In this document: positions 1 through 64,000 of the stretch, piece after piece
How positions within the stretch are numbered: the first letter of the stretch is position 1
Layout of the letters: each line of letters starts with the position of its first letter
Source of the DNA: Eleginops maclovinus
Lineage: Eukaryota > Chordata > Actinopteri > Perciformes > Eleginopidae
Assembly (NCBI RefSeq): GCF_036324505.1
Contig: NC_086350.1
Location: 20,455,032 to 20,519,031 of the forward strand
Direction of reading: 5' to 3'
DNA: 64,000 nt
Notes under the pieces: model-generated
Told to the model about the DNA's origin: nothing
The model's input: only the letters and a program-made list of their open reading frames with translations
Database searches by the model: none
Made by a program: the position numbers and the translations under genes

Positions 1-2285
1 TGTTTGAATATGTATCTATCTATGGTAATGTATTCAGACCTACTATGTATGTGTGTGTATTTCCTCTGCAACAACTAACAGTGAAAACGGGGATAAATAA
101 AGGGTCTGCTTCTTCTTCCTTTTCTCATTACAATTTCAAAGCTTGCAACGGTATCCTTTTATTACAATTTGACATGGGATTTTATCTAAATGTGTAAGAA
201 AATATACATATGTAAGATATCTATACATTTCAGCAACCTTTACAGGATCATTCCTGAGAGACACATGTAATATGTGGAAATTAAAGTCAATTATGTAGTA
301 AAGAAAGGCACCGCTTCAGTACCACCGTATCTGCTAATGACTGTGACTGTGATGAAGTACACTGTTAGTATAACTCTTCAGTTCACAGATGCAGTGGGTA
401 CTGCGAAGAAGGGATCAGGTGTACCACGCCGCCTTACTTAACAGGCTTACCTTTAAGCCTTGCCTTTTACTGCTAATCTAGCAAAATGTTGTGTAAAACA
501 AGCAATTTGGAGGTGGCAATTTGTCATAGCCAGTGTTTGTTTCTAAAGGGTTTACTCTTGCATTATACTCTCAGGGTTTCCATTGTGAACACATGAGTGG
601 GTTGCACTGTTACTCCTACAGTGGAGGTCACAGCTCTTGTGTGCTTTGTTTAATAAGTTGGCAGTCAGTATCAGTCAGACAGAGCCGTCATGCGTTTCGA
701 CTGTTGACATGCCAATAAGTCTTCCTATCTCTATCCTCCTCCACATCTGCCTCTCTCTCTCTCTTTCAATAAGATTAGGGAGCGGTCTTGAGGAATGTGA
801 ACTATAATTTTTCCAGACATTCTAAAATGAATTGGAGTGTACAAAAATTCTGAAAGGGATCGAAGCATGCCTGAAAGGGGGTGAATATCTAATAGGATGG
901 AGGGTATGGAAAAAGAGGGGTGGGGGTGGGTGCTTGGAGGGGGTGTCAATTGATTTTTCTTTCTCCATTGTTTCTCTCCCAATGCCTCCCTTTAATAACG
1001 CTCAGGACTAAGTGTTCCCCAAAAAAGGAAATAAAAGTCGAAAAACACTCAGAGGCACTGGAGACTCAGATATTGGTTTTTGCAAATCTAATGAGACTCT
1101 ACAGTAGCAGCCCTGCTTCACCTCACATGCAGAACTGGTTATGAAAAAGAAGCAATTCTCCCCATTTCAAGGAAAAAAGTCATGGCCTTGACATGAAAAA
1201 CATTGCTGAATCAATTCACCTCAGCTCCCGCGGAGGTACAGGCTATGAACTTATAGGTCAGGAACAGATGAAAGGGAAAATTATTGAGGAAGAAGAGGAA
1301 GCGGGAAGGATAGGGATGAACAAAATGTAATCACTCTACCCGAGGTTGGCTGAGTTATAAATGAGTCACGTTATGTTACGGCTAGCGGAATTAGCTGCAA
1401 TATCCCACTGTGCTCCTGTAGAAGAATCAAAGCACAAATATATAACATGATTCTGGCAATCATACCTTTCTTGTGTGTGTGCCAGTCGCTGTGGTTTTTG
1501 ATCTATATAAAACTCTCAAACATGGATGCACACACATACCGACTTTTGAATGAGGGTGACATTCACAGTACTAACATAATATTCGCTCATCTTCTTCCTG
1601 GGAAAAGTATATACAGCATAAACAAGCTAAAGTTTATATATAACCAATCTTTTCTGTCAATCTTCTGTTCCAACACTTTGTGTAAAACAGCTTCCTATGC
1701 TAGAAAAAATGAGCCTATTTCCATTTCACGACTCCAGACAGAAAGGAATACATTTCGCCTCAAACTCTATATGAATGACCTGATGGAGAATCACAGAGCT
1801 TCACTGATGTACACTGAGCTTACGTCTCCACTTAATGTATGTCTCTCTGGGTAACAGCGCCAGCCTAATGCGTAAAATGTAAATTTAACAAGCTGCGGGA
1901 GGCGAGGAAGAATCAAATAGGACACTGGAGAGAACAGTTACCGTTTTCCAGCCTTTCTAATTGCTGAGAGGAGAAAAGGGTGACAGTTGATTAGCTCAGG
2001 TATGTCACAGCTGCTAGACAGGAAACAGCGGCATTGCAGCATGAAGAAGAAACATTACAGGAGAGGACAGGGAATCTGTCAGGGTAACGCTGACTATAAT
2101 AGAAGTTAATGAGGCCTACCAACCCAAAATGTAATGAATGTGTTAGTGCTACCATAAACAATTGAAGAACAGATCACAGAAATGTGTTTTTGACTAGACT
2201 TTGTATGCTAAGGTTAAGTATAGATTTAATTCTCCATTGAATTTCACATTATTAAATACAACACGCGATCATGCATTCGTTCACA

Positions 2286-2301
2286 TGTTGTGTGTGTGTG
2301 T

Positions 2302-2342
<41 letters not shown>

Positions 2343-2350
2343 TGTCTGTG

Positions 2351-2425
<75 letters not shown>
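2286..2425. repeat. Compound microsatellite (TG)n-(TCTG)n
   Basis: A TG dinucleotide run with single TC interruptions passes at about 2340 into about 20 units of TCTG. The Cys/Val/Leu/Ser-rich open frames across it are artefacts of the repeat. Confidence 0.97.
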
Positions 2426-2771
2426 ATTTACAATATGGTTTGGTGAGTTTGTTTGTGTCTTGTTTTGGTTTGAAATATAACTCCGTCTGATATGTAAGAC
2501 ATTTTGCTTTTGGGAGTTTAAATTATATATTTGTAATACCTCAAAATAGTTTATGTTGTGCAATGGCAACTTGAACAACCGATATCCCAGCCTCAACTTT
2601 GGGACTGCCCTTTATTAGGTGGAAAGAAACAGCAGTTGACACAGATAAAATATTGATTATCTGAAATCCGAAAAGTCACTTTTTTGTTGGGATGGCAAAG
2701 TAAATACAAAGACAGGTGACATTTTATTGTTATACTGATGTAAGAAAATGGGAAGCATTTCAAAAGATTTC

Positions 2772-2836
2772 GAAATATGTTGAATTGTTCAAATGTAATG
2801 TTAAATACATTACATTTGAACAATTCAACATATTTC
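2772..2836. repeat. Perfect inverted repeat, 29-bp arms, 7-nt loop
   Basis: Bases 2772-2800 are exactly the reverse complement of 2808-2836, separated by seven bases (ttaaata). I see no target-site duplication or longer terminal repeats around it, so it may be a mini-palindrome or a hairpin-forming transcript. Confidence 0.95.
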
Positions 2837-4621
2837 ATATACAATGTTTTTTATTTTGGATGGTGAACTAACCCTCCTTTTTCTTTTGGATCACATATTT
2901 AGCTGCTTGATGAGCTTTTTCTGCCCCGAGGATTATGGGAATTGTTGTCACAAAATCATTTAAATGAGCAAAACTGGAGGCAAAGATTAGTGGAGTTTAA
3001 TAGAAGTTTTTCACAGTGGAAATGTTGACATGTGACAACCCAAAAATCTCATTAGCTGGTGAAATTCAATTAAATGGAAACTTGCCTGGAACATGTTAAT
3101 TGTACACAAATAGAGTGAATGTTAATTTTGACTTCTGTCTAAATATCAAAACTGAGAATGTTCTGTGTTCAACAGCTACACAGCCATCTATTTCTACATT
3201 GCCCGACTGAATGTAGATTCATAAACTTGTCTCTAGAAACTCTTCCAAAAAATAAAGAACACAATACATGAAAGGGAAATTCAATAAAAAGCATTAAAAA
3301 AAAGCCTCCTTCAAAAGGTTAGACTTAAATATCAGTAGTTCCCAAAAATTGGCAACAGGATTTTATATTTCTGAATCAGATTAAAGCCTTTACCCAGTGT
3401 GAACTAGTTGAAAAAGTTTAAATTGCTTATCCCTTTGACTTTATAACGTCCATAGAGTGATAGCTTCTTTGCTTAAAAGCTTTTGACTTAAGAAACGATT
3501 CACCTCATTGAGGTTCATATCACAGTTAGATATCAATAACCCTTGACAGCTTGATCTGAAAGCAGAAACAACCCATCCAATGCACACATCAATCTGAGCT
3601 TAGGTGTCTTCAAAGCAAGCTGTAAAAAAAAGCCATATTTTTACAAGAGTAAATAAGCCCCTAAACATCCTGTCTCTATAGCTGGGAGGGGATTAGTGTA
3701 GAGCTGGAGAAGCAAGAGGAAAAGTGGCTGTCAGAGCGAAGCGAGGGATCAGCGAAGAGGAATAGTGTGGACTAAAACCCCCCAGAGGATGGAGGTAAAT
3801 TAGTGGCATCTGTGCTGGGAGCTGTTTGTTGTATTTAATGGTAAATGCTTTGTTTTTACTCCGCCCTCTCACTCTCTCTCTCCTTTACTCTTGGAATTAC
3901 ATTATTACTCTTGCTGAAATTACATGGAAACACGGAGAGAAGCAGTTCTCTGCAGTGCATTACAACTAGTGACAAATCTGCAGCTGAAGTCCGTAATCCT
4001 GCAATGGGAGAGATTTCAGCAAGCGGTTTGAGCTCATAGACCTTCCTAAATGGAGCATGTGCAGGGGTGAATTGCAGCAGAGTGGGATGAAATGGGAATA
4101 TGTGCGTCTATGAAAGCAAGCGTAATATGGGTAAGAGCATCAGCATCTGCTTCCCTGGAGGTTTTTTTTTTTTTTTTACATGATCATCTTATTTCTCATC
4201 CACAATTAGACACATTCACACACAGTTACTTTGGTCAATAACAGTGTCCACACCACCTATAGGTAAAAAACACACATTATTTAAAGTACTATCCAATGTG
4301 TTATTGCCTCCTGACACACATATTAACCTTTGGGAAATTCATTTTGAGCAACAGTGAGGCTGATGCGAGAAGATGGTGCATGAGAACAGTTCCTATGTGT
4401 ACTGATAGGGGGCAGTGTGGTCATCTGTGTTGTCGTGAGAGCGGACCATTACTGCTTGTTATTACTTCTAAAATTAGGAATCATTCTTATGCGTAGATGT
4501 CCTTTTTGTGTGCATCCACAGCCTATGAGAGCAAGTATTGACTGCACTTAATTTGTCCAATTAGGAAGTCTTATCACAGGTGAACAATGGAGGCTTTCCC
4601 ACGGACTAACACCCTCAATCT

Positions 4622-4737
<116 letters not shown>

Positions 4738-6179
4738 TTTGGCGTTCTGTATCCGCAAGCATGTCCCTCTCCTCCAGAAATGTAGGATAATACCCTAATT
4801 GTTCCCTACTTTATGGTAATCTATGGTGTATAAATATATATGTGTGTGAGAGTCACATTTATCACAAAAGAAAAGCTCACAATGGACGGGAGAGAAAGTA
4901 GGCCCCTTGCAAACGGAGGATTTAGCCGGCAATCCTGCAACTGCAAACAAAGGTCTCGTAAGCATTAGAAGACACAGTATATGTTGGCAGTCTGCACACA
5001 CAGGCACACGCTTGCCGTCCCTCTCTGTCCTGCAGGGTTACCTACATTATTTAAGGGTCTGAAAACAACCCCAGTGGAGTGTTAAAGGGCTGAGAGCTAT
5101 GACGGTGAAAGCCAGTGAGGATGTGGCTCTGCTTTTGGTGTCGCTGAACTGAGCACTGCTGGAGGAGCCGTTGGGAATAGTGCGGATCTTTGAGGTTCGG
5201 ATAAGGTGAGATCAGACTGATAGCAAGTACTGATCCACAACATATTAACATGCAAGCGTCACAACCCACACACCGTTCAAATTACTACAGGACCACACAC
5301 CCTGATAAATTATGTTAGTGGGGGAGGTATGATCTTGATTCAATGCCGTTGTATGGAGATTAATTTAGCCCCACACTGTCTTGTTTGAGTTCGTCAAAAA
5401 TACACCAATGTGAATCGCTTTGGTTGTTTTTGACATTTTCTGACGGAATATGGAATTGAAGTACTTGAAGTCATTTTCTCTCTACCATCTCGCATCAACA
5501 CTTGGATACACAGGAAAACATCACTTTGAGTCCATCACTAATGCACACAAAATACTAACTGCAGAGATTTGAGATTACATGACCTCCGCAGAGTTTTAAA
5601 CAGAGGACGCACAGCACAACTGTTGTTGTTGTCTTGTGTTACACAACTAAACGTCTCAGACAGAGAGAACAAAGAACCTCCCTGTCTCGTTTTGAAAATA
5701 TTCAGTAAGTATACATCTAATTTGGTTTGCAGAGGAATTATAATTACATTCAGGATTGCTTTTTCCATGCAGGAGTTGTGACATCATTATTCTGAACAGA
5801 AAAACATGGACTGAGACACAGGGGACTTACATCATAACTCATGCTGGATGTACTGTAGGCTCTGGTTTAATGTTTCCCCCCTGTTTAAGTTAGCTTGGCA
5901 CCGTTGCCATGCGTGGTAGCCTTTACCTGCAGATGAGGCAATGCAGTACAGAATACAACATCTTCTGTTCAAATAATAGCTGTATGCGAAGTACCTTTTT
6001 CAGTATGGTTGTATTTTAGTTCTCTTGTCTAGCAAAGGTTTGCTCATATCAGAATGAGTTCAACGCATACCGTAGATGTAACATTTGTTTGAGCTTCATT
6101 CGGAGACAAAGTAATTCCATTGGTTGCTTTTGCAGATGCTTTTTCAACCAGTAGCATGACTCCGTGTTTTTAGTTAATT

Positions 6180-6650
6180 TAAAGTAAAAATATTAAACTG
6201 CACAAATACTCTGTTACAATTAAAAGTCCTGCACTCAAAAATCCAACTTACTTCCAAAGTAGTTAAGTATTGCCATTACAACACACTTTAAGTCCTAACA
6301 GTTAAAGTACTTGTTCTGCGTAACAGGTTCATTTCAGAATCGTATACATTTAATTACATGATTATTATTATTGATGCATTAATGTGTTCATCACAACTGG
6401 TAAATTTGAGTTGCTCTATAGACTACCGGTCTGCCTCAGATTAATTCTATCATTGTATGATATAGTTGACATGATAATTGATTAGCTAATGCTCCAGATC
6501 TAAAAAAGTAACAAAAGGTATCAAATGGATGTAGTGGAGTAGAAATATAAAGCAGCATAAACTTAAAATACTCAGGTAAACAAGTACCTCAGAATTGTAT
6601 CGTAGTACAATACCGGTACTTGTGAATGTACTTTGCTAGTTTCTTCCAAC
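6180..6650. repeat. Dispersed AT-rich repeat, copy 1 (diverged)
   Basis: The segment around 6526-6580 (tgtagtggagtagaaatata, then a cagcataaa/tactcagg pattern) recurs in diverged form near 11050-11115 and 12100-12140. It resembles a common teleost intronic repeat family I recognise by wording only. Boundaries are approximate and no terminal repeats were resolved. Confidence 0.45.
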
Positions 6651-7260
6651 TGCTGTTCAAATGGAAAACTGACGAGGTGTTATATTTAGTAATGATGCGT
6701 TGCCAGAAGAAGATATCTGGGGTAAAAATTAAATCTATTAACAGTGAAAATGAATAAATGAAATCTCAATATATTGATTAGAAACGTCATTAACATGGGT
6801 TACTTTACGTGATGCTATCTTTTGCAGATGCACTTGATGTTTAATAGGCAGTGATGGGGACTCAAGGGAGAGAGAAAGCCATAATAGAGGTAGCATAAGG
6901 TAAGAGAGATAGAGACGTGAGGAGCCAGACAAATGTAGAAAACTGTACTGCTGCGTGGCCGTGCATACGCCCGCAGCCTGGTGGGCAAAAACAGAACAAA
7001 ACAGAAGAGTTTAATCTCCACACCTTTATTCTCGTCTCTTTTCCCCATTCCTTCCCCTCTGGCTCTTTCCATTTTCCTTCCCCTCATCTCTCTCCTGCAG
7101 GGTCAGAGTTCAGTGTGGAGATAAGGGAATTGAAACAGGATCCTCTCTGCCTCTCTGTCAGACTATCTGACTATACACTGCAGTGATCAGTCTCCTCTAT
7201 CTGTCCCCCAGCACAGGTCTGTGTGATGAGCTCGAGCAGGAGTCATCTCTCTGGGCGCCT

Positions 7261-7267
7261 GTGCGTG

Positions 7268-7309
<42 letters not shown>

Positions 7310-7321
7310 GTGTGTGTGTGT
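7261..7321. repeat. (TG)n microsatellite, imperfect
   Basis: A TG/CG-interrupted run of about 60 bp. Confidence 0.95.
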
Positions 7322-9107
7322 TGAAACATGTTCTGCGTCTGAATCGGTGGAACCTCTGTTCCCAGCTGCAATGCTATCTGAGATTCCCAATGGAGACACG
7401 CACACACACACAGCAACCTTGTTACTTCTCTGTACTCCAGCCTGCAGCTCCAGGGTTACAAACGTCTGTTCTGACTATGCAAACATGCTTCCGTCCAAAT
7501 GAATGGACACGAACACGGGCACGGAACCCGGCACCCCGAGGATGTGTCACCTGGAGCAGCTATTTGGCTAATGAATGCCACCGTCTATCACCGAACTGTT
7601 TACAGTGGGGTAATGAATGCTACTGTCGTTCAGAGTCAAAGGACATCTTTGCGGAGAAGACTTTCCTAATGTCATCCTGGCATGTCACCCAATTATCATG
7701 CTTTTTAGTACAGACGCAGCGGCTGCTCCCATGGAAACAGCAGATAACAACATATTTCTAAATGAAGGAGAGCTTGAAAAAGCTAACACACTGTTCCAGC
7801 TGGCGGGCTCTCAGGATCTCTGCTATGAAACTTTCCCGAGAAGTAATTGCCCGCCCGCTAATGCTGACGCAGCATCGCCTTACGCTCATGATTAGTGTGT
7901 TGCAGTGGAACCGCGACTAATGCTCCGTCAACGTCGTGGCTTTCGCTGTAGCCTGCCAAGCATTGTCAGGTTAATTCTAGTCCTGTGAATTGTGAGTTTT
8001 TAACAGAAGTTGAAGTGTTCTAACTGCATCATGAGGAAACAGGATGTTCAAACAAATCTTCACATACACAGCATATTCATCTGCTATGAATGAGAGTTTG
8101 AAGAAAATATATGCACCAATAGACAGGTTGATCCATAGCCGGAGGAAGATCGATGGGAAATGCTGGATGCCGTGATGCAAAGATATTAGAGAAAATGAGA
8201 AGATGAGCTGAAGAGATTCTGCCTGTAAGCAAAGAATTATGGGGAGTGAAGAGTGCTAAGTAGAGAGAAAGCATATGAGTGGGAGAAGTGGTTCAGGGGA
8301 GGGGAAACAGCAACAGAGAGAGCCGAGGGATGAGAGACAGGAAACAGACAGAATATGCAAGCAGGAGTGATCAACTGGACTTGAGAGAGGCAGGAAAAAG
8401 ACATTAAGATCAATAGAACAAAAAGACATGGTATGAAAGAGAGACTGTGATTTTGATGATAATCTTCAATGAACATCTCACAGTCAAACACAAATCAGCG
8501 GGAAAAAAAAGTGTTCAAATTACGAATGCGCCAGCTTTAGGCCTTAAATCTAATTTAGCCTTTTCCAGTCATCTCAAATTTTCTTTTACCCTATTGTTAA
8601 TACTCCTCTTTTTCTTCTCCTTACTATCAGTATCCCTCCCGCTGTACCCTGCCTGCGGCATACGGAGAGCCCGACTGCAAACTACAGAGAACCAAGCCCG
8701 GATCTGGGTGACTTAAAGTTGCAAATTATCTTTCTTTCCAAAAACTAGCTGTTGGATGTCCTCCATTACGTCTGTGTTCTGAATGGGGGGGGCTGAATTA
8801 TTCATGCTATCGCTAATGGCTTAAATTGATATATTTGGAGTAACTTCAAGTTTGTCTTCATGGGGAGGGCCCGAGGCATGGTGGGAAGAAAAAAAAAAGA
8901 GGAAAGTGAACGCATACTTTTGCAACTTGGATGCAACAAGCGAAATGGCCAAATGCCTGAATTCCCTTTCAGAGCACTTTATTGAAATGCTACCCTATTA
9001 TATAAACACATAAAGTCATTACTATTTGACATCATGTCTGTAATGATTTCTCGCCAAATGATAAACTGGAAGTAACATACCATAATGACTAAGCACAATC
9101 CCTTTTT

Positions 9108-9460
9108 AAAGAGGCCCTATTATGCTTTTTGGTATTTTTACTTTCCTGTAGTGTTTTGGGTAGTTTTTTGTGCAGGTAAATGGTCTGCAGAGGTTAAAAT
9201 CCCAACGTGTCCTCCAGAGGGAGTTTCTCTCTAAGGGGAAGGACATCTCTAAGTGGTTGACCAATCACAACAAAGCCAGCGAGCTAACCAATCAAAGCAG
9301 ACTGGGCTCTGGTTTCAGACTGGGGGTGAGAAGAGGTGCTGCAGCACAGGCAGTATTAGATAAAAAAAACAACCTTTCTGAACATTAAAGCATGTACACA
9401 TATCACAGTAGAGGCACAATATACAAATATAAACCTGAAGATGAGCATAATAGGGCCCAC
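9108..9460 (+). mobile_element. MITE-like short repeat, copy A
   Basis: A segment of about 350 bp bounded by inverted termini. The left end contains ggccctattatgct, and the right end reads agcataatagggcc (its reverse complement). Internally it carries ACCAATCACAACAAAGCC...GAGCTAACCAATC. The same internal block occurs in opposite orientation at about 34540-34600, and the same terminus recurs at 13838-13852 and at about 37690-37703. No coding capacity: a non-autonomous DNA-transposon-like family (inference). It ends 30 bp from the cdh13 TAA, i.e. inside the 3' UTR or inside the final intron, depending on splicing. Confidence 0.75.
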
Positions 9461-9489
9461 CATTTTCAGTTCTCATTTAATCAGTGTGG

Positions 9490-9716
9490 TTACTTACAGA
9501 GTAGGGCGAGCAGGAGTGTCGCTAGCAGCACGAGAAGGCTGGCGCAGTGGGAGTGGGCAGAGCTGCAGTGCATCTTGTTCTTCTTGCAGACGCACACTTG
9601 AACTTTGACCTCTGTGTTGTTGGACAAGGGGGGCACCCCCGAGTCAGTGATGAGCAACGGGAGCTGGTAATTGGCTTTCTTCAGACTGTGCAAGAGCATG
9701 ATTTGGGAGTGTGTGG
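9490..9716 (-). CDS. cdh13: cdh13 exon: end of EC5 and GPI-signal C terminus
   Basis: The acceptor ccccacag (AG at 9718-9717) opens the exon, which reads STHSQIMLLHSLKKANYQLP, LLITDSGVPPLSNNTEVKVQ, then VCVCKKNKMHCSSAHSHC and a hydrophobic run rich in Leu/Ala ending LLALLCK-stop (TAA at 9492-9490). The Cys-x-Cys motif plus the short hydrophobic tail with no cytoplasmic region is the T-cadherin GPI-anchor signal; a small residue in the CSSA stretch is the likely attachment site (inference). The last bases CTCT-GTAAGTAA form an excellent splice donor (GT at 9497-9496). Coding may therefore leave this exon at 9498 and finish with a few codons in a further exon to the left, which I could not locate. 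Confidence 0.9.
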
Positions 9717-11286
9717 CTGTGGGGGACACACAGAAGAAGAGTGAGGTTGAATAAAGCAGATGTATAATAATCCCTCATCCTGTCTTTTGTCCATCTATTC
9801 TGTATTTAAGAGCATGCCATTTTGCAAGGCAGAACTAAATATATACAAAACTTATGCGGCCCTTATGCGTCTGCTAACCCTTTTCTGACAACTGCAGCGA
9901 CAAAAATTGGCACAACTTAAGTTGTGTGAGATTGTTACATTTTGTTGCATCACACTTGACACATCTTTAAGAGTCACAAAAGAAAACGCTGGAGCCTTTT
10001 TTTACTTTGTGTTGAAATGTGTCATAATTTGCAAAACTGCGCATTTCACTCGTCTGGCCAGGTAAGGTGACTTTCAGTTTTGAATTTAATTAGAACTTTT
10101 ACATTGTCTGACTGTGCGCTCGCAAGGCAGCAGTAAACATTTCACGAGTCTCTTGCTCGGTGTACTTTGATACAACAGGCTCCTGTGAGATGTAGATACC
10201 AGCCCAGATAAGCATGAACTATCAAATCACTTGCTATATTTATCGTAGATAGTTTAATCACATTTACAGTTGTGTTCCCATGTTGTGTGATCATGGAATT
10301 GTGCTTCTCTGTTAATCTCACATTTGTGCAGCCACATGCACCATCAAATCCAAGGTGATAACAAACACTGTACAGGAGGGTGACACATTATTGGAAGTGT
10401 CTTTGAAGGTTGTTGATTTGTCACCTCAAGGGGGGGCTTATTTTTTGGATCAAACAATGGAATATAGATGTAACGTGTTAATTAGGGATCTTTAGAGATT
10501 TTGTTACCTGGTTGGTGTGATTAACTTCATTTTTATCATACAGACGGACAGTGGTATCAACTTTCTAATTTAACTCTAGGCTGAAGAACGTAAATAAGAG
10601 CATCCTTCAATATGTCAAACTATTCCTTCAATCATTCACCCATATGTTGTTTAAACTGTGTAACATTATCATTTCAAATGAAAAGTGGACAAAGTACTCC
10701 ACAAAGATGTTTACGTTAGGTAAAAGCGATACCACAGTGAATAAGTCTTGAATTTAACATTTTGCTTGAGGAAAATTACAAAAGCATAAGCATCATTACA
10801 TACTAATTGCTAATAAGAACCAAACATTGAGATTTTTTAAAAAATAATGGCCAATTTCAGAATATTATATATAATCTGATCAGATTATATTTATGATGAA
10901 TTGATGTTTCAATTGCTTAAATGCTGCAGCTGGTTGATACAAAGCTTTTGGTTTGCATTTGACCAAGGCATCAATAAAGTTTAATGTTAGCCTATAATAA
11001 TACATAATAAAGTCAGGTTGATTATTATTTTATGAGGCAAAATTATTTATATTGTGGTGGAGAAGAAGTATATATTAGCCTCAAATGGAAATACTCAAGG
11101 ATAGTTCAAGTAAATCATAATTGCTGTAATGGTCCAACACTAAACTGTTTGGGTAAAAGGAGTGATTCCAAACCAAACATTTGTAGTAAGGAGGAGCAAA
11201 ACTAGATGTTGCAGGACAAGAAACAGTTTAATCTATACAGATGTATGGTGATGAGGTATGAACCCGTACCAGGTCTCCTACCTGTG

Positions 11287-11424
<138 letters not shown>

Positions 11425-11879
11425 GGAGACGAGCGCAGTGCCAGTCCATTTCAGTGGAGCGGGCTCTATCTGTCTCTTCCAGCGGTGGTGATTGAGGAGT
11501 GTCTGTACCTCCCTCTCCTGCTGTCAGTCACAGCTAATACCTCTGGGCAGGTTTCAGCTCTGCTCTGTCACTCAAACACACATACTGCGCTGCCAGTCAT
11601 GCAACCCTGAATCAATGTCTTGCTTGTTCGTCTATCCTCCTCCTCATCCTTCCATCCTGTTATTATTTTTCTCTTCATCTTTGTCATGTTATCCGCACCA
11701 GTTCAAACGGCACTAGTTGTTGAGTAAGAACCCAGATGTTATAATTGAGTACAAATAGTTCTTACTTACTTCTTTTAGGAATAGTACAAACATTTTACAT
11801 TCACAATGCACTTAGATTATTAAAGTGAAAGCACTTTCCTGTAAAGAAGCTTTTATTATGACATACTGTACATTATTGA

Positions 11880-12135
11880 AATATTATTACTGATGCTTTT
11901 TCATCGAGGATACATTTTAGAGTGTCAGCTGGTAGAGGTACTTCACATTTTAACTGCTTTGTGTCACGTTGGGTAGTTTAATCTGAAATCATCTTAAATA
12001 ATTAATCACTTTTTTTGTTCTTAAAAATCTTAACTTGCCATGTAACTAGTTATTAATCTGTCAAATATTTGTTCTGGAGTAAAAAGTACAATATTTCCTT
12101 CGATATGTAGTGGAGTAGAAGTAGAAAATTAGCAA
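11880..12135. repeat. Dispersed AT-rich repeat, copy 2 (diverged)
   Basis: Shares the tgtagtggagtagaa core (12106-12120) and flanking gagtaaaaagtac wording with the 6.2-6.65 kb copy. Heavily diverged; limits approximate. Confidence 0.4.
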
Positions 12136-12546
12136 GACATTTAAATAGTCAATTAAAGTGATTCAAAATTGAGATTACTTGATAAAATCTCAATAGACTT
12201 ATTTTATAAAAAAATATTGTACTGAGGTGAACGGACACTTGAATGCTCTTGCAATTGACTTTTCTTCCTCTATTGTTTCTCATTCCTTCTTGTTCTTTGT
12301 ATATTTTATCTTTCCATTACCCCCCCTACCCCCCCGAGTGGATTTTGGCAGCCCTGTGAGAATATGCTCAAAGCTCTTGGTGAGAAGAAAAATAAGGACC
12401 GTCTAATAACAGGTAAGGAAAAAGTAGCTCACAGACCCCTGACTGTTATTTTCCATGAGGTGACATTTTTCCCGGTATTAAACTCTATTATGATGTCAAA
12501 AAAAGTTCAGAGCAAACAAAATCTCCTTTCAAAATAAAGTACTCAC

Positions 12547-12780
12547 AGTTGACCCTGGTAACCTTCCATGTTTTGTCGAGGCCCGGTTGTTTTCCCAGCT
12601 CTATCTTGAAGGGTGCGGCGTTTGGGTACAGGTCTTTGTCCCGCCCTCCGACTATAGCCACATTCATGTCATGGGCGTCTTCACACACCCGCGCTACTGA
12701 CGGTATCACATAGGGGGCGTTGTCATTGTAGTCTTCCAGGTAGATGACCAAAGAGCCGGTGCCTGTGGCTGGAGGGCTAC
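12547..12780 (-). CDS. cdh13: cdh13 exon: end of EC4, EC4/EC5 linker, first part of EC5
   Basis: A 234-bp exon with acceptor tgtttccag (AG at 12782-12781) and donor T|GTGAGT (GT at 12546-12545). It encodes SPPATGTGSLVIYLEDYNDNAPYVIP, carrying the DxNDNAP calcium-linker motif, then ARVCEDAHDMNVAIVGGRDKDLYPNAAPFKIELGKQ and DKTWKVTRVN. The SPPATGTG block and the VCEDA / DKDLxPN / DKxWK landmarks are characteristic of T-cadherin and separate it from other classical cadherins. It begins with the last two bases of a Gly codon and ends with the first base of a Ser codon. Confidence 0.95.
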
Positions 12781-13682
12781 CTGGAAACACACAATGATCA
12801 CATATTAGGATAGGGATTTTAGTGAGCCGCTGTAGTATGTTCATGATTGTGCAGAGTTATGTGATCAGTAACAATCTGGGCAGATGTGAAAAGAGCAATA
12901 ATGCAATGTGGCTGCAATTTAACATGGTGTACTCACGATTATTTGATAGTTAATTCAGTTTTTAATGGTTTTCAGTCTGCAATGTCAAAATGTTTTTTTC
13001 AGTTGACATCCTAAAGCAGAGCAAAGTATGATCTTTGAAAAAGTAAAATAGAAAAACCCTCATAAGATCCATCCCTTTTTTTCTACTCCGCTGACCTAAT
13101 ACAACCCAAACAAAACACAATGTTTGTTATTTTAATGCCAGGGGAGAATGAATCACAGTGGCTCGTGAGAACTTGGATTCTGTGTTTCTACGAGATTACA
13201 CCTCAGTGAAGGATGCTGGGTCAAAAAAGCAGCGTGGCTCTTCTCTATTGCTGCTCTCTGTTTCACTGCAATTATAGGTTATTAAAATATCCACGACAGC
13301 GCCAGAGGACAGTCAGCAATTAAAACCAAAAGACAAGATCTGTAATTGGAAAATGGGTGTCCGCCACCTTTTCAATGGAAAAGAAATATTTTGGGCAGAG
13401 GTGGGAGAAAAAAACAATCAGGATAAACTGTATGTGCCATAAATGTCAAGTGATGTCTTTCCAGCGCTGTTAGGAAAAGCTGCACACACTAAAATGCTGA
13501 TAAGGTGAAAGTTAACTTCTTAGGACTAATTAAGGATTAAACAGAATAAAAATGTTGCATCATCAACTACGAAACATGCTCCTAACCAAATAAAATGAAG
13601 CCTTCATATTCATCAGTGAATAGAGGAGGTTTACATCGATAGCTTATTAATCACAATTAGTTATCTGGGAAACAATGTTATG

Positions 13683-13852
13683 GAAGTAAACAAAGGAGTT
13701 CAATGGAGGTGTTTCAGGCAGGGGAGGAGTTGTGGGAGAGAAACACTGTAGGGAACTTTAGGATTTTAGCCGTTTCAGACCATTTACATGCACAAAAACC
13801 TATATAACACACTTCAGTAAAGGGAAAACCCCCAAAAGCATAATAGGGCCTC
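13683..13852 (-). mobile_element. MITE-like repeat, copy B (one end only)
   Basis: From about 13683 the sequence parallels the repeat that flanks the hAT insertion (about 34690-34802 plus 37627-37703): shared blocks GGAGAGAAAC, GGATTTTAGCC, ACAAAAACCTATA and GGGAAAACCC. It ends in the family terminus agcataatagggcc. The other terminus is missing, so it is a truncated copy. It shows what the uninterrupted 34.8-kb site looked like. Confidence 0.7.
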
Positions 13853-14564
13853 TTTAAATAAAAACAGTTTCAGGAGCTATATCTAACTAACTAACCAAAC
13901 AACATATCTGAAGCTAACTCGTTGGCATTGGTTGAGAACACAGCCTCGGAATGATCTATTCATGTTCCAGCTGACCTTTTTAAAATGAGAACTTTGTAAA
14001 ACATGTCTTAAAAAATGAATGAATGCTGATGTATGACATTTAGAAACTGACAATGTCTTAGCCAACTTCAAACAGAACCACTTTTGACGGTTTGTTTTCT
14101 TACATCAACACGAGACTCAAGCACTGTTGTAAGATTATTTGAATGCATTTGATTTAGATGCCATAAATACTAAGAATGGGTGTAAAACATGCACTGTGCT
14201 TTAGCCACATGATGCAAGTCCTCTCTCTGTGTTTGTGCAGGGAATGCTTACCTTGTAAAATACCCAAGGCTTCATAAAAGAAATGTCAAACATACCTAGA
14301 AATAATTCAGATGGAAAATTTCTCGTCTGCATGCAGAGGCTTTTTATTTGGAGAGAACCTCTTAAACATAAGCAGCATGAAGTGTTACCCAAGTTGTTAT
14401 ATCCTTCTAACGTGAGGAAAGTATCCATAAGTGCTAAATATTTACTATTTGTGTGAAGGTACTGAAAGTGAATGTACTGTATGTCAAGTGAAGTGGAGAA
14501 CATAAAGGCATGAGTAGGTGCTGATGCTTGAGGTTAATGGCAGCCATCCAACTTAATACATACT

Positions 14565-14723
<159 letters not shown>

Positions 14724-16454
14724 GCAACTCTTCCCCTCTGCTTTCCCATACGCCCCCATGCACTGGGTCAATAACAAACCTGAAAAACTCTCACTGTGCC
14801 AATCAAAAGATAAAAAAAGAGATACAGAACAAAAGTAAACATGTTCTGCTTCAGTCTGCAGAGAGATCATACAGTATCTGTGTGTTTCAAAGTGTTCATC
14901 AAATAATCATCATGAGCTGTTTGTTTGCTGCTCACAACTCTAATTTCATTCCCAGCTGCAGAGCCATCAGCATATTATGATTGAAAGAGATAAGGGAGAA
15001 ATCAAATGTAATGGCAGTGAGTTTGGCATGCATAATAATTGTGAAATGACTGCTATCTCGCTTGCTTTTTTTGTCCGCAGTCAAGGAACAAAACAAAAAT
15101 AGCAAACAGCTCAAGATAAGTACGCCTGTGACAATATCAGCGGTGAATCGAGAACGGAGAGGAATTACTTTAGCGAGAGCAGAAAATGTGTTGAAAAGCA
15201 AATCAAAGACGGTAGCTCTTCAGGCGAGACCTCAGATAATCTATTATCACTCGAGACCCAGAGAGTGAAGATGCGGCTCGGATCCCCCGTCAGTGAAAAG
15301 ATGAAAATTTCAACCCATTTGTAGTGGGAGAGGCCGTCTCTGTGCTTGGCTTGCTTTAAATGAAGCTGTTTGTCTTCCTAAATGAATCCTCCCCATACCT
15401 AATCACTCTAGTTCTCCGCTCCTTCTCTTCTCCTACTCCTTATCTCCATTGCATCATGGCTATGTCATCATCAGCCTGCCACGGCATCAATGGAGCTTGT
15501 CTGCTGGCCTCTACTTCACACCACTTTGTCACACAAGTTCTGATTAAACACGCTGCAAGTTTCTAAAGGAGACGGGCAATTCATGGATCTTTGCCCCTAC
15601 AGCAGGACTGCTCTTTTCTGCATATTGGGCTCTAAAAAGTACATAAAAGGTAAAGTAGGCGGTAATAATGACAGAAGGGACATGGGAAGATTTCCTGTGA
15701 TGTTTACAGGCTGATAAAAATGTGTAAAAAATATGTCTTCTCATTGTCTTGTTGGAGTTGTCCAGTGTCAAAAATGAATTCATTGAGCTGTCTAAATGTG
15801 AAGGCAGCAGAGAGTTTCTGTCTAATTGACAAAGGCTTCAATCTCCATGTATAGTTCTTGTTAGAGAGCCCAGAGAACCCAGAGCAAAGATTGGTCAAAT
15901 CAATGTCAAACAAGATTAAAAAGAGAACAACAGCTTTAGGTTTCTGCCTTAGAAAATGTGTGTGTAATCCCGTAATGCCATGTTTGTGTGATATTAAAAG
16001 CTCACCCTTCTACCTTGACTAACTCTGACAACTCATAGTGACTTACTCAATTATTGTCTTGTTTTGAGAAATGCTATGTTCCAAACGCAAATTGTCAGTC
16101 TTCATGGCTATGTTGGTGGGTAATGCAATAACAGCTACAGCTTATATTCAGTGAATGTGGCAGTTTTGTACCACACTGTTCCAGATCTAAGTCCATATTT
16201 CATTTCAAAATAAACACTGCCATTAAAACTCTGACTGTATGTCTATGAACCTGAATATGATGCAGAATCTGTTTAGACAACAGGACAATATTTGCAGCAG
16301 GCTTTGGTAATATGCAGCTAAAAAGTCTGTGTCAAGGGCAAATGAGGTACACTAGCCCAAATGCAATCTTGTAACCCAATGCATTTGCCAACGGAAGCAT
16401 TCTAATATGCAACTCAGATTTTTACAATGATTCCCAATGGTTACTTTTTTCCAG

Positions 16455-16800
16455 TTTAAGCAAGAAGTTGGACCCAAAAGCAGCAAACAAGGTAGCCAAA
16501 ACAAACTTTTACTTTTACTAAATAAAGCTGACACAGAAACAAGGGGGACATACAGTACAAGGTAAAACAATACTATGAAAATAAATTAAAACTGAACAGA
16601 ACAGACCGAAGGGCACGAGGAGACCACACAATCACAAATACGAGACACAGCTGGAGAAGGCAGGACAAACCCAAGGGTAGCAAGTGAACACAATGGGACA
16701 ATAAAACAGGTGGGAAAACAAAGACAGGAACTAAAACAAGACACAAGGAGTATAGGCATTAAAAAATAAAAGAGGAAACTAAGAACTAAGATCATGATGT
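16455..16800 (-). mobile_element. Diverged Gypsy-type solo LTR
   Basis: Read on the minus strand this segment follows the LTR at 41215-41635 in order: a TCATGATCTT start, a GTTCAC...CTTG block, the shared CCAGCTGTGTCT word, TGTGATT, and near its end TTTGGGTCC. Similarity is patchy and the expected TGT start is mutated, so it is an old solo LTR. No target duplication was identified. Open frames crossing it are not genes. Confidence 0.6.
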
Positions 16801-19800
16801 TTTCTGTTATTTGCTCTTAAAACAAAGATTTGGACAAATTACAGATTGGACGTGATGATTTGTGTAGTTTAGGGAAGGCCACGATTGTAAAATAAATGTC
16901 AACCTCATGGTGTCTCTAGAGCTGAAGTTAGGGAATCACCAAAGTAATTATGGTATCATTAGGTACCATGAATTTCGGTACAAAATATTTGCGGCAATAC
17001 AGAACAAGCAATTGTTGCTGACAGACCGACAGGAAGGCATTGCTGGAGAGGAGCTGCTAGCATGGCTTGCAATTAAATTACCCTCCCTATTTGTAAGACA
17101 ATATGCAATAAAACAGGCTGAAATAAAAAACAAAACACAAGTCTTCCCTCTTTGTCTTCATTACAGTCCATCTCCCCTGAGCAGAGGTTGACCTTGTGTA
17201 TTACAATGTATTTAAAACTTAATCCCAATGTGCCTAAGTGAATACATTTTGGCAAATCTGAAGATAATCCTATCACCTTTAAGGCTTTGACATTTTGCAT
17301 TTTGCTTATTACATGTAAATAGAAATCCCTGTACTGGTTTGCTCTTTAGCTTTCCTTTTAGGAAGGTTTAATTAGATTTTAGGGATGAAGTTACCAAAAA
17401 TAGTTTTTTAAAAGTAACTTCTCTACTTAAATGCAGCATGTTTTTTTCACATCAATAAAATAATGTAATATTTTCACTGAAATTTGTGACAGTCCAAAGA
17501 CAAAATTACCAATCCACAAGTAAGGATTGATTCTGATGAATTGGTTTCAGACCACAAATTACACAAATTAATAAGTGAGATTAGGTTTAATTGTCTCCAT
17601 CAAAGTCCCTCCTCAATATTAAAAGGTGGAAGTCCCCCCCAGCAGTAGCTGTGTTACACCCACAGATGACAAACTCAACTAAATGTAATATATATTTGCA
17701 ATATATTTTTGGATTATTATGCTGCTGCTGCTGCTGCAACTTTATTTCCAAACAATTTCTGTGAAACGGTATCTGGAAATGTTATACAGATGCTGATGGA
17801 TAAGCATGATAAGTAAAGTTTTGTTACTGCCTGAGTCTTATTTACCTAATTTATGCTTACTGACTAAGATGTTGTGTTTCGAAACTACTAGAGAGTAGCA
17901 AAACTCAAGGCAACTATTCCAATTTGATCATATTTTGTAGGTTGAAAAATGCGAAAAAGGGGCTGACATTTTATGGGAAAGTATTGCACTGCAATTTGCA
18001 CATAATGAATGACGTATTGCACATAATTTGCACTTGCAAACGCACAAGGCAAGTGGATGAAATAAAAGCATTACAGATATGAAATGATTCAATGCGGTAG
18101 AATCAATCCACTTATCATAATCACAATCATGGTGAATCAATTCCCAAAATAATTCTGAACAAGGTTTTTTCACGGACAGAAAATGTTTATTTCTACTCCT
18201 ACTATTTTAACATTTTACGTTGCAGCATCTCGGTATTGCAGAACACTATGTTTCTAGAGTAGATGCAGCCAACACCTATGTCGAGGAACTTCTGCAAGGA
18301 CTGACTCCATCACCTCCAACCTCTTCCTTCGGGCTCTGCCCTCTGGCTCCACCTCCATGGCCCAGCACTACTCCTGACACGTCCAGCTGCCCGTGGCTGG
18401 CAGGTAGACAGCCCTGTTATTCTCCCGTCTGCCCACAGATGAGAGGAGCGAGCAGACTGATTGACTCCCGGGGCCGTCAGGGCTAATCCACGGCTACAGG
18501 CTGCAATATGACCTTTCTTCCTTTCTTTCTATTCCCTGCTTTCTTTTTATCTACCCCCAAACACTCTTTTTCACCCTGCTTTGGCTTTAGGCTAATGTTC
18601 TATTTATGTCTGACTGTCACTTTCTGTTGTTATCACTTTATTTTTTCTCTTTCTGTTGTCTGACTTTTTCTCCCCTACTGTTTAGAAGAGGAAGGAAATG
18701 CAGGAAAGGCAGCGGTTCGAAATGTACCAATTTTTCCCCCTGCACGGTATGGTGAGTATAAAACCCATGATCTGTTAGTACTCAGTCTTCCTCTTGGGGG
18801 GAAATGAGTTGTAGTAGTGAAGTTTTATAAGGGGAGGTGAGGGCAGAGAGCACAACAAATTAGAAGGGGGGGAAAAGTACAGCCAGTTCCATTTCCATTT
18901 TTTGGCAAAGTCATACATTTGATCAGTTTTTCTTAGTGTGAAATAACTCTGGCAAGTGTGCTGGCCATGAGTGAATTCACAGGATTAAAAAAAGGGTCCA
19001 AGGGTAGAGCGTGTTACCAAGGACAAGGCTGAAACCAAACTATTATCCATTTGTTTTCTCATTAAAGGAACCATTAAATACCAGGACAGCCCAGGTACAA
19101 ACAACCAGTGGAAGACGCCCTTGGCCAAAAATATTCAGCGTTATTATTACTATGATTATTCTGCCTCGGCCACGTGAAAGTGGATGATGAAGAAAATGAA
19201 ATAACAACACCAGGGCCTAGAAAGCTAGGAGCGGCTTGTGTTTGAAGAATTGCTCATTAGAAAATGTCACAATACATCATGCTGCAGCTTAACAGTCAGG
19301 AAGACTAATTCACAGGTGGACTACGGCGCGGAATAGAGGAGAGAGGAAAAGATAAATGAAGGCAACAGCTAAAATGAGAAAGGAAGGAGATAGTAGCAGG
19401 AGAAAAGGAGCTTTGAAGGGGAGTGATTTTGAAAATTATATGATTATATGAAACGTCTGCCGTGCTGGCAAATTGACTGAAATCTAGTTAAATCTATTCC
19501 CCATCACTTTACAGCGTCTGCTTGTAGGTCTTACTCAACTTACTCTTTATCATGACCTGCACACCCAGTAACTGCACAGTACTGAGCCACCCAATTTCTC
19601 TTCATTTAACGTAACAGCTACCCAACTCTGTCTTGTTTAAACTATTTCAAAAACTCCATCCAAACAAATGTAGCCACAGTATAATCCACAATGAGTATAC
19701 ATTGTGTTTGTATCACACTGGGATACTTTATTTCGTTTTTGTTGAACAGCATTGTATTGTATTGTCGGTAAAGGAATGTGATTCCACAGTCAGTGAAGAA

Positions 19801-21510
19801 CAACCAGAAGACAAACAAAAACAAAAACGGCACAAGGTAAACAAAGACAGTCTACAAGTCAAATTATTAACATTTTGAAAAAATTAAATAAATCAATTAA
19901 AACTATTCAACACATGTCTTTTACTGAATATTGTTCTCTATTTCTATCAAGTTGAGAAATCCTAAACCACAAAAATGTTCTTTTAACAATTTTAAAGATT
20001 GAAATTGACGGCAAAATAAGAAGTATTGGAAAGCAATTGATTTGATTTGAACCACAAAATGAAACAACTAAAAAACAATACAAAGCTGTTGTGAATCTGA
20101 CATACAAACAATTTATCTTTAAATATTGATTATCCAGTAAAAAACGTAATCATAGTCCAGTCAAAAAACTGAATACTAAACAGACTCTAGATAACGGTAT
20201 GTCAAAACTGTTTTTTAAATGCTTAAATATTTAAAACTGGCACACAATGGGTTGTGAATGGATTTAAATGGTGTTTTATTGAAAAACAGTCACACATTTG
20301 CTTCACTTCATCATTGTATCTCATGATAACAGCAGGTACTTCCACCATTCTGTGCACTCACTGTACGGCTGAAGGATACAGTGTGCTATCAGGTTCCTGT
20401 TTTTTCCAGTTCCTCTCTATCAGTCTTGCCACTGTATGAGTCCCAGACCTTGTTAAAACTCCCTTCAGATAACCCACTTCATTCTGTCCCATCACTCATC
20501 GGGCTCCTCGGGGCTTCAGCAAACGCTATCACATGACACCTTGCTAATCTGATTGGCTGATCGGAACTGTAAATGAAACCAGCCAGAGCCAATTACAATA
20601 GGCACAAGTCATTAAGAGAGATGACTTCTGGGAGAGAAGCGGTGCTGGGGACAGGTGCATCGCTGCTAGTCTGGCAAATTACTTTCAGAATAGAGTTTGG
20701 GTTATCTGTTTCTCGCTATTATGCCAAGTGATTGGAGAGGGAGGGTATTGATACGGCTTAAAGTAGGATTACTCTGCAAGCTCTTTTTTCGAACTAATTA
20801 AACACCAAAATGGGCTTCCTAGGGATATTTCTTGGTTTGCCTTGCTGCAGGACTTTTACTGTGATAAGGTGTCGGATAAAAAAAAAAGTCGACATATCCG
20901 AGTGGAACAACTTCAATTAGTAAGTTAAATTCACACAATTAAGCAATATCTAATGGCCTTCTGGGCCAAATTGAAATGATAAAAAGCTCCTTTTACACAG
21001 CTAACTGTACAGACAGCAATGAGACAAAATTAGATACACATTCAAAAATGATTAAAAGCTCTATTCAGGCACCTGTTCTCCACCTGCCTACACCTGCTTC
21101 TCATTCCTAGATTATCTGTAGGCCTTTTTCACAACGGACATTTTGACATGTCACAGTGTGACACAGGTGTAACTAATTAGGGTGAAGGATGGCTGAATTC
21201 CATTTCCTGTTGTTGTGCCTAGTAGCCCACCGTCTCATGTTAATGGTTTACTTGGACAACTAAAGTTGTTATGTCTTTAGATATCTTACCAGTGACATCT
21301 GTACTCCTGGATAAATCCCAATGTTTTTAATTGCTTCAACATTTTCCAGACTTTTGTCTAGTGCTTCAATCTTATTGCCTTACTCTGAAGATACGAGGAG
21401 AGGCAGAGGCAAGAAATGAGACATCCTTTCCTCTAAACTGTCATTTCAAGCGGCAGCCAGTTCTGATAACCACAGTGTGGCTGGATCAGCTGTCAGCCGG
21501 CTGTTTAGAG

Positions 21511-21554
21511 TTTTTATTCGCACAGGCTGCACCAGCTGCCTGTGCGAATAAAAA
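21511..21554. repeat. Inverted repeat, 17-bp arms, 10-nt loop
   Basis: Bases 21511-21527 (tttttattcgcacaggc) are the exact reverse complement of 21538-21554. The arms include a GC-rich core next to the loop, which would give a stable hairpin. Confidence 0.95.
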
Positions 21555-22184
21555 TAACATTTGTTTTCATACTGTGCAGTTGCACTGGTGTGTGAATGGA
21601 CCTCACTGCTCAGATGTGGCATAAATTAATAGAAGAGAAATAATGTTAATTTAAGAGTTCTCATAATTGTCTGTTTACTTTCGAATAAAACTTTGGCTGT
21701 TCTGCAGTATCAGATTAGTCTAAACAGCATCAGCGTCCAATCACTAAAATATTTCAACAAAGAGATGTGTCAGTCAGTTAAAAGAGTTTTAACAAGGCTG
21801 GTTCTTTTCTCCTCACTTTTGTCTCCTTAGGGAATCCTTTTGTCTATGGTCATTGGAAAAGTCTGCATTTTGACAGGCTGGAACAATTTTGGGCTAGGCG
21901 AGGATTGAGGGACAATGACATAAGAGAATTGGGATGTACTCACTGAAAAAGGCTTAACCATTATGCCTGCCTTTTTCTCAGTCAAATGTATATGCAAACT
22001 GTACGGAACCATAAGCTCAAGAAAGATTTACAATCAAGTTTAGAGTTCACTTAACTCAGGCCTTCTCCTGCTAACATAAACAGGTAGCAAAAAGGGTGAG
22101 AAGAAGCAGTAGCTAGCAAGTATTTCATAGCAAAAGGGATTCAACAAGAGACTACATCTGTAATCAAGCAACAGTATTTTAAGC

Positions 22185-23410
22185 CATCCATCCATCTTCT
22201 CCCGCTTTTCCGTCAGGGTCGCCGAGGTAACAGCTCCAGCAGAGAGCCCCAAACTTTCCTTTCCCTGGCAACATTAACCAGCTCTGACTGGGGGATTCCA
22301 AGACGCTCCCAGGCCAGCGAAGACATATAATCCCTCCACCTGGTCCTAGGTCTACCCCTCGGTCTCTTCCCAGCTGGACGTGCCTGGAACACCTCCCTAG
22401 GGATGCGCCCAGGTGGCATCCTCACTAGGTGCCCAAACCACCTCAACTGGCTCCTTGCAACCCGAAGGAGCAGCGGTTCTACTCCGAGTCCCTCCCGGAT
22501 GACTGAACTTCTCACCTTATCCCTAAGGGAGATGCCAGCCACCCTGCGGAGAAATCCCATTTCGGCCGCTTGTATCCGCGATCTCGTTCTTTCGGTCATG
22601 ACCCATCCTTCATGACCATAGGTGAGGGTAGGAACGAAGATGGCCCGGTAGACAGAGAGCTTTGCCTTCTGGCTCAACTCTCTTTTCGTCACAACGGTGC
22701 GGTAAAGCGACTGCAGTACCGCTCCCGCTGCTCCGATTCTCCGGCCCATCTCACGCTCCATTGTTCCCTCACTCGAGAACAAGACCCCGAGATACTTGAA
22801 CTCCTTCACTTGGGGAAAGGCTTCATTCCCTACCTGGAGTGGACAGTCCATTGGTTTCCTGCTGAGAACCATGGCCTCAGATTTGGAGGTGCTGATCCTC
22901 ATCCCAGCCGCTTCACACTCGGCCGCGAACCGATCCAGTGAGTGCTGAAGGTCACAGACCGATGAAGCCATTAGGACCACATCATCTGCAAAAAGCAGTG
23001 ATGCAATCCTTAGCCCACCGAACTGCAGACCCCCTCCCCCACGACTACGCCTCAAAATCCTGTCCAAGAATATCACAAACAGGATTGGTGACAAAGCGCA
23101 GCCCTGGCAGAGGCCAACCCTCACCGGAAATCAGTCCGACGTGCTGCCGAGGACCCGGACACAGCTCTCGCTTTGAGAGTACAGAGATTGGATGGCCCTG
23201 AGTAGAGACCCTCTCACCCCATACTCCCGCAGCACCTCCCACAGTATCTCCCTGGGAACCCGGTCATACGCCTTCTCCAAATCCACAAAGCACATGTAGA
23301 CCGGATGAGCGTACTCCCAGGCCCCCTCCAGGATCCTTGCGAGAGTGAAAAGCTGGTCCGTGGTTCCACGACCAGGACGAAAACCGCATTGTTCCTCTTC
23401 AACCAAGTTT
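22185..23410 (-). mobile_element. 5'-truncated Rex3/RTE-like LINE
   Basis: The minus strand encodes the C-terminal half of a non-LTR reverse transcriptase. The 3' end finishes in short ATGG/ATCC tandem units (22185-22199), as is typical of Rex3-type tails. The 5' limit near 23410 is where recognisable RT sequence (VEEEQCGFRPGRGTTDQL) stops. The element is dead by 5' truncation and one nonsense codon. Confidence 0.85.
22213..23410 (-). pseudogene. LINE reverse transcriptase fragment with in-frame stop
   Basis: Reading right to left: CGFRPGRGTTDQLF, a CFVDLEKAYDRVP motif (first catalytic Asp region), then a TGA at 23133-23131 in the same frame where related elements usually have Ser. It continues FPVRVGLCQGC..SPILFVIF, the LLFADD catalytic motif, the YLGVLF motif and the C-terminal PRGRPRTRWRDY / LAWERLG block typical of Rex3/RTE-clade proteins. 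No endonuclease domain remains. The upstream portion of the frame (beyond about 23410) is unrelated flanking sequence read through by chance. Confidence 0.85.
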
Positions 23411-23679
23411 TTGACCAAATGGGGGCAATAAAAAGTCAGAAGATCACAAATGTATTGGGATTTATCCATAGGTAAAGTTAAATGTCTGTACCACATTAAT
23501 GTCAATGCGTGTAATAGTGCCATAACCTGCATTCAATAACAACAAATGTGTACCTCATGGCCAAACAAGAGGAGAAGTCAACAATGACCTACTTCTCCGT
23601 GATTCATCACCTGGGGACAATGAATGAGGCAACATAAAAAGCATTCCATCAAAAATGTGTTGATATACTTAAGCCTATT

Positions 23680-23989
23680 TGTGAGCGTTCGGGCTCACAC
23701 CTACATTCCCAGTGATGGAAGGACCACTCGGTACTTTGAAACAAAATGAAATCTTTATTCCGGAACAGTACTTTAACAACGGTACTGGCGGTTAGTGGCT
23801 CTCGTCCTGCGTGCGAAGGGGAAACAGTCCTCACTCAGGCCCCCGTCTACTGCAAAGAGACCAGAACCAGGTTACGACCATGATTTTAATCAGTCCCTCA
23901 TTACCTGATTCTGATCAGCTGTCTGGCCTCCGGCTGAGCCACTCCTACCACTCCAGCAGCCGGCACCCTAACCACACCCCGCTGCCACA
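23680..23989 (-). mobile_element. Solo LTR (310 bp) with 5-bp target duplication
   Basis: On the minus strand it begins TGTGGCAGCGGGGTG and ends CGAACGCTCACA, i.e. TG...CA termini, with an AATAAA signal in its latter third. It is flanked by CTATT on both sides (23675-23679 and 23990-23994). No internal retroelement sequence is present, so it is a solo LTR left by recombination. The superfamily is probably Gypsy (inference from LTR size and the 5-bp duplication). Confidence 0.8.
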
Positions 23990-25278
23990 CTATTGTTTTA
24001 AGCTTCAAAGCATAAACCCTGAGAGTTATTGGCTACAATGGCTTTGGTGACATCACATGAATCCCAGTAAAGCTCTTCCCTGGTTGAACCTGTAATAGTA
24101 AATACTTGTGTAAGGTCTTTATTATTTCACAATAAAGTCACCAAATGATCTGTCTCCAAAAAGTATCCAAGCACTTCCAAATCAAAGGTTAACAAATTAA
24201 CTAGAGTTAATGTATCCCACTTTTTATTTGGTATATGCATGGCTCTTTTGAGAATTGGCACATGCACAAGAGGAAGGGGAAAATCACAGGGCAAAACTAC
24301 TCCGTGACAATACTAACATGAAAGGTGTTAATTGAGGTGGCCTTTAATGTGAGGCTGGGTAATTAAAACTCCCCCAAGCCCTGCACACCACACTATCACC
24401 ATACAGCCCAAATAGATATACTCGCCCTGACATCCACAGATGGTGCCTCTAACTCTTCATCAGGAACCAAGCCTCTGACAGATTTCCTGTGTTGGTCTAA
24501 TGACATACATCTAGAGAAACTGAAAGAAATCCTCCATCAGCTGTGTTTGCGTGATTCCATCATCCGACTTCATCTTTCATTATCTATCCCTCTCAATCTT
24601 TACTATCCACTCATCTCGTTTTATTTTGATCCCTGTCATTAAAACGACACCCTAAGCTGTTCATATCTCCTCAGAGGAAGCTCTTGTGAACTACCCTGAT
24701 AGAGAAGTGCTGAGTGAAGAGGTTGGACACTTTTTGCATTTTTAAATCACATTGAAAATGTCAATTTGCCACATAACCAGTAGTTTCAATATTTCACAAA
24801 ATACGAATCCTGGTATCAGTACACTTAGAGAGAGGCTCTCATGTTGAGTGGGCAGAGGCACGTGGTATTTATGTTATCAGACTTTTTACAGAAGGAACAC
24901 AAGAAGGAAATAATCATGTTGAAGGAATACAAGAAGCAACAGTAGTGAATTTGACAGCGGAAGACGGCTGATGTACTATACTGTAAAGAGAATGTATGGA
25001 ATGCCATTTATGTTTCATGCAGGATACTGCTGTTGGCCTTCTCGTGACACCAACAATGTATTGTTGTTTTTCCTTTACAGACGTGATATTGTAAACCCAA
25101 ACCAAGATTTCTTTCCCGAAGCATAAAAGCATACAGCAGTGTTTTTTTTTAACTTTACAATGTAACATATACTGTGTGTCCAGTGTCTGCCTAAAATAGT
25201 AGCAATAACCCATTATAATACCTATTTCTTGGCCTAATAATATTCTAAATGGTTAACATTCAAGGCTAACTTTGGATC

Positions 25279-25656
25279 TCTGGATTACTCAGTATTCCAA
25301 GGACACAAAAGAGGCAGTTTCCTGCCAAAGCTGAAAAAAGGTATTCTTTAATCCTAGACGTAAACCTGTTTAGAAGGTTGCGACTCCCCAGAGAGGTTAC
25401 GCTCCAAGTAGAGACAGGAATAGGGAGACAGAGGTTGGGGAAGTGGTACTGAAGCACTAAAGTGAGAAGGACACAGTTTGTATTTAGGGTTAATGAGGCA
25501 GTGTTGCAAGACAGGGGAGGCAACAGAAGGCAAGACAGTGTCGAGCTGTGATCTTCCCTGCTTTCCAGAGCATATCCCATTACATCGCCATTATCCTGGG
25601 TCAAAATGCCTTGGTTCCCTACCCTCACAATGGCGCCACCCTTACCTACTGCTACA
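25279..25656 (-). repeat. Possible second solo LTR, unconfirmed
   Basis: The minus strand starts TGTAGCAGTAGG, has an LTR-like composition and sits in otherwise AT-rich intron. I could not find a matching target duplication or a clear end, so this is only a candidate. Confidence 0.25.
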
Positions 25657-26889
25657 CAGGGTCATAATTGATTGGCTGGCCAAGAACACATTTCAGTAAG
25701 GTAGTTAACCTGCTTGCCTCTTTGGCTCTCTCCATGAAGGGATTGACAAAAGAGAGATGTATAAATTGAGTGAAAGTGACCCTAGGACGTGAATGACATA
25801 CTAAAAACATTCACAATTCATAAACTTTGTTTTGGTCAAATGCTGTCTTTTCTCCGGACCTTTTGAGCTTGTTTGATTTTCTTGTTCTTATTTTGATTTT
25901 CTTGTTTGATTTTCTTATTTACCATTTTATTGGACAGAGTCCGCTCTTTAGCTTGTGCCCTCTTGGCTCTAATATAATTGACTGTTTAAAAAGTTAAAAA
26001 GGCATCAAGGATGAGCCTGAAACTAATACATTCATTATTATTTCTGTGAACACTGAAAATGATCTTTCCAATTGTAAAATATAATTATCAAATCACGGTT
26101 GCATGCCTATGCCAACCTGTCGAGTTAACATCCACGTTTACATCCCATCAGTCATTTGAGTTAAACTTTCAAGAACATGTTTCGTCAGGTCACATTGACC
26201 TTGACCTTTGACCACTAAATGTATGTCAGTTCTTCCTTGAGCACATGTAGACTATTCTGCTCCAATATTTATTAGTTTGAGGCAGCCTGATCACAGCTGG
26301 CTAAAGACACAACATGAGTCTATCTATCTGCATTTAGACTGCCAGAATGCCTCGCTGTGTGCTTCTGACATGACAGACACTTAGTAGAGAAGCCATTGTA
26401 TGTTGGATGGCCTGAAACAGGAAAATCACTCAGCCCATTATGTCAATAAGCTGCACACTGGTTCCCAGCACTTAGTTTGGCAATGAGGCAGAGCTGTGGC
26501 AGACATCGTACACGAAGATGGACACATGTAGAGGCACAGAAAGGTATGCCTGCCTGCACACTCACACGAGGGGGTCTCTGCTACTGACCGGCGGCCACCA
26601 CTGTCAGTCTTATTCTTTACTTTGAGAGAAGAAATGTTTAACCTATTATGCCGACCTGTCACAAAGAGATGGACGGATAGACACGCATCCATCTGGGCAC
26701 CAAAGAGTTGTTGTTTTTCTCTCGGACCCATTAGAATTCAGAATCGCCTCTCTCCTTTTGCCTTTTGCTTTTGATTTGAACCAGAGGGGATGTTATGAAT
26801 GCTGAGTGTTACCAAACGGCTCAGTCTGAGTGTGTGCAATACTTAACATTCCTGTAATTAACAAGCTCTCTATGACTGTGTCGAGGTTG

Positions 26890-26891
<2 letters not shown>

Positions 26892-26974
<83 letters not shown>
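26892..26974. repeat. (CA)n microsatellite, about 41 units
   Basis: An uninterrupted CA run. Confidence 0.97.
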
Positions 26975-26976
<2 letters not shown>

Positions 26977-29900
26977 CAGGAGTAAATGAAGGTCTTTCCT
27001 CCGTATGTCCACGTGTTCAAAGCAAACACCGCCTAATTATTTTGTGCATAACCTTAGAGTTGTATTGGAGGTTCAGTGGCACCAGACACTGAAGATTGCG
27101 TGTGTGAGTATGTGCAACGCAGTGTTTCAGACAACTGGGGCTTTGATAATATATTCATGCCTCCCAATGACAAATGGTTCCCACCAGGAGGCGGTTTAAC
27201 ATTTAAATGAGGAGCAGGAGAAAACATTGAACCACAACACACAGCAGTGAGTGGATACGCAGGGGCATGCAGGAGAGGCACTGCGTGTACCAGGACAGGG
27301 ACATTAAAAACATGGATGAACACACAACTTCAAACCGCCCAAACACACAAACACACCGATCTGCCGACAAAGAATATAAAAAACTAATGTGGAGGAAGGA
27401 GAAGGGGGTAAGATGCGGGAACAGCTGGCGTCCCGGGGGGGAATCAGAGAGCAGAAGAGAATTTGTTGGCGTGCGAAACCAGCAGCTACTGATGAGAGTT
27501 TATATAAACAGGCCGTCAAGCCCTCTGCTCAGGTTGGAACAATATCTCATCAAACAATATCGCGCCGCTTCATCGGCCTGCCAGGTGCTGCTTCCCAGAC
27601 AAAACTGGGTTGCAGCTTTTCAGTCATTAACTCAGGTACAGAAACACGTGATGGTTGGAGGTAGACAATGTGCACAAATACAGATGCAGGGATGAAGGTG
27701 AGCACCAGTGCATGCAAATAATCAGATTTACTCTCCCCTGTGCACACGCAGCGCCAATCACACATTCATTCAAGTTTACAACGGAGTGACATATGACTTT
27801 GTCTGGCTCTCCTGCAAGTGCAGATGATTGCTATGGCAACCGAGTGTAACCTCCAGACTCACTGATTTTCGAGCTGAGATGACCTCTGACCTTGACATAT
27901 ATATTTTTGTTCCTTCACCTTGTTAAATCACCAGATCCTTCTTCCCTTCTATTCTGTTTGTCCTATTTCTGTCTGCCACCTTAGCTTTTATATTTCCTTG
28001 ATCTTGACTTCCCTCCTTCCCAATAGTATGTTCGCTCCGTCGTACACCATCTGCTGCAGCCTGGAGGCCTGCTACGGCTGACCTGCCCTCATGCTGTTAA
28101 CCAGGGGCTGTGTCAATCTGTTGCTAACCATGCAAACATTAACCAAGAGTATACTTCCCATTTCAGGCTAGCACATGAGATCAAACAAGCTCCAAAATAA
28201 GAAATATACATATTTTAGAAAACTACTACAAGACTAACGGGGGCAGCATATTCTATTTTTCTTCCGTTTGTCAATAAAAGGATTTTGTGGTATGACATGC
28301 AATAAAAAATACCTTGCAAAACCTCTACTTAAAAATACGCTTTTGTTGTTGAAGGCCTTTCCTTACACTACCTTTTTTAATATTTATTTCCAATTGTCTT
28401 CTTAAATACAACTTTGTGTGTCCTTTACCCTCCGCCCTCCCTTTCTGTTTGACACAAGTCTATTTCTCCTGTCACTTTCACCCTCCTGCTTGCCAGTGCA
28501 GGTAAGATCTTAGGTCTCAGAATAAAGATAAATATTAAGATAAAGATGTTAGGGTCAATCGATAGGCTGTTAGAAGTCCACGTAGGTCGGTTGTCATACA
28601 ATCATTGAACAGATCACTGCAGGGAAGGAACAAATTTGTCCTGTCAATGACAGAGCGTGCTGTGATAAAGGCGAAGCAGGGGTCAAGCAGATATCAGTAT
28701 TCGGCTCACATTCAAACTACGTGCACACACTGCATGCACAGGAGCATCATTCAGTAGGTTGTTAAAGATCTGGATTCAGGATTTGTTATGGTTCTCTCTT
28801 TAGATAGAATAGTGGCCAAGTAGCATAATGAACAGATGTACAATCTATCACCTTTTAAATGTTGGATATAAATAGTTTCAGGATTAGTGTTTGACTCAAG
28901 GGTTGGCTATGTCATTGGGTCGGTCCATCACAAGTCTAAAATATCTACACTCTCATTGGATGGCCATGACATTTGATTGTAAATTGATATTTGTGGTCCC
29001 AAGGAGATGAATCCTTTCAACTGTAGGGATGCTTTGACTTTTATTTAAGAACTTGCAAGTTGGTCATGTTTTTAGTCATGTTTCCATACCAATTGAGCTG
29101 ATTGCCATGACAACAGTTACAAACATTTACATTCCCCCTCTAGACTTTTAATCCAGCGCTATCCTGAAATCAGTATTTCAATATGTCAACTACTGTGGAT
29201 TATGACTTTAATAACCCAAACCCTTACCCTAACCGGCAATACTGACATGCAAAACTAACACTAACCACCCTAAATGGTAAACATGGTGAACATAAAACTT
29301 ACTTTGCATCAGAATGTTAGAAATATGAATCTGTTACAGGAATAGTAATGTTTTCAGCCCATATCTTGAAGGTTTAACAGAAATATGAAGCAGAACACTA
29401 TCTTCTTACCCTGTCCTCATTTGACTCCAACACCAATCTTACTCCATGCCCTTTCCACTCATAATCTTCACCATTCCTCTTCTTCTCCACCTATTCTTTA
29501 CCCACTTCCCGGGCTTTATATATTTTTCCTGTTATCGCCTCTCATGTCCGTCGCTTTCTCTTCTTCCTTTGACCCTTCAACCTCCTGCCCCATCATTACT
29601 CCTCTTTCAACGCTCATCTTTCTGAGGCTGCCGAATTCCCCGGCACAACGGTGCTATTCTGCTGCCTACTAATAGAATCTCTCAGTTCCTCTAATGGATC
29701 TGTCAGAATCTCCATGAGCACGGGAGACCAGATAGATTGATAGGGAGAGGGCGAGAGACAATGAAAGAGTGGGACAAAGAGACAGTGAGACACAGGAAGA
29801 GAGAAGCAAAGAGAAAAAGAGATCTGTGCAGAGGCTCCTGACACTTTCATCTGTGCCTTGAAAAGTCTCAGAGCAGCAGTGCAAATGACACTGCCAACCA

Positions 29901-30503
29901 GTGACCATATGGTCTGTTAGAAACAATGCCACTTAAGGCCATACCATTGTCACCACAGGATAATGACAGTTTCCCTGTGGCCATAGGTGAAACTAACGGG
30001 CAGGGTGAGTGGATTGAAAAAATAGACACACTTCTCACCCAGGAGGATTTCTTTCTAAAATACAACTGTGAATAAATCTATATTTGGAAGCCTCTGCAGC
30101 AGTACTTTTAAAACACATGTAACACCTCAAATAGTTTATTTAGGTGGTAGATAAAGGGGAGTCAACATCTTTTCCTGGCATACTTGGTTTGTTGTTTACT
30201 TACACTTGAAAAAAAGCAGTGTAAGAAGCCATTATCACCATCTTTACTTACAATTCAAAAACATTTTGTTCAAAGTAATTTTTTGCGAATCAACTGTTTA
30301 TTTCCTGGGATATACCAAAAAGGAACCAATCTACAGCAGTTTCATATGTTGAAGCCTTTCGTTTAACTACCAATTACTCTTTGTAGTCAATTATATCAGT
30401 GGGCTAGAAAAGTGGAGTAAGGTTTTGAAGGCGATCTGAATCACATCAAAAAAGGTCTAATTATCCTCCGTAATTTTAATACAGTGTGGTATCTGTTACT
30501 CAC

Positions 30504-30646
30504 CATTATCTGTGGCGATGAAGACAGCTGTGTATTTGTTGTCGTAGACATAAGGAGACTCACGGTCCAGTGAGCCGGAGGTGTTGACAGTTCCTGTGAC
30601 TGGGCTCACACTCAGCCAGCCTGCCGGGTCTCGCAGAACAGCGTAC
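30504..30646 (-). CDS. cdh13: cdh13 exon: EC4 core
   Basis: A 143-bp exon. The acceptor cttccag is followed by one base completing an Arg codon; the exon ends one base into a Gly codon at donor G|GTGAGT (GT at 30503-30502). The translation YAVLRDPAGWLSVSP, a GTVNTSGSLDRESPYV segment, then YTAVFIATDNG contains the classical cadherin LDRE motif (LDRESP), used in calcium coordination between repeats. An Asn-Thr-Ser sequon is present. The phase fits exactly with both neighbouring exons. The exon is isolated between 21-kb and 18-kb introns. Confidence 0.95.
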
Positions 30647-32464
30647 CTGGAAGAAAGTAAATAAAATAAGTAAGAAGCTGTGCCTATATAAACATCCAGA
30701 AAAACAACTATACTGTGCACTCTATCTCACAGAAAAGTTTTCTTTCGAGTTTATTTTGGTCCCATATGTTTAGCTTCCAAACATTGCACAGACAGACAGC
30801 TCCGTTGGTCACAGCAACAGGAAAGACAAATATTTGAATAGTCTATATTTCTCCCGTACAGTTTATAAATCCAATGAATTCTAAAACAATTCCTTCCAGG
30901 GAAATAATACAACAGGATTTTAATTAGGCGGCCCCTTCTGAGTCAACACATTGGTTGTTTTGATCTAAGATTGCTTTAGTGAATTAATCATTATTTTATG
31001 TTTTTTCATGCTCAATGAACACATCTCTGGTTAAAACAAAATTACCATACATACTGCCCGTGCACAGAGGAACTACATTTTACAGATCCTCCTCACTTTG
31101 CACAATCTAAAGGACCACACAGAGATGTATTATTCACCTATTCCATCTGCCCCTCGGAAAGTATAACACTGGTGTCCAAGGTAACTGAAAGAGCTTCCCA
31201 AAATAATTCAAACACAGCTGACAAGACAACCCTGATGTACAGTTACTGTAGGTCTATAAATAAATTAAATAGTTTCAGAGTTTTTTCTGAGACATATATG
31301 ATTTTACAAAGCGCTTGTACTGGTATATGTGTATGTGTCCAAAGTTTTAATCCTGTTCAGGAAATCTGTATTTGTTTGAATAAATAATATTATAATATTT
31401 GTGGCTCTCGTTCAGATGATGCTGTTGGTGACAGATCGTCACAAAAAGTCAATATGTTACATTAATATTTACATTAAGAGCTTATCTAATATTTGTTATG
31501 TGAAAGAAAGACATTGTATGGTCTGTAATAATCTGTAATAAAGGTGTCCTGCAACAAGAAAAGGGCCAATAGTTACTTCCTGTGCACAGACTCGTCCCCT
31601 ATGCGCATGCATGTGTAGGTGACTGCAGCAGCAGCTCTTTCAGGGCTGAGATTTGAAGATGATGGATGACCTCTCAAAAAACAGGTAGGCGCATTTTGTG
31701 AAAAAAATGCCTAACAGTGGATCACGACCCTGCTAATGGAGCCACTCAGCCAGTCACTGATGGCCGGAGGATGGTGATTAAAATAGGCATGCATCCGTGT
31801 AACACCACAAGTAACTGAATAAGGAGCCACATATGTACACATATGGTAACAAATACATACAAGGTTTTTCTTCCGCGAAACATGCATAAAAGGCACACAC
31901 ATGCACGAGTTTCTCAAATACAAACAGACTTTTTCAAAACAAGGCGACTCTTTGCCAAAGTGCTCAGCAGTAGACAAATAGTCTTTGAAATGGAGCTCTT
32001 CAGCTAACATAGTGCGGCAAAGCCTTGGGAAATGGCTTTGCAATCAACCTCTGCTCAAACCTTTACCCCCCCGCTCTCACTCACACACATTTTCCTTGCT
32101 AGTGAGTGCAATTTAACACATATGTTCTCCTGTAACAAAAGAGCCACTGCTGCGAGGTTAAATGTGCTATTAGTAATGACACATTTATCACTGTACATGC
32201 TCTTTTTCCTGCACATACACATAGAGCACTAACATGATTCATAAGGCCAACTTCTCCAATAAAACAGAGCCAGGCTCACAGGTTATTAACCTCCATATGT
32301 TTCACTCTCCCCATCACTGGCTTCACGATGAGACACACACACTCTCTGTGTTATATCAACCTTTCAGCATTGCCAAATTGTGGAACAGAAACACACACAC
32401 ATGCACAGTATGAGTACAACATAGTAGCTTTGCCAAACAGGGGAAAACATATAGCCTCGGTGGC

Positions 32465-32880
32465 TATGGGCGGCAAAGGCTCATGATGCGCGTAGCGAGC
32501 CAATACTGGCCCTTGTGTTCTGATCCAACAGAAAAGCTACTGTAGCTGAAATTGCAGAAACAATTAATGCTTGTTACAGATCAAGTACACCTCTTCATGG
32601 ACACAGGTTTGAGGAACACAACAACGAGTTCAAGGTGTTGACTTGGCCTCCAAATTCCCCAGATCTCAATCCATCTCAATGGATAAACAAGTCCCATCCG
32701 TGGAGGCCCCACCTCCCAATTTACAGGACCTAAAGGATCTGCTGTCTTGGTGTCAGATACAACAGCACATTTCAGAGGTCTAGTGGAGTCCATGCCTCAA
32801 TGGGTCAGGGCTGTTTTGGCCCCAAAAGGGGGGACATACATAGTATTAAGCAGTTAGTCATAATGTTATGGCTTCTCTGT
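32465..32880 (+). mobile_element. Degraded Tc1/mariner-like transposon with internal deletion
   Basis: The right part translates in pieces to the C-terminal Tc1-type transposase block (TWPPNSPDLNP, then DKQVPSVEAPPPNLQDLKDLLSWCQI, ESMP). It ends in a non-coding tail reading cagttagtcataatgttatg. The left part (32480-32560) resembles an upstream transposase segment, and the sequence between is missing. A deletion right after the Asn-Pro of the catalytic-region motif, plus frame breaks, make it non-functional. Confidence 0.75.
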
Positions 32881-34802
32881 GAACTTGACTTTGCCTGGCA
32901 ACATTATGGTGAGGTCAATCCTGCTTTCAGTCTTTGCATAAGCTAAGCTCAATAACAGGTATTTGTTCTTTGATCGGCACAAAAATAAATAGGTGTATTT
33001 CACAAAATGTTTTAAATATTCATTTTAATAACCAAATTAACTGGCTTATCAAAAAGGTGTGTTAAAATCACATTTTATATTGGCCATATTTTCACTTTTA
33101 TGTCACCATGAACAATTGCTTAGGAAAAACCTAGTGTTTGTCTAAATTAAAACACCATCAATGACAAAAATAAAATAAAATAAAATGGCTATTCATAAAT
33201 ACATCTTGATATTTTATACCATCCTACATATTGTAGAATGAGGAAAAAGTCCCCCTGTGTTATCCAGGATTTGAAGTCTGGAAATCCACGCAAAGCAGCC
33301 AAACCAGCCTGTATTTATCCCTGAGATACTCCCTTAAATGTTTATTTTCACTTCACGTAAACTCTCAGATTCACTCCAAAGCACAAACTGTGGGAACCTC
33401 TTTCAGACATGAGGTATACTCCACAGCTGGCAGCCAAATACAAAGTAGATTTGTAAAAAGAAATCTGGATATTTTGTATATTCCTAGTGTAGATGTTCTG
33501 AAAGTGTATAAGGCTTTTGTCTGCTTTAGTGCAGGCTCAAAGGTAGCCCTGATTTGGATCCACTGTTCCTCCTCCGTGTGCAAACATAGGGACAGTCCAT
33601 TAGAGCCCTTTAAAGGGCAAATTATAAAGACATTAAAAAGCCATTAGGAATATTCATATCTGGTTTTACGTGGTTATCTCAAAAAACAGAGATGGCCCAA
33701 ACAAATCAGTCAACAAATGAGACAGTGTACAAACACAATTGTCACAGATGCTCTTTTAGCTGCAAATACTCATATCCAGATAAAACAGGCACACAAAGTC
33801 GAGCAAAAACGAAAAACACACAGAATTTAAAGCAAGTGTGTCTTGTACAATATGTTTTGCTTGCAATGTGAAATAATTCTCTGGACTTCAAAGTGATTTG
33901 TCCAGATTTTAGCTTGAGTTGCAGAAGTATGTTGCGAGGTATAAACGGGGAGCCCAAAGTTTTCAACTGGTCTGCAAACCAACACCATTGGGACGTATCT
34001 CAGTTACTATAACTGGCACCAGAGTCGAGTCAGGGGTTGTGTGTACATGTGTGTGTTTTTGTAAGAGATTACCCTTAGCTGTAACGGAACACAAAGGAGC
34101 CTGGACGAGGGCTGGCAGGAGTCTCATTGGAGGTGATTCAGGGCTAGAGAAGTAATTTAATACCAACCTACGAGGGTCCTTTAAAAATGTTTCTTAAATA
34201 AACCTCTAAGAGGCCAACCTTTCAGTGGTTATTAAAAATGAAATATTGCTTTAAATTATGAGTCAAATTGAAATGATCCGTGACTAAATTGAAAATACTA
34301 TATTCAAGAAAAATTGCACACAGTTGCACATTTTGGTTAAAGGTCCAGTGTCTAGAATGAATGGGTTCTATAAGCAGAAATTAAATACAATACTCACAAC
34401 TATATTTTCATGACACTAATAATCTTTTTTTCCCCTTTCCCTATCTATGTATACTGCAGATTGAGTCAACCATGTTAGCACGGAGTTCTCATACTGCCTG
34501 TGCAGCAGCACCTCTTTTCCCTCTGTCTGAAACTAGAGCCCTGCTCTGATTGGTTAGCTTGCCGGCTCTGTTGTGATTGGCTCAACAGCTTAGAAATGTC
34601 CCTTGCCTTAGCCCATCACGTGCAATGTGTAGGAGTGCTAAACAATAGAAGTGCAAGTGTAGTGTTATGTAGTGATGTCACTGTGTCGATGAAGTAAACG
34701 AAGGAATCCAACGTAGGCATTTTAGGCAGAGTTGGATTTGGTTGGAGAGAAACTCACTCTAGTGGGATCTTTTGGATTTTAGCCTTTTAAGACAATTTAG
34801 AG

Positions 34803-37626
34803 CAGTGATTCTTAAACTAGGGGTCGCGACCCCAAACGGGGTCGGCAAAAACTTCCGTGGGGTCGCAAAATTATTTGTTACTTCAGTCGGAAATTAGCTG
34901 TTATAACACCTGGTGAAACAACGAAAAATAAAATGTCAATACAATGAAAATCTGCCTTTTTCTCATTCCTACACGCTGTTAAGAGGGAGAGAGAGAGAGA
35001 AAAAAAAAAGTTGCCCAGCTTTAAATGGCGTTTCGAATCGTTTATTGGTCCTATGATAGAAACAATGTAACAATCTGCGCCCACTGTTCAAACTCAATTT
35101 CTTCCCGGTTTTTTTACAATACGTCATAGTTAACTCGCCACGTTACTAGCCACGTTTGTGATACTAGCCACTTTTTTAGCCACTAGCCTAGTTATAACTT
35201 TCATCAAAAATGGACAGGTGGCTGCTAAAAAACAATGATTTGAGCTCAGAAGTGCCATCTACCTCCAGTTGTGCACCTACTCCTCCGCGATCCTCAGATG
35301 GGACAAGTTTGGCCGGTGGTGAGAATAAAAAAGACCCACCAACGAGGCGTCGCCGATACCTGAAAGAATTTCTTAAATATGGATTCACGTGCCAGGTAAA
35401 ACATGAGCTCGACCACCCACAGTGTGTTATTTGCGGCGATGTTCTGGCACATGAAAGTTTAAAGCCCACAAAAATGAGACGACATCTCGAAAGCCGACAT
35501 CCAGATGATGCTCAGAAACCCATGACATTTTTTTTACGAAAAGAAGCTGCGCTGCATGGGCAAAAGACCGTTGTGCATAGCCAAGCTACTGTGCCCACCA
35601 AAGCCTTGGCAGCGTCATACAAAGTGGCCCACCTTGTAGCCAAAGCACAAAAGCCACACACAATTGCTGAAAGCCTCATCCTTCCTGCAGCAATTGCGAT
35701 GACCACAGCAATGCATGGTGAAAAGATCGCAAGTGTGCTTAAACAGATTCCCCTCTCCAATGATACCATGTCCAAACGCATTAACGACATCGCTAATGAT
35801 ATGAAATGCCAGCTCATCGAGAGAGTGAAAAACAGCCGGTTTTCTTTGCAGTTAGACGAGTCTACTGACTTGACTAATGTAGCCCATTTAATGGTTTTCA
35901 TTCGCTACAGTCATGACGGGAAACTGCATGAGGACATGCTGTGCTGCTCTCCGATGGAAGGAAGATGTACTGGTGGAGACATTTTTAACTGTCTTAATGG
36001 TTGGATGGAGGAGACAGGCCTGGATTGGGATAAATGCATAAGCATATGCACTGACGGTGCCGGGGCTATGATGGGAAAACACAAAGGGCTGAAAGCCAAG
36101 GTCCTTAGCGTTGCACCACATGTCAAGTTCACACACTGCATTATCCATAGGGAGGCCCTGGCATCCAAGACACTTGAACCCGAGCTTAACAATGTTCTTC
36201 AAACAGCAATCCAAATAGTGAATTCGATCAAATCGCGCCCTTTAAATTCACGACTCTTCGCCCTTCTCTGCCAGGAAATGGGGTCTGCACATGAATCCCT
36301 TCTTTTTCATTCAGAGGTAAGGTGGCTTTCACGGGGCAAAGTTCTTACACGCCTGTTCGAGTTGCGAAGCGAGGTGCGCACCTTCCTCTCAGACGTGCAT
36401 TCCCCTCTTGCAGACCATCTCACTGACTCGAGATGGTTATCACGTCTTGCATACCTGGCGTGCATATTTGACAAATTAAATAGTCTCAACCTGTCACTAC
36501 AAGGCCCCAGCACAAACATCCTGACCCTCTCAGACAAAGTGAATGCTTTCACAAAAAAATTGCAGCGTTGGGCAGCCCGTGCAGAGAGTGGGGACTTTGA
36601 AATGTTCTCGGAGCTGCACGACTTTTTGGAGAGTGACATGAATGCCAATTCATTGAAAGAGTCAATAACCTGTCATCTTCGTAGTCTCCTCGACAAATTC
36701 AATAAGTATTTCCTCACGGAGAATGTAGAGCCTTTTGACTGGGTACGACAACCATTCACCAACTGCTCCTCAAACAACCTGCCATCTGAGCTCGAGGATG
36801 CGCTGATTGAGCTGTCCAGCGACCGCACATTGCAGGCGTCGTTTGCCTCAAAAACTCTAGATGAATTCTGGCTGTCAGTTGTGCAGGAATACCCCGGGTT
36901 GTCCAAGGCTGCCATGGACATCCTCACGCCGTTTGGATCAACCTATCTGTGCGAAAAGACATTTTCGTCCCTGGCCTACATAAAGAACAAATACAGATGT
37001 CGTCTCAACAGCATGGAGGAGAATCTTCGTGTTGCTGTGAGCAGCATCGATCCCCGAATTGACCTGCTATGCTCGCGGAAGCAGGCCCATCCTTCTCATT
37101 GACATGGCGTCCGTATAAGAGGAAGTGAGATCGTTCCAATCATACACACTCTCTGTTGACTCTTGACTCCCGTTTGATTTGGACATTTGTTTCATTGCTT
37201 TGTTTGTTCCAGTTCTTGTTTGCGTTAATAAATTGTTGCCGCCCAGGCCTTTTCTTACACATTGCCTATTTGTTTTTGCTTGATTGACAGTCGTTACCAT
37301 GGGTTTGCAATGCATAACGTTGTCCTGGCAACGCGATTTACAGCCCGCCCCCAAACAACCAAACTGCAGATGGCATTGCTGTTTCTTTCAAAATGTATGA
37401 CTATCACTCAAATCATTGGAGACGCAAACTCGTAAATTAATTCACACAAAATCGTTCCTTTTCCATAAAATAATCGTCATACATTGTTAATTTGTTTGGA
37501 TTGGAACAAAAAATCGGTTGCTACGGAAACGTGACGTCACACTTACACACTTTTGGGAAAGTGGGGTCACCAAACCTCTCCAGTTTTTTTTGTGGGGTCG
37601 TCAGACAAAAAGTTTAAGAACCACTG
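34803..37626 (+). mobile_element. Complete hAT DNA transposon with open transposase frame
   Basis: The terminal inverted repeats are CAGTGATTCTTAAACT (34803-34818) and, as its complement, AGTTTAAGAACCACTG (37611-37626), one mismatch in 16. They are followed inwards by GGGGTCG-rich subterminal repeats. An exact 8-bp target duplication ATTTAGAG flanks it (34795-34802 and 37627-37634), the length diagnostic of hAT elements. It contains one long open frame and a downstream AATAAA at 37227-37232. It is 2,824 bp long and inserted into an older repeat within the cdh13 intron. Confidence 0.95.
35210..37102 (+). CDS. hAT transposase (BED zinc finger, ZBED5/FAM200-like)
   Basis: A 630-residue open frame without internal stops. 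Visible domains: a BED-type zinc finger at about residues 57-100 with C72, C75, H92 and H97; an RNase-H-like DDE core with candidate catalytic Asp at 216 (LDESTD) and 282 (CTDGAGAMMG), followed by the THCIIHREAL motif near 308-317; and a hAT C-terminal dimerisation region at about 545-625 (EFWLSV, then FGSTYLCEKTFSSLAYIKNKYRCRL). Such proteins cut and paste the element. Related sequences have been domesticated in vertebrates as ZBED5/FAM200-type genes. Here the terminal repeats and target duplication are intact, so it is a transposon rather than a host gene. The start chosen is the first ATG after the 5' subterminal region. Whether it is still active cannot be judged from sequence. Confidence 0.93.
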   Translation: MDRWLLKNNDLSSEVPSTSSCAPTPPRSSDGTSLAGGENKKDPPTRRRRYLKEFLKYGFTCQVKHELDHPQCVICGDVLAHESLKPTKMRRHLESRHPDDAQKPMTFFLRKEAALHGQKTVVHSQATVPTKALAASYKVAHLVAKAQKPHTIAESLILPAAIAMTTAMHGEKIASVLKQIPLSNDTMSKRINDIANDMKCQLIERVKNSRFSLQLDESTDLTNVAHLMVFIRYSHDGKLHEDMLCCSPMEGRCTGGDIFNCLNGWMEETGLDWDKCISICTDGAGAMMGKHKGLKAKVLSVAPHVKFTHCIIHREALASKTLEPELNNVLQTAIQIVNSIKSRPLNSRLFALLCQEMGSAHESLLFHSEVRWLSRGKVLTRLFELRSEVRTFLSDVHSPLADHLTDSRWLSRLAYLACIFDKLNSLNLSLQGPSTNILTLSDKVNAFTKKLQRWAARAESGDFEMFSELHDFLESDMNANSLKESITCHLRSLLDKFNKYFLTENVEPFDWVRQPFTNCSSNNLPSELEDALIELSSDRTLQASFASKTLDEFWLSVVQEYPGLSKAAMDILTPFGSTYLCEKTFSSLAYIKNKYRCRLNSMEENLRVAVSSIDPRIDLLCSRKQAHPSH

Positions 37627-38713
37627 ATTTAGAGGGACAAAAACCTATACAACACTCAACGGGAAAGGGAAAACCCCCCCAAAAAAACACAATAGGGCCC
37701 CTAAACATTGTTTCTAGCTTGGCACTTTGTTAAAGCAATTTAAAAAAAGGAAGGGTCGCAGCCAGGTATTCTAATGGTCGCAATCTGCAACCAAATCTGG
37801 AGATAGTGCCACATCATACATACTGCCCCTTAAAGTATTTAAAAACAATTCCTTAGCAGGCTATTTCACCCCAGCATTCCAACCACTGCAAATACCTCAC
37901 ATAGCTTTTTCAAGCTCTGATCGGAGCCTTGTTCCTCAGTTTTCTGAGACAGCTCAAAGGGATACTGGAGCAGCAGAGAGAAATGGCTTGGCGCCCACTC
38001 ATAATCCAGTAACATCAAGAGCCACATTCTGGCATACATTTTGCACATCTGTGTGTGTTTTGGTGTCAATAGCAGAGTTAAATTAGAGACGAGATACAAG
38101 CTGAGTAGTAAAAAGCATAACATTAGCTCTTTGCATATATGGTAATGGTTCTGTTTGTTTTTATTAGGTAAAATATGATGCTGGCACCTCTTCTAAGTAA
38201 TAGTAATAAAGCATGGTCTGTTTGAGTCTTCATTGCACTTTCCAACAGTTGGGGGACCCACTAGAGACAGATAAAAAAAAAAAAAAGATGTTCCAAATAA
38301 AAGCATCAGAGGAATCCTGACTTCTGGTCACTAGTATCAGACATCATTTTTTTTTTAAATAAACACTACCTACTGTACACCTACATTTCCTTTGGTGCAA
38401 CCCAAAGTAACATAGTATTAGGCTAGGCCAGCCACCTAAAACAACATGAATTTCCATCTAAACACCCTTAGGTTGAAATATAGGGTTTATTTTAAAACCT
38501 TAAGGTCTCAAGCGGAACTGAAGATGACCATGAAGACATTTTCTGAGACTTCATGCAAACCCCAAAGGACATCGTTATAGACGGAGTAAAACTACGAAGG
38601 TTGAGTAAGATAAATGGAACGAGTAAAATGTGTGGATTGTTCCTTTATATGTATTTTCCTGACCCTGATCAAGTACACTGAGTTTGTTAAACTAATGCAA
38701 TGCTCCACCACAA

Positions 38714-38714
<1 letters not shown>

Positions 38715-38788
<74 letters not shown>
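38715..38788. repeat. (CA)n microsatellite, about 37 units
   Basis: An uninterrupted CA run. Confidence 0.97.
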
Positions 38789-38791
<3 letters not shown>

Positions 38792-40738
38792 CCAAGTTTC
38801 ACAGACTACAAAGCTACAAATGTGATAGACTGTAATGACTGTTAATTAGACGTTACCCGTAGATGTGATGTAGCAGAAATAATTCACGTGTGAGTCACTT
38901 TTGGATTTATATTGTTGATTCTGACAGCTCCCAAGTCAAACACCCAGAGCTAGATCGAGTCAACATATAACTCCCATAACATGCGTCAAATGCATCCATC
39001 TTCCTTAAATCTGAGCCTGTTTTTACCCAGAGCCCATGTGTGTTTGCAGGGAGTTAATGGATATTCATGCCCTCACCTCCCTCGCCGAATGAGCATCATT
39101 AAGTTTCATAAAAAAGCCACAACAATCTGGGCGGCTGGTGAGGGCATGCATATACTGACTTGAGGATTGGGAATTGGTTTGGAGTATTGAAGCATTGGTT
39201 CTCCACCTCAGGGTCTGGAGACCGTCTACAGGGTGCATTGAGACGATATTGGGGTTCACAGTAAAGCGTATGGAAAGATATATGCAAAGAATATGCCAGA
39301 GCTTATGTATTTATATGACTGTTTAACTTTTGATCCTTGGATAATACATGTTATACTTTGCTTTTGGGCTTACCTCAATAATCAAATGCAATTCTGTGAA
39401 AAATACATACCCTCTTTTAGTGAGACACAAATCAGGGTGTTGCAGATGGCGCTTCATTTTAAGGGAACTGTAAGTTGTTTCAAAGGTACATAGTTGGGGG
39501 GACTGGGAATTATTGAAGCAAGACTACAGTTTGGCTGATTCAAATGCCCAGCAGTAGCAAGGAGATAGTGATGCATAATGAGACAAAGATCAGTGCCAAG
39601 CAACAACGACACAACATGTTATTCCTAGTTGTTTCTATGAGGCTTAAAGCATAATGACTCAAACTATCCGAGGCAAAGGGGAATTCATCCAATCTGAACA
39701 TTTAAAAGGCTGTCAGCATGTCTGTATAAAGAGCAAAGAAGGTAACACCTCTGCTTTGTTTGGTCACTTGAAAAGCTGACTTTTTGGAACTCCTAGGTAA
39801 GTCAAAACCATAACACTTACTTTATTGAAAACTCTGCTTAATCTCACTTATATACCCCTTCACAGATACACACACTCCAGCAGCATTACACAACAGCTTA
39901 CTTGTGCTATTTTAAGTGTCAGTGTTTCCCAATTTCAGTTATCTGCAGTGCACTGCCACTTAGACAAGTGTACACTCATACACTTGGACGTCAATGACAG
40001 CATATTACACAAAATCATGGTTTGCATTTCTCTCGATATACCCTTTTCCGACCTTCTTTCTTGTTTTCACTGTCCTCACTTTCTGTTGGCTCTTACTTTA
40101 TCCAACTATCTTTATCCGTCTCTCTGTCACTTTATTCTCTATCTCGTGCCAACAAGATCTTCCAGTGATTGGAGTCTAACTTACAGAGAGGAAGAAGACG
40201 GAACAGAGCCAATGCTAATAGTTTCTCTATCTGAGAGCTGCTGAGTGTGTGTGAGCACGAGATATGATAACATCAATCAAAAGACACGCAGTAAAAGTAC
40301 AGGGGCTGTGCTGAGTTCTGTTTAGCCGTAACAGATGTACACTTCATCCAAATTTGCAGCTAGTAAAGCGAGAGGAGTAGGAAAGAAAAAGAGCGTGGTG
40401 CAGAGCAGGGAGCAACAGATAAGAATAGGGATCGAGAATGGAGATAAGAAGAAGACACATGGAACTGGAACTGTGAATAAGTTTGCAATAAAAATGAATT
40501 TTCCACACTTTCCAACTTCAATTCCTCCCAATCTCCCCTTGGCTCCAATCTTTCGATGTCATCACACAATATGTCCTCTATCACCAGGAGCCACAGTTAA
40601 CAATCATTATTTTATCGCATGTGTTAATTTGGAAAATAATGTTTGTTTTTCCCAAGTCTCATTAAAAAATTGTGTTTACATGCCTCTGCATTATATTGGG
40701 CATCATTTTGTTTTATCTTGTTTGTTGTTAATACATAA

Positions 40739-41196
40739 AGTGACTTCTTGGCTCTGATCTGAACCATGACGTCATCCTCCATGCTGTCTTCATCCTCAAG
40801 GCTCTGAGGATAATACTCAGACAGAGCCGTCATCTGCTCTCTGAGTGACGACGAGGTGACAGCATCGTCTGTTGTGACGTTTGTAGATGATGCATCGCCA
40901 TGAGCATCCACTAGCGTCTGTAAGCTTTCTGAAACAGTCTGTAATTTAGTGATATGCTCCTGCAAACTAATAAACATGTAATACTTTGAATAACATCCAT
41001 GCCATTCGACCAACACCAAAATATCAACATGGTAAACAGTACAACCTTAATATTTAACATGACTTATAAATCTAACGTTACATTAAGCAACAGATCATTT
41101 TTAATAACATCATCAGTTTGCTTCTGTTAGCTTACCTCATCTAGTTGTGCTGTTGTGGTAAGCAAACTAACATCAACGTTAGCAACAGGGGGGAAA
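40739..41196 (-). other. Unidentified two-exon coding-like segment
   Basis: On the minus strand a first block (41196-41136) reads HFPPVANVDVSLLTTTAQLDE and ends at a strong GAG|GTAAGC donor (GT at 41135-41134). A 176-nt intron follows, ending in tttattagtttgcag (AG at 40961-40960). A second block from 40959 reads in the same frame EHITKLQTVSESLQTLVDAH, then a Ser/Thr-rich part, REQMTALSEYYPQSLEDEDS and MEDDVMVQIRAKKSL. The intron has a stop in the joined frame, so splicing is required. The product would be acidic and partly coiled-coil-like. I do not recognise the protein. The right end abuts the Gypsy-type LTR at 41215. It may be a fragment of a host gene or a captured exon pair; chance cannot be excluded. 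Confidence 0.35.
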
Positions 41197-41214
41197 TGCA
41201 AAAAAGTATATTTT

Positions 41215-41635
41215 TGTCATGACCTTGTTTTGTGCTTTATTTTGAAATGTTTTGCCCTCTTCTTTCATGTTTAGCTTCACTTCCTGTCTGCGTTTCCCTC
41301 CTGTGCCTTATTGTGTCATTGTGTTCACCTGATGCCCCTGTGTTTCTCCTCCCCCCTTCCAGCTGTGTCTTGTCTTGTGATTACCCATGTGTATTTAGTC
41401 CCTGTTTCCCTTTTGTCTCTTGTTCGGTTGACGTCATTTCTCACCTGATCTTGCCCATGATACCTGCCTGTTCCTGTCGCCCTTCATGTGTCAAGCTAAG
41501 TGTTTTTGTTGTCCTGTGTTCCCCTTGCTTCGTGTTTTCGTCAACAGCTTTTGAATAACGCTCGCTTTTTGTTTGGACCCCTACCTGCCTCCCCTTGATT
41601 TACTGCACTTGGGTCCTGTTTCCCCAACCCCGACA
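41215..41635 (+). repeat. 5' LTR of the non-autonomous Gypsy-type element
   Basis: Starts TGTCATGACCTTG and ends CCCCGACA. It is also similar to the diverged solo LTR at 16455-16800 (minus strand). Confidence 0.8.
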
Positions 41636-41652
41636 GAACGACCGAACCAAAA

Positions 41653-42718
41653 ATGGACCCAGCAGTACTTTTTGAGGATGCTCTTGTGGAGTTTTCCTAC
41701 AATATTTTATATATTTATGGAGAGTGGAGCAGAGCAGGTTCTAAAGAGGCTAAGGATGCAGCTCTTCTTCATGCACGCCGGGAATTGGCAGATAAGCCAT
41801 GGTTCGAAAGCTCAATGACGGAATATTTAAGGATGTTTGTCACTTCCCCAGAAAGCCTGCACTGTCCTTAAACCTCGTGTAACAGCAGTGACGCTGCCGG
41901 CTCAAGCGCCAACCAAGCTTCCTGCAGCCAAGCCTCTTGCAGCCACGCTTCCGGCTCAAGTTTTGGCAGTAGCAGCCACGTTCCCGGCTGCAGTTCTGGC
42001 CCTAGCAGCCATGTTTCCAGCAGCGGTCCGGCCTACTACAGCCATCCCTGCCATGTTGCCGGCCCAGCCCACTCCAGCCACTCCTGCCGATTCCAGTACC
42101 ACCTGGGGTTCCCGCCGAAGCCATCTCCTGCCTCTTCGGGCGCCCCGCAGACGCCAGTACCAACTGGGGTCCTGCCGACAACAGCTCATGTCCTGTCAGG
42201 GGTCCCGCCGACTGGTGCTCCTGTTTCCTCGGTGGCACTGCCGCCTCCTTCTCCAGGTGCTTCTTACTTTCCTCCAGCCCGTCGGCCTCCAGCCCGTCGG
42301 CCTCCAGCCCATCGTCCAGAGGTGTCTCGCCTGCCTCCAGCCCGTCGTCCTCAAGCTCGTCGTCCAGAGGCGTCTTGCCATCCTCCAGCCCGTCGTCCAG
42401 AGGCGTCTGGCCATCCTCCAGCCTGTCCTCCAGCCCGTCCTACAGCCCGTCCTCCAGAGGTGTCTCGCCGCCTTCCAGGCCGTCCCCCGGAACTGTCTTG
42501 CCGCCTTCCGGAGCTATTCCATCATCCTCCAGGTCGCCCCTGCCTCCGCCCATGTCTCCGCCCATTTCTCTGGCCTCAGGAGTTCCCTCGCCGTGGTCTA
42601 CACCCATGTCTCCAACTCCCTCGGTTCCCCTGCCACAGGCCCTGTCCATGTTCTGCCTCGTCTTCTGCCTTGCCCCCGGGCCGTCCGCCCGAGACACCCT
42701 CCTCGTCCTCTTTTTTAG
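41653..42718 (+). pseudogene. gag-like frame of the LTR element, frameshifted, with Pro/Ala-rich repeat tail
   Basis: It opens 17 bp after the LTR with MDPAVLFEDALVEFSYNILY, then IYGEWSRAGSKEAKDAALLH and ELADKPWFESSMTEYLRMF (41653-41871, 72 codons), after which the frame closes. The next frame is open from 41837 to 42718 and is almost entirely low-complexity Ala/Pro/Leu/Arg sequence. The first part looks like the N terminus of a retroelement structural protein; the rest contains no known domain. No zinc knuckle or pol motifs are present. The overlap of frames suggests a single indel near 41840-41870. Confidence 0.6.
42271..42480 (+). repeat. Tandem repeat of CCTCCAGCCCGTCGTCC-like units
   Basis: About a dozen 12-18-bp units built on CCTCCAGCCCGTC, some joined by CAGAGGTGTCTCG-type spacers. 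It stays open in all three forward frames, which explains the overlapping Pro/Arg-rich and Ser/Pro-rich frames here. Confidence 0.85.
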
Positions 42719-42762
42719 TCTTTGTTGGGACGTCTGGAATCCGTCCCTTGAGAGGGGGGTTC

Positions 42763-43056
42763 TGTCATGTCCTTGTTTTGTGCTTTATTTTGAAGTGTTT
42801 TCCCTCTTCTTTCATGTTTAGCTTCACTTCCTGTCTGTTTCCCTCCTGTGCCTGATTGTGTCATTGTGTTCACCTGATGCCCCTGTGTTTCTCCTCCCCC
42901 TTCCAGCTGTGTCTTGTCTTGTGATTACCCATGTGTATTTAGTCCCTGTTTCCCTTTTGTCTCTTGTTCGGTTGTCGTCATTTCTCACCTGATCTTGTCC
43001 ATGATACCTGCCTGTTCCTGTCGCCCTTCATGTGTCAAGCTAAGTGTTTCTGTTGG
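42763..43056 (+). repeat. Truncated 3' LTR of the non-autonomous Gypsy-type element
   Basis: Matches 41215-41504 with scattered substitutions and small indels. The match ends after GTGTTTCTGTTG, and the last third of the LTR is absent. Confidence 0.8.
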
Positions 43057-46000
43057 TCAAATGTTTTTAAATTATGCTTTTAAAAAATGAACAAAAAAAC
43101 TGTTGGTTTTGTTTGTTTTTTCAGTTTTTTTTTGTTGCTGTAAACCTTTCTGTTAAGTACCTTAAACCAAAGGTTACGCAACTCATGTTGTGTGTTGGCA
43201 TAAGCCCTTGACTAGCCCTCCAACTGACGGTAGATATAATACTGCATTTCACATGATGATATCACTGAGCTTAAGCTGGGAATATTGAGAAGTCTCTTTT
43301 TTATATTTTTCTATTCCTTCTTTCTGAGACAAAAAGAGATATAATTTGAAGTTTGAGGCCACTATTGTTGAACATAAGGGACAAAGTCCTGGGTCAGCTG
43401 CCATGGGCCGTATATCAACTTTAAACATAGCTGTGTTTCCCAGGTTTGGCCAACTACTGCTCCAGGCCATGTGGACAAATTACCCATGTCACCCCTGCTC
43501 ATACTTCTGCTCTGTATCAGCACAGTGCAGCAGGTCTAAAGGGGGGAAATAAAAGTGACAGAAGTGAGAAAAGAAAAGGCAATCGCTGGCGTCTGTCACA
43601 TCAATCATCCACCAGAGAGATTGAGTTCAGGTTTGTTCTTTGTGTAATTGCCAGACTGAAAAGTATGTGAAGTTGTTAAAGAAAGTGTGAATGAGAGTGT
43701 GTGATGGTGCTTAATTGGGGTATGTATCTTGCCAGATGTGCATATGCATGCTTATAAAAAGGCTAAGAAGTTTAATTGTCAATGCTGTAAAATAATCACG
43801 ACATGTCTTCACAAGTTGTGGTTCCTGTTACATTTTATTCTTAACATGCGTCAATAACTTAAAGCTGCCTCCTGTCAAAGCCTGACCCTAACATATGGGT
43901 AGGAGGGAATATCTTGTAGAAACACACAAAAACAGCTAACATGAGACAACACTATTAAACATACTTTTGATAGAGGAGTTGTGCAAAAAACAGTTAAAGT
44001 TGTAATAAGCGTGAATTAAAGGGTAAAAACTAAGAAAAGCTATTTGTACATAACGATGGAATAAAACATATTTTTTGATGATAAATCCTGGTTTTCGGTT
44101 GTTGTCCCTGTTATTTAATTGCTTCTGCAATATAGTCATTGTTTACTGTGCTGTTCCAAAAATTCCCCCTTTGGGGACATTAAAGTTTAAAGAAGCCAAT
44201 ATATATTTTTTTAATTATATTCGTTGGATTTTTATTTCCTGCCTGCATGTTTCCATACGCTCCAGCATCGGAAAGAGCAGTCCCTTGCTGACTTTCCTCT
44301 TGTTACATTTACTGATCCAGTGTCCCATCATGGCTTAAATCAGGCCTGGGTAACAGTGTGACTGAATACAGACTCAACCTGTGTTTGATTTACCTTTTAA
44401 CATGACTTCAAAAAGCCTCAAAGGCTCTTTTTAGGCTGTTGACTAATGTTTGCCGTGAGCAAGGTAAAGTCTAGAGAAGGCTCTCTGCCAATTCTATTCA
44501 ACAACTGCAGACAGTCCGCTGAGTACACTGAACAAAGACCTGCTGTGTCGACTTAACAGTAGCAGAGGAGTGAGCGCCGACAGGAGGCGGGTTGGGAATC
44601 AATTATGACAATGAAAGGTTTGCATTGTCAATATTGGGCAGGAACAGAGAGAAGTATTCAAGGACACTCCATTGAAACATGCATGCACAGAGAAGGCACA
44701 TCAGCAATCTGCCAGAATGTATCTGCACCAACACAGCGTCACCGGTGTGCTCTCCTCGCTGAGTGTAACATCATTTTCATAAATTAGCAAGCTTGAGTAA
44801 CACAACACAGGACAAAAAAGTTATTATCCTAATAAGGTGCATAATAGGAGCTCTTTGCATCAGTTGAAAGCCATAACCTTGTAATTAAGAGGAAGAAAAG
44901 CAATTTACTTCTGCTCCACAGCGCAACATCCCTCTCTCCCTTTTCCTCTTGGCATCCTTTAGGATTGTTTTAATTATTTTCTGGCAAACTGACTGTATGA
45001 GTTAAGCCTCTCCCTGCCCCATCTCTGTCTCTCCTCACCCACTCACTCTTCCCTCCTCTACCACGTGTTTGGCACGCCTTTAATCAGCTGCTAGGAATTA
45101 AATCTAAATCTAAACATCTGATTAGCTTGTAATCAGCGCCTTCACACCCCAGAGGGACAGATGAAAGAAAGGCCAGAACATGGAGGACAGTTTATGAGTC
45201 AGTCCTGTTTCGCTATGCAGTGTGACATTAAAAAGAAACACCAGCAACTTGTATCCTTGACTTTCTCAGAGACAGCCCATCTTCCACTTTTTGATTGTAA
45301 TGCTGCCTCTAACAGAAACTACATAGCCCTCCGATATTGACAGATGGTATAGAAAAAGATAAAAGAAGTATGCAGACTAACTTTGATTCTGTTTCGACAT
45401 CATTCAGTAAGCCAGCATGTCATGTTTAGGACACAATGACAACTTATTTACGTTCCTCCCTTCAAACCATGTTATAAAGATTACAGCTTTTCACATGGGC
45501 AAAACACATACATTGTTTCTGTATACTGCTTTTTGATAATAAAGGACAACATTTGAAAACTGTTTACATTTTCAAACATTACTCTTTCAAACAACTGCTA
45601 TTGATTTTCCTTGTTTTGCATTGTAAACATCTGAAGTATGTGCTCCAGTATAGATGCTCCCCTTGTTTGGTTTAACGTTAGTACTGAGCCACGGCAGAGG
45701 GAAACGTTGTTGGTGGATTTACAGAACTAAATGAAAAACAACATGGAATTTGAAATAGCCACAACGGCCAATGTTTGAAACTATTTTGTCACATTCACTT
45801 CAGCAGAGCATCCTTCCACATCCAGAGCATAGGCACTATAATGAAAGTTACGGTAGAGTACTGGTGTTGTAATGTCATTAGAAAGCATTCTTGTTCATGT
45901 GTTTATAGAGTGAAACGTTTTCTTCAATCAGCATTGGTGATTTCTTGAACCCATAAAAATGAATACACAGCACATAATATTAAATCTGCAGGAAGACAAT

Positions 46001-49000
46001 GAGAGATGGCTGAACCCTTTAAGAGCCCAAATAAAGGAAGGACTGGAAAGCAAAATAAATATATTGGGAAAATATATTTTTTGACAAATGTCATCAATCA
46101 CACAATTCTAGCATTGTTTACACATGTTTTTATTGGTATACAGATTTAAATAATATATCATAATCTAATGTAATCTGTCACAAACAATTCTCACATATGC
46201 ATTCATTACATCACAAAAGAAATCCAGAGTTTTTCAGCCTTTACATAAAACGTGCTATGTTGTATCAATGACCAGGTAACAGGTTTAGCACGTTTGTGTT
46301 CCTTGCAAAGTTCATTTTTAATGTTATGTTTCCAAGAGAAACACGGATGGAGTCTGAAGGAGGCAGACTGCAAACTTCTGGCCAAACAAATGTGCCCCGC
46401 TGTTCAGTAGGAATGGACAATTTGAACATTTGGTTAACTTTCGGAATAAGTTAGCCAAAAGATCAGCAAGAGTATTATTGCTTTCCTCTTTACTCTACGC
46501 TCCTGTTTGATCCCAATAATGTTGTACTTTTTTTAACTTTGCAGCATCCACAATATTTGGCTGGCCCAGCATATCTGGCTCGACACATTTGCAGGGCAGC
46601 CAATCAAATCACCTTTAACAACAATCTACTCAAATTATATTTAAAACGTTTGGCAGTCAGTGTGTGAATTACTCTCTGCTGGCTGCTTCCCAACATCCCA
46701 TCCTCCCCTGTGTGCTCTTTTGGTATGTCTTACTGTCATCCTTCTTTTTTTCTCTTTCTGCCCACTCAGACAGGGATCATTTTAGAGACCTCCCAGTGAT
46801 CACACTGTCTGATCCCGCCCAGGTCAGCCTCTGTAACATTCAACACCTCTCTCCTTCACATAGACTCTGTGTGTCCATTGATCTGTGTCAGTCTCTCTTC
46901 CCTCCCGTCGGCTACTCAAAAGTACCTGCCAGTCTTCCTCGCTTTTTCCTTTAAGTTCCATCCCTTTTAACTTGAATATGACCAGAGACAGAAGTGGAGG
47001 TAGACAGGCAGCTGCTGAATAATGGATGACCCAGCTGTTTGAGATACTATCTATTTTTCAAAGCAAGGGATAAAAACACATTTTGGAGAACAAGTAGGAA
47101 GGAGTAGGTTGAAAAGCTATGAGCGTTGGCTACATTAAGAGTTATAGTGCATTGTGACGTGTAGAGATAGACTGGAAAACATTTTTATTTTTAATGCTAT
47201 CGAGTGTGTTTTGTCCTTCAGATTGAGTATCCAGCTGTGTTTCAAGCATTGTGTTTTATTTGTCTACAGCTTGTCGATGTTGTGGAAAATCTTTGCGAAC
47301 GTCTGCTTGATTTCAACATTTTGTCTGGTTTCCATGGAAAAATCTAATAATATTTACTCTGATGACTAGAAACAAAACAAACCACCCAAGGGAAATACCA
47401 AGAACACCAAAAAAGAGAAGTACAGTTTACTTGTCTTTCAATGTCAGTATCAACTCTGCACAGAATATCCTGCATGTTTTACTGCTGCACTGTTCCACCT
47501 GTGCCCATGGGTGCTGATTCTCAAATTCAAAACTGCCTTCTTTACCCATCAAGCATCAACTACTTCAGTGTAAATAGTTATTCGACAACAGATGAGAGTC
47601 CTGTCACTGGAAATGAGCCCTAATTGAATTACCCTAACTTTGTTAATGACACTTTAGATTACTTCTCGTCACAGAATACTGGATTGGCACCAATGCAGCA
47701 TGCAGAGTGAATTTCAAGATGGGATTTGAGGAAATATTAGAGTATAAACTTCTTGATTATAAACTTTCTTCCATCCAGATTTTAGGGTACAAAACTACCC
47801 TGAAGTGCTTCATAATTCCTCAATGCTTAGCACCCACGCGCTAAGCACAACACTCCGTAAACAGAGGTTTACCAGAGATACATTTATTTCAACAGCAAGT
47901 CCAAGTCTCTCCGTCTCCCATCAGCGCTGTCTGACGTTCCCACAGCCTCGCTCTCTAAAAACCATTCCGCTTGAATAAATCCTTAAACCAGCCAAGAGGG
48001 CTAGAAAAGTTCTTCAGCAGACAAATCCCCCCCACAGCCTAATAATACGGCCTAAATACTGACAGGCTTAAAACGACTCATGTTTGCAGTAATTGTGTAA
48101 CTTGTCCGTTTACGAGTCTGGACTATCTAAGGTCAGTTTGAAAAAAGGAAAATTGCTTTGTTGTTGTTTTCAATTATTCTTTTTACCGGTGCACTGATGA
48201 TTGGGGTAAAAAAAAAAAGAAAAAACATGATGGGCCCAGAGCACTGTTTTAATTAATGGAATGTAACATTTAGATGAAAAAAAAAATCTATTAATAGATG
48301 CCCCTTGTTATTCATGTGAACGGTAGATGTTTTCTTTTATCATTAAGATTTAATTACATGTCCTCCAGAAAAGCTTTTTCTTCACGCCGTTAACAATATG
48401 AAATGAAGGAAGACAGACTCATCATAGGCTGGCCTACTTCAAAGTGTCTGTGGTCAAAGTGTAACAGCTTTAATTTATTTATTTGCTAAAATCTTACACC
48501 CTCCCAGGCACATAACCTGTTTCTAAACAACATTAAGAAGAAACAGATAAAGGAAGGCTGTCGAACAACCTAGATAATGAGATAGCCTCGATGAACTTGT
48601 GGGTTCAATGGAAACCAGGCTAATGAGAGGCTTCAGAGCACAGCATGTTCCTTTAGTCTACAATTTTAAAAACAATCACTAATTGTTTCAATTTGGATAA
48701 TAAGAGCTTAAGTTAACATTTTGATAATGTTCAGGTCGCAAGTTGTCTTAAAGATTCATCTGAATTCTGTCCTTCTGCAGACATGAAGACTGTCACTGCA
48801 GTGAAATATGTCATTAGGTCAATTGTAGCCTAATTAGCATAGCATAGGGACAAGGTGTCATAAGGATACCTTTGATCCTGCATCTGTCCTTTAGTGAGCG
48901 TTTTAACTGATTGGCAATAACAGTGAATCTGTTGTATATATTTGTTCCCTTTTTTTATATTTTCAAATCTACAGCTAAGTATCTTGGTATTATTTTTGAA

Positions 49001-52000
49001 ATATTTACAAATTTTCTCAGTTACATGACTTTTCCCCATCTAGATTGTTATTATTCTATCCAAACAAGGCTTGGAAAGGGTGCTTTTAATCATTAACTGA
49101 AGCTAACCCATGTGCAATCCCCATTCGGCTGTTAAATTATGAAAAAAACAAAACAATACGGTCCTGTTGATTACATATCAGGCTCTGCATGACATTGGCC
49201 CCAGTTGCATTTTGAATCTCCTTGGTCCTCATTCTACTCTTCAAGCACCCTAACCCTAATTCTCAAAATTGTATATCTTATAGCCTTATATCCATCTCCC
49301 CTGCTTGTACTGCAGGATAATCTTTTTGGTGTATTTATATATCTTATTCCTTACATTTGTTCTTGTTCAGTTTTTCATTGTTCTGTTTGTTACATTGTTA
49401 TATAATGTAAGTCAATTCATTTATATTTTTGTTTCAGAAGCAGTTCTGCTATATAAATACAGCTTTACTAAGTGGCTTGCTTACAGTCTATTACAGTCAT
49501 CATTATTATAGTCAGGTGTAGCTAATACCACTAATGATGGCTTTGCTCCATTTAAAATCCTTTCAAACAAGGACAAACTCAGCAGACGAGAAATTGTGAA
49601 TAAAAACTTTAAACGTCAAGGTTTATAAGTTCTTTCCTCATCTACCTTCTCCTGATTCCTCAATTTCCCTCGGGATAAATAAAGTTTCTTGAATCTTGAA
49701 TCTTGAATCTGATCCTACAAAAGTGGAGCGGGAGGTATTGAGGTGTGGGTGACATCCAATTATCCTTTACATCTCTGAATTGCACGGCCATAATAAGCAG
49801 TATCCCTCAAGCGGTCCAACCAGATCTTAATAATGTTATTTAAATTCCTCTTGCCACCTCACCCGTTCCACACATTGCGTTTCACCTGAAAATATGTGAC
49901 TTTACACAAGATAGAGCCTCTCTGACTTATGTTTTAATGTGACTTGCACAACAAGATTTTAATTATCCCATCTTAACTTCTATTGTAGTGTATAGGTTCA
50001 TGGGAGTTTTTGTGTGTGAAGACCAACTGACTCCTTTCATTTTACAGTCTAAAATGTCAAGAGTTTAGTTAGAGCTGCATGGTAAACAATGTTTCCCCAT
50101 ATCTCACTGGAATTAAAACCCAGTCTGAATCGGTCCTGAATCTGCAGTGGGTCGAAACAGCTGTCCAGAAATGTCATACATGGCAGATTTTTACAGGTTA
50201 AAGAAAACTGATGGCCCCTGCTATCATAATAACTCACAGGAGACACCAGGTAACAAACGTCTTTCAATTAGGGCTCAGTTGTACACAGTAATGCAAATAT
50301 TTAATGTATGGAGTTACCATAAATGAACAGCTATTTCAAAAAGTGCCCTAGCCAGACTGTTTTGTATAATGCAACGTAAACATGAGGAAACCTGTTTATG
50401 TCCATTATTATCATCGTTAAAGACCATACAAGTACACACATACAACCATGCAAGTGTGTGTGTGTTTGGAACTGTGTGCTACGGACCCTGTCCAGTGCGT
50501 CACACAGATTGTGTTCCATGTCAAATGCAATTGACCTGTACATCCCAAAGGGGTAGACACACTGACACACACACACTCGCACAAACAAACAGTGATGCTG
50601 AGACAGACAGAGCAAGAGAGAGGCAGGATAACAGATTTTTTATTTGGTGCACACTCCCTCCCTATTACCCCCTCCCCAACCGTCTGTCTTTCTCATGTCC
50701 TCAACCTGTCTGCGGGTCACAGTTATGACACTTCAAAGTAACTGTTAACGGAAAAAAATGTCAGAGGATGAAATGACAACAAACGCAGAGGCCATGAAAT
50801 AAATACAGAAATGTATGCCGAGGATGAGTGGAGCAGAGCGGCAAGGATAACGTTAGAAAGATGCAGATATACGACTTGGAAGATCAGTCAGAGATGCAAA
50901 GAAGGTGTCATAAACAAGGTTACCTCCATGACTATAGATAGATGAAATGTCACCAAATTCTTTGAAAAAAGGCTTTTAAGTTATCAATATAGCTTCAAAA
51001 CACAAATGCAGATATCAAAATTGTTGTAAAGTCAGAAATAAAACATAAACAGACGACAGCAACTATCCTACTTTCTAACCTAGCTAGTGTGTCATATAGT
51101 TTTTTTCCATTTTTATACGGGGAGTGCTATTCAGGAGCAGATAATAAATTAATTACTAAAGACCAAAAGCTGCTCTCATCTGACCTGACTGGTGACTTTA
51201 CAGTCGCCACTCGTGAAATCTTTATGGACACAGGTCTTGACTCCCATACAACCTTCAGTTAATATTCTGCCTGTTATGTAGCACTGGATACTGACATGGT
51301 GACTACGTTTTATAGCACATAAAGCAGCATCAATAACTTGAGCATAAAAGTCACAATATGGTGAATTTTATACCCCAGGCTTGTTATAATCCCCATGTGT
51401 TTACTTAACACCATTTTTTACGTGAAATATTACTCTTAGGGTGCAAAGAGAGCAATCTGATTGAGAACCAATTAGGCCTGAAAGCCAATAAATGCAATGA
51501 TGAGTTTTCTATCTTGTAAAAGGTAGTGCAGCAAATGTTATGGGGCTCCCTCTGGCAGAAAAAGGAATAATTGTTATTGTAACACATAGTGAAACTAATA
51601 GCCTTCCTGTTATGATGATGTGGAATTTCAGAGAGCGCTTTTCCTGTAACATAGTTAAAGTTAATGAGCTGGCCGGCTCTGTGACTTTCGGTTGACTTGG
51701 GTGAACGGTTCGACCTTTGCCAGTAAATTGCAGATTGCTCAGGCAATATCATTCATCTGTTTACACAACAGTAGCCCTACAGGCAAAATAAAAACAATCT
51801 TGGATGGAGGGAGGCAGAAGATGGGAACCCGATGTGAGAGATAAACTTTTCTGAAAGCTCACTGACATCAAAGAACTGCTCTTCTACGCATTTGCAAAGG
51901 ATACTTGATTTTGTTGCCGAACTAAACAGAGTGAAACTGAAAAGATATCAGAAAGCTCATTACGGAGCAGACAACATTCAATCGCACAACACAAACAATC

Positions 52001-52062
52001 TCTATCGTTTGATTTCTGGATTTCAATTAACCTCACAACGACTCAGGACCAAGGCTCCTCAC

Positions 52063-52316
52063 CTGATGCTCTGTGTCTGTAATATATCTGGATCTGTGGC
52101 GTTGAGTGAAGCCACGAAGCTGCCCAGGGGAATGTTTTCCATCTTGTTGACTGTCAGGGGGTCGGGGAAGAAGACGGGGCCCTCGTTGATGTCCAGGACT
52201 GTGACATGGACAGTGGCAGTGGAGCTGGGGCCGTAGCCAACATCAGGAACCAGAGGGTCCTCGTTCTCCACTTTGATGAGTAGCGTGTGGAACCTTTCGG
52301 CCTCATAGTCCAAAGG
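52063..52316 (-). CDS. cdh13: cdh13 exon: end of EC3 and start of EC4
   Basis: A 254-bp exon with acceptor AG at 52318-52317 and donor AG|GTGAGG (GT at 52062-52061). It starts in phase 0 with [20 protein letters not shown] and ends two bases into an Arg codon that the next exon completes (IR|YAVL). It carries the inter-repeat calcium linker DINEGP, equivalent to the DxNxxP motif of cadherins, followed by [22 protein letters not shown], the start of the next repeat. An Asn-Ala-Thr glycosylation sequon is visible in that stretch. The acceptor now lies only 41 nt from a BEL/Pao LTR. Confidence 0.95.
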
Positions 52317-52352
52317 CTGAATAGAGAACATCATTGTGAATGTAAGGGAATG

Positions 52353-52357
52353 GTAAT
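52353..52357. repeat. Target-site duplication GTAAT (left)
   Basis: GTAAT directly precedes the TGTGTCGCC start of the left LTR and recurs at 59301-59305 directly after the right LTR. Confidence 0.9.
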
Positions 52358-52879
52358 TGTGTCGCCATTAGGGCGATATATTTTGACTTTTATTTTGACA
52401 CATTGAGAAAGAATACAAACTTTTACTTTGATACAATTTCCTGTAACTTCCTTACCACTTCCTGCCTTGTCATCAGTTACTTCCCACTCAGTTCCTATCT
52501 GTTGAAAACAGTTAATACTTAAGAATTCCTGACCGTGAAAGATGCTAGAAGCAAAGTCGTAAGTAAAACTCATTGTTAAGTTAAATAATTGATAGATTAA
52601 GTTAAGTTTAAAGTTGAAAGAGAAGGTAATAATAGTCTTAAAAGATCGTTTTTATTTACATGTATTTACAAGGATATTTCATAAGACTTCATGTGAAGCT
52701 GAACTTTATGTTAAAAAATGTCAAACTTTGTTTTGTTGCAGTTTTCACTCTGCCATGTAATGCTGGAATCTTCAGTAAACAACAGTGAAATGTTAACTAC
52801 GACACAGACTCCTGGTTATTGCATCAGAGTTTAACTTGTTGGATAGCTTCAGTTGTTACACTGCAGTGAAGACAACACA
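52358..52879 (+). repeat. Left LTR of BEL/Pao element
   Basis: 522 bp, TGTGTCGCC start and CAACACA end. Its first base is 42 nt from the cdh13 exon that starts at 52316. Confidence 0.96.
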
Positions 52880-52919
52880 GTGAAAAGACTGAGAAGTTAG
52901 CATTGAATAACGAGTCAAG

Positions 52920-55900
52920 ATGGAAACTACATCTAATAAATCAGGAAAAAGTGGAAGCAGCTTTCATTCATCTGCCTCATCAACCAATGCTTTACTTCGT
53001 GCACGAGCAAAAGCAGCAGCTACTAAAGTGCGTGCCGAATATGCTGAGCAAGAAGCCAAAGCTAGGATAGAAAAAGTGAAAAAAGAGACTGAGGCTGAAA
53101 CACTAGCCATCTGCCGTGAAGCAGCAGAAGCTGAAGCCGTAGCAGCTGTCTGGGAATCAGCAGTTTCAGGAAGCAACAATTATATTGTGCTGGATGAAAC
53201 AAATTCAACAGAACAAAGCAAACTTGAACGGACAAGTGAATACATCCAAACTCACTTCCATTCCACTAACTCCGTCCAACAAACAGCCATGAAGGCTAGT
53301 TCGCCACCAACTCAACCAATTACCTATGCCACTCTCAGTTATAGCCCGAACAACCCCTTTGTTTCACGCCATCAGCCGCCTGTTTTTTCATACGACAGCA
53401 CAAACAATGTGGATTTTACAGACTATGACTTAGACTATGCGCCACCAGCAGCCAAAGAGTCAGTCAGCCAGAATCCATTTACCCGAGAAGGTCCGCGGGT
53501 TATTCCCAAGACTCTTACCTCGCAGATCAGTGACTTGAATATTGGAGCTCCATCCTTCAACCCCCAGCCAACAAATACTCAAAGTATGCCTGCAACTGAA
53601 CACCTGGCACAATATTTAGCTCGGCGTGACCTAGTGAATACAAGTTTGTACGAGTTTGATGATAAACCTGAAAATTATCGTGCTTGGCTGTCATCATACA
53701 AAAATGCCACTCAAGGACTTGGTCTCACAGCCACTGAGGAATTGGACTTGATGACGCGATGGCTTGGAAAAGAGTCCAGCAACCAGGTGAAACGTCTCCG
53801 TGCAGTGCACATAGCAAGTCCACAAATAGCACTGGGGAAAGCTTGGGAACGTCTTCAGGAGTGTTATGCAGCCCCAGAGGTGATTGAAAAGGCCCTCTTT
53901 ACCCGACTGGATGCATTTCCCAGAGTCTCAGCCAAGGAAAATCTGAAGCTACGAGAGCTAGCTGACCTGCTTATGGAAGTGCAGTGTGCTAAAGAAGATG
54001 GCTACTTACCAGGCCTGTCCTACCTGGACACGACACGCGGAATTGAACCCATAGTGACCAAGCTGCCTTATGGACTCCAGGAAAAATGGATCTCGGCCGG
54101 TTCTAAGTATAAAGAAGCAAATGGAGGACGGTTCCCACCGTTTGATTACTTCACGAAACTCATATGCTATGAGGCCAAGAAGAGAAATGACCCTAGCTTT
54201 GCCTTTTTAAATACCACCACAATGTCATCTGTCAGAGCTGAAGGTGCCTTTCCTAAAACCTTCAAGAAACCCATTGCAGTTCACAAGATCAATGTCACTC
54301 CCACAGAGTCAAATGTCTCTAGTGATCCGAGTAAGATCTGCCCAATACATGCAAAACCCCACCCACTGAAGAAGTGCAAAGCCTTCAGAGCCGAAACTCT
54401 TGATGACAGAAAGGTATTTCTGAAAGAAAACGGAATCTGCTTTAAGTGCTGTAGCTCAACCAACCATATGGCAAAGGACTGCACTACAATTGTTAAGTGT
54501 TTTGAGTGTGACAGCACCCGACATATCTCAGCTATGCACCCAGGACCAGCACCGCACCTCACGACTCCTCTGACCTCGCCACAGCATGGCGGGGAGGGAG
54601 AAGAGGTAAACGACACCAGTGAGGTTAGCGCAAGCTGCACAGCAGTATGTGGTACAGGACAAGTCGGACGGTCATGCTCCAAGATATGCCTGGCAAGAGT
54701 GTACCAGAAAGACCACCCAGAGGAAGCCATCAAGGCCTACGTCGTGTTAGACGACCAAAGCAACCGATCGTTGGCCAAGTCCAGTTTCTTTGACAAGTTT
54801 GACATCCACACTAAGCCATATCCTTACCAACTGAAAACATGTTCTGGTATAGTAGACACTTTCGGCAGAAGGGCATCAGATTTTATCGTGGAGTCCCTCA
54901 ATGGAAAAGTTAGGATTCCCTTACCACCACTCACTGAGTGTAATGACTTACCTGATAATCGGTCTGAAATTCCCACACCAAATGCCGCTCTGCATCAGCC
55001 TCACCTGTCAAAGGTAGCAGAACACATCCCAAAGCTGGACCCCACTGCTGAAATCCTCCTGCTGCTAGGGAGAGACGCAATCAGAGCACACAAAGTAAGG
55101 GAACAAATAAATGGCCCCGCCAATGCACCCTTCGCACAACGCCTTGACTTAGGCTGGGTGCTGGTCGGAGAAGTCTGTCTAGGGAGCACACACAAGCCGA
55201 ACGTCAGTTCCTTCCGGACGGCCATGGTCGACTGTCATCGGCCCTCACTCTTCCAGCCATGCACAAGCCTTTTGCACATTAAAGAGGAACTTCACGACAG
55301 ACTGCCAGGAAACAGTGCCTTACCACCCAGAGCTAAGGAACACAGTCTGGGTCAAAATGTGTTTGACTGCACGGAACAGGACAATAAGCTAGCACCTTCA
55401 ATCGAAGATGAAACTTTCCTCAAAATGATGGACAAAGACGTCTACAGAAACGATTCACACAGCTGGGTTGCTCCATTGCCGTTCAGACTACCTAGGCAAC
55501 AGCTTCCCAACAACCGCGAGCAAGCACTCAAGCGGTTTGGCTCACTCCAACGCCAATTCAAAAGAAAGCCAGAAATGCAACAGCAATACGTGGAATTTAT
55601 GGGTAAACTGCTGAAAAACAACCATGCTGAGGTGGCACCAGAGCTAAGAGAAGAAGAGTGCTGGTATTTACCAAGCTTTGCCGTGTATCACCCACAGAAA
55701 CCCGATCAAATCAGGGTAGTGTTTGATTCAAGTGCCCAACAGTCTGGGATCTCCTTGAATAACGTGCTCTTGACTGGACCGGATCTGAACAACACCCTTC
55801 TAGGAGTGCTCATGCGGTTCCGAAAGGACAAGGTCGCTGTGATGGCAGACATTCAACAAATGTTTTACTGCTTCCTTGTGGACGAAAAGCACAGAAACTA

Positions 55901-58703
55901 CCTGCGATTCTTATGGTTCAAGGACAACAACGTAGCCAACGAGGTCATTGACTACAGAATGAAAGTTCATGTTTTCGGGAACAGCCCATCTCCTGCAGTG
56001 TCGATCTATGGGCTCAGAAGAGCCATCAGAGATGGCGCAGAAAAATATGGAACAGACACAGTCAACTTCGTCGAACGGCACTTTTATGTTGATGACGGCC
56101 TCTGTTCTGTCCCAACTGATGCAGAGGCTATTGGGCTGCTTCATAGGACTCAAGCCTCACTTGCTGAGTCTAACTTGAGGCTCCACAAATTTGTCTCAAA
56201 CAGTCAGGCTGTCTTGGAAGCCTTCCCAAGTGAGGACTGCGTACAAGCCAAAAGGGATGTAGACCTCAGTGGAGATGAGTCACCCACCCAACGCAGCTTG
56301 GGGCTCCTGTGGGAAATAGCAAGTGACACATTCACCTTCTCTGTGTCAACCGACACCAAACCATTCACCCGTCGAGGGGTTCTTTCAATGGTGAACAGTG
56401 TCTTCGACCCTTTAGGGTTTCTGGCTCCAGTTACGATCCAAGGCAGGGGCCTTCTCAGAGAGTTGAATTCTGAGACATCGGAGTGGGACACCCCATTGCC
56501 TGAAGATAAGTTAGGCAAGTGGGAAGCTTGGAGAAACTCGCTTCAAGACTTGAGGCACTTTCATATACCTAGGATGTACACAGGCATCTGCCCAGCCAAG
56601 GCTGAGCGAGTAGAACTCCACGTCTTTAGCGATGCATCTGTGAAGGCCATTGGTGCCGTAGCCTACCTGAAAGCCATCCAAGAAGACACAGTAGACGTGG
56701 GATTTGTCATGGCAAAAGCCAAACTTGCCCCTCAATCAGACCCGACCATTCCCAGACTTGAACTGTGTGCAGCAGTCTTAGCAGTGGAAATAGCTGAGCT
56801 GATTCAGGATGAACTGGATCTAAAGCTGGATGCCACAAAGTTCTACACTGATAGCAAAGTTGTCCTTGGATACATTTACAACCAGTCCAGACGGTTCTAT
56901 GTGTACGTCCATAATCGGGTCCAGCGTATACGCCAGTCTACCATCCCTGAACAATGGCACTACGTGAACACCGAAGACAATCCGGCTGACCTGGCGTCGC
57001 GGTCGGTCCCAGCAGCACACCTCACAAAGACAATGTGGTTCAACGGACCAACCTTCCTGCGCAAGCCCTCTGTTCAGCCAGACCCTGCCTCAGTCATACC
57101 TCAGTCATTCAGCATAGTCTCACCAGAGTCAGATGCAGAGGTCCGTCCAGCGGTGAAGAGCTACATTACTGATCTACAAGGGAAAGTTCTCAGCACAGAG
57201 CGCTTTGAAAGGTTCTCCACATTCGACACTCTCCAACGAGCCATCGCACTCCTTATTCATATAGGGAGATCCTTCAGCACTCCGACAGGCAAGTGCAAGG
57301 GATGGCATCACTGTGACTTACCTCGTTCAGTGGATGAGCTTTCCCAAGCAAGAGAAGTCATCATCGGAGCTGTTCAGAGGAATACCTTTGTGAAGGAATT
57401 TGAAGCTCTGGAGAGAGGAAAGCAAGTTCCGTTAAGCAGCTGCCTACGCTCTCTCAACCCAGTCTTACAGGATGACCTCCTCTGCCTTGGAGGCAGACTG
57501 AAGAATGCAGATGTGTCCATTGAACAAAAGAACCCTGTCATTCTCCCAAAAGAACACCATGTGTCCTTGCTTCTCACCAGATACCACCATGCCCAAGTAA
57601 AGCATCAGGGTCGCCAGTTAACAGAAGGTGCTGTACGAGCTGCTGGGCTCTGGATCCTGGGAGGCAAGCGGCTCGTTAACTCAACTATTCACAAGTGCAT
57701 CACCTGTCGCAGACTTAGAGGACGGATGCAGGAACAAAAAATGGCAGATTTGCCCACAGAACGCCTTACAACCTGCCCTCCCTTCACGTATGTGGGACTG
57801 GATGTCTTCGGACCCTGGCACGTCTCCACCAGACGCACCAGAGGGACACAACCTCAGAGCAAGTGCTGGGCCATACTATTCTGCTGCATGAGCTCCAGGG
57901 CAGTTCACATCGAGGTGATTACCTCAATGGACACCTCAAGCTGCATAAACGCATTGAGGCGTTTCTTTGCCATAAGAGGACCAGCCAAACAACTGAGGTC
58001 AGACTGCGGCACAAATTTCATTGGGGCTTGCAAAGAACTTGGGCTGAGTGCAGATCAACCAGACAGCACAGTGCAGAGGTATCTGCAACATCAAGGATGC
58101 TCCTGGGTGTTTAACCCGCCTCATGCCTCACACATGGGGGGTTCATGGGAGCGCCTCATTGGGTTAGCCCGAAGAATCCTGGATTCGACGCTCCGCGAAC
58201 ACAGCACTCGCCTAACTCATGATGTTCTGTGCACACTAATGGCAGAAGTGACAGCAATTCTGAACGCAAGACCACTAGTTCCAGTATCGAATGATCCCGA
58301 GAATCCATTCATCCTCACACCATCGATGCTGTTAACGCAGAAAGTGGGCGTCCCACCACCTCCAGGTGACTTCACAGGCAGAGACCTCCTCACGAAGCAG
58401 TGGAGACAAGTACAAGCATTATCCAACTTGTTCTGGAACCGTTGGAGACAAGTGTACCTGTCAACCTTACAAAGCCGCAAGAAATGGACAAGGTCCCACC
58501 AGAACCTGCAGGACGGTGACATCGTCCTCCTCAAAGACAACCAAGCTGCCCGCAACAACTGGCCTTTGGCAGTGGTCACAAAGGCTATTCCAGGAACAGA
58601 TGGAAGAGTCCGTAAGGTGGAACTAAAGACAGCAAACCAAGGCCAACCAAAGACTTACCTTAGACCAGTGACGGAAACGGTTTTGCTTCTTCATAAGAAC
58701 TGA
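52920..58703 (+). CDS. BEL/Pao gag-pol polyprotein
   Basis: 1,927 residues in one frame. In order: a charged Ala/Glu coiled coil (about 28-80); a gag region of DUF1759 type (about 225-450); a zinc knuckle CFKCCSSTNHMAKDC at 507-521 and a second CFECDSTRHISAMH at 527-540; a Pao-type aspartic protease with VVLDDQSNRS (608-617); reverse transcriptase with D977 (MADIQQMF) and YVDD at 1056-1059; RNase H starting at FSDAS (D1238) with later IPRLELCAA, TDSK and NPADLASR; an integrase zinc-binding domain (HH...C1593, C1596); an integrase core with D1628, D1695 and E1744; and a C-terminal DUF5641-like domain (about 1815-1920). All catalytic motifs look intact. The first knuckle has five rather than four residues between its second Cys and the His. 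The ATG is the first in the frame, 40 bp after the LTR. Products would assemble particles, copy the RNA and integrate it. Confidence 0.97.
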   Translation: METTSNKSGKSGSSFHSSASSTNALLRARAKAAATKVRAEYAEQEAKARIEKVKKETEAETLAICREAAEAEAVAAVWESAVSGSNNYIVLDETNSTEQSKLERTSEYIQTHFHSTNSVQQTAMKASSPPTQPITYATLSYSPNNPFVSRHQPPVFSYDSTNNVDFTDYDLDYAPPAAKESVSQNPFTREGPRVIPKTLTSQISDLNIGAPSFNPQPTNTQSMPATEHLAQYLARRDLVNTSLYEFDDKPENYRAWLSSYKNATQGLGLTATEELDLMTRWLGKESSNQVKRLRAVHIASPQIALGKAWERLQECYAAPEVIEKALFTRLDAFPRVSAKENLKLRELADLLMEVQCAKEDGYLPGLSYLDTTRGIEPIVTKLPYGLQEKWISAGSKYKEANGGRFPPFDYFTKLICYEAKKRNDPSFAFLNTTTMSSVRAEGAFPKTFKKPIAVHKINVTPTESNVSSDPSKICPIHAKPHPLKKCKAFRAETLDDRKVFLKENGICFKCCSSTNHMAKDCTTIVKCFECDSTRHISAMHPGPAPHLTTPLTSPQHGGEGEEVNDTSEVSASCTAVCGTGQVGRSCSKICLARVYQKDHPEEAIKAYVVLDDQSNRSLAKSSFFDKFDIHTKPYPYQLKTCSGIVDTFGRRASDFIVESLNGKVRIPLPPLTECNDLPDNRSEIPTPNAALHQPHLSKVAEHIPKLDPTAEILLLLGRDAIRAHKVREQINGPANAPFAQRLDLGWVLVGEVCLGSTHKPNVSSFRTAMVDCHRPSLFQPCTSLLHIKEELHDRLPGNSALPPRAKEHSLGQNVFDCTEQDNKLAPSIEDETFLKMMDKDVYRNDSHSWVAPLPFRLPRQQLPNNREQALKRFGSLQRQFKRKPEMQQQYVEFMGKLLKNNHAEVAPELREEECWYLPSFAVYHPQKPDQIRVVFDSSAQQSGISLNNVLLTGPDLNNTLLGVLMRFRKDKVAVMADIQQMFYCFLVDEKHRNYLRFLWFKDNNVANEVIDYRMKVHVFGNSPSPAVSIYGLRRAIRDGAEKYGTDTVNFVERHFYVDDGLCSVPTDAEAIGLLHRTQASLAESNLRLHKFVSNSQAVLEAFPSEDCVQAKRDVDLSGDESPTQRSLGLLWEIASDTFTFSVSTDTKPFTRRGVLSMVNSVFDPLGFLAPVTIQGRGLLRELNSETSEWDTPLPEDKLGKWEAWRNSLQDLRHFHIPRMYTGICPAKAERVELHVFSDASVKAIGAVAYLKAIQEDTVDVGFVMAKAKLAPQSDPTIPRLELCAAVLAVEIAELIQDELDLKLDATKFYTDSKVVLGYIYNQSRRFYVYVHNRVQRIRQSTIPEQWHYVNTEDNPADLASRSVPAAHLTKTMWFNGPTFLRKPSVQPDPASVIPQSFSIVSPESDAEVRPAVKSYITDLQGKVLSTERFERFSTFDTLQRAIALLIHIGRSFSTPTGKCKGWHHCDLPRSVDELSQAREVIIGAVQRNTFVKEFEALERGKQVPLSSCLRSLNPVLQDDLLCLGGRLKNADVSIEQKNPVILPKEHHVSLLLTRYHHAQVKHQGRQLTEGAVRAAGLWILGGKRLVNSTIHKCITCRRLRGRMQEQKMADLPTERLTTCPPFTYVGLDVFGPWHVSTRRTRGTQPQSKCWAILFCCMSSRAVHIEVITSMDTSSCINALRRFFAIRGPAKQLRSDCGTNFIGACKELGLSADQPDSTVQRYLQHQGCSWVFNPPHASHMGGSWERLIGLARRILDSTLREHSTRLTHDVLCTLMAEVTAILNARPLVPVSNDPENPFILTPSMLLTQKVGVPPPPGDFTGRDLLTKQWRQVQALSNLFWNRWRQVYLSTLQSRKKWTRSHQNLQDGDIVLLKDNQAARNNWPLAVVTKAIPGTDGRVRKVELKTANQGQPKTYLRPVTETVLLLHKN

Positions 58704-58778
58704 TGTTTCAGTTGTAGATCTTAGTTGAATGTAATGTTCATGCTAGTATAGTGACCTCACAGTGGTCACAGCGAGGAG

Positions 58779-59300
58779 TGTGTCGCCATTAGGGCGATAT
58801 ATTTTGACTTTTATTTTGACACATTGAGAAAGAATACAAACTTTTACTTTGATACAATTTCCTGCAACTTCCTTACCACTTCCTGCCTTGTCATCAGTTA
58901 CTTCCCACTCAGTTCCTATCTGTTGAAAACAGTTAATACTTAAGAATTCCTGACCGTGAAAGATGCTAGAAGCAAAGTCGTAAGTAAAACTCATTGTTAA
59001 GTTAAATAATTGATAGATTAAGTTAAGTTTAAAGTTGAAAGAGAAGGTAATAATAGTCTTAAAAGATCGTTTTTATTTACATGTATTTACAAGGATATTT
59101 CATAAGACTTCATGTGAAGCTGAACTTTATGTTAAAAAATGTCAAACTTTGTTTTGTTGCAGTTTTCACTCTGCCATGTAATGCTGGAATCTTCAGTAAA
59201 CAACAGTGAAATGTTAACTACGACACAGACTCCTGGTTATTGCATCAGAGTTTAACTTGTTGGATAGCTTCAGTTGTTACACTGCAGTGAAGACAACACA
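58779..59300 (+). repeat. Right LTR of BEL/Pao element
   Basis: 522 bp, identical to the left LTR except for one T/C difference at 58865, followed by GTAAT at 59301-59305. Confidence 0.96.
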
Positions 59301-59348
59301 GTAATCATGTTATCAAATTAATGTATTGGGCAGTTGGATATATTTTAC

Positions 59349-59531
59349 CTTGATGACAGACAGCATGCCCTCGTTGTTGTCCGGGTTGGTTTGGATTTCA
59401 AAGCTCAGTGTCGGATCTCCATTAACTATAGAGTAGATCGCTCTCCCTGCCCCCGTGTCTGGGTCATCTCTATCGTCTACTGTCAGGTTCACCACGACAC
59501 CGGTCGAGCCCTCGTACACATACGCCTCAAA
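59349..59531 (-). CDS. cdh13: cdh13 exon: start of EC3 (61 codons)
   Basis: The exon is bounded by a polypyrimidine-AG acceptor (AG at 59533-59532) and a GTAAAA donor (GT at 59348-59347). It is exactly 183 bp, phase 0 at both ends. The translation runs from [16 protein letters not shown] through a calcium-site stretch [11 protein letters not shown] to [19 protein letters not shown]. This matches the region of T-cadherin just after the DKNDHSPKF linker, i.e. the beginning of a cadherin repeat. The open frame continues past both splice sites, so splice signals and similarity set the limits. The exon before it (EC2/EC3 linker) was not found in 59532-64000. Confidence 0.93.
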
Positions 59532-61713
59532 CTGTTAGAAGAGACAGACCAAACCATTAGTGAACATGAAGAACTAAGGATACTGGAATCTATGGACCAT
59601 AACAGACACATCAGACAGAAGATGACAGTATAGATAAAAGTATTTTTATTAGGTGTACATTTAGGTAACTCGTGTAATTTAAGACAAGATTTGAATAAAG
59701 AGGCAGCACAAAACAAATCTAAGTTAAAAGAAAGAAACAAGTGAATGAGAACAGGAATCGAGGCAACGGTGTCCGAATGAGTTGAAATTGTTATTGAACT
59801 CGAGAGAAAAAATTGTGCGATCCATCTGGGTACTTTCCCTTCACGTCATGGCCTCGCCCCTTTTTGGGTGAAAACTTTCACTGTTATTTGACTGGCAGTA
59901 AATACAAACTCTTTTCAACTAATTTTTCCAAAATGACATGTAAATATTTAAAATACCGTGCTTTTTATTACCTAAAATAAGCTGGGCAGACAGGCAACAC
60001 TTACATAACATGAACATGTATTGGTCTGACCGGGTCCCATTGATTGTGCTTTTTTTCATCTCTGTGGATGACCTGAAGCCACATGTCATTTTTTGTAGGT
60101 TAAGTATAGAAAATCAAAACTTTAAATTATTTTTGCAGCAGCTTTAATGCATGATAAAACAATGTTTTCCACTTGGCAGCATTTCTTTGTTTACACTGGA
60201 AAGTGGGCAGTCCGTAATTTCGCCAGACCGTGCCGTATTGCTGCTCTCATCTATGCCCTTGCAAAAGAATTAACACATATGGCGGAAGTGGAGGGAATAA
60301 GCTGAGATAAACGACCAATGCCAGTCTCACGCCGTCAGTCCTCATCTGGTGAGTCTCAATAACTAACTGAATGTATGGACAAACAGCCCACATGACTATT
60401 AGTGTGCTCCATTGTGTATTCTTTCCACTGCATCTCGTTTATCTCATTATTTATCTAGTGTCAATCACTGCCCACATCTCTGCTCATGTTGGCAGCGGGC
60501 CTCAATCAGATTCCTATCCATGCCTTTTGCCAGCAAGGCTCTCACTAAAGACTACATCCTAAACAGGGGTACCTTAAAGAAGCTCCATACAGGCAGAAGC
60601 AATTCTGTGTGTGTGTGTACGTGTGTGTGTGGCAGAACCATTATGGTGTCAGAGCTTACAGTGTAATCTTTCAGACACAGAACACTCTGTTTAAGGATAG
60701 CGCTGGTCCAGCCTAGATTACTGCATCTCCTGTCAGCCCAAGGTATTGTTGTTTCACAGATTACCCTCTTACCGCCTTACACAGCCTGGCTCCATGCATT
60801 TATCCGAAGAGACACACACATTGATTTCTACTCTTTCCTTTCTTTTCTCCCTTTTTTATTCATCCAAAGCTTGTTTAAAAAAAAACATTCAACCACTTGC
60901 AGTCATTTAGGGCACAGAAACATAATGTTCTTTAAAGAAAAAGGTTGTGTTTGTGCCCACACAAGCATTGTTGGCCCTTTTGTCCTGCAATCCTGGCATT
61001 GTGGTACAAAAGCATCATGTGAAAATTAGGAGGCTGTTGGAAACATAAAAAAAGCCCAGTGCATTTCTTAAACAATTGGAATGTACTGCCTTGCCAGAAC
61101 TCTGAAGCAGTAAAATACATTTTACAAACATTACCTACCTACTGAATGTACTCAACATCACAAGCACTTTGACCAGAGACAGATGCACTTCATTGGCATT
61201 GCTATGCTCATCCTCCTCCTCTAGACTCTCCTTCCCTCGCAAAAACACAAATATAGTACCAAGACACATGTGGTCAGATTGGGTTTAATCATGTGGGGCA
61301 GTCATACGGTTGGAGAAAGTGCTGTATTCTGTGTGATGTGGCCACTGGGCTCCTGCCCTGCAGCTGATAAGGCCCCAATTCCACCTGGAGCACAAAGCAA
61401 GCAGTCACCTGAAATACTAGAAGGAAATGACTAACTACGACGCAGAGCTCCTAGACTGAAATGACTTAAACACATTAAGAGGAAGAGGGGAGAGATGGCC
61501 AAAGAAGGGAATGAAAAGGACTGCCTTCAAGTTTGCTTTTATCTAAGTGTGGAAATGCGTGTGGGGGTTTGTTTGTGTGTTTTTGTGTTGGCTGTTTCCT
61601 ATCTGAGACTCAGAGACGTAGACAGAGAGCCAATTACAGTAGTGGCTCTTTGTGTGCTACAGTCTCAAAAAAAGATGACCAGGGCAAGGCACGCCAAGAG
61701 GTAAAAACAGTAT

Positions 61714-61714
61714 C

Positions 61715-61759
<45 letters not shown>

Positions 61760-61785
61760 CCCTGACACACAGACAGACGCATGCA

Positions 61786-61854
<69 letters not shown>
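61714..61854. repeat. Compound microsatellite (ACAG)n-(AC)n
   Basis: About 11 CAGA/ACAG units (61714-61758), a short mixed segment, then about 32 CA units (61790-61854). It has the same architecture as the 2.3-kb locus but on the opposite strand. Confidence 0.97.
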
Positions 61855-61858
<4 letters not shown>

Positions 61859-62956
61859 GCCATAAATCACAGAGCCCCCCACTTTAGACATTTAAGATTT
61901 CAAGGAGTAAAACTACAGTGTGTCATTGATTTTCTGTTTCCCATCTCCTCTTAAGCCTCACTTTTTCAATAATCTGTCCCATAAATCTTCAAGGTAATGT
62001 CATGCTGCCAGAATATAATTGGGTGATGGTCCTCTGAGGCACAACAACTTAAAGGAAGAAAAGATAAATAAATGGATAATGTCAAGTTTCAGTTGACAGT
62101 TTCGGCACTGTCATTTTTGTTTCCGCTTTTAATACCAATCATTGATGGCGGCTCTTGTTTGTTTGTTTTCTCATATGTCTGTTACATGTTGTGTGTGAAC
62201 TAACATGACTTCTATGTAAGTTCACACATAGAGCACACAATGCTTCAGCAACGGTGTGCTAACAAATATCTCTGTTCTTAAAACTAAATGCTTTTAAAAG
62301 ACATTTTGTTGTTTAAAAAATAAAGTGAAATTATTTCGGTCTATTTTTTTGATTGTGTTTCAGAGCATCCATTCTTTGCCAGAATTTCATTTTTGTTTTA
62401 CATATGTCTTGTACAAAAAGACTAGACTGAATTACCAATGATTTGACATAGGAAACAGCGAATACAAACCTTATCACAAAACCGACAAAAAAATATTGAT
62501 GTTTTGATACTGTTCAGATCTCAATGGAAAACAGCAGGTCCATTCTTGAAGGCACAACAAGAACAATTTTCCTAAAAAACACCAATCTCCATACTTTAAA
62601 CTCAATCCTCATTTTTGACATACCACGTGTGGATGTCTGTATCTGTTAAAACTCTGCAGCCCACTGCCTGGGTTTTATCTTTTTCATTTTGCTGTGTTTA
62701 GGATGTCTCTGGGTGTTTCTCTGCCCCTCGCTCTGCCTCCAGCTGTCACTCATCTGCCTTTTCTCCCCGAGGCTCAGTTCTGCCCTGGATGACACTGTAA
62801 TCGGTGTCGTCTAAAACTGAATCCACTCAATTCACCTGTCTAGACAAAAGTATTATGACCAATAGCTATCAAGACAGAAGATCGCTATACTTGCGCCGCA
62901 GCCAACTTTGAATGTTGTGTTTGTAAACCAAAACGGATAAATCCTTCTCGTTCTAC

Positions 62957-63000
62957 ATGGATCACATACGTTTTTGCATACAAAAAAGTATGTGATCCAT
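62957..63000. repeat. Inverted repeat, 13-bp arms, 18-nt loop
   Basis: ATGGATCACATAC (62957-62969) is matched exactly by GTATGTGATCCAT (62988-63000). Confidence 0.95.
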
Positions 63001-63184
63001 ATCCATGGTCGAATATATGACGCATTTTATACTGTCTGTAATATTTAAATAGTATACAGCTGACCTTTTTGATCTGCCTCAAACATAAGATTGCATTCAT
63101 ATTAATCCATATCTGTAACCTCACAGGTCAAATAGCTAGGGTTTTACACAACTATATTAATCAGCTAATAGGAAGTCAGAGTCC

Positions 63185-63225
63185 CACCTCCTCACCTCTC
63201 TTTGAAAAGGCGAGGTGAGGAGGTG
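63185..63225. repeat. Inverted repeat, 14-bp arms, 13-nt loop
   Basis: CACCTCCTCACCTC (63185-63198) pairs exactly with GAGGTGAGGAGGTG (63212-63225). A further GATGAGGAGGTG copy follows at 63227-63238, so the right arm is partly duplicated. Confidence 0.95.
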
Positions 63226-64000
63226 AGATGAGGAGGTGCTGATTGTTGATCTTGAAAAGATCCTGATGAGTTTTAATGAGAAACAGATAAACAACTCAAC
63301 GGCAGAATCCAGTCATTGTAAAAATGTGTTTAACAGTTGAGTTATTGCCAAGTGATCTGCTTAGAATTAAAGCTTATCATCGCAATTATTATATGAATAA
63401 TAGAACAATGGGATAAGACAAGAAAGGCACAGCAATTACCTCATATTGTCTGACTGCTTGTGTGTCATTACTGTTGATTAAGATTATTACTGGTAGTTAG
63501 TGCTGTTTTACCAGCCTGGTCCCAACAACAAAGCTGATCTGTCAATTCAATTATAATAGAAACTTTAGATGCTTGCAGCAATACTGTGTGAAAACAGTCA
63601 AGGCCTAGTTTAAATGAAATTCACATGTATATGTAATGGGTGCGTAGCAAGAGAGAGACAAAAAAAGAGAGTGGCGGTGGATACCATGAGCAGAAAGGTA
63701 TTGGTGAAGGAAGGAGAAGAGAAATAAGCAGTTCATTTGTAAAGACAAATTGGTTAGACCGATATTGAGCATCAAAACCTTGAGGCAAAAAGGTTTGCCC
63801 TGTGTTTCCAGACAGGTCTTCCCGGATTAAGTTTCAGGGTTACCAATGTTGGTCACAGCAAGGCTTTAAATGATCTCAATATGGTTAGGATGGATTTTAA
63901 AAATGTATTTGTATTTCTTTTTCAGTTACTTTTTTAGTTTAACTTACAATCGTAATTTCTTCTGTTTTTCACCATTAATCATCGGGTTTCTTTGGGAGTT

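Follow-up and report, generated by a model that had tools for sequence, protein, structure and literature searches.

In the stretch of Eleginops maclovinus DNA analysed here (64,000 nt, hereafter the window), an LTR retrotransposon lies inside an intron of the cadherin gene cdh13, and we consider it probable that a horizontally acquired BEL/Pao family went through a recent burst of copies in this fish, with one antisense insertion in cdh13 that kept the splice signals and left splicing normal. The family would have reached the Eleginops lineage by horizontal transfer, as we infer from phylogeny and protein identity, before multiplying to at least 24 recent copies (counted by the 5' region). 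One copy integrated antisense into a cdh13 intron of 84 nt and left a 5-nt duplication. Neither splice site was disturbed, nor the sequence just ahead of the acceptor, and a plausible branch point was kept, so that the exons would most likely still be joined normally across an intron that merely became 7 kb long.

Using Trematomus cadherin-13 as query, five cdh13 exons were found in the window. These exons and the interrupted intron are as follows:
59349 to 59531, minus strand: cdh13 donor-side exon, 183 nt, with an open frame and a GT donor, 95% identical to residues 373-433 of Trematomus cadherin-13
52063 to 52316, minus strand: cdh13 acceptor-side exon, 254 nt, with an open frame and an AG acceptor
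52317 to 59348, minus strand: cdh13 intron, GT-AG, now 7,032 nt, of which 84 nt remain once the element and one copy of the duplication are subtracted
52317 to 52357, minus strand: retained acceptor side of that intron, 41 nt, with two branch-point-like motifs
30502 to 30648, minus strand: next downstream cdh13 exon, ends approximate (tblastn, residues 516-566, 96%)
12548 to 12781, minus strand: cdh13 exon, ends approximate (tblastn, residues 566-641, 96%)
9499 to 9717, minus strand: last coding cdh13 exon found, ends approximate (tblastn, residues 642-714, 95%)

Read in one frame, the two exons flanking the insertion encode 145 aa. Their two best matches, both fish cadherin-13 proteins, showed 94% and 96% identity, and the Pfam Cadherin domain was recognized in them (E 9.9e-18). 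The 52063 to 52316 exon alone was 92% identical to residues 428-518 of the Trematomus protein, in an alignment that overruns the exon by six residues on the intron side. Further downstream, the next three introns measure about 21, 18 and 2.8 kb, and a genome search showed that the cdh13 exons cover about 195 kb of contig C2. The first-pass annotation of this DNA had identified the gene as cdh13, an assignment with which the cadherin-13 identities and the domain match agree, and had reconstructed an 84-nt intron, a geometry that was reproduced base for base (both exons, the 7,032-nt intron, the GTAAT duplication and the LTR ends); the distances it gave between LTR and exon, 42 nt on the acceptor side and 48 nt on the donor side, were exact. 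It had also pointed out that skipping of the 254-bp exon would be frame-shifting, and since 254 is not divisible by 3, loss of the acceptor-side exon does shift the frame; the 183 nt of the donor-side exon are a multiple of 3.

The retrotransposon occupies 52358-59300 on the plus strand (6,943 nt), antisense to cdh13. Domains were searched with the gag-pol frame cut into pieces, and the parts recognized were:
52353 to 52357, no strand: target-site duplication GTAAT, left copy, read from the sequence
52358 to 52879, plus strand: 5' LTR, 522 nt, TG...CA
52920 to 58703, plus strand: gag-pol in a single open frame, 1,927 codons and a stop, with its ATG at 52920 and open from 52911
53832 to 53981, plus strand: gag, a weak DUF1759 match (E 0.00099, below the Pfam cut-off)
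55791 to 56189, plus strand: reverse transcriptase (RT), with YVDD at 56085 (RVT_1, E 0.0018, below the cut-off)
56367 to 56855, plus strand: Peptidase_A17 (Pao retrotransposon peptidase), between RT and integrase (E 1.1e-47)
57855 to 58124, plus strand: integrase core (rve, E 2.1e-7, with a bit score slightly below the curated threshold)
58395 to 58685, plus strand: DUF5641, C-terminal to the integrase (E 4.8e-27)
58779 to 59300, plus strand: 3' LTR, 522 nt, TG...CA, with one mismatch to the 5' LTR
59301 to 59305, no strand: target-site duplication GTAAT, right copy, read from the sequence

Judged by its LTRs, Peptidase_A17, DUF5641 and probable integrase core, the element is a member of BEL/Pao, and the domains, LTRs and strand thus bear out the class and the antisense orientation that the first reading had proposed. 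A 1,927-aa database protein, which is this same genome's own, was 100% identical to four pieces taken from the window. The window's own rve match is sub-threshold; its integrase piece was 94% identical to an Alosa protein that carries PF00665. With the known BEL/Pao elements of fishes (Belpaoviridae) the element shares the LTRs, the 5-nt duplication and a gag-pol frame that encodes Peptidase_A17, DUF5641 and a probable integrase, and it differs from them in forming a young family in the Eleginops genome whose nearest known protein (Alosa) is 89-94% identical by pieces. The stop codon of pol lies 75 nt short of the 3' LTR, a gap with no room for env. The 40-nt leader that follows the 5' LTR (52880-52919) begins GTGAAAAGACTG rather than TGG, so the usual binding site for a tRNA 3' end as primer was not evident in it; tRNA genes, sought in the window with the primer in mind, were not found there, and the element had no match in a viral contig collection. 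Elsewhere in the window, a cdh13 intron contains a 634-aa open frame at 35198-37099 (plus strand), the start of which seems to resemble a zinc-finger/hAT-type transposase-derived protein, and at 41831-42852, apparently a repetitive stretch, long open frames overlap one another in several reading frames of both strands.

To count the family, the genome (606,306,633 bases in 27 contigs) was searched with a query of 400 nt over the end of the 5' LTR; all copy numbers are lower bounds. This query hit at least 34 places, all of them scored, 24 being reported at 100% and 10 at 67-74%. The 24 near-identical copies fell into 13 with 722 bits and 11 with 718 bits, equivalent to no difference or roughly a single one. 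With this 5' query, nothing of intermediate age appeared between them and the 67-74% group. An LTR query gave at least 40 matches, all reported at 100% (40 scored of 81 candidates), and a single solo LTR, flanked by a duplication, was observed. In one copy, at C23:6930728, the interior was shortened, its LTRs being 5,299 nt apart against the usual 6,419-6,424. An exact 5-nt duplication flanked 22 of the 23 copies for which both ends were seen (16 of 17, 5 of 5, and the window copy). The exception, C2:8348543-8355485, has CAGAC and GACAA at its ends with no matching duplication, as after inter-copy recombination or an odd integration.

LTR pairs were compared in the window copy and 17 others: 14 of the 18 were identical, three had one substitution and one had one inserted base. 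The sole mismatch in the window copy is a T at 52444 (5' LTR) against a C at 58865 (3' LTR). This C is private to the window copy: the 17 other copies have 34 LTRs between them, of which 33 carry a T at this site and one was unreadable. The C may be a post-insertion mutation or an assembly error. The description of the element as near-pristine was therefore accurate, but the window copy is nothing special in this respect. At a substitution rate of 1e-8 per site per year (PMC11117352), a mean age near 16,000 years follows from the three substitutions among the 18 x 522 sites. For the window copy, its single LTR difference would give about 96,000 years, a value whose limits are very wide. Young BEL-PAO insertions in Tetraodontiformes have been spoken of as recent invasions in the same source (PMC11117352).

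That the insertion, or its likeness to Alosa, is an artefact of assembly or contamination seems to us very improbable. In its favour is that the assembly was built from PacBio CLR reads, together with Hi-C (PMC10298351); against it stand the 24 copies at different sites, the clean duplications in 22 of 23, the published contig N50 of 7.6 Mb (PMC10298351) and the placement of the Alosa protein on a 44-Mb contig. An assembly artefact was rejected on the clean duplications in many copies, and the insertion is real and young.

We then considered what the insertion would mean for cdh13 splicing. Neither the donor (AAG|GTAAAA) nor the acceptor was touched by it, and the acceptor's own AG is the only one within the final 60 nt of the intron as it now stands. 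The 84-nt intron contains four yTnAy motifs. Two of them, originally 53 and 48 nt from the end of the intron, were displaced. The other two, CTTAC and TTCAC, survive in the 41-nt acceptor side, where their branch-point-like A precedes the final intron base by 26 and 20 nt, respectively. The first-pass annotation had expected any branch point more than 41 nt upstream of the acceptor to be displaced, which is correct for the motifs at 53 and 48 nt and does not apply to those at 26 and 20 nt. Loss of the branch point, considered as a candidate effect of the insertion, was not supported, given the two retained motifs. Zebrafish introns tied to intron definition have been described as short, GC-rich and placed between GC-poor exons (PMC6047831). 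At the cdh13 site the 84-nt intron is short, but its GC content is 31% and that of the flanking exons 52.5% and 54.7%, the opposite of the zebrafish pattern, which lends no support to the earlier suggestion that this intron was recognized by intron definition. Moreover, the downstream cdh13 introns are long, which implies that the neighbouring exons are recognized across long introns. Kept splice sites, branch-point-like motifs and a GC pattern other than that of intron definition together point to ordinary splicing with the exons defined singly.

A harmful insertion is nevertheless conceivable, if correct splicing were reduced, or transcripts ended early, either because a short intron of 84 nt has grown to 7,032 nt or through the AATAAA motifs that the antisense LTRs present to the gene. 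The empty-state intron was short, the donor GTAAAA deviates from the consensus at +5 and +6, and four AATAAA motifs lie in the sense of the gene, two per LTR, at intron positions 272, 534, 6693 and 6955, where they are possible candidates for premature poly(A) signals; skipping of the 254-nt exon would add a frame shift. The intact splice sites and the two retained branch-point-like motifs, the GC pattern and the three neighbouring introns that are already long argue the other way, and we think damage to cdh13 unlikely. The consequence for splicing raised at first reading finds weak support in the sequence: the off-consensus donor and the four AATAAA motifs speak for it, the intact splice sites and the two retained branch-point-like motifs against it. 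From the sequence features at hand, we predict a normal cdh13 mRNA and an insertion that is probably harmless to splicing. The antisense placement between intact splice sites is shared with other intronic transposon insertions, from which this one differs in the very small size of the host intron.

How far such a small target calls for an explanation can be roughly estimated. Genes have about nine introns each, and this figure was used for a genome-wide intron estimate. In zebrafish, 13,059 of 72,926 introns are of 100 nt or less (summed from the bins in the S9 Fig legend of PMC6047831), and 25,081 genes are given for Eleginops maclovinus (PMC10298351). Taking 18% of roughly 226,000 introns at about 85 nt each, short introns would add up to some 3.4 Mb, or 0.6% of the genome, and about 0.14 short-intron insertions would be expected among 24, a rough value that uses zebrafish proportions rather than counted Eleginops introns. 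Since the genome harbours many families, such an insertion is to be expected somewhere, and on this rough estimate the short-intron location is a mild coincidence and not a signal. No paper on an insertion at this cdh13 site was found in the literature among the matches listed.

Where the family came from was approached through its nearest relatives, the organisms of database proteins being those of their source labels. The 500-aa RT-A17 piece was compared with a large protein set (7,967 candidates sharing most words scored), giving 4,240 matches of which the best 120 were considered. Among the matches listed, the genome's own protein came first, followed by those of Alosa sapidissima (94%), Coilia grayii (86%), an unlabelled row (84%) and Pseudorasbora parva (82%), and the best named percomorph was Thunnus maccoyii (78%). 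Along the frame, identity between the Alosa protein and the window was 88.8% in gag, 90.0% in the middle piece, 94.4% in RT-A17 and 94.2% in integrase; the corresponding values for the Thunnus protein were 57, 67, 77 and 76%. The Alosa and Coilia elements, both clupeiform, were 67-85% identical to each other, so that the Eleginops element is closer to that of Alosa than the Coilia element is. To gather shorter proteins, the integrase piece was also searched alone (1,593 matches, best 120 considered), and among the matches listed no closer relative appeared, full-length rows reaching 67% and partial ones 73%; a Dallia protein (P0241) headed this search though 68% identical, the domain being present in it twice. 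No other notothenioid was named among the 120 best matches of either the RT-A17 or the integrase search, in which many rows carry no organism label and clusters hide member species. As a host baseline, Trematomus cadherin-13 was 89% identical to that of Thunnus and 73-75% to those of five non-percomorph teleosts, Chanos, Megalops, Serrasalmus (partial, 536 residues aligned), Esox and Salvelinus; this baseline is one gene at the amino-acid level, with Trematomus standing in for Eleginops, 8 of 120 rows used and no clupeiform named among the cadherin-13 matches listed. The element's 89-94% to Alosa thus compares with 73-75% for cadherin-13, a comparison at the protein level, for one gene, with the Trematomus stand-in and no clupeiform.

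Phylogenies were built for the RT-A17 piece with 50 proteins hand-picked from the 120 (43 with an organism, the genome's own included, and 7 unlabelled, 70 being left out), and for the integrase with the 46 of those 50 that each covered at least 80% of the integrase piece. Eleginops and Alosa formed a pair in both (support 100/99 for RT-A17; 99, SH-aLRT only, for integrase), nested in a five-member group that also includes Coilia, Pseudorasbora and an unlabelled row (100). This conflicts with the host tree, the Eleginops element pairing with that of Alosa and not with the percomorph rows. In AU tests, for which the groups were chosen after inspection of the trees, grouping Eleginops with Thunnus and Perca was rejected (p-AU 4.6e-5 for RT-A17 and 3.5e-54 for integrase), as was grouping it with all 17 percomorph rows (p-AU 2.3e-5). 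The wider clade mixes fish orders, frogs, sturgeon, ray, sea star and tick, and the 17 percomorph rows need 8 changes on the tree. With mixing across the whole clade, further instances of transfer, of old paralogues or of mislabelled records are present in other parts of it. Relatives labelled as stingray (P0146, 74%), sea star (P0212, 65%) and tick (P0221, 63%) fall among the fish elements, so that transfer, or records with wrong labels, may be frequent here.

Such mixing of orders is what would be expected of ancient paralogues with losses, and it must be asked whether the family was inherited vertically from an old BEL/Pao lineage of clupeiforms and percomorphs, its similarity being kept by selection and its kin lost elsewhere. 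Old paralogous lineages and losses may have shaped the tree too. As the origin of the Eleginops family, though, we doubt this explanation: identity to Alosa is 89% even in gag, where Coilia has 70%, Pseudorasbora 66% and Thunnus 57%, copies of intermediate age were missing with the 5' query, and the Eleginops and Alosa elements are closer than those of Alosa and Coilia. Horizontal transfer would be the most likely source of the family, since its nearest known relative comes from a clupeiform fish rather than a percomorph. The protein difference of 6-11% makes A. sapidissima itself unlikely as an immediate recent donor, and its element and that of Eleginops would be connected through a host not yet sampled or by a transfer further back in time. 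More specifically, the chances seem to us evenly balanced that an env-less BEL/Pao element crossed between fish lineages whose split is far older than the family, one on the clupeiform side and the other that of the Patagonian notothenioid E. maclovinus, and that the burst followed so recently that most copies, the cdh13 one included, may still be polymorphic.

At least 975 transfer events have been reported in vertebrates, 93.7% of them involving ray-finned fishes (PMC7070016), and passage between long-separated fish lineages would be common to those among ray-finned fishes and to the present case; the main text of that report does not contain 'BEL' as a whole word. A 2011 survey of BEL/Pao in 62 non-mammalian genomes described no sign of recent movement between distant animals at a threshold of 80% nucleotide identity (PMC3118150). 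By the titles and opening abstracts of the matches listed, no earlier report of the present transfer was found in the literature. In the Antarctic notothenioid radiation, transposon expansion is described as having accompanied genome growth (PMC10256766). If confirmed, the transfer would be a clear case of BEL/Pao movement between distant fishes and a recent invasion just outside that radiation, and if the insertion is still polymorphic, cdh13 would offer a clean natural test of splicing after the growth of an intron, in one step, from 84 nt to 7 kb.
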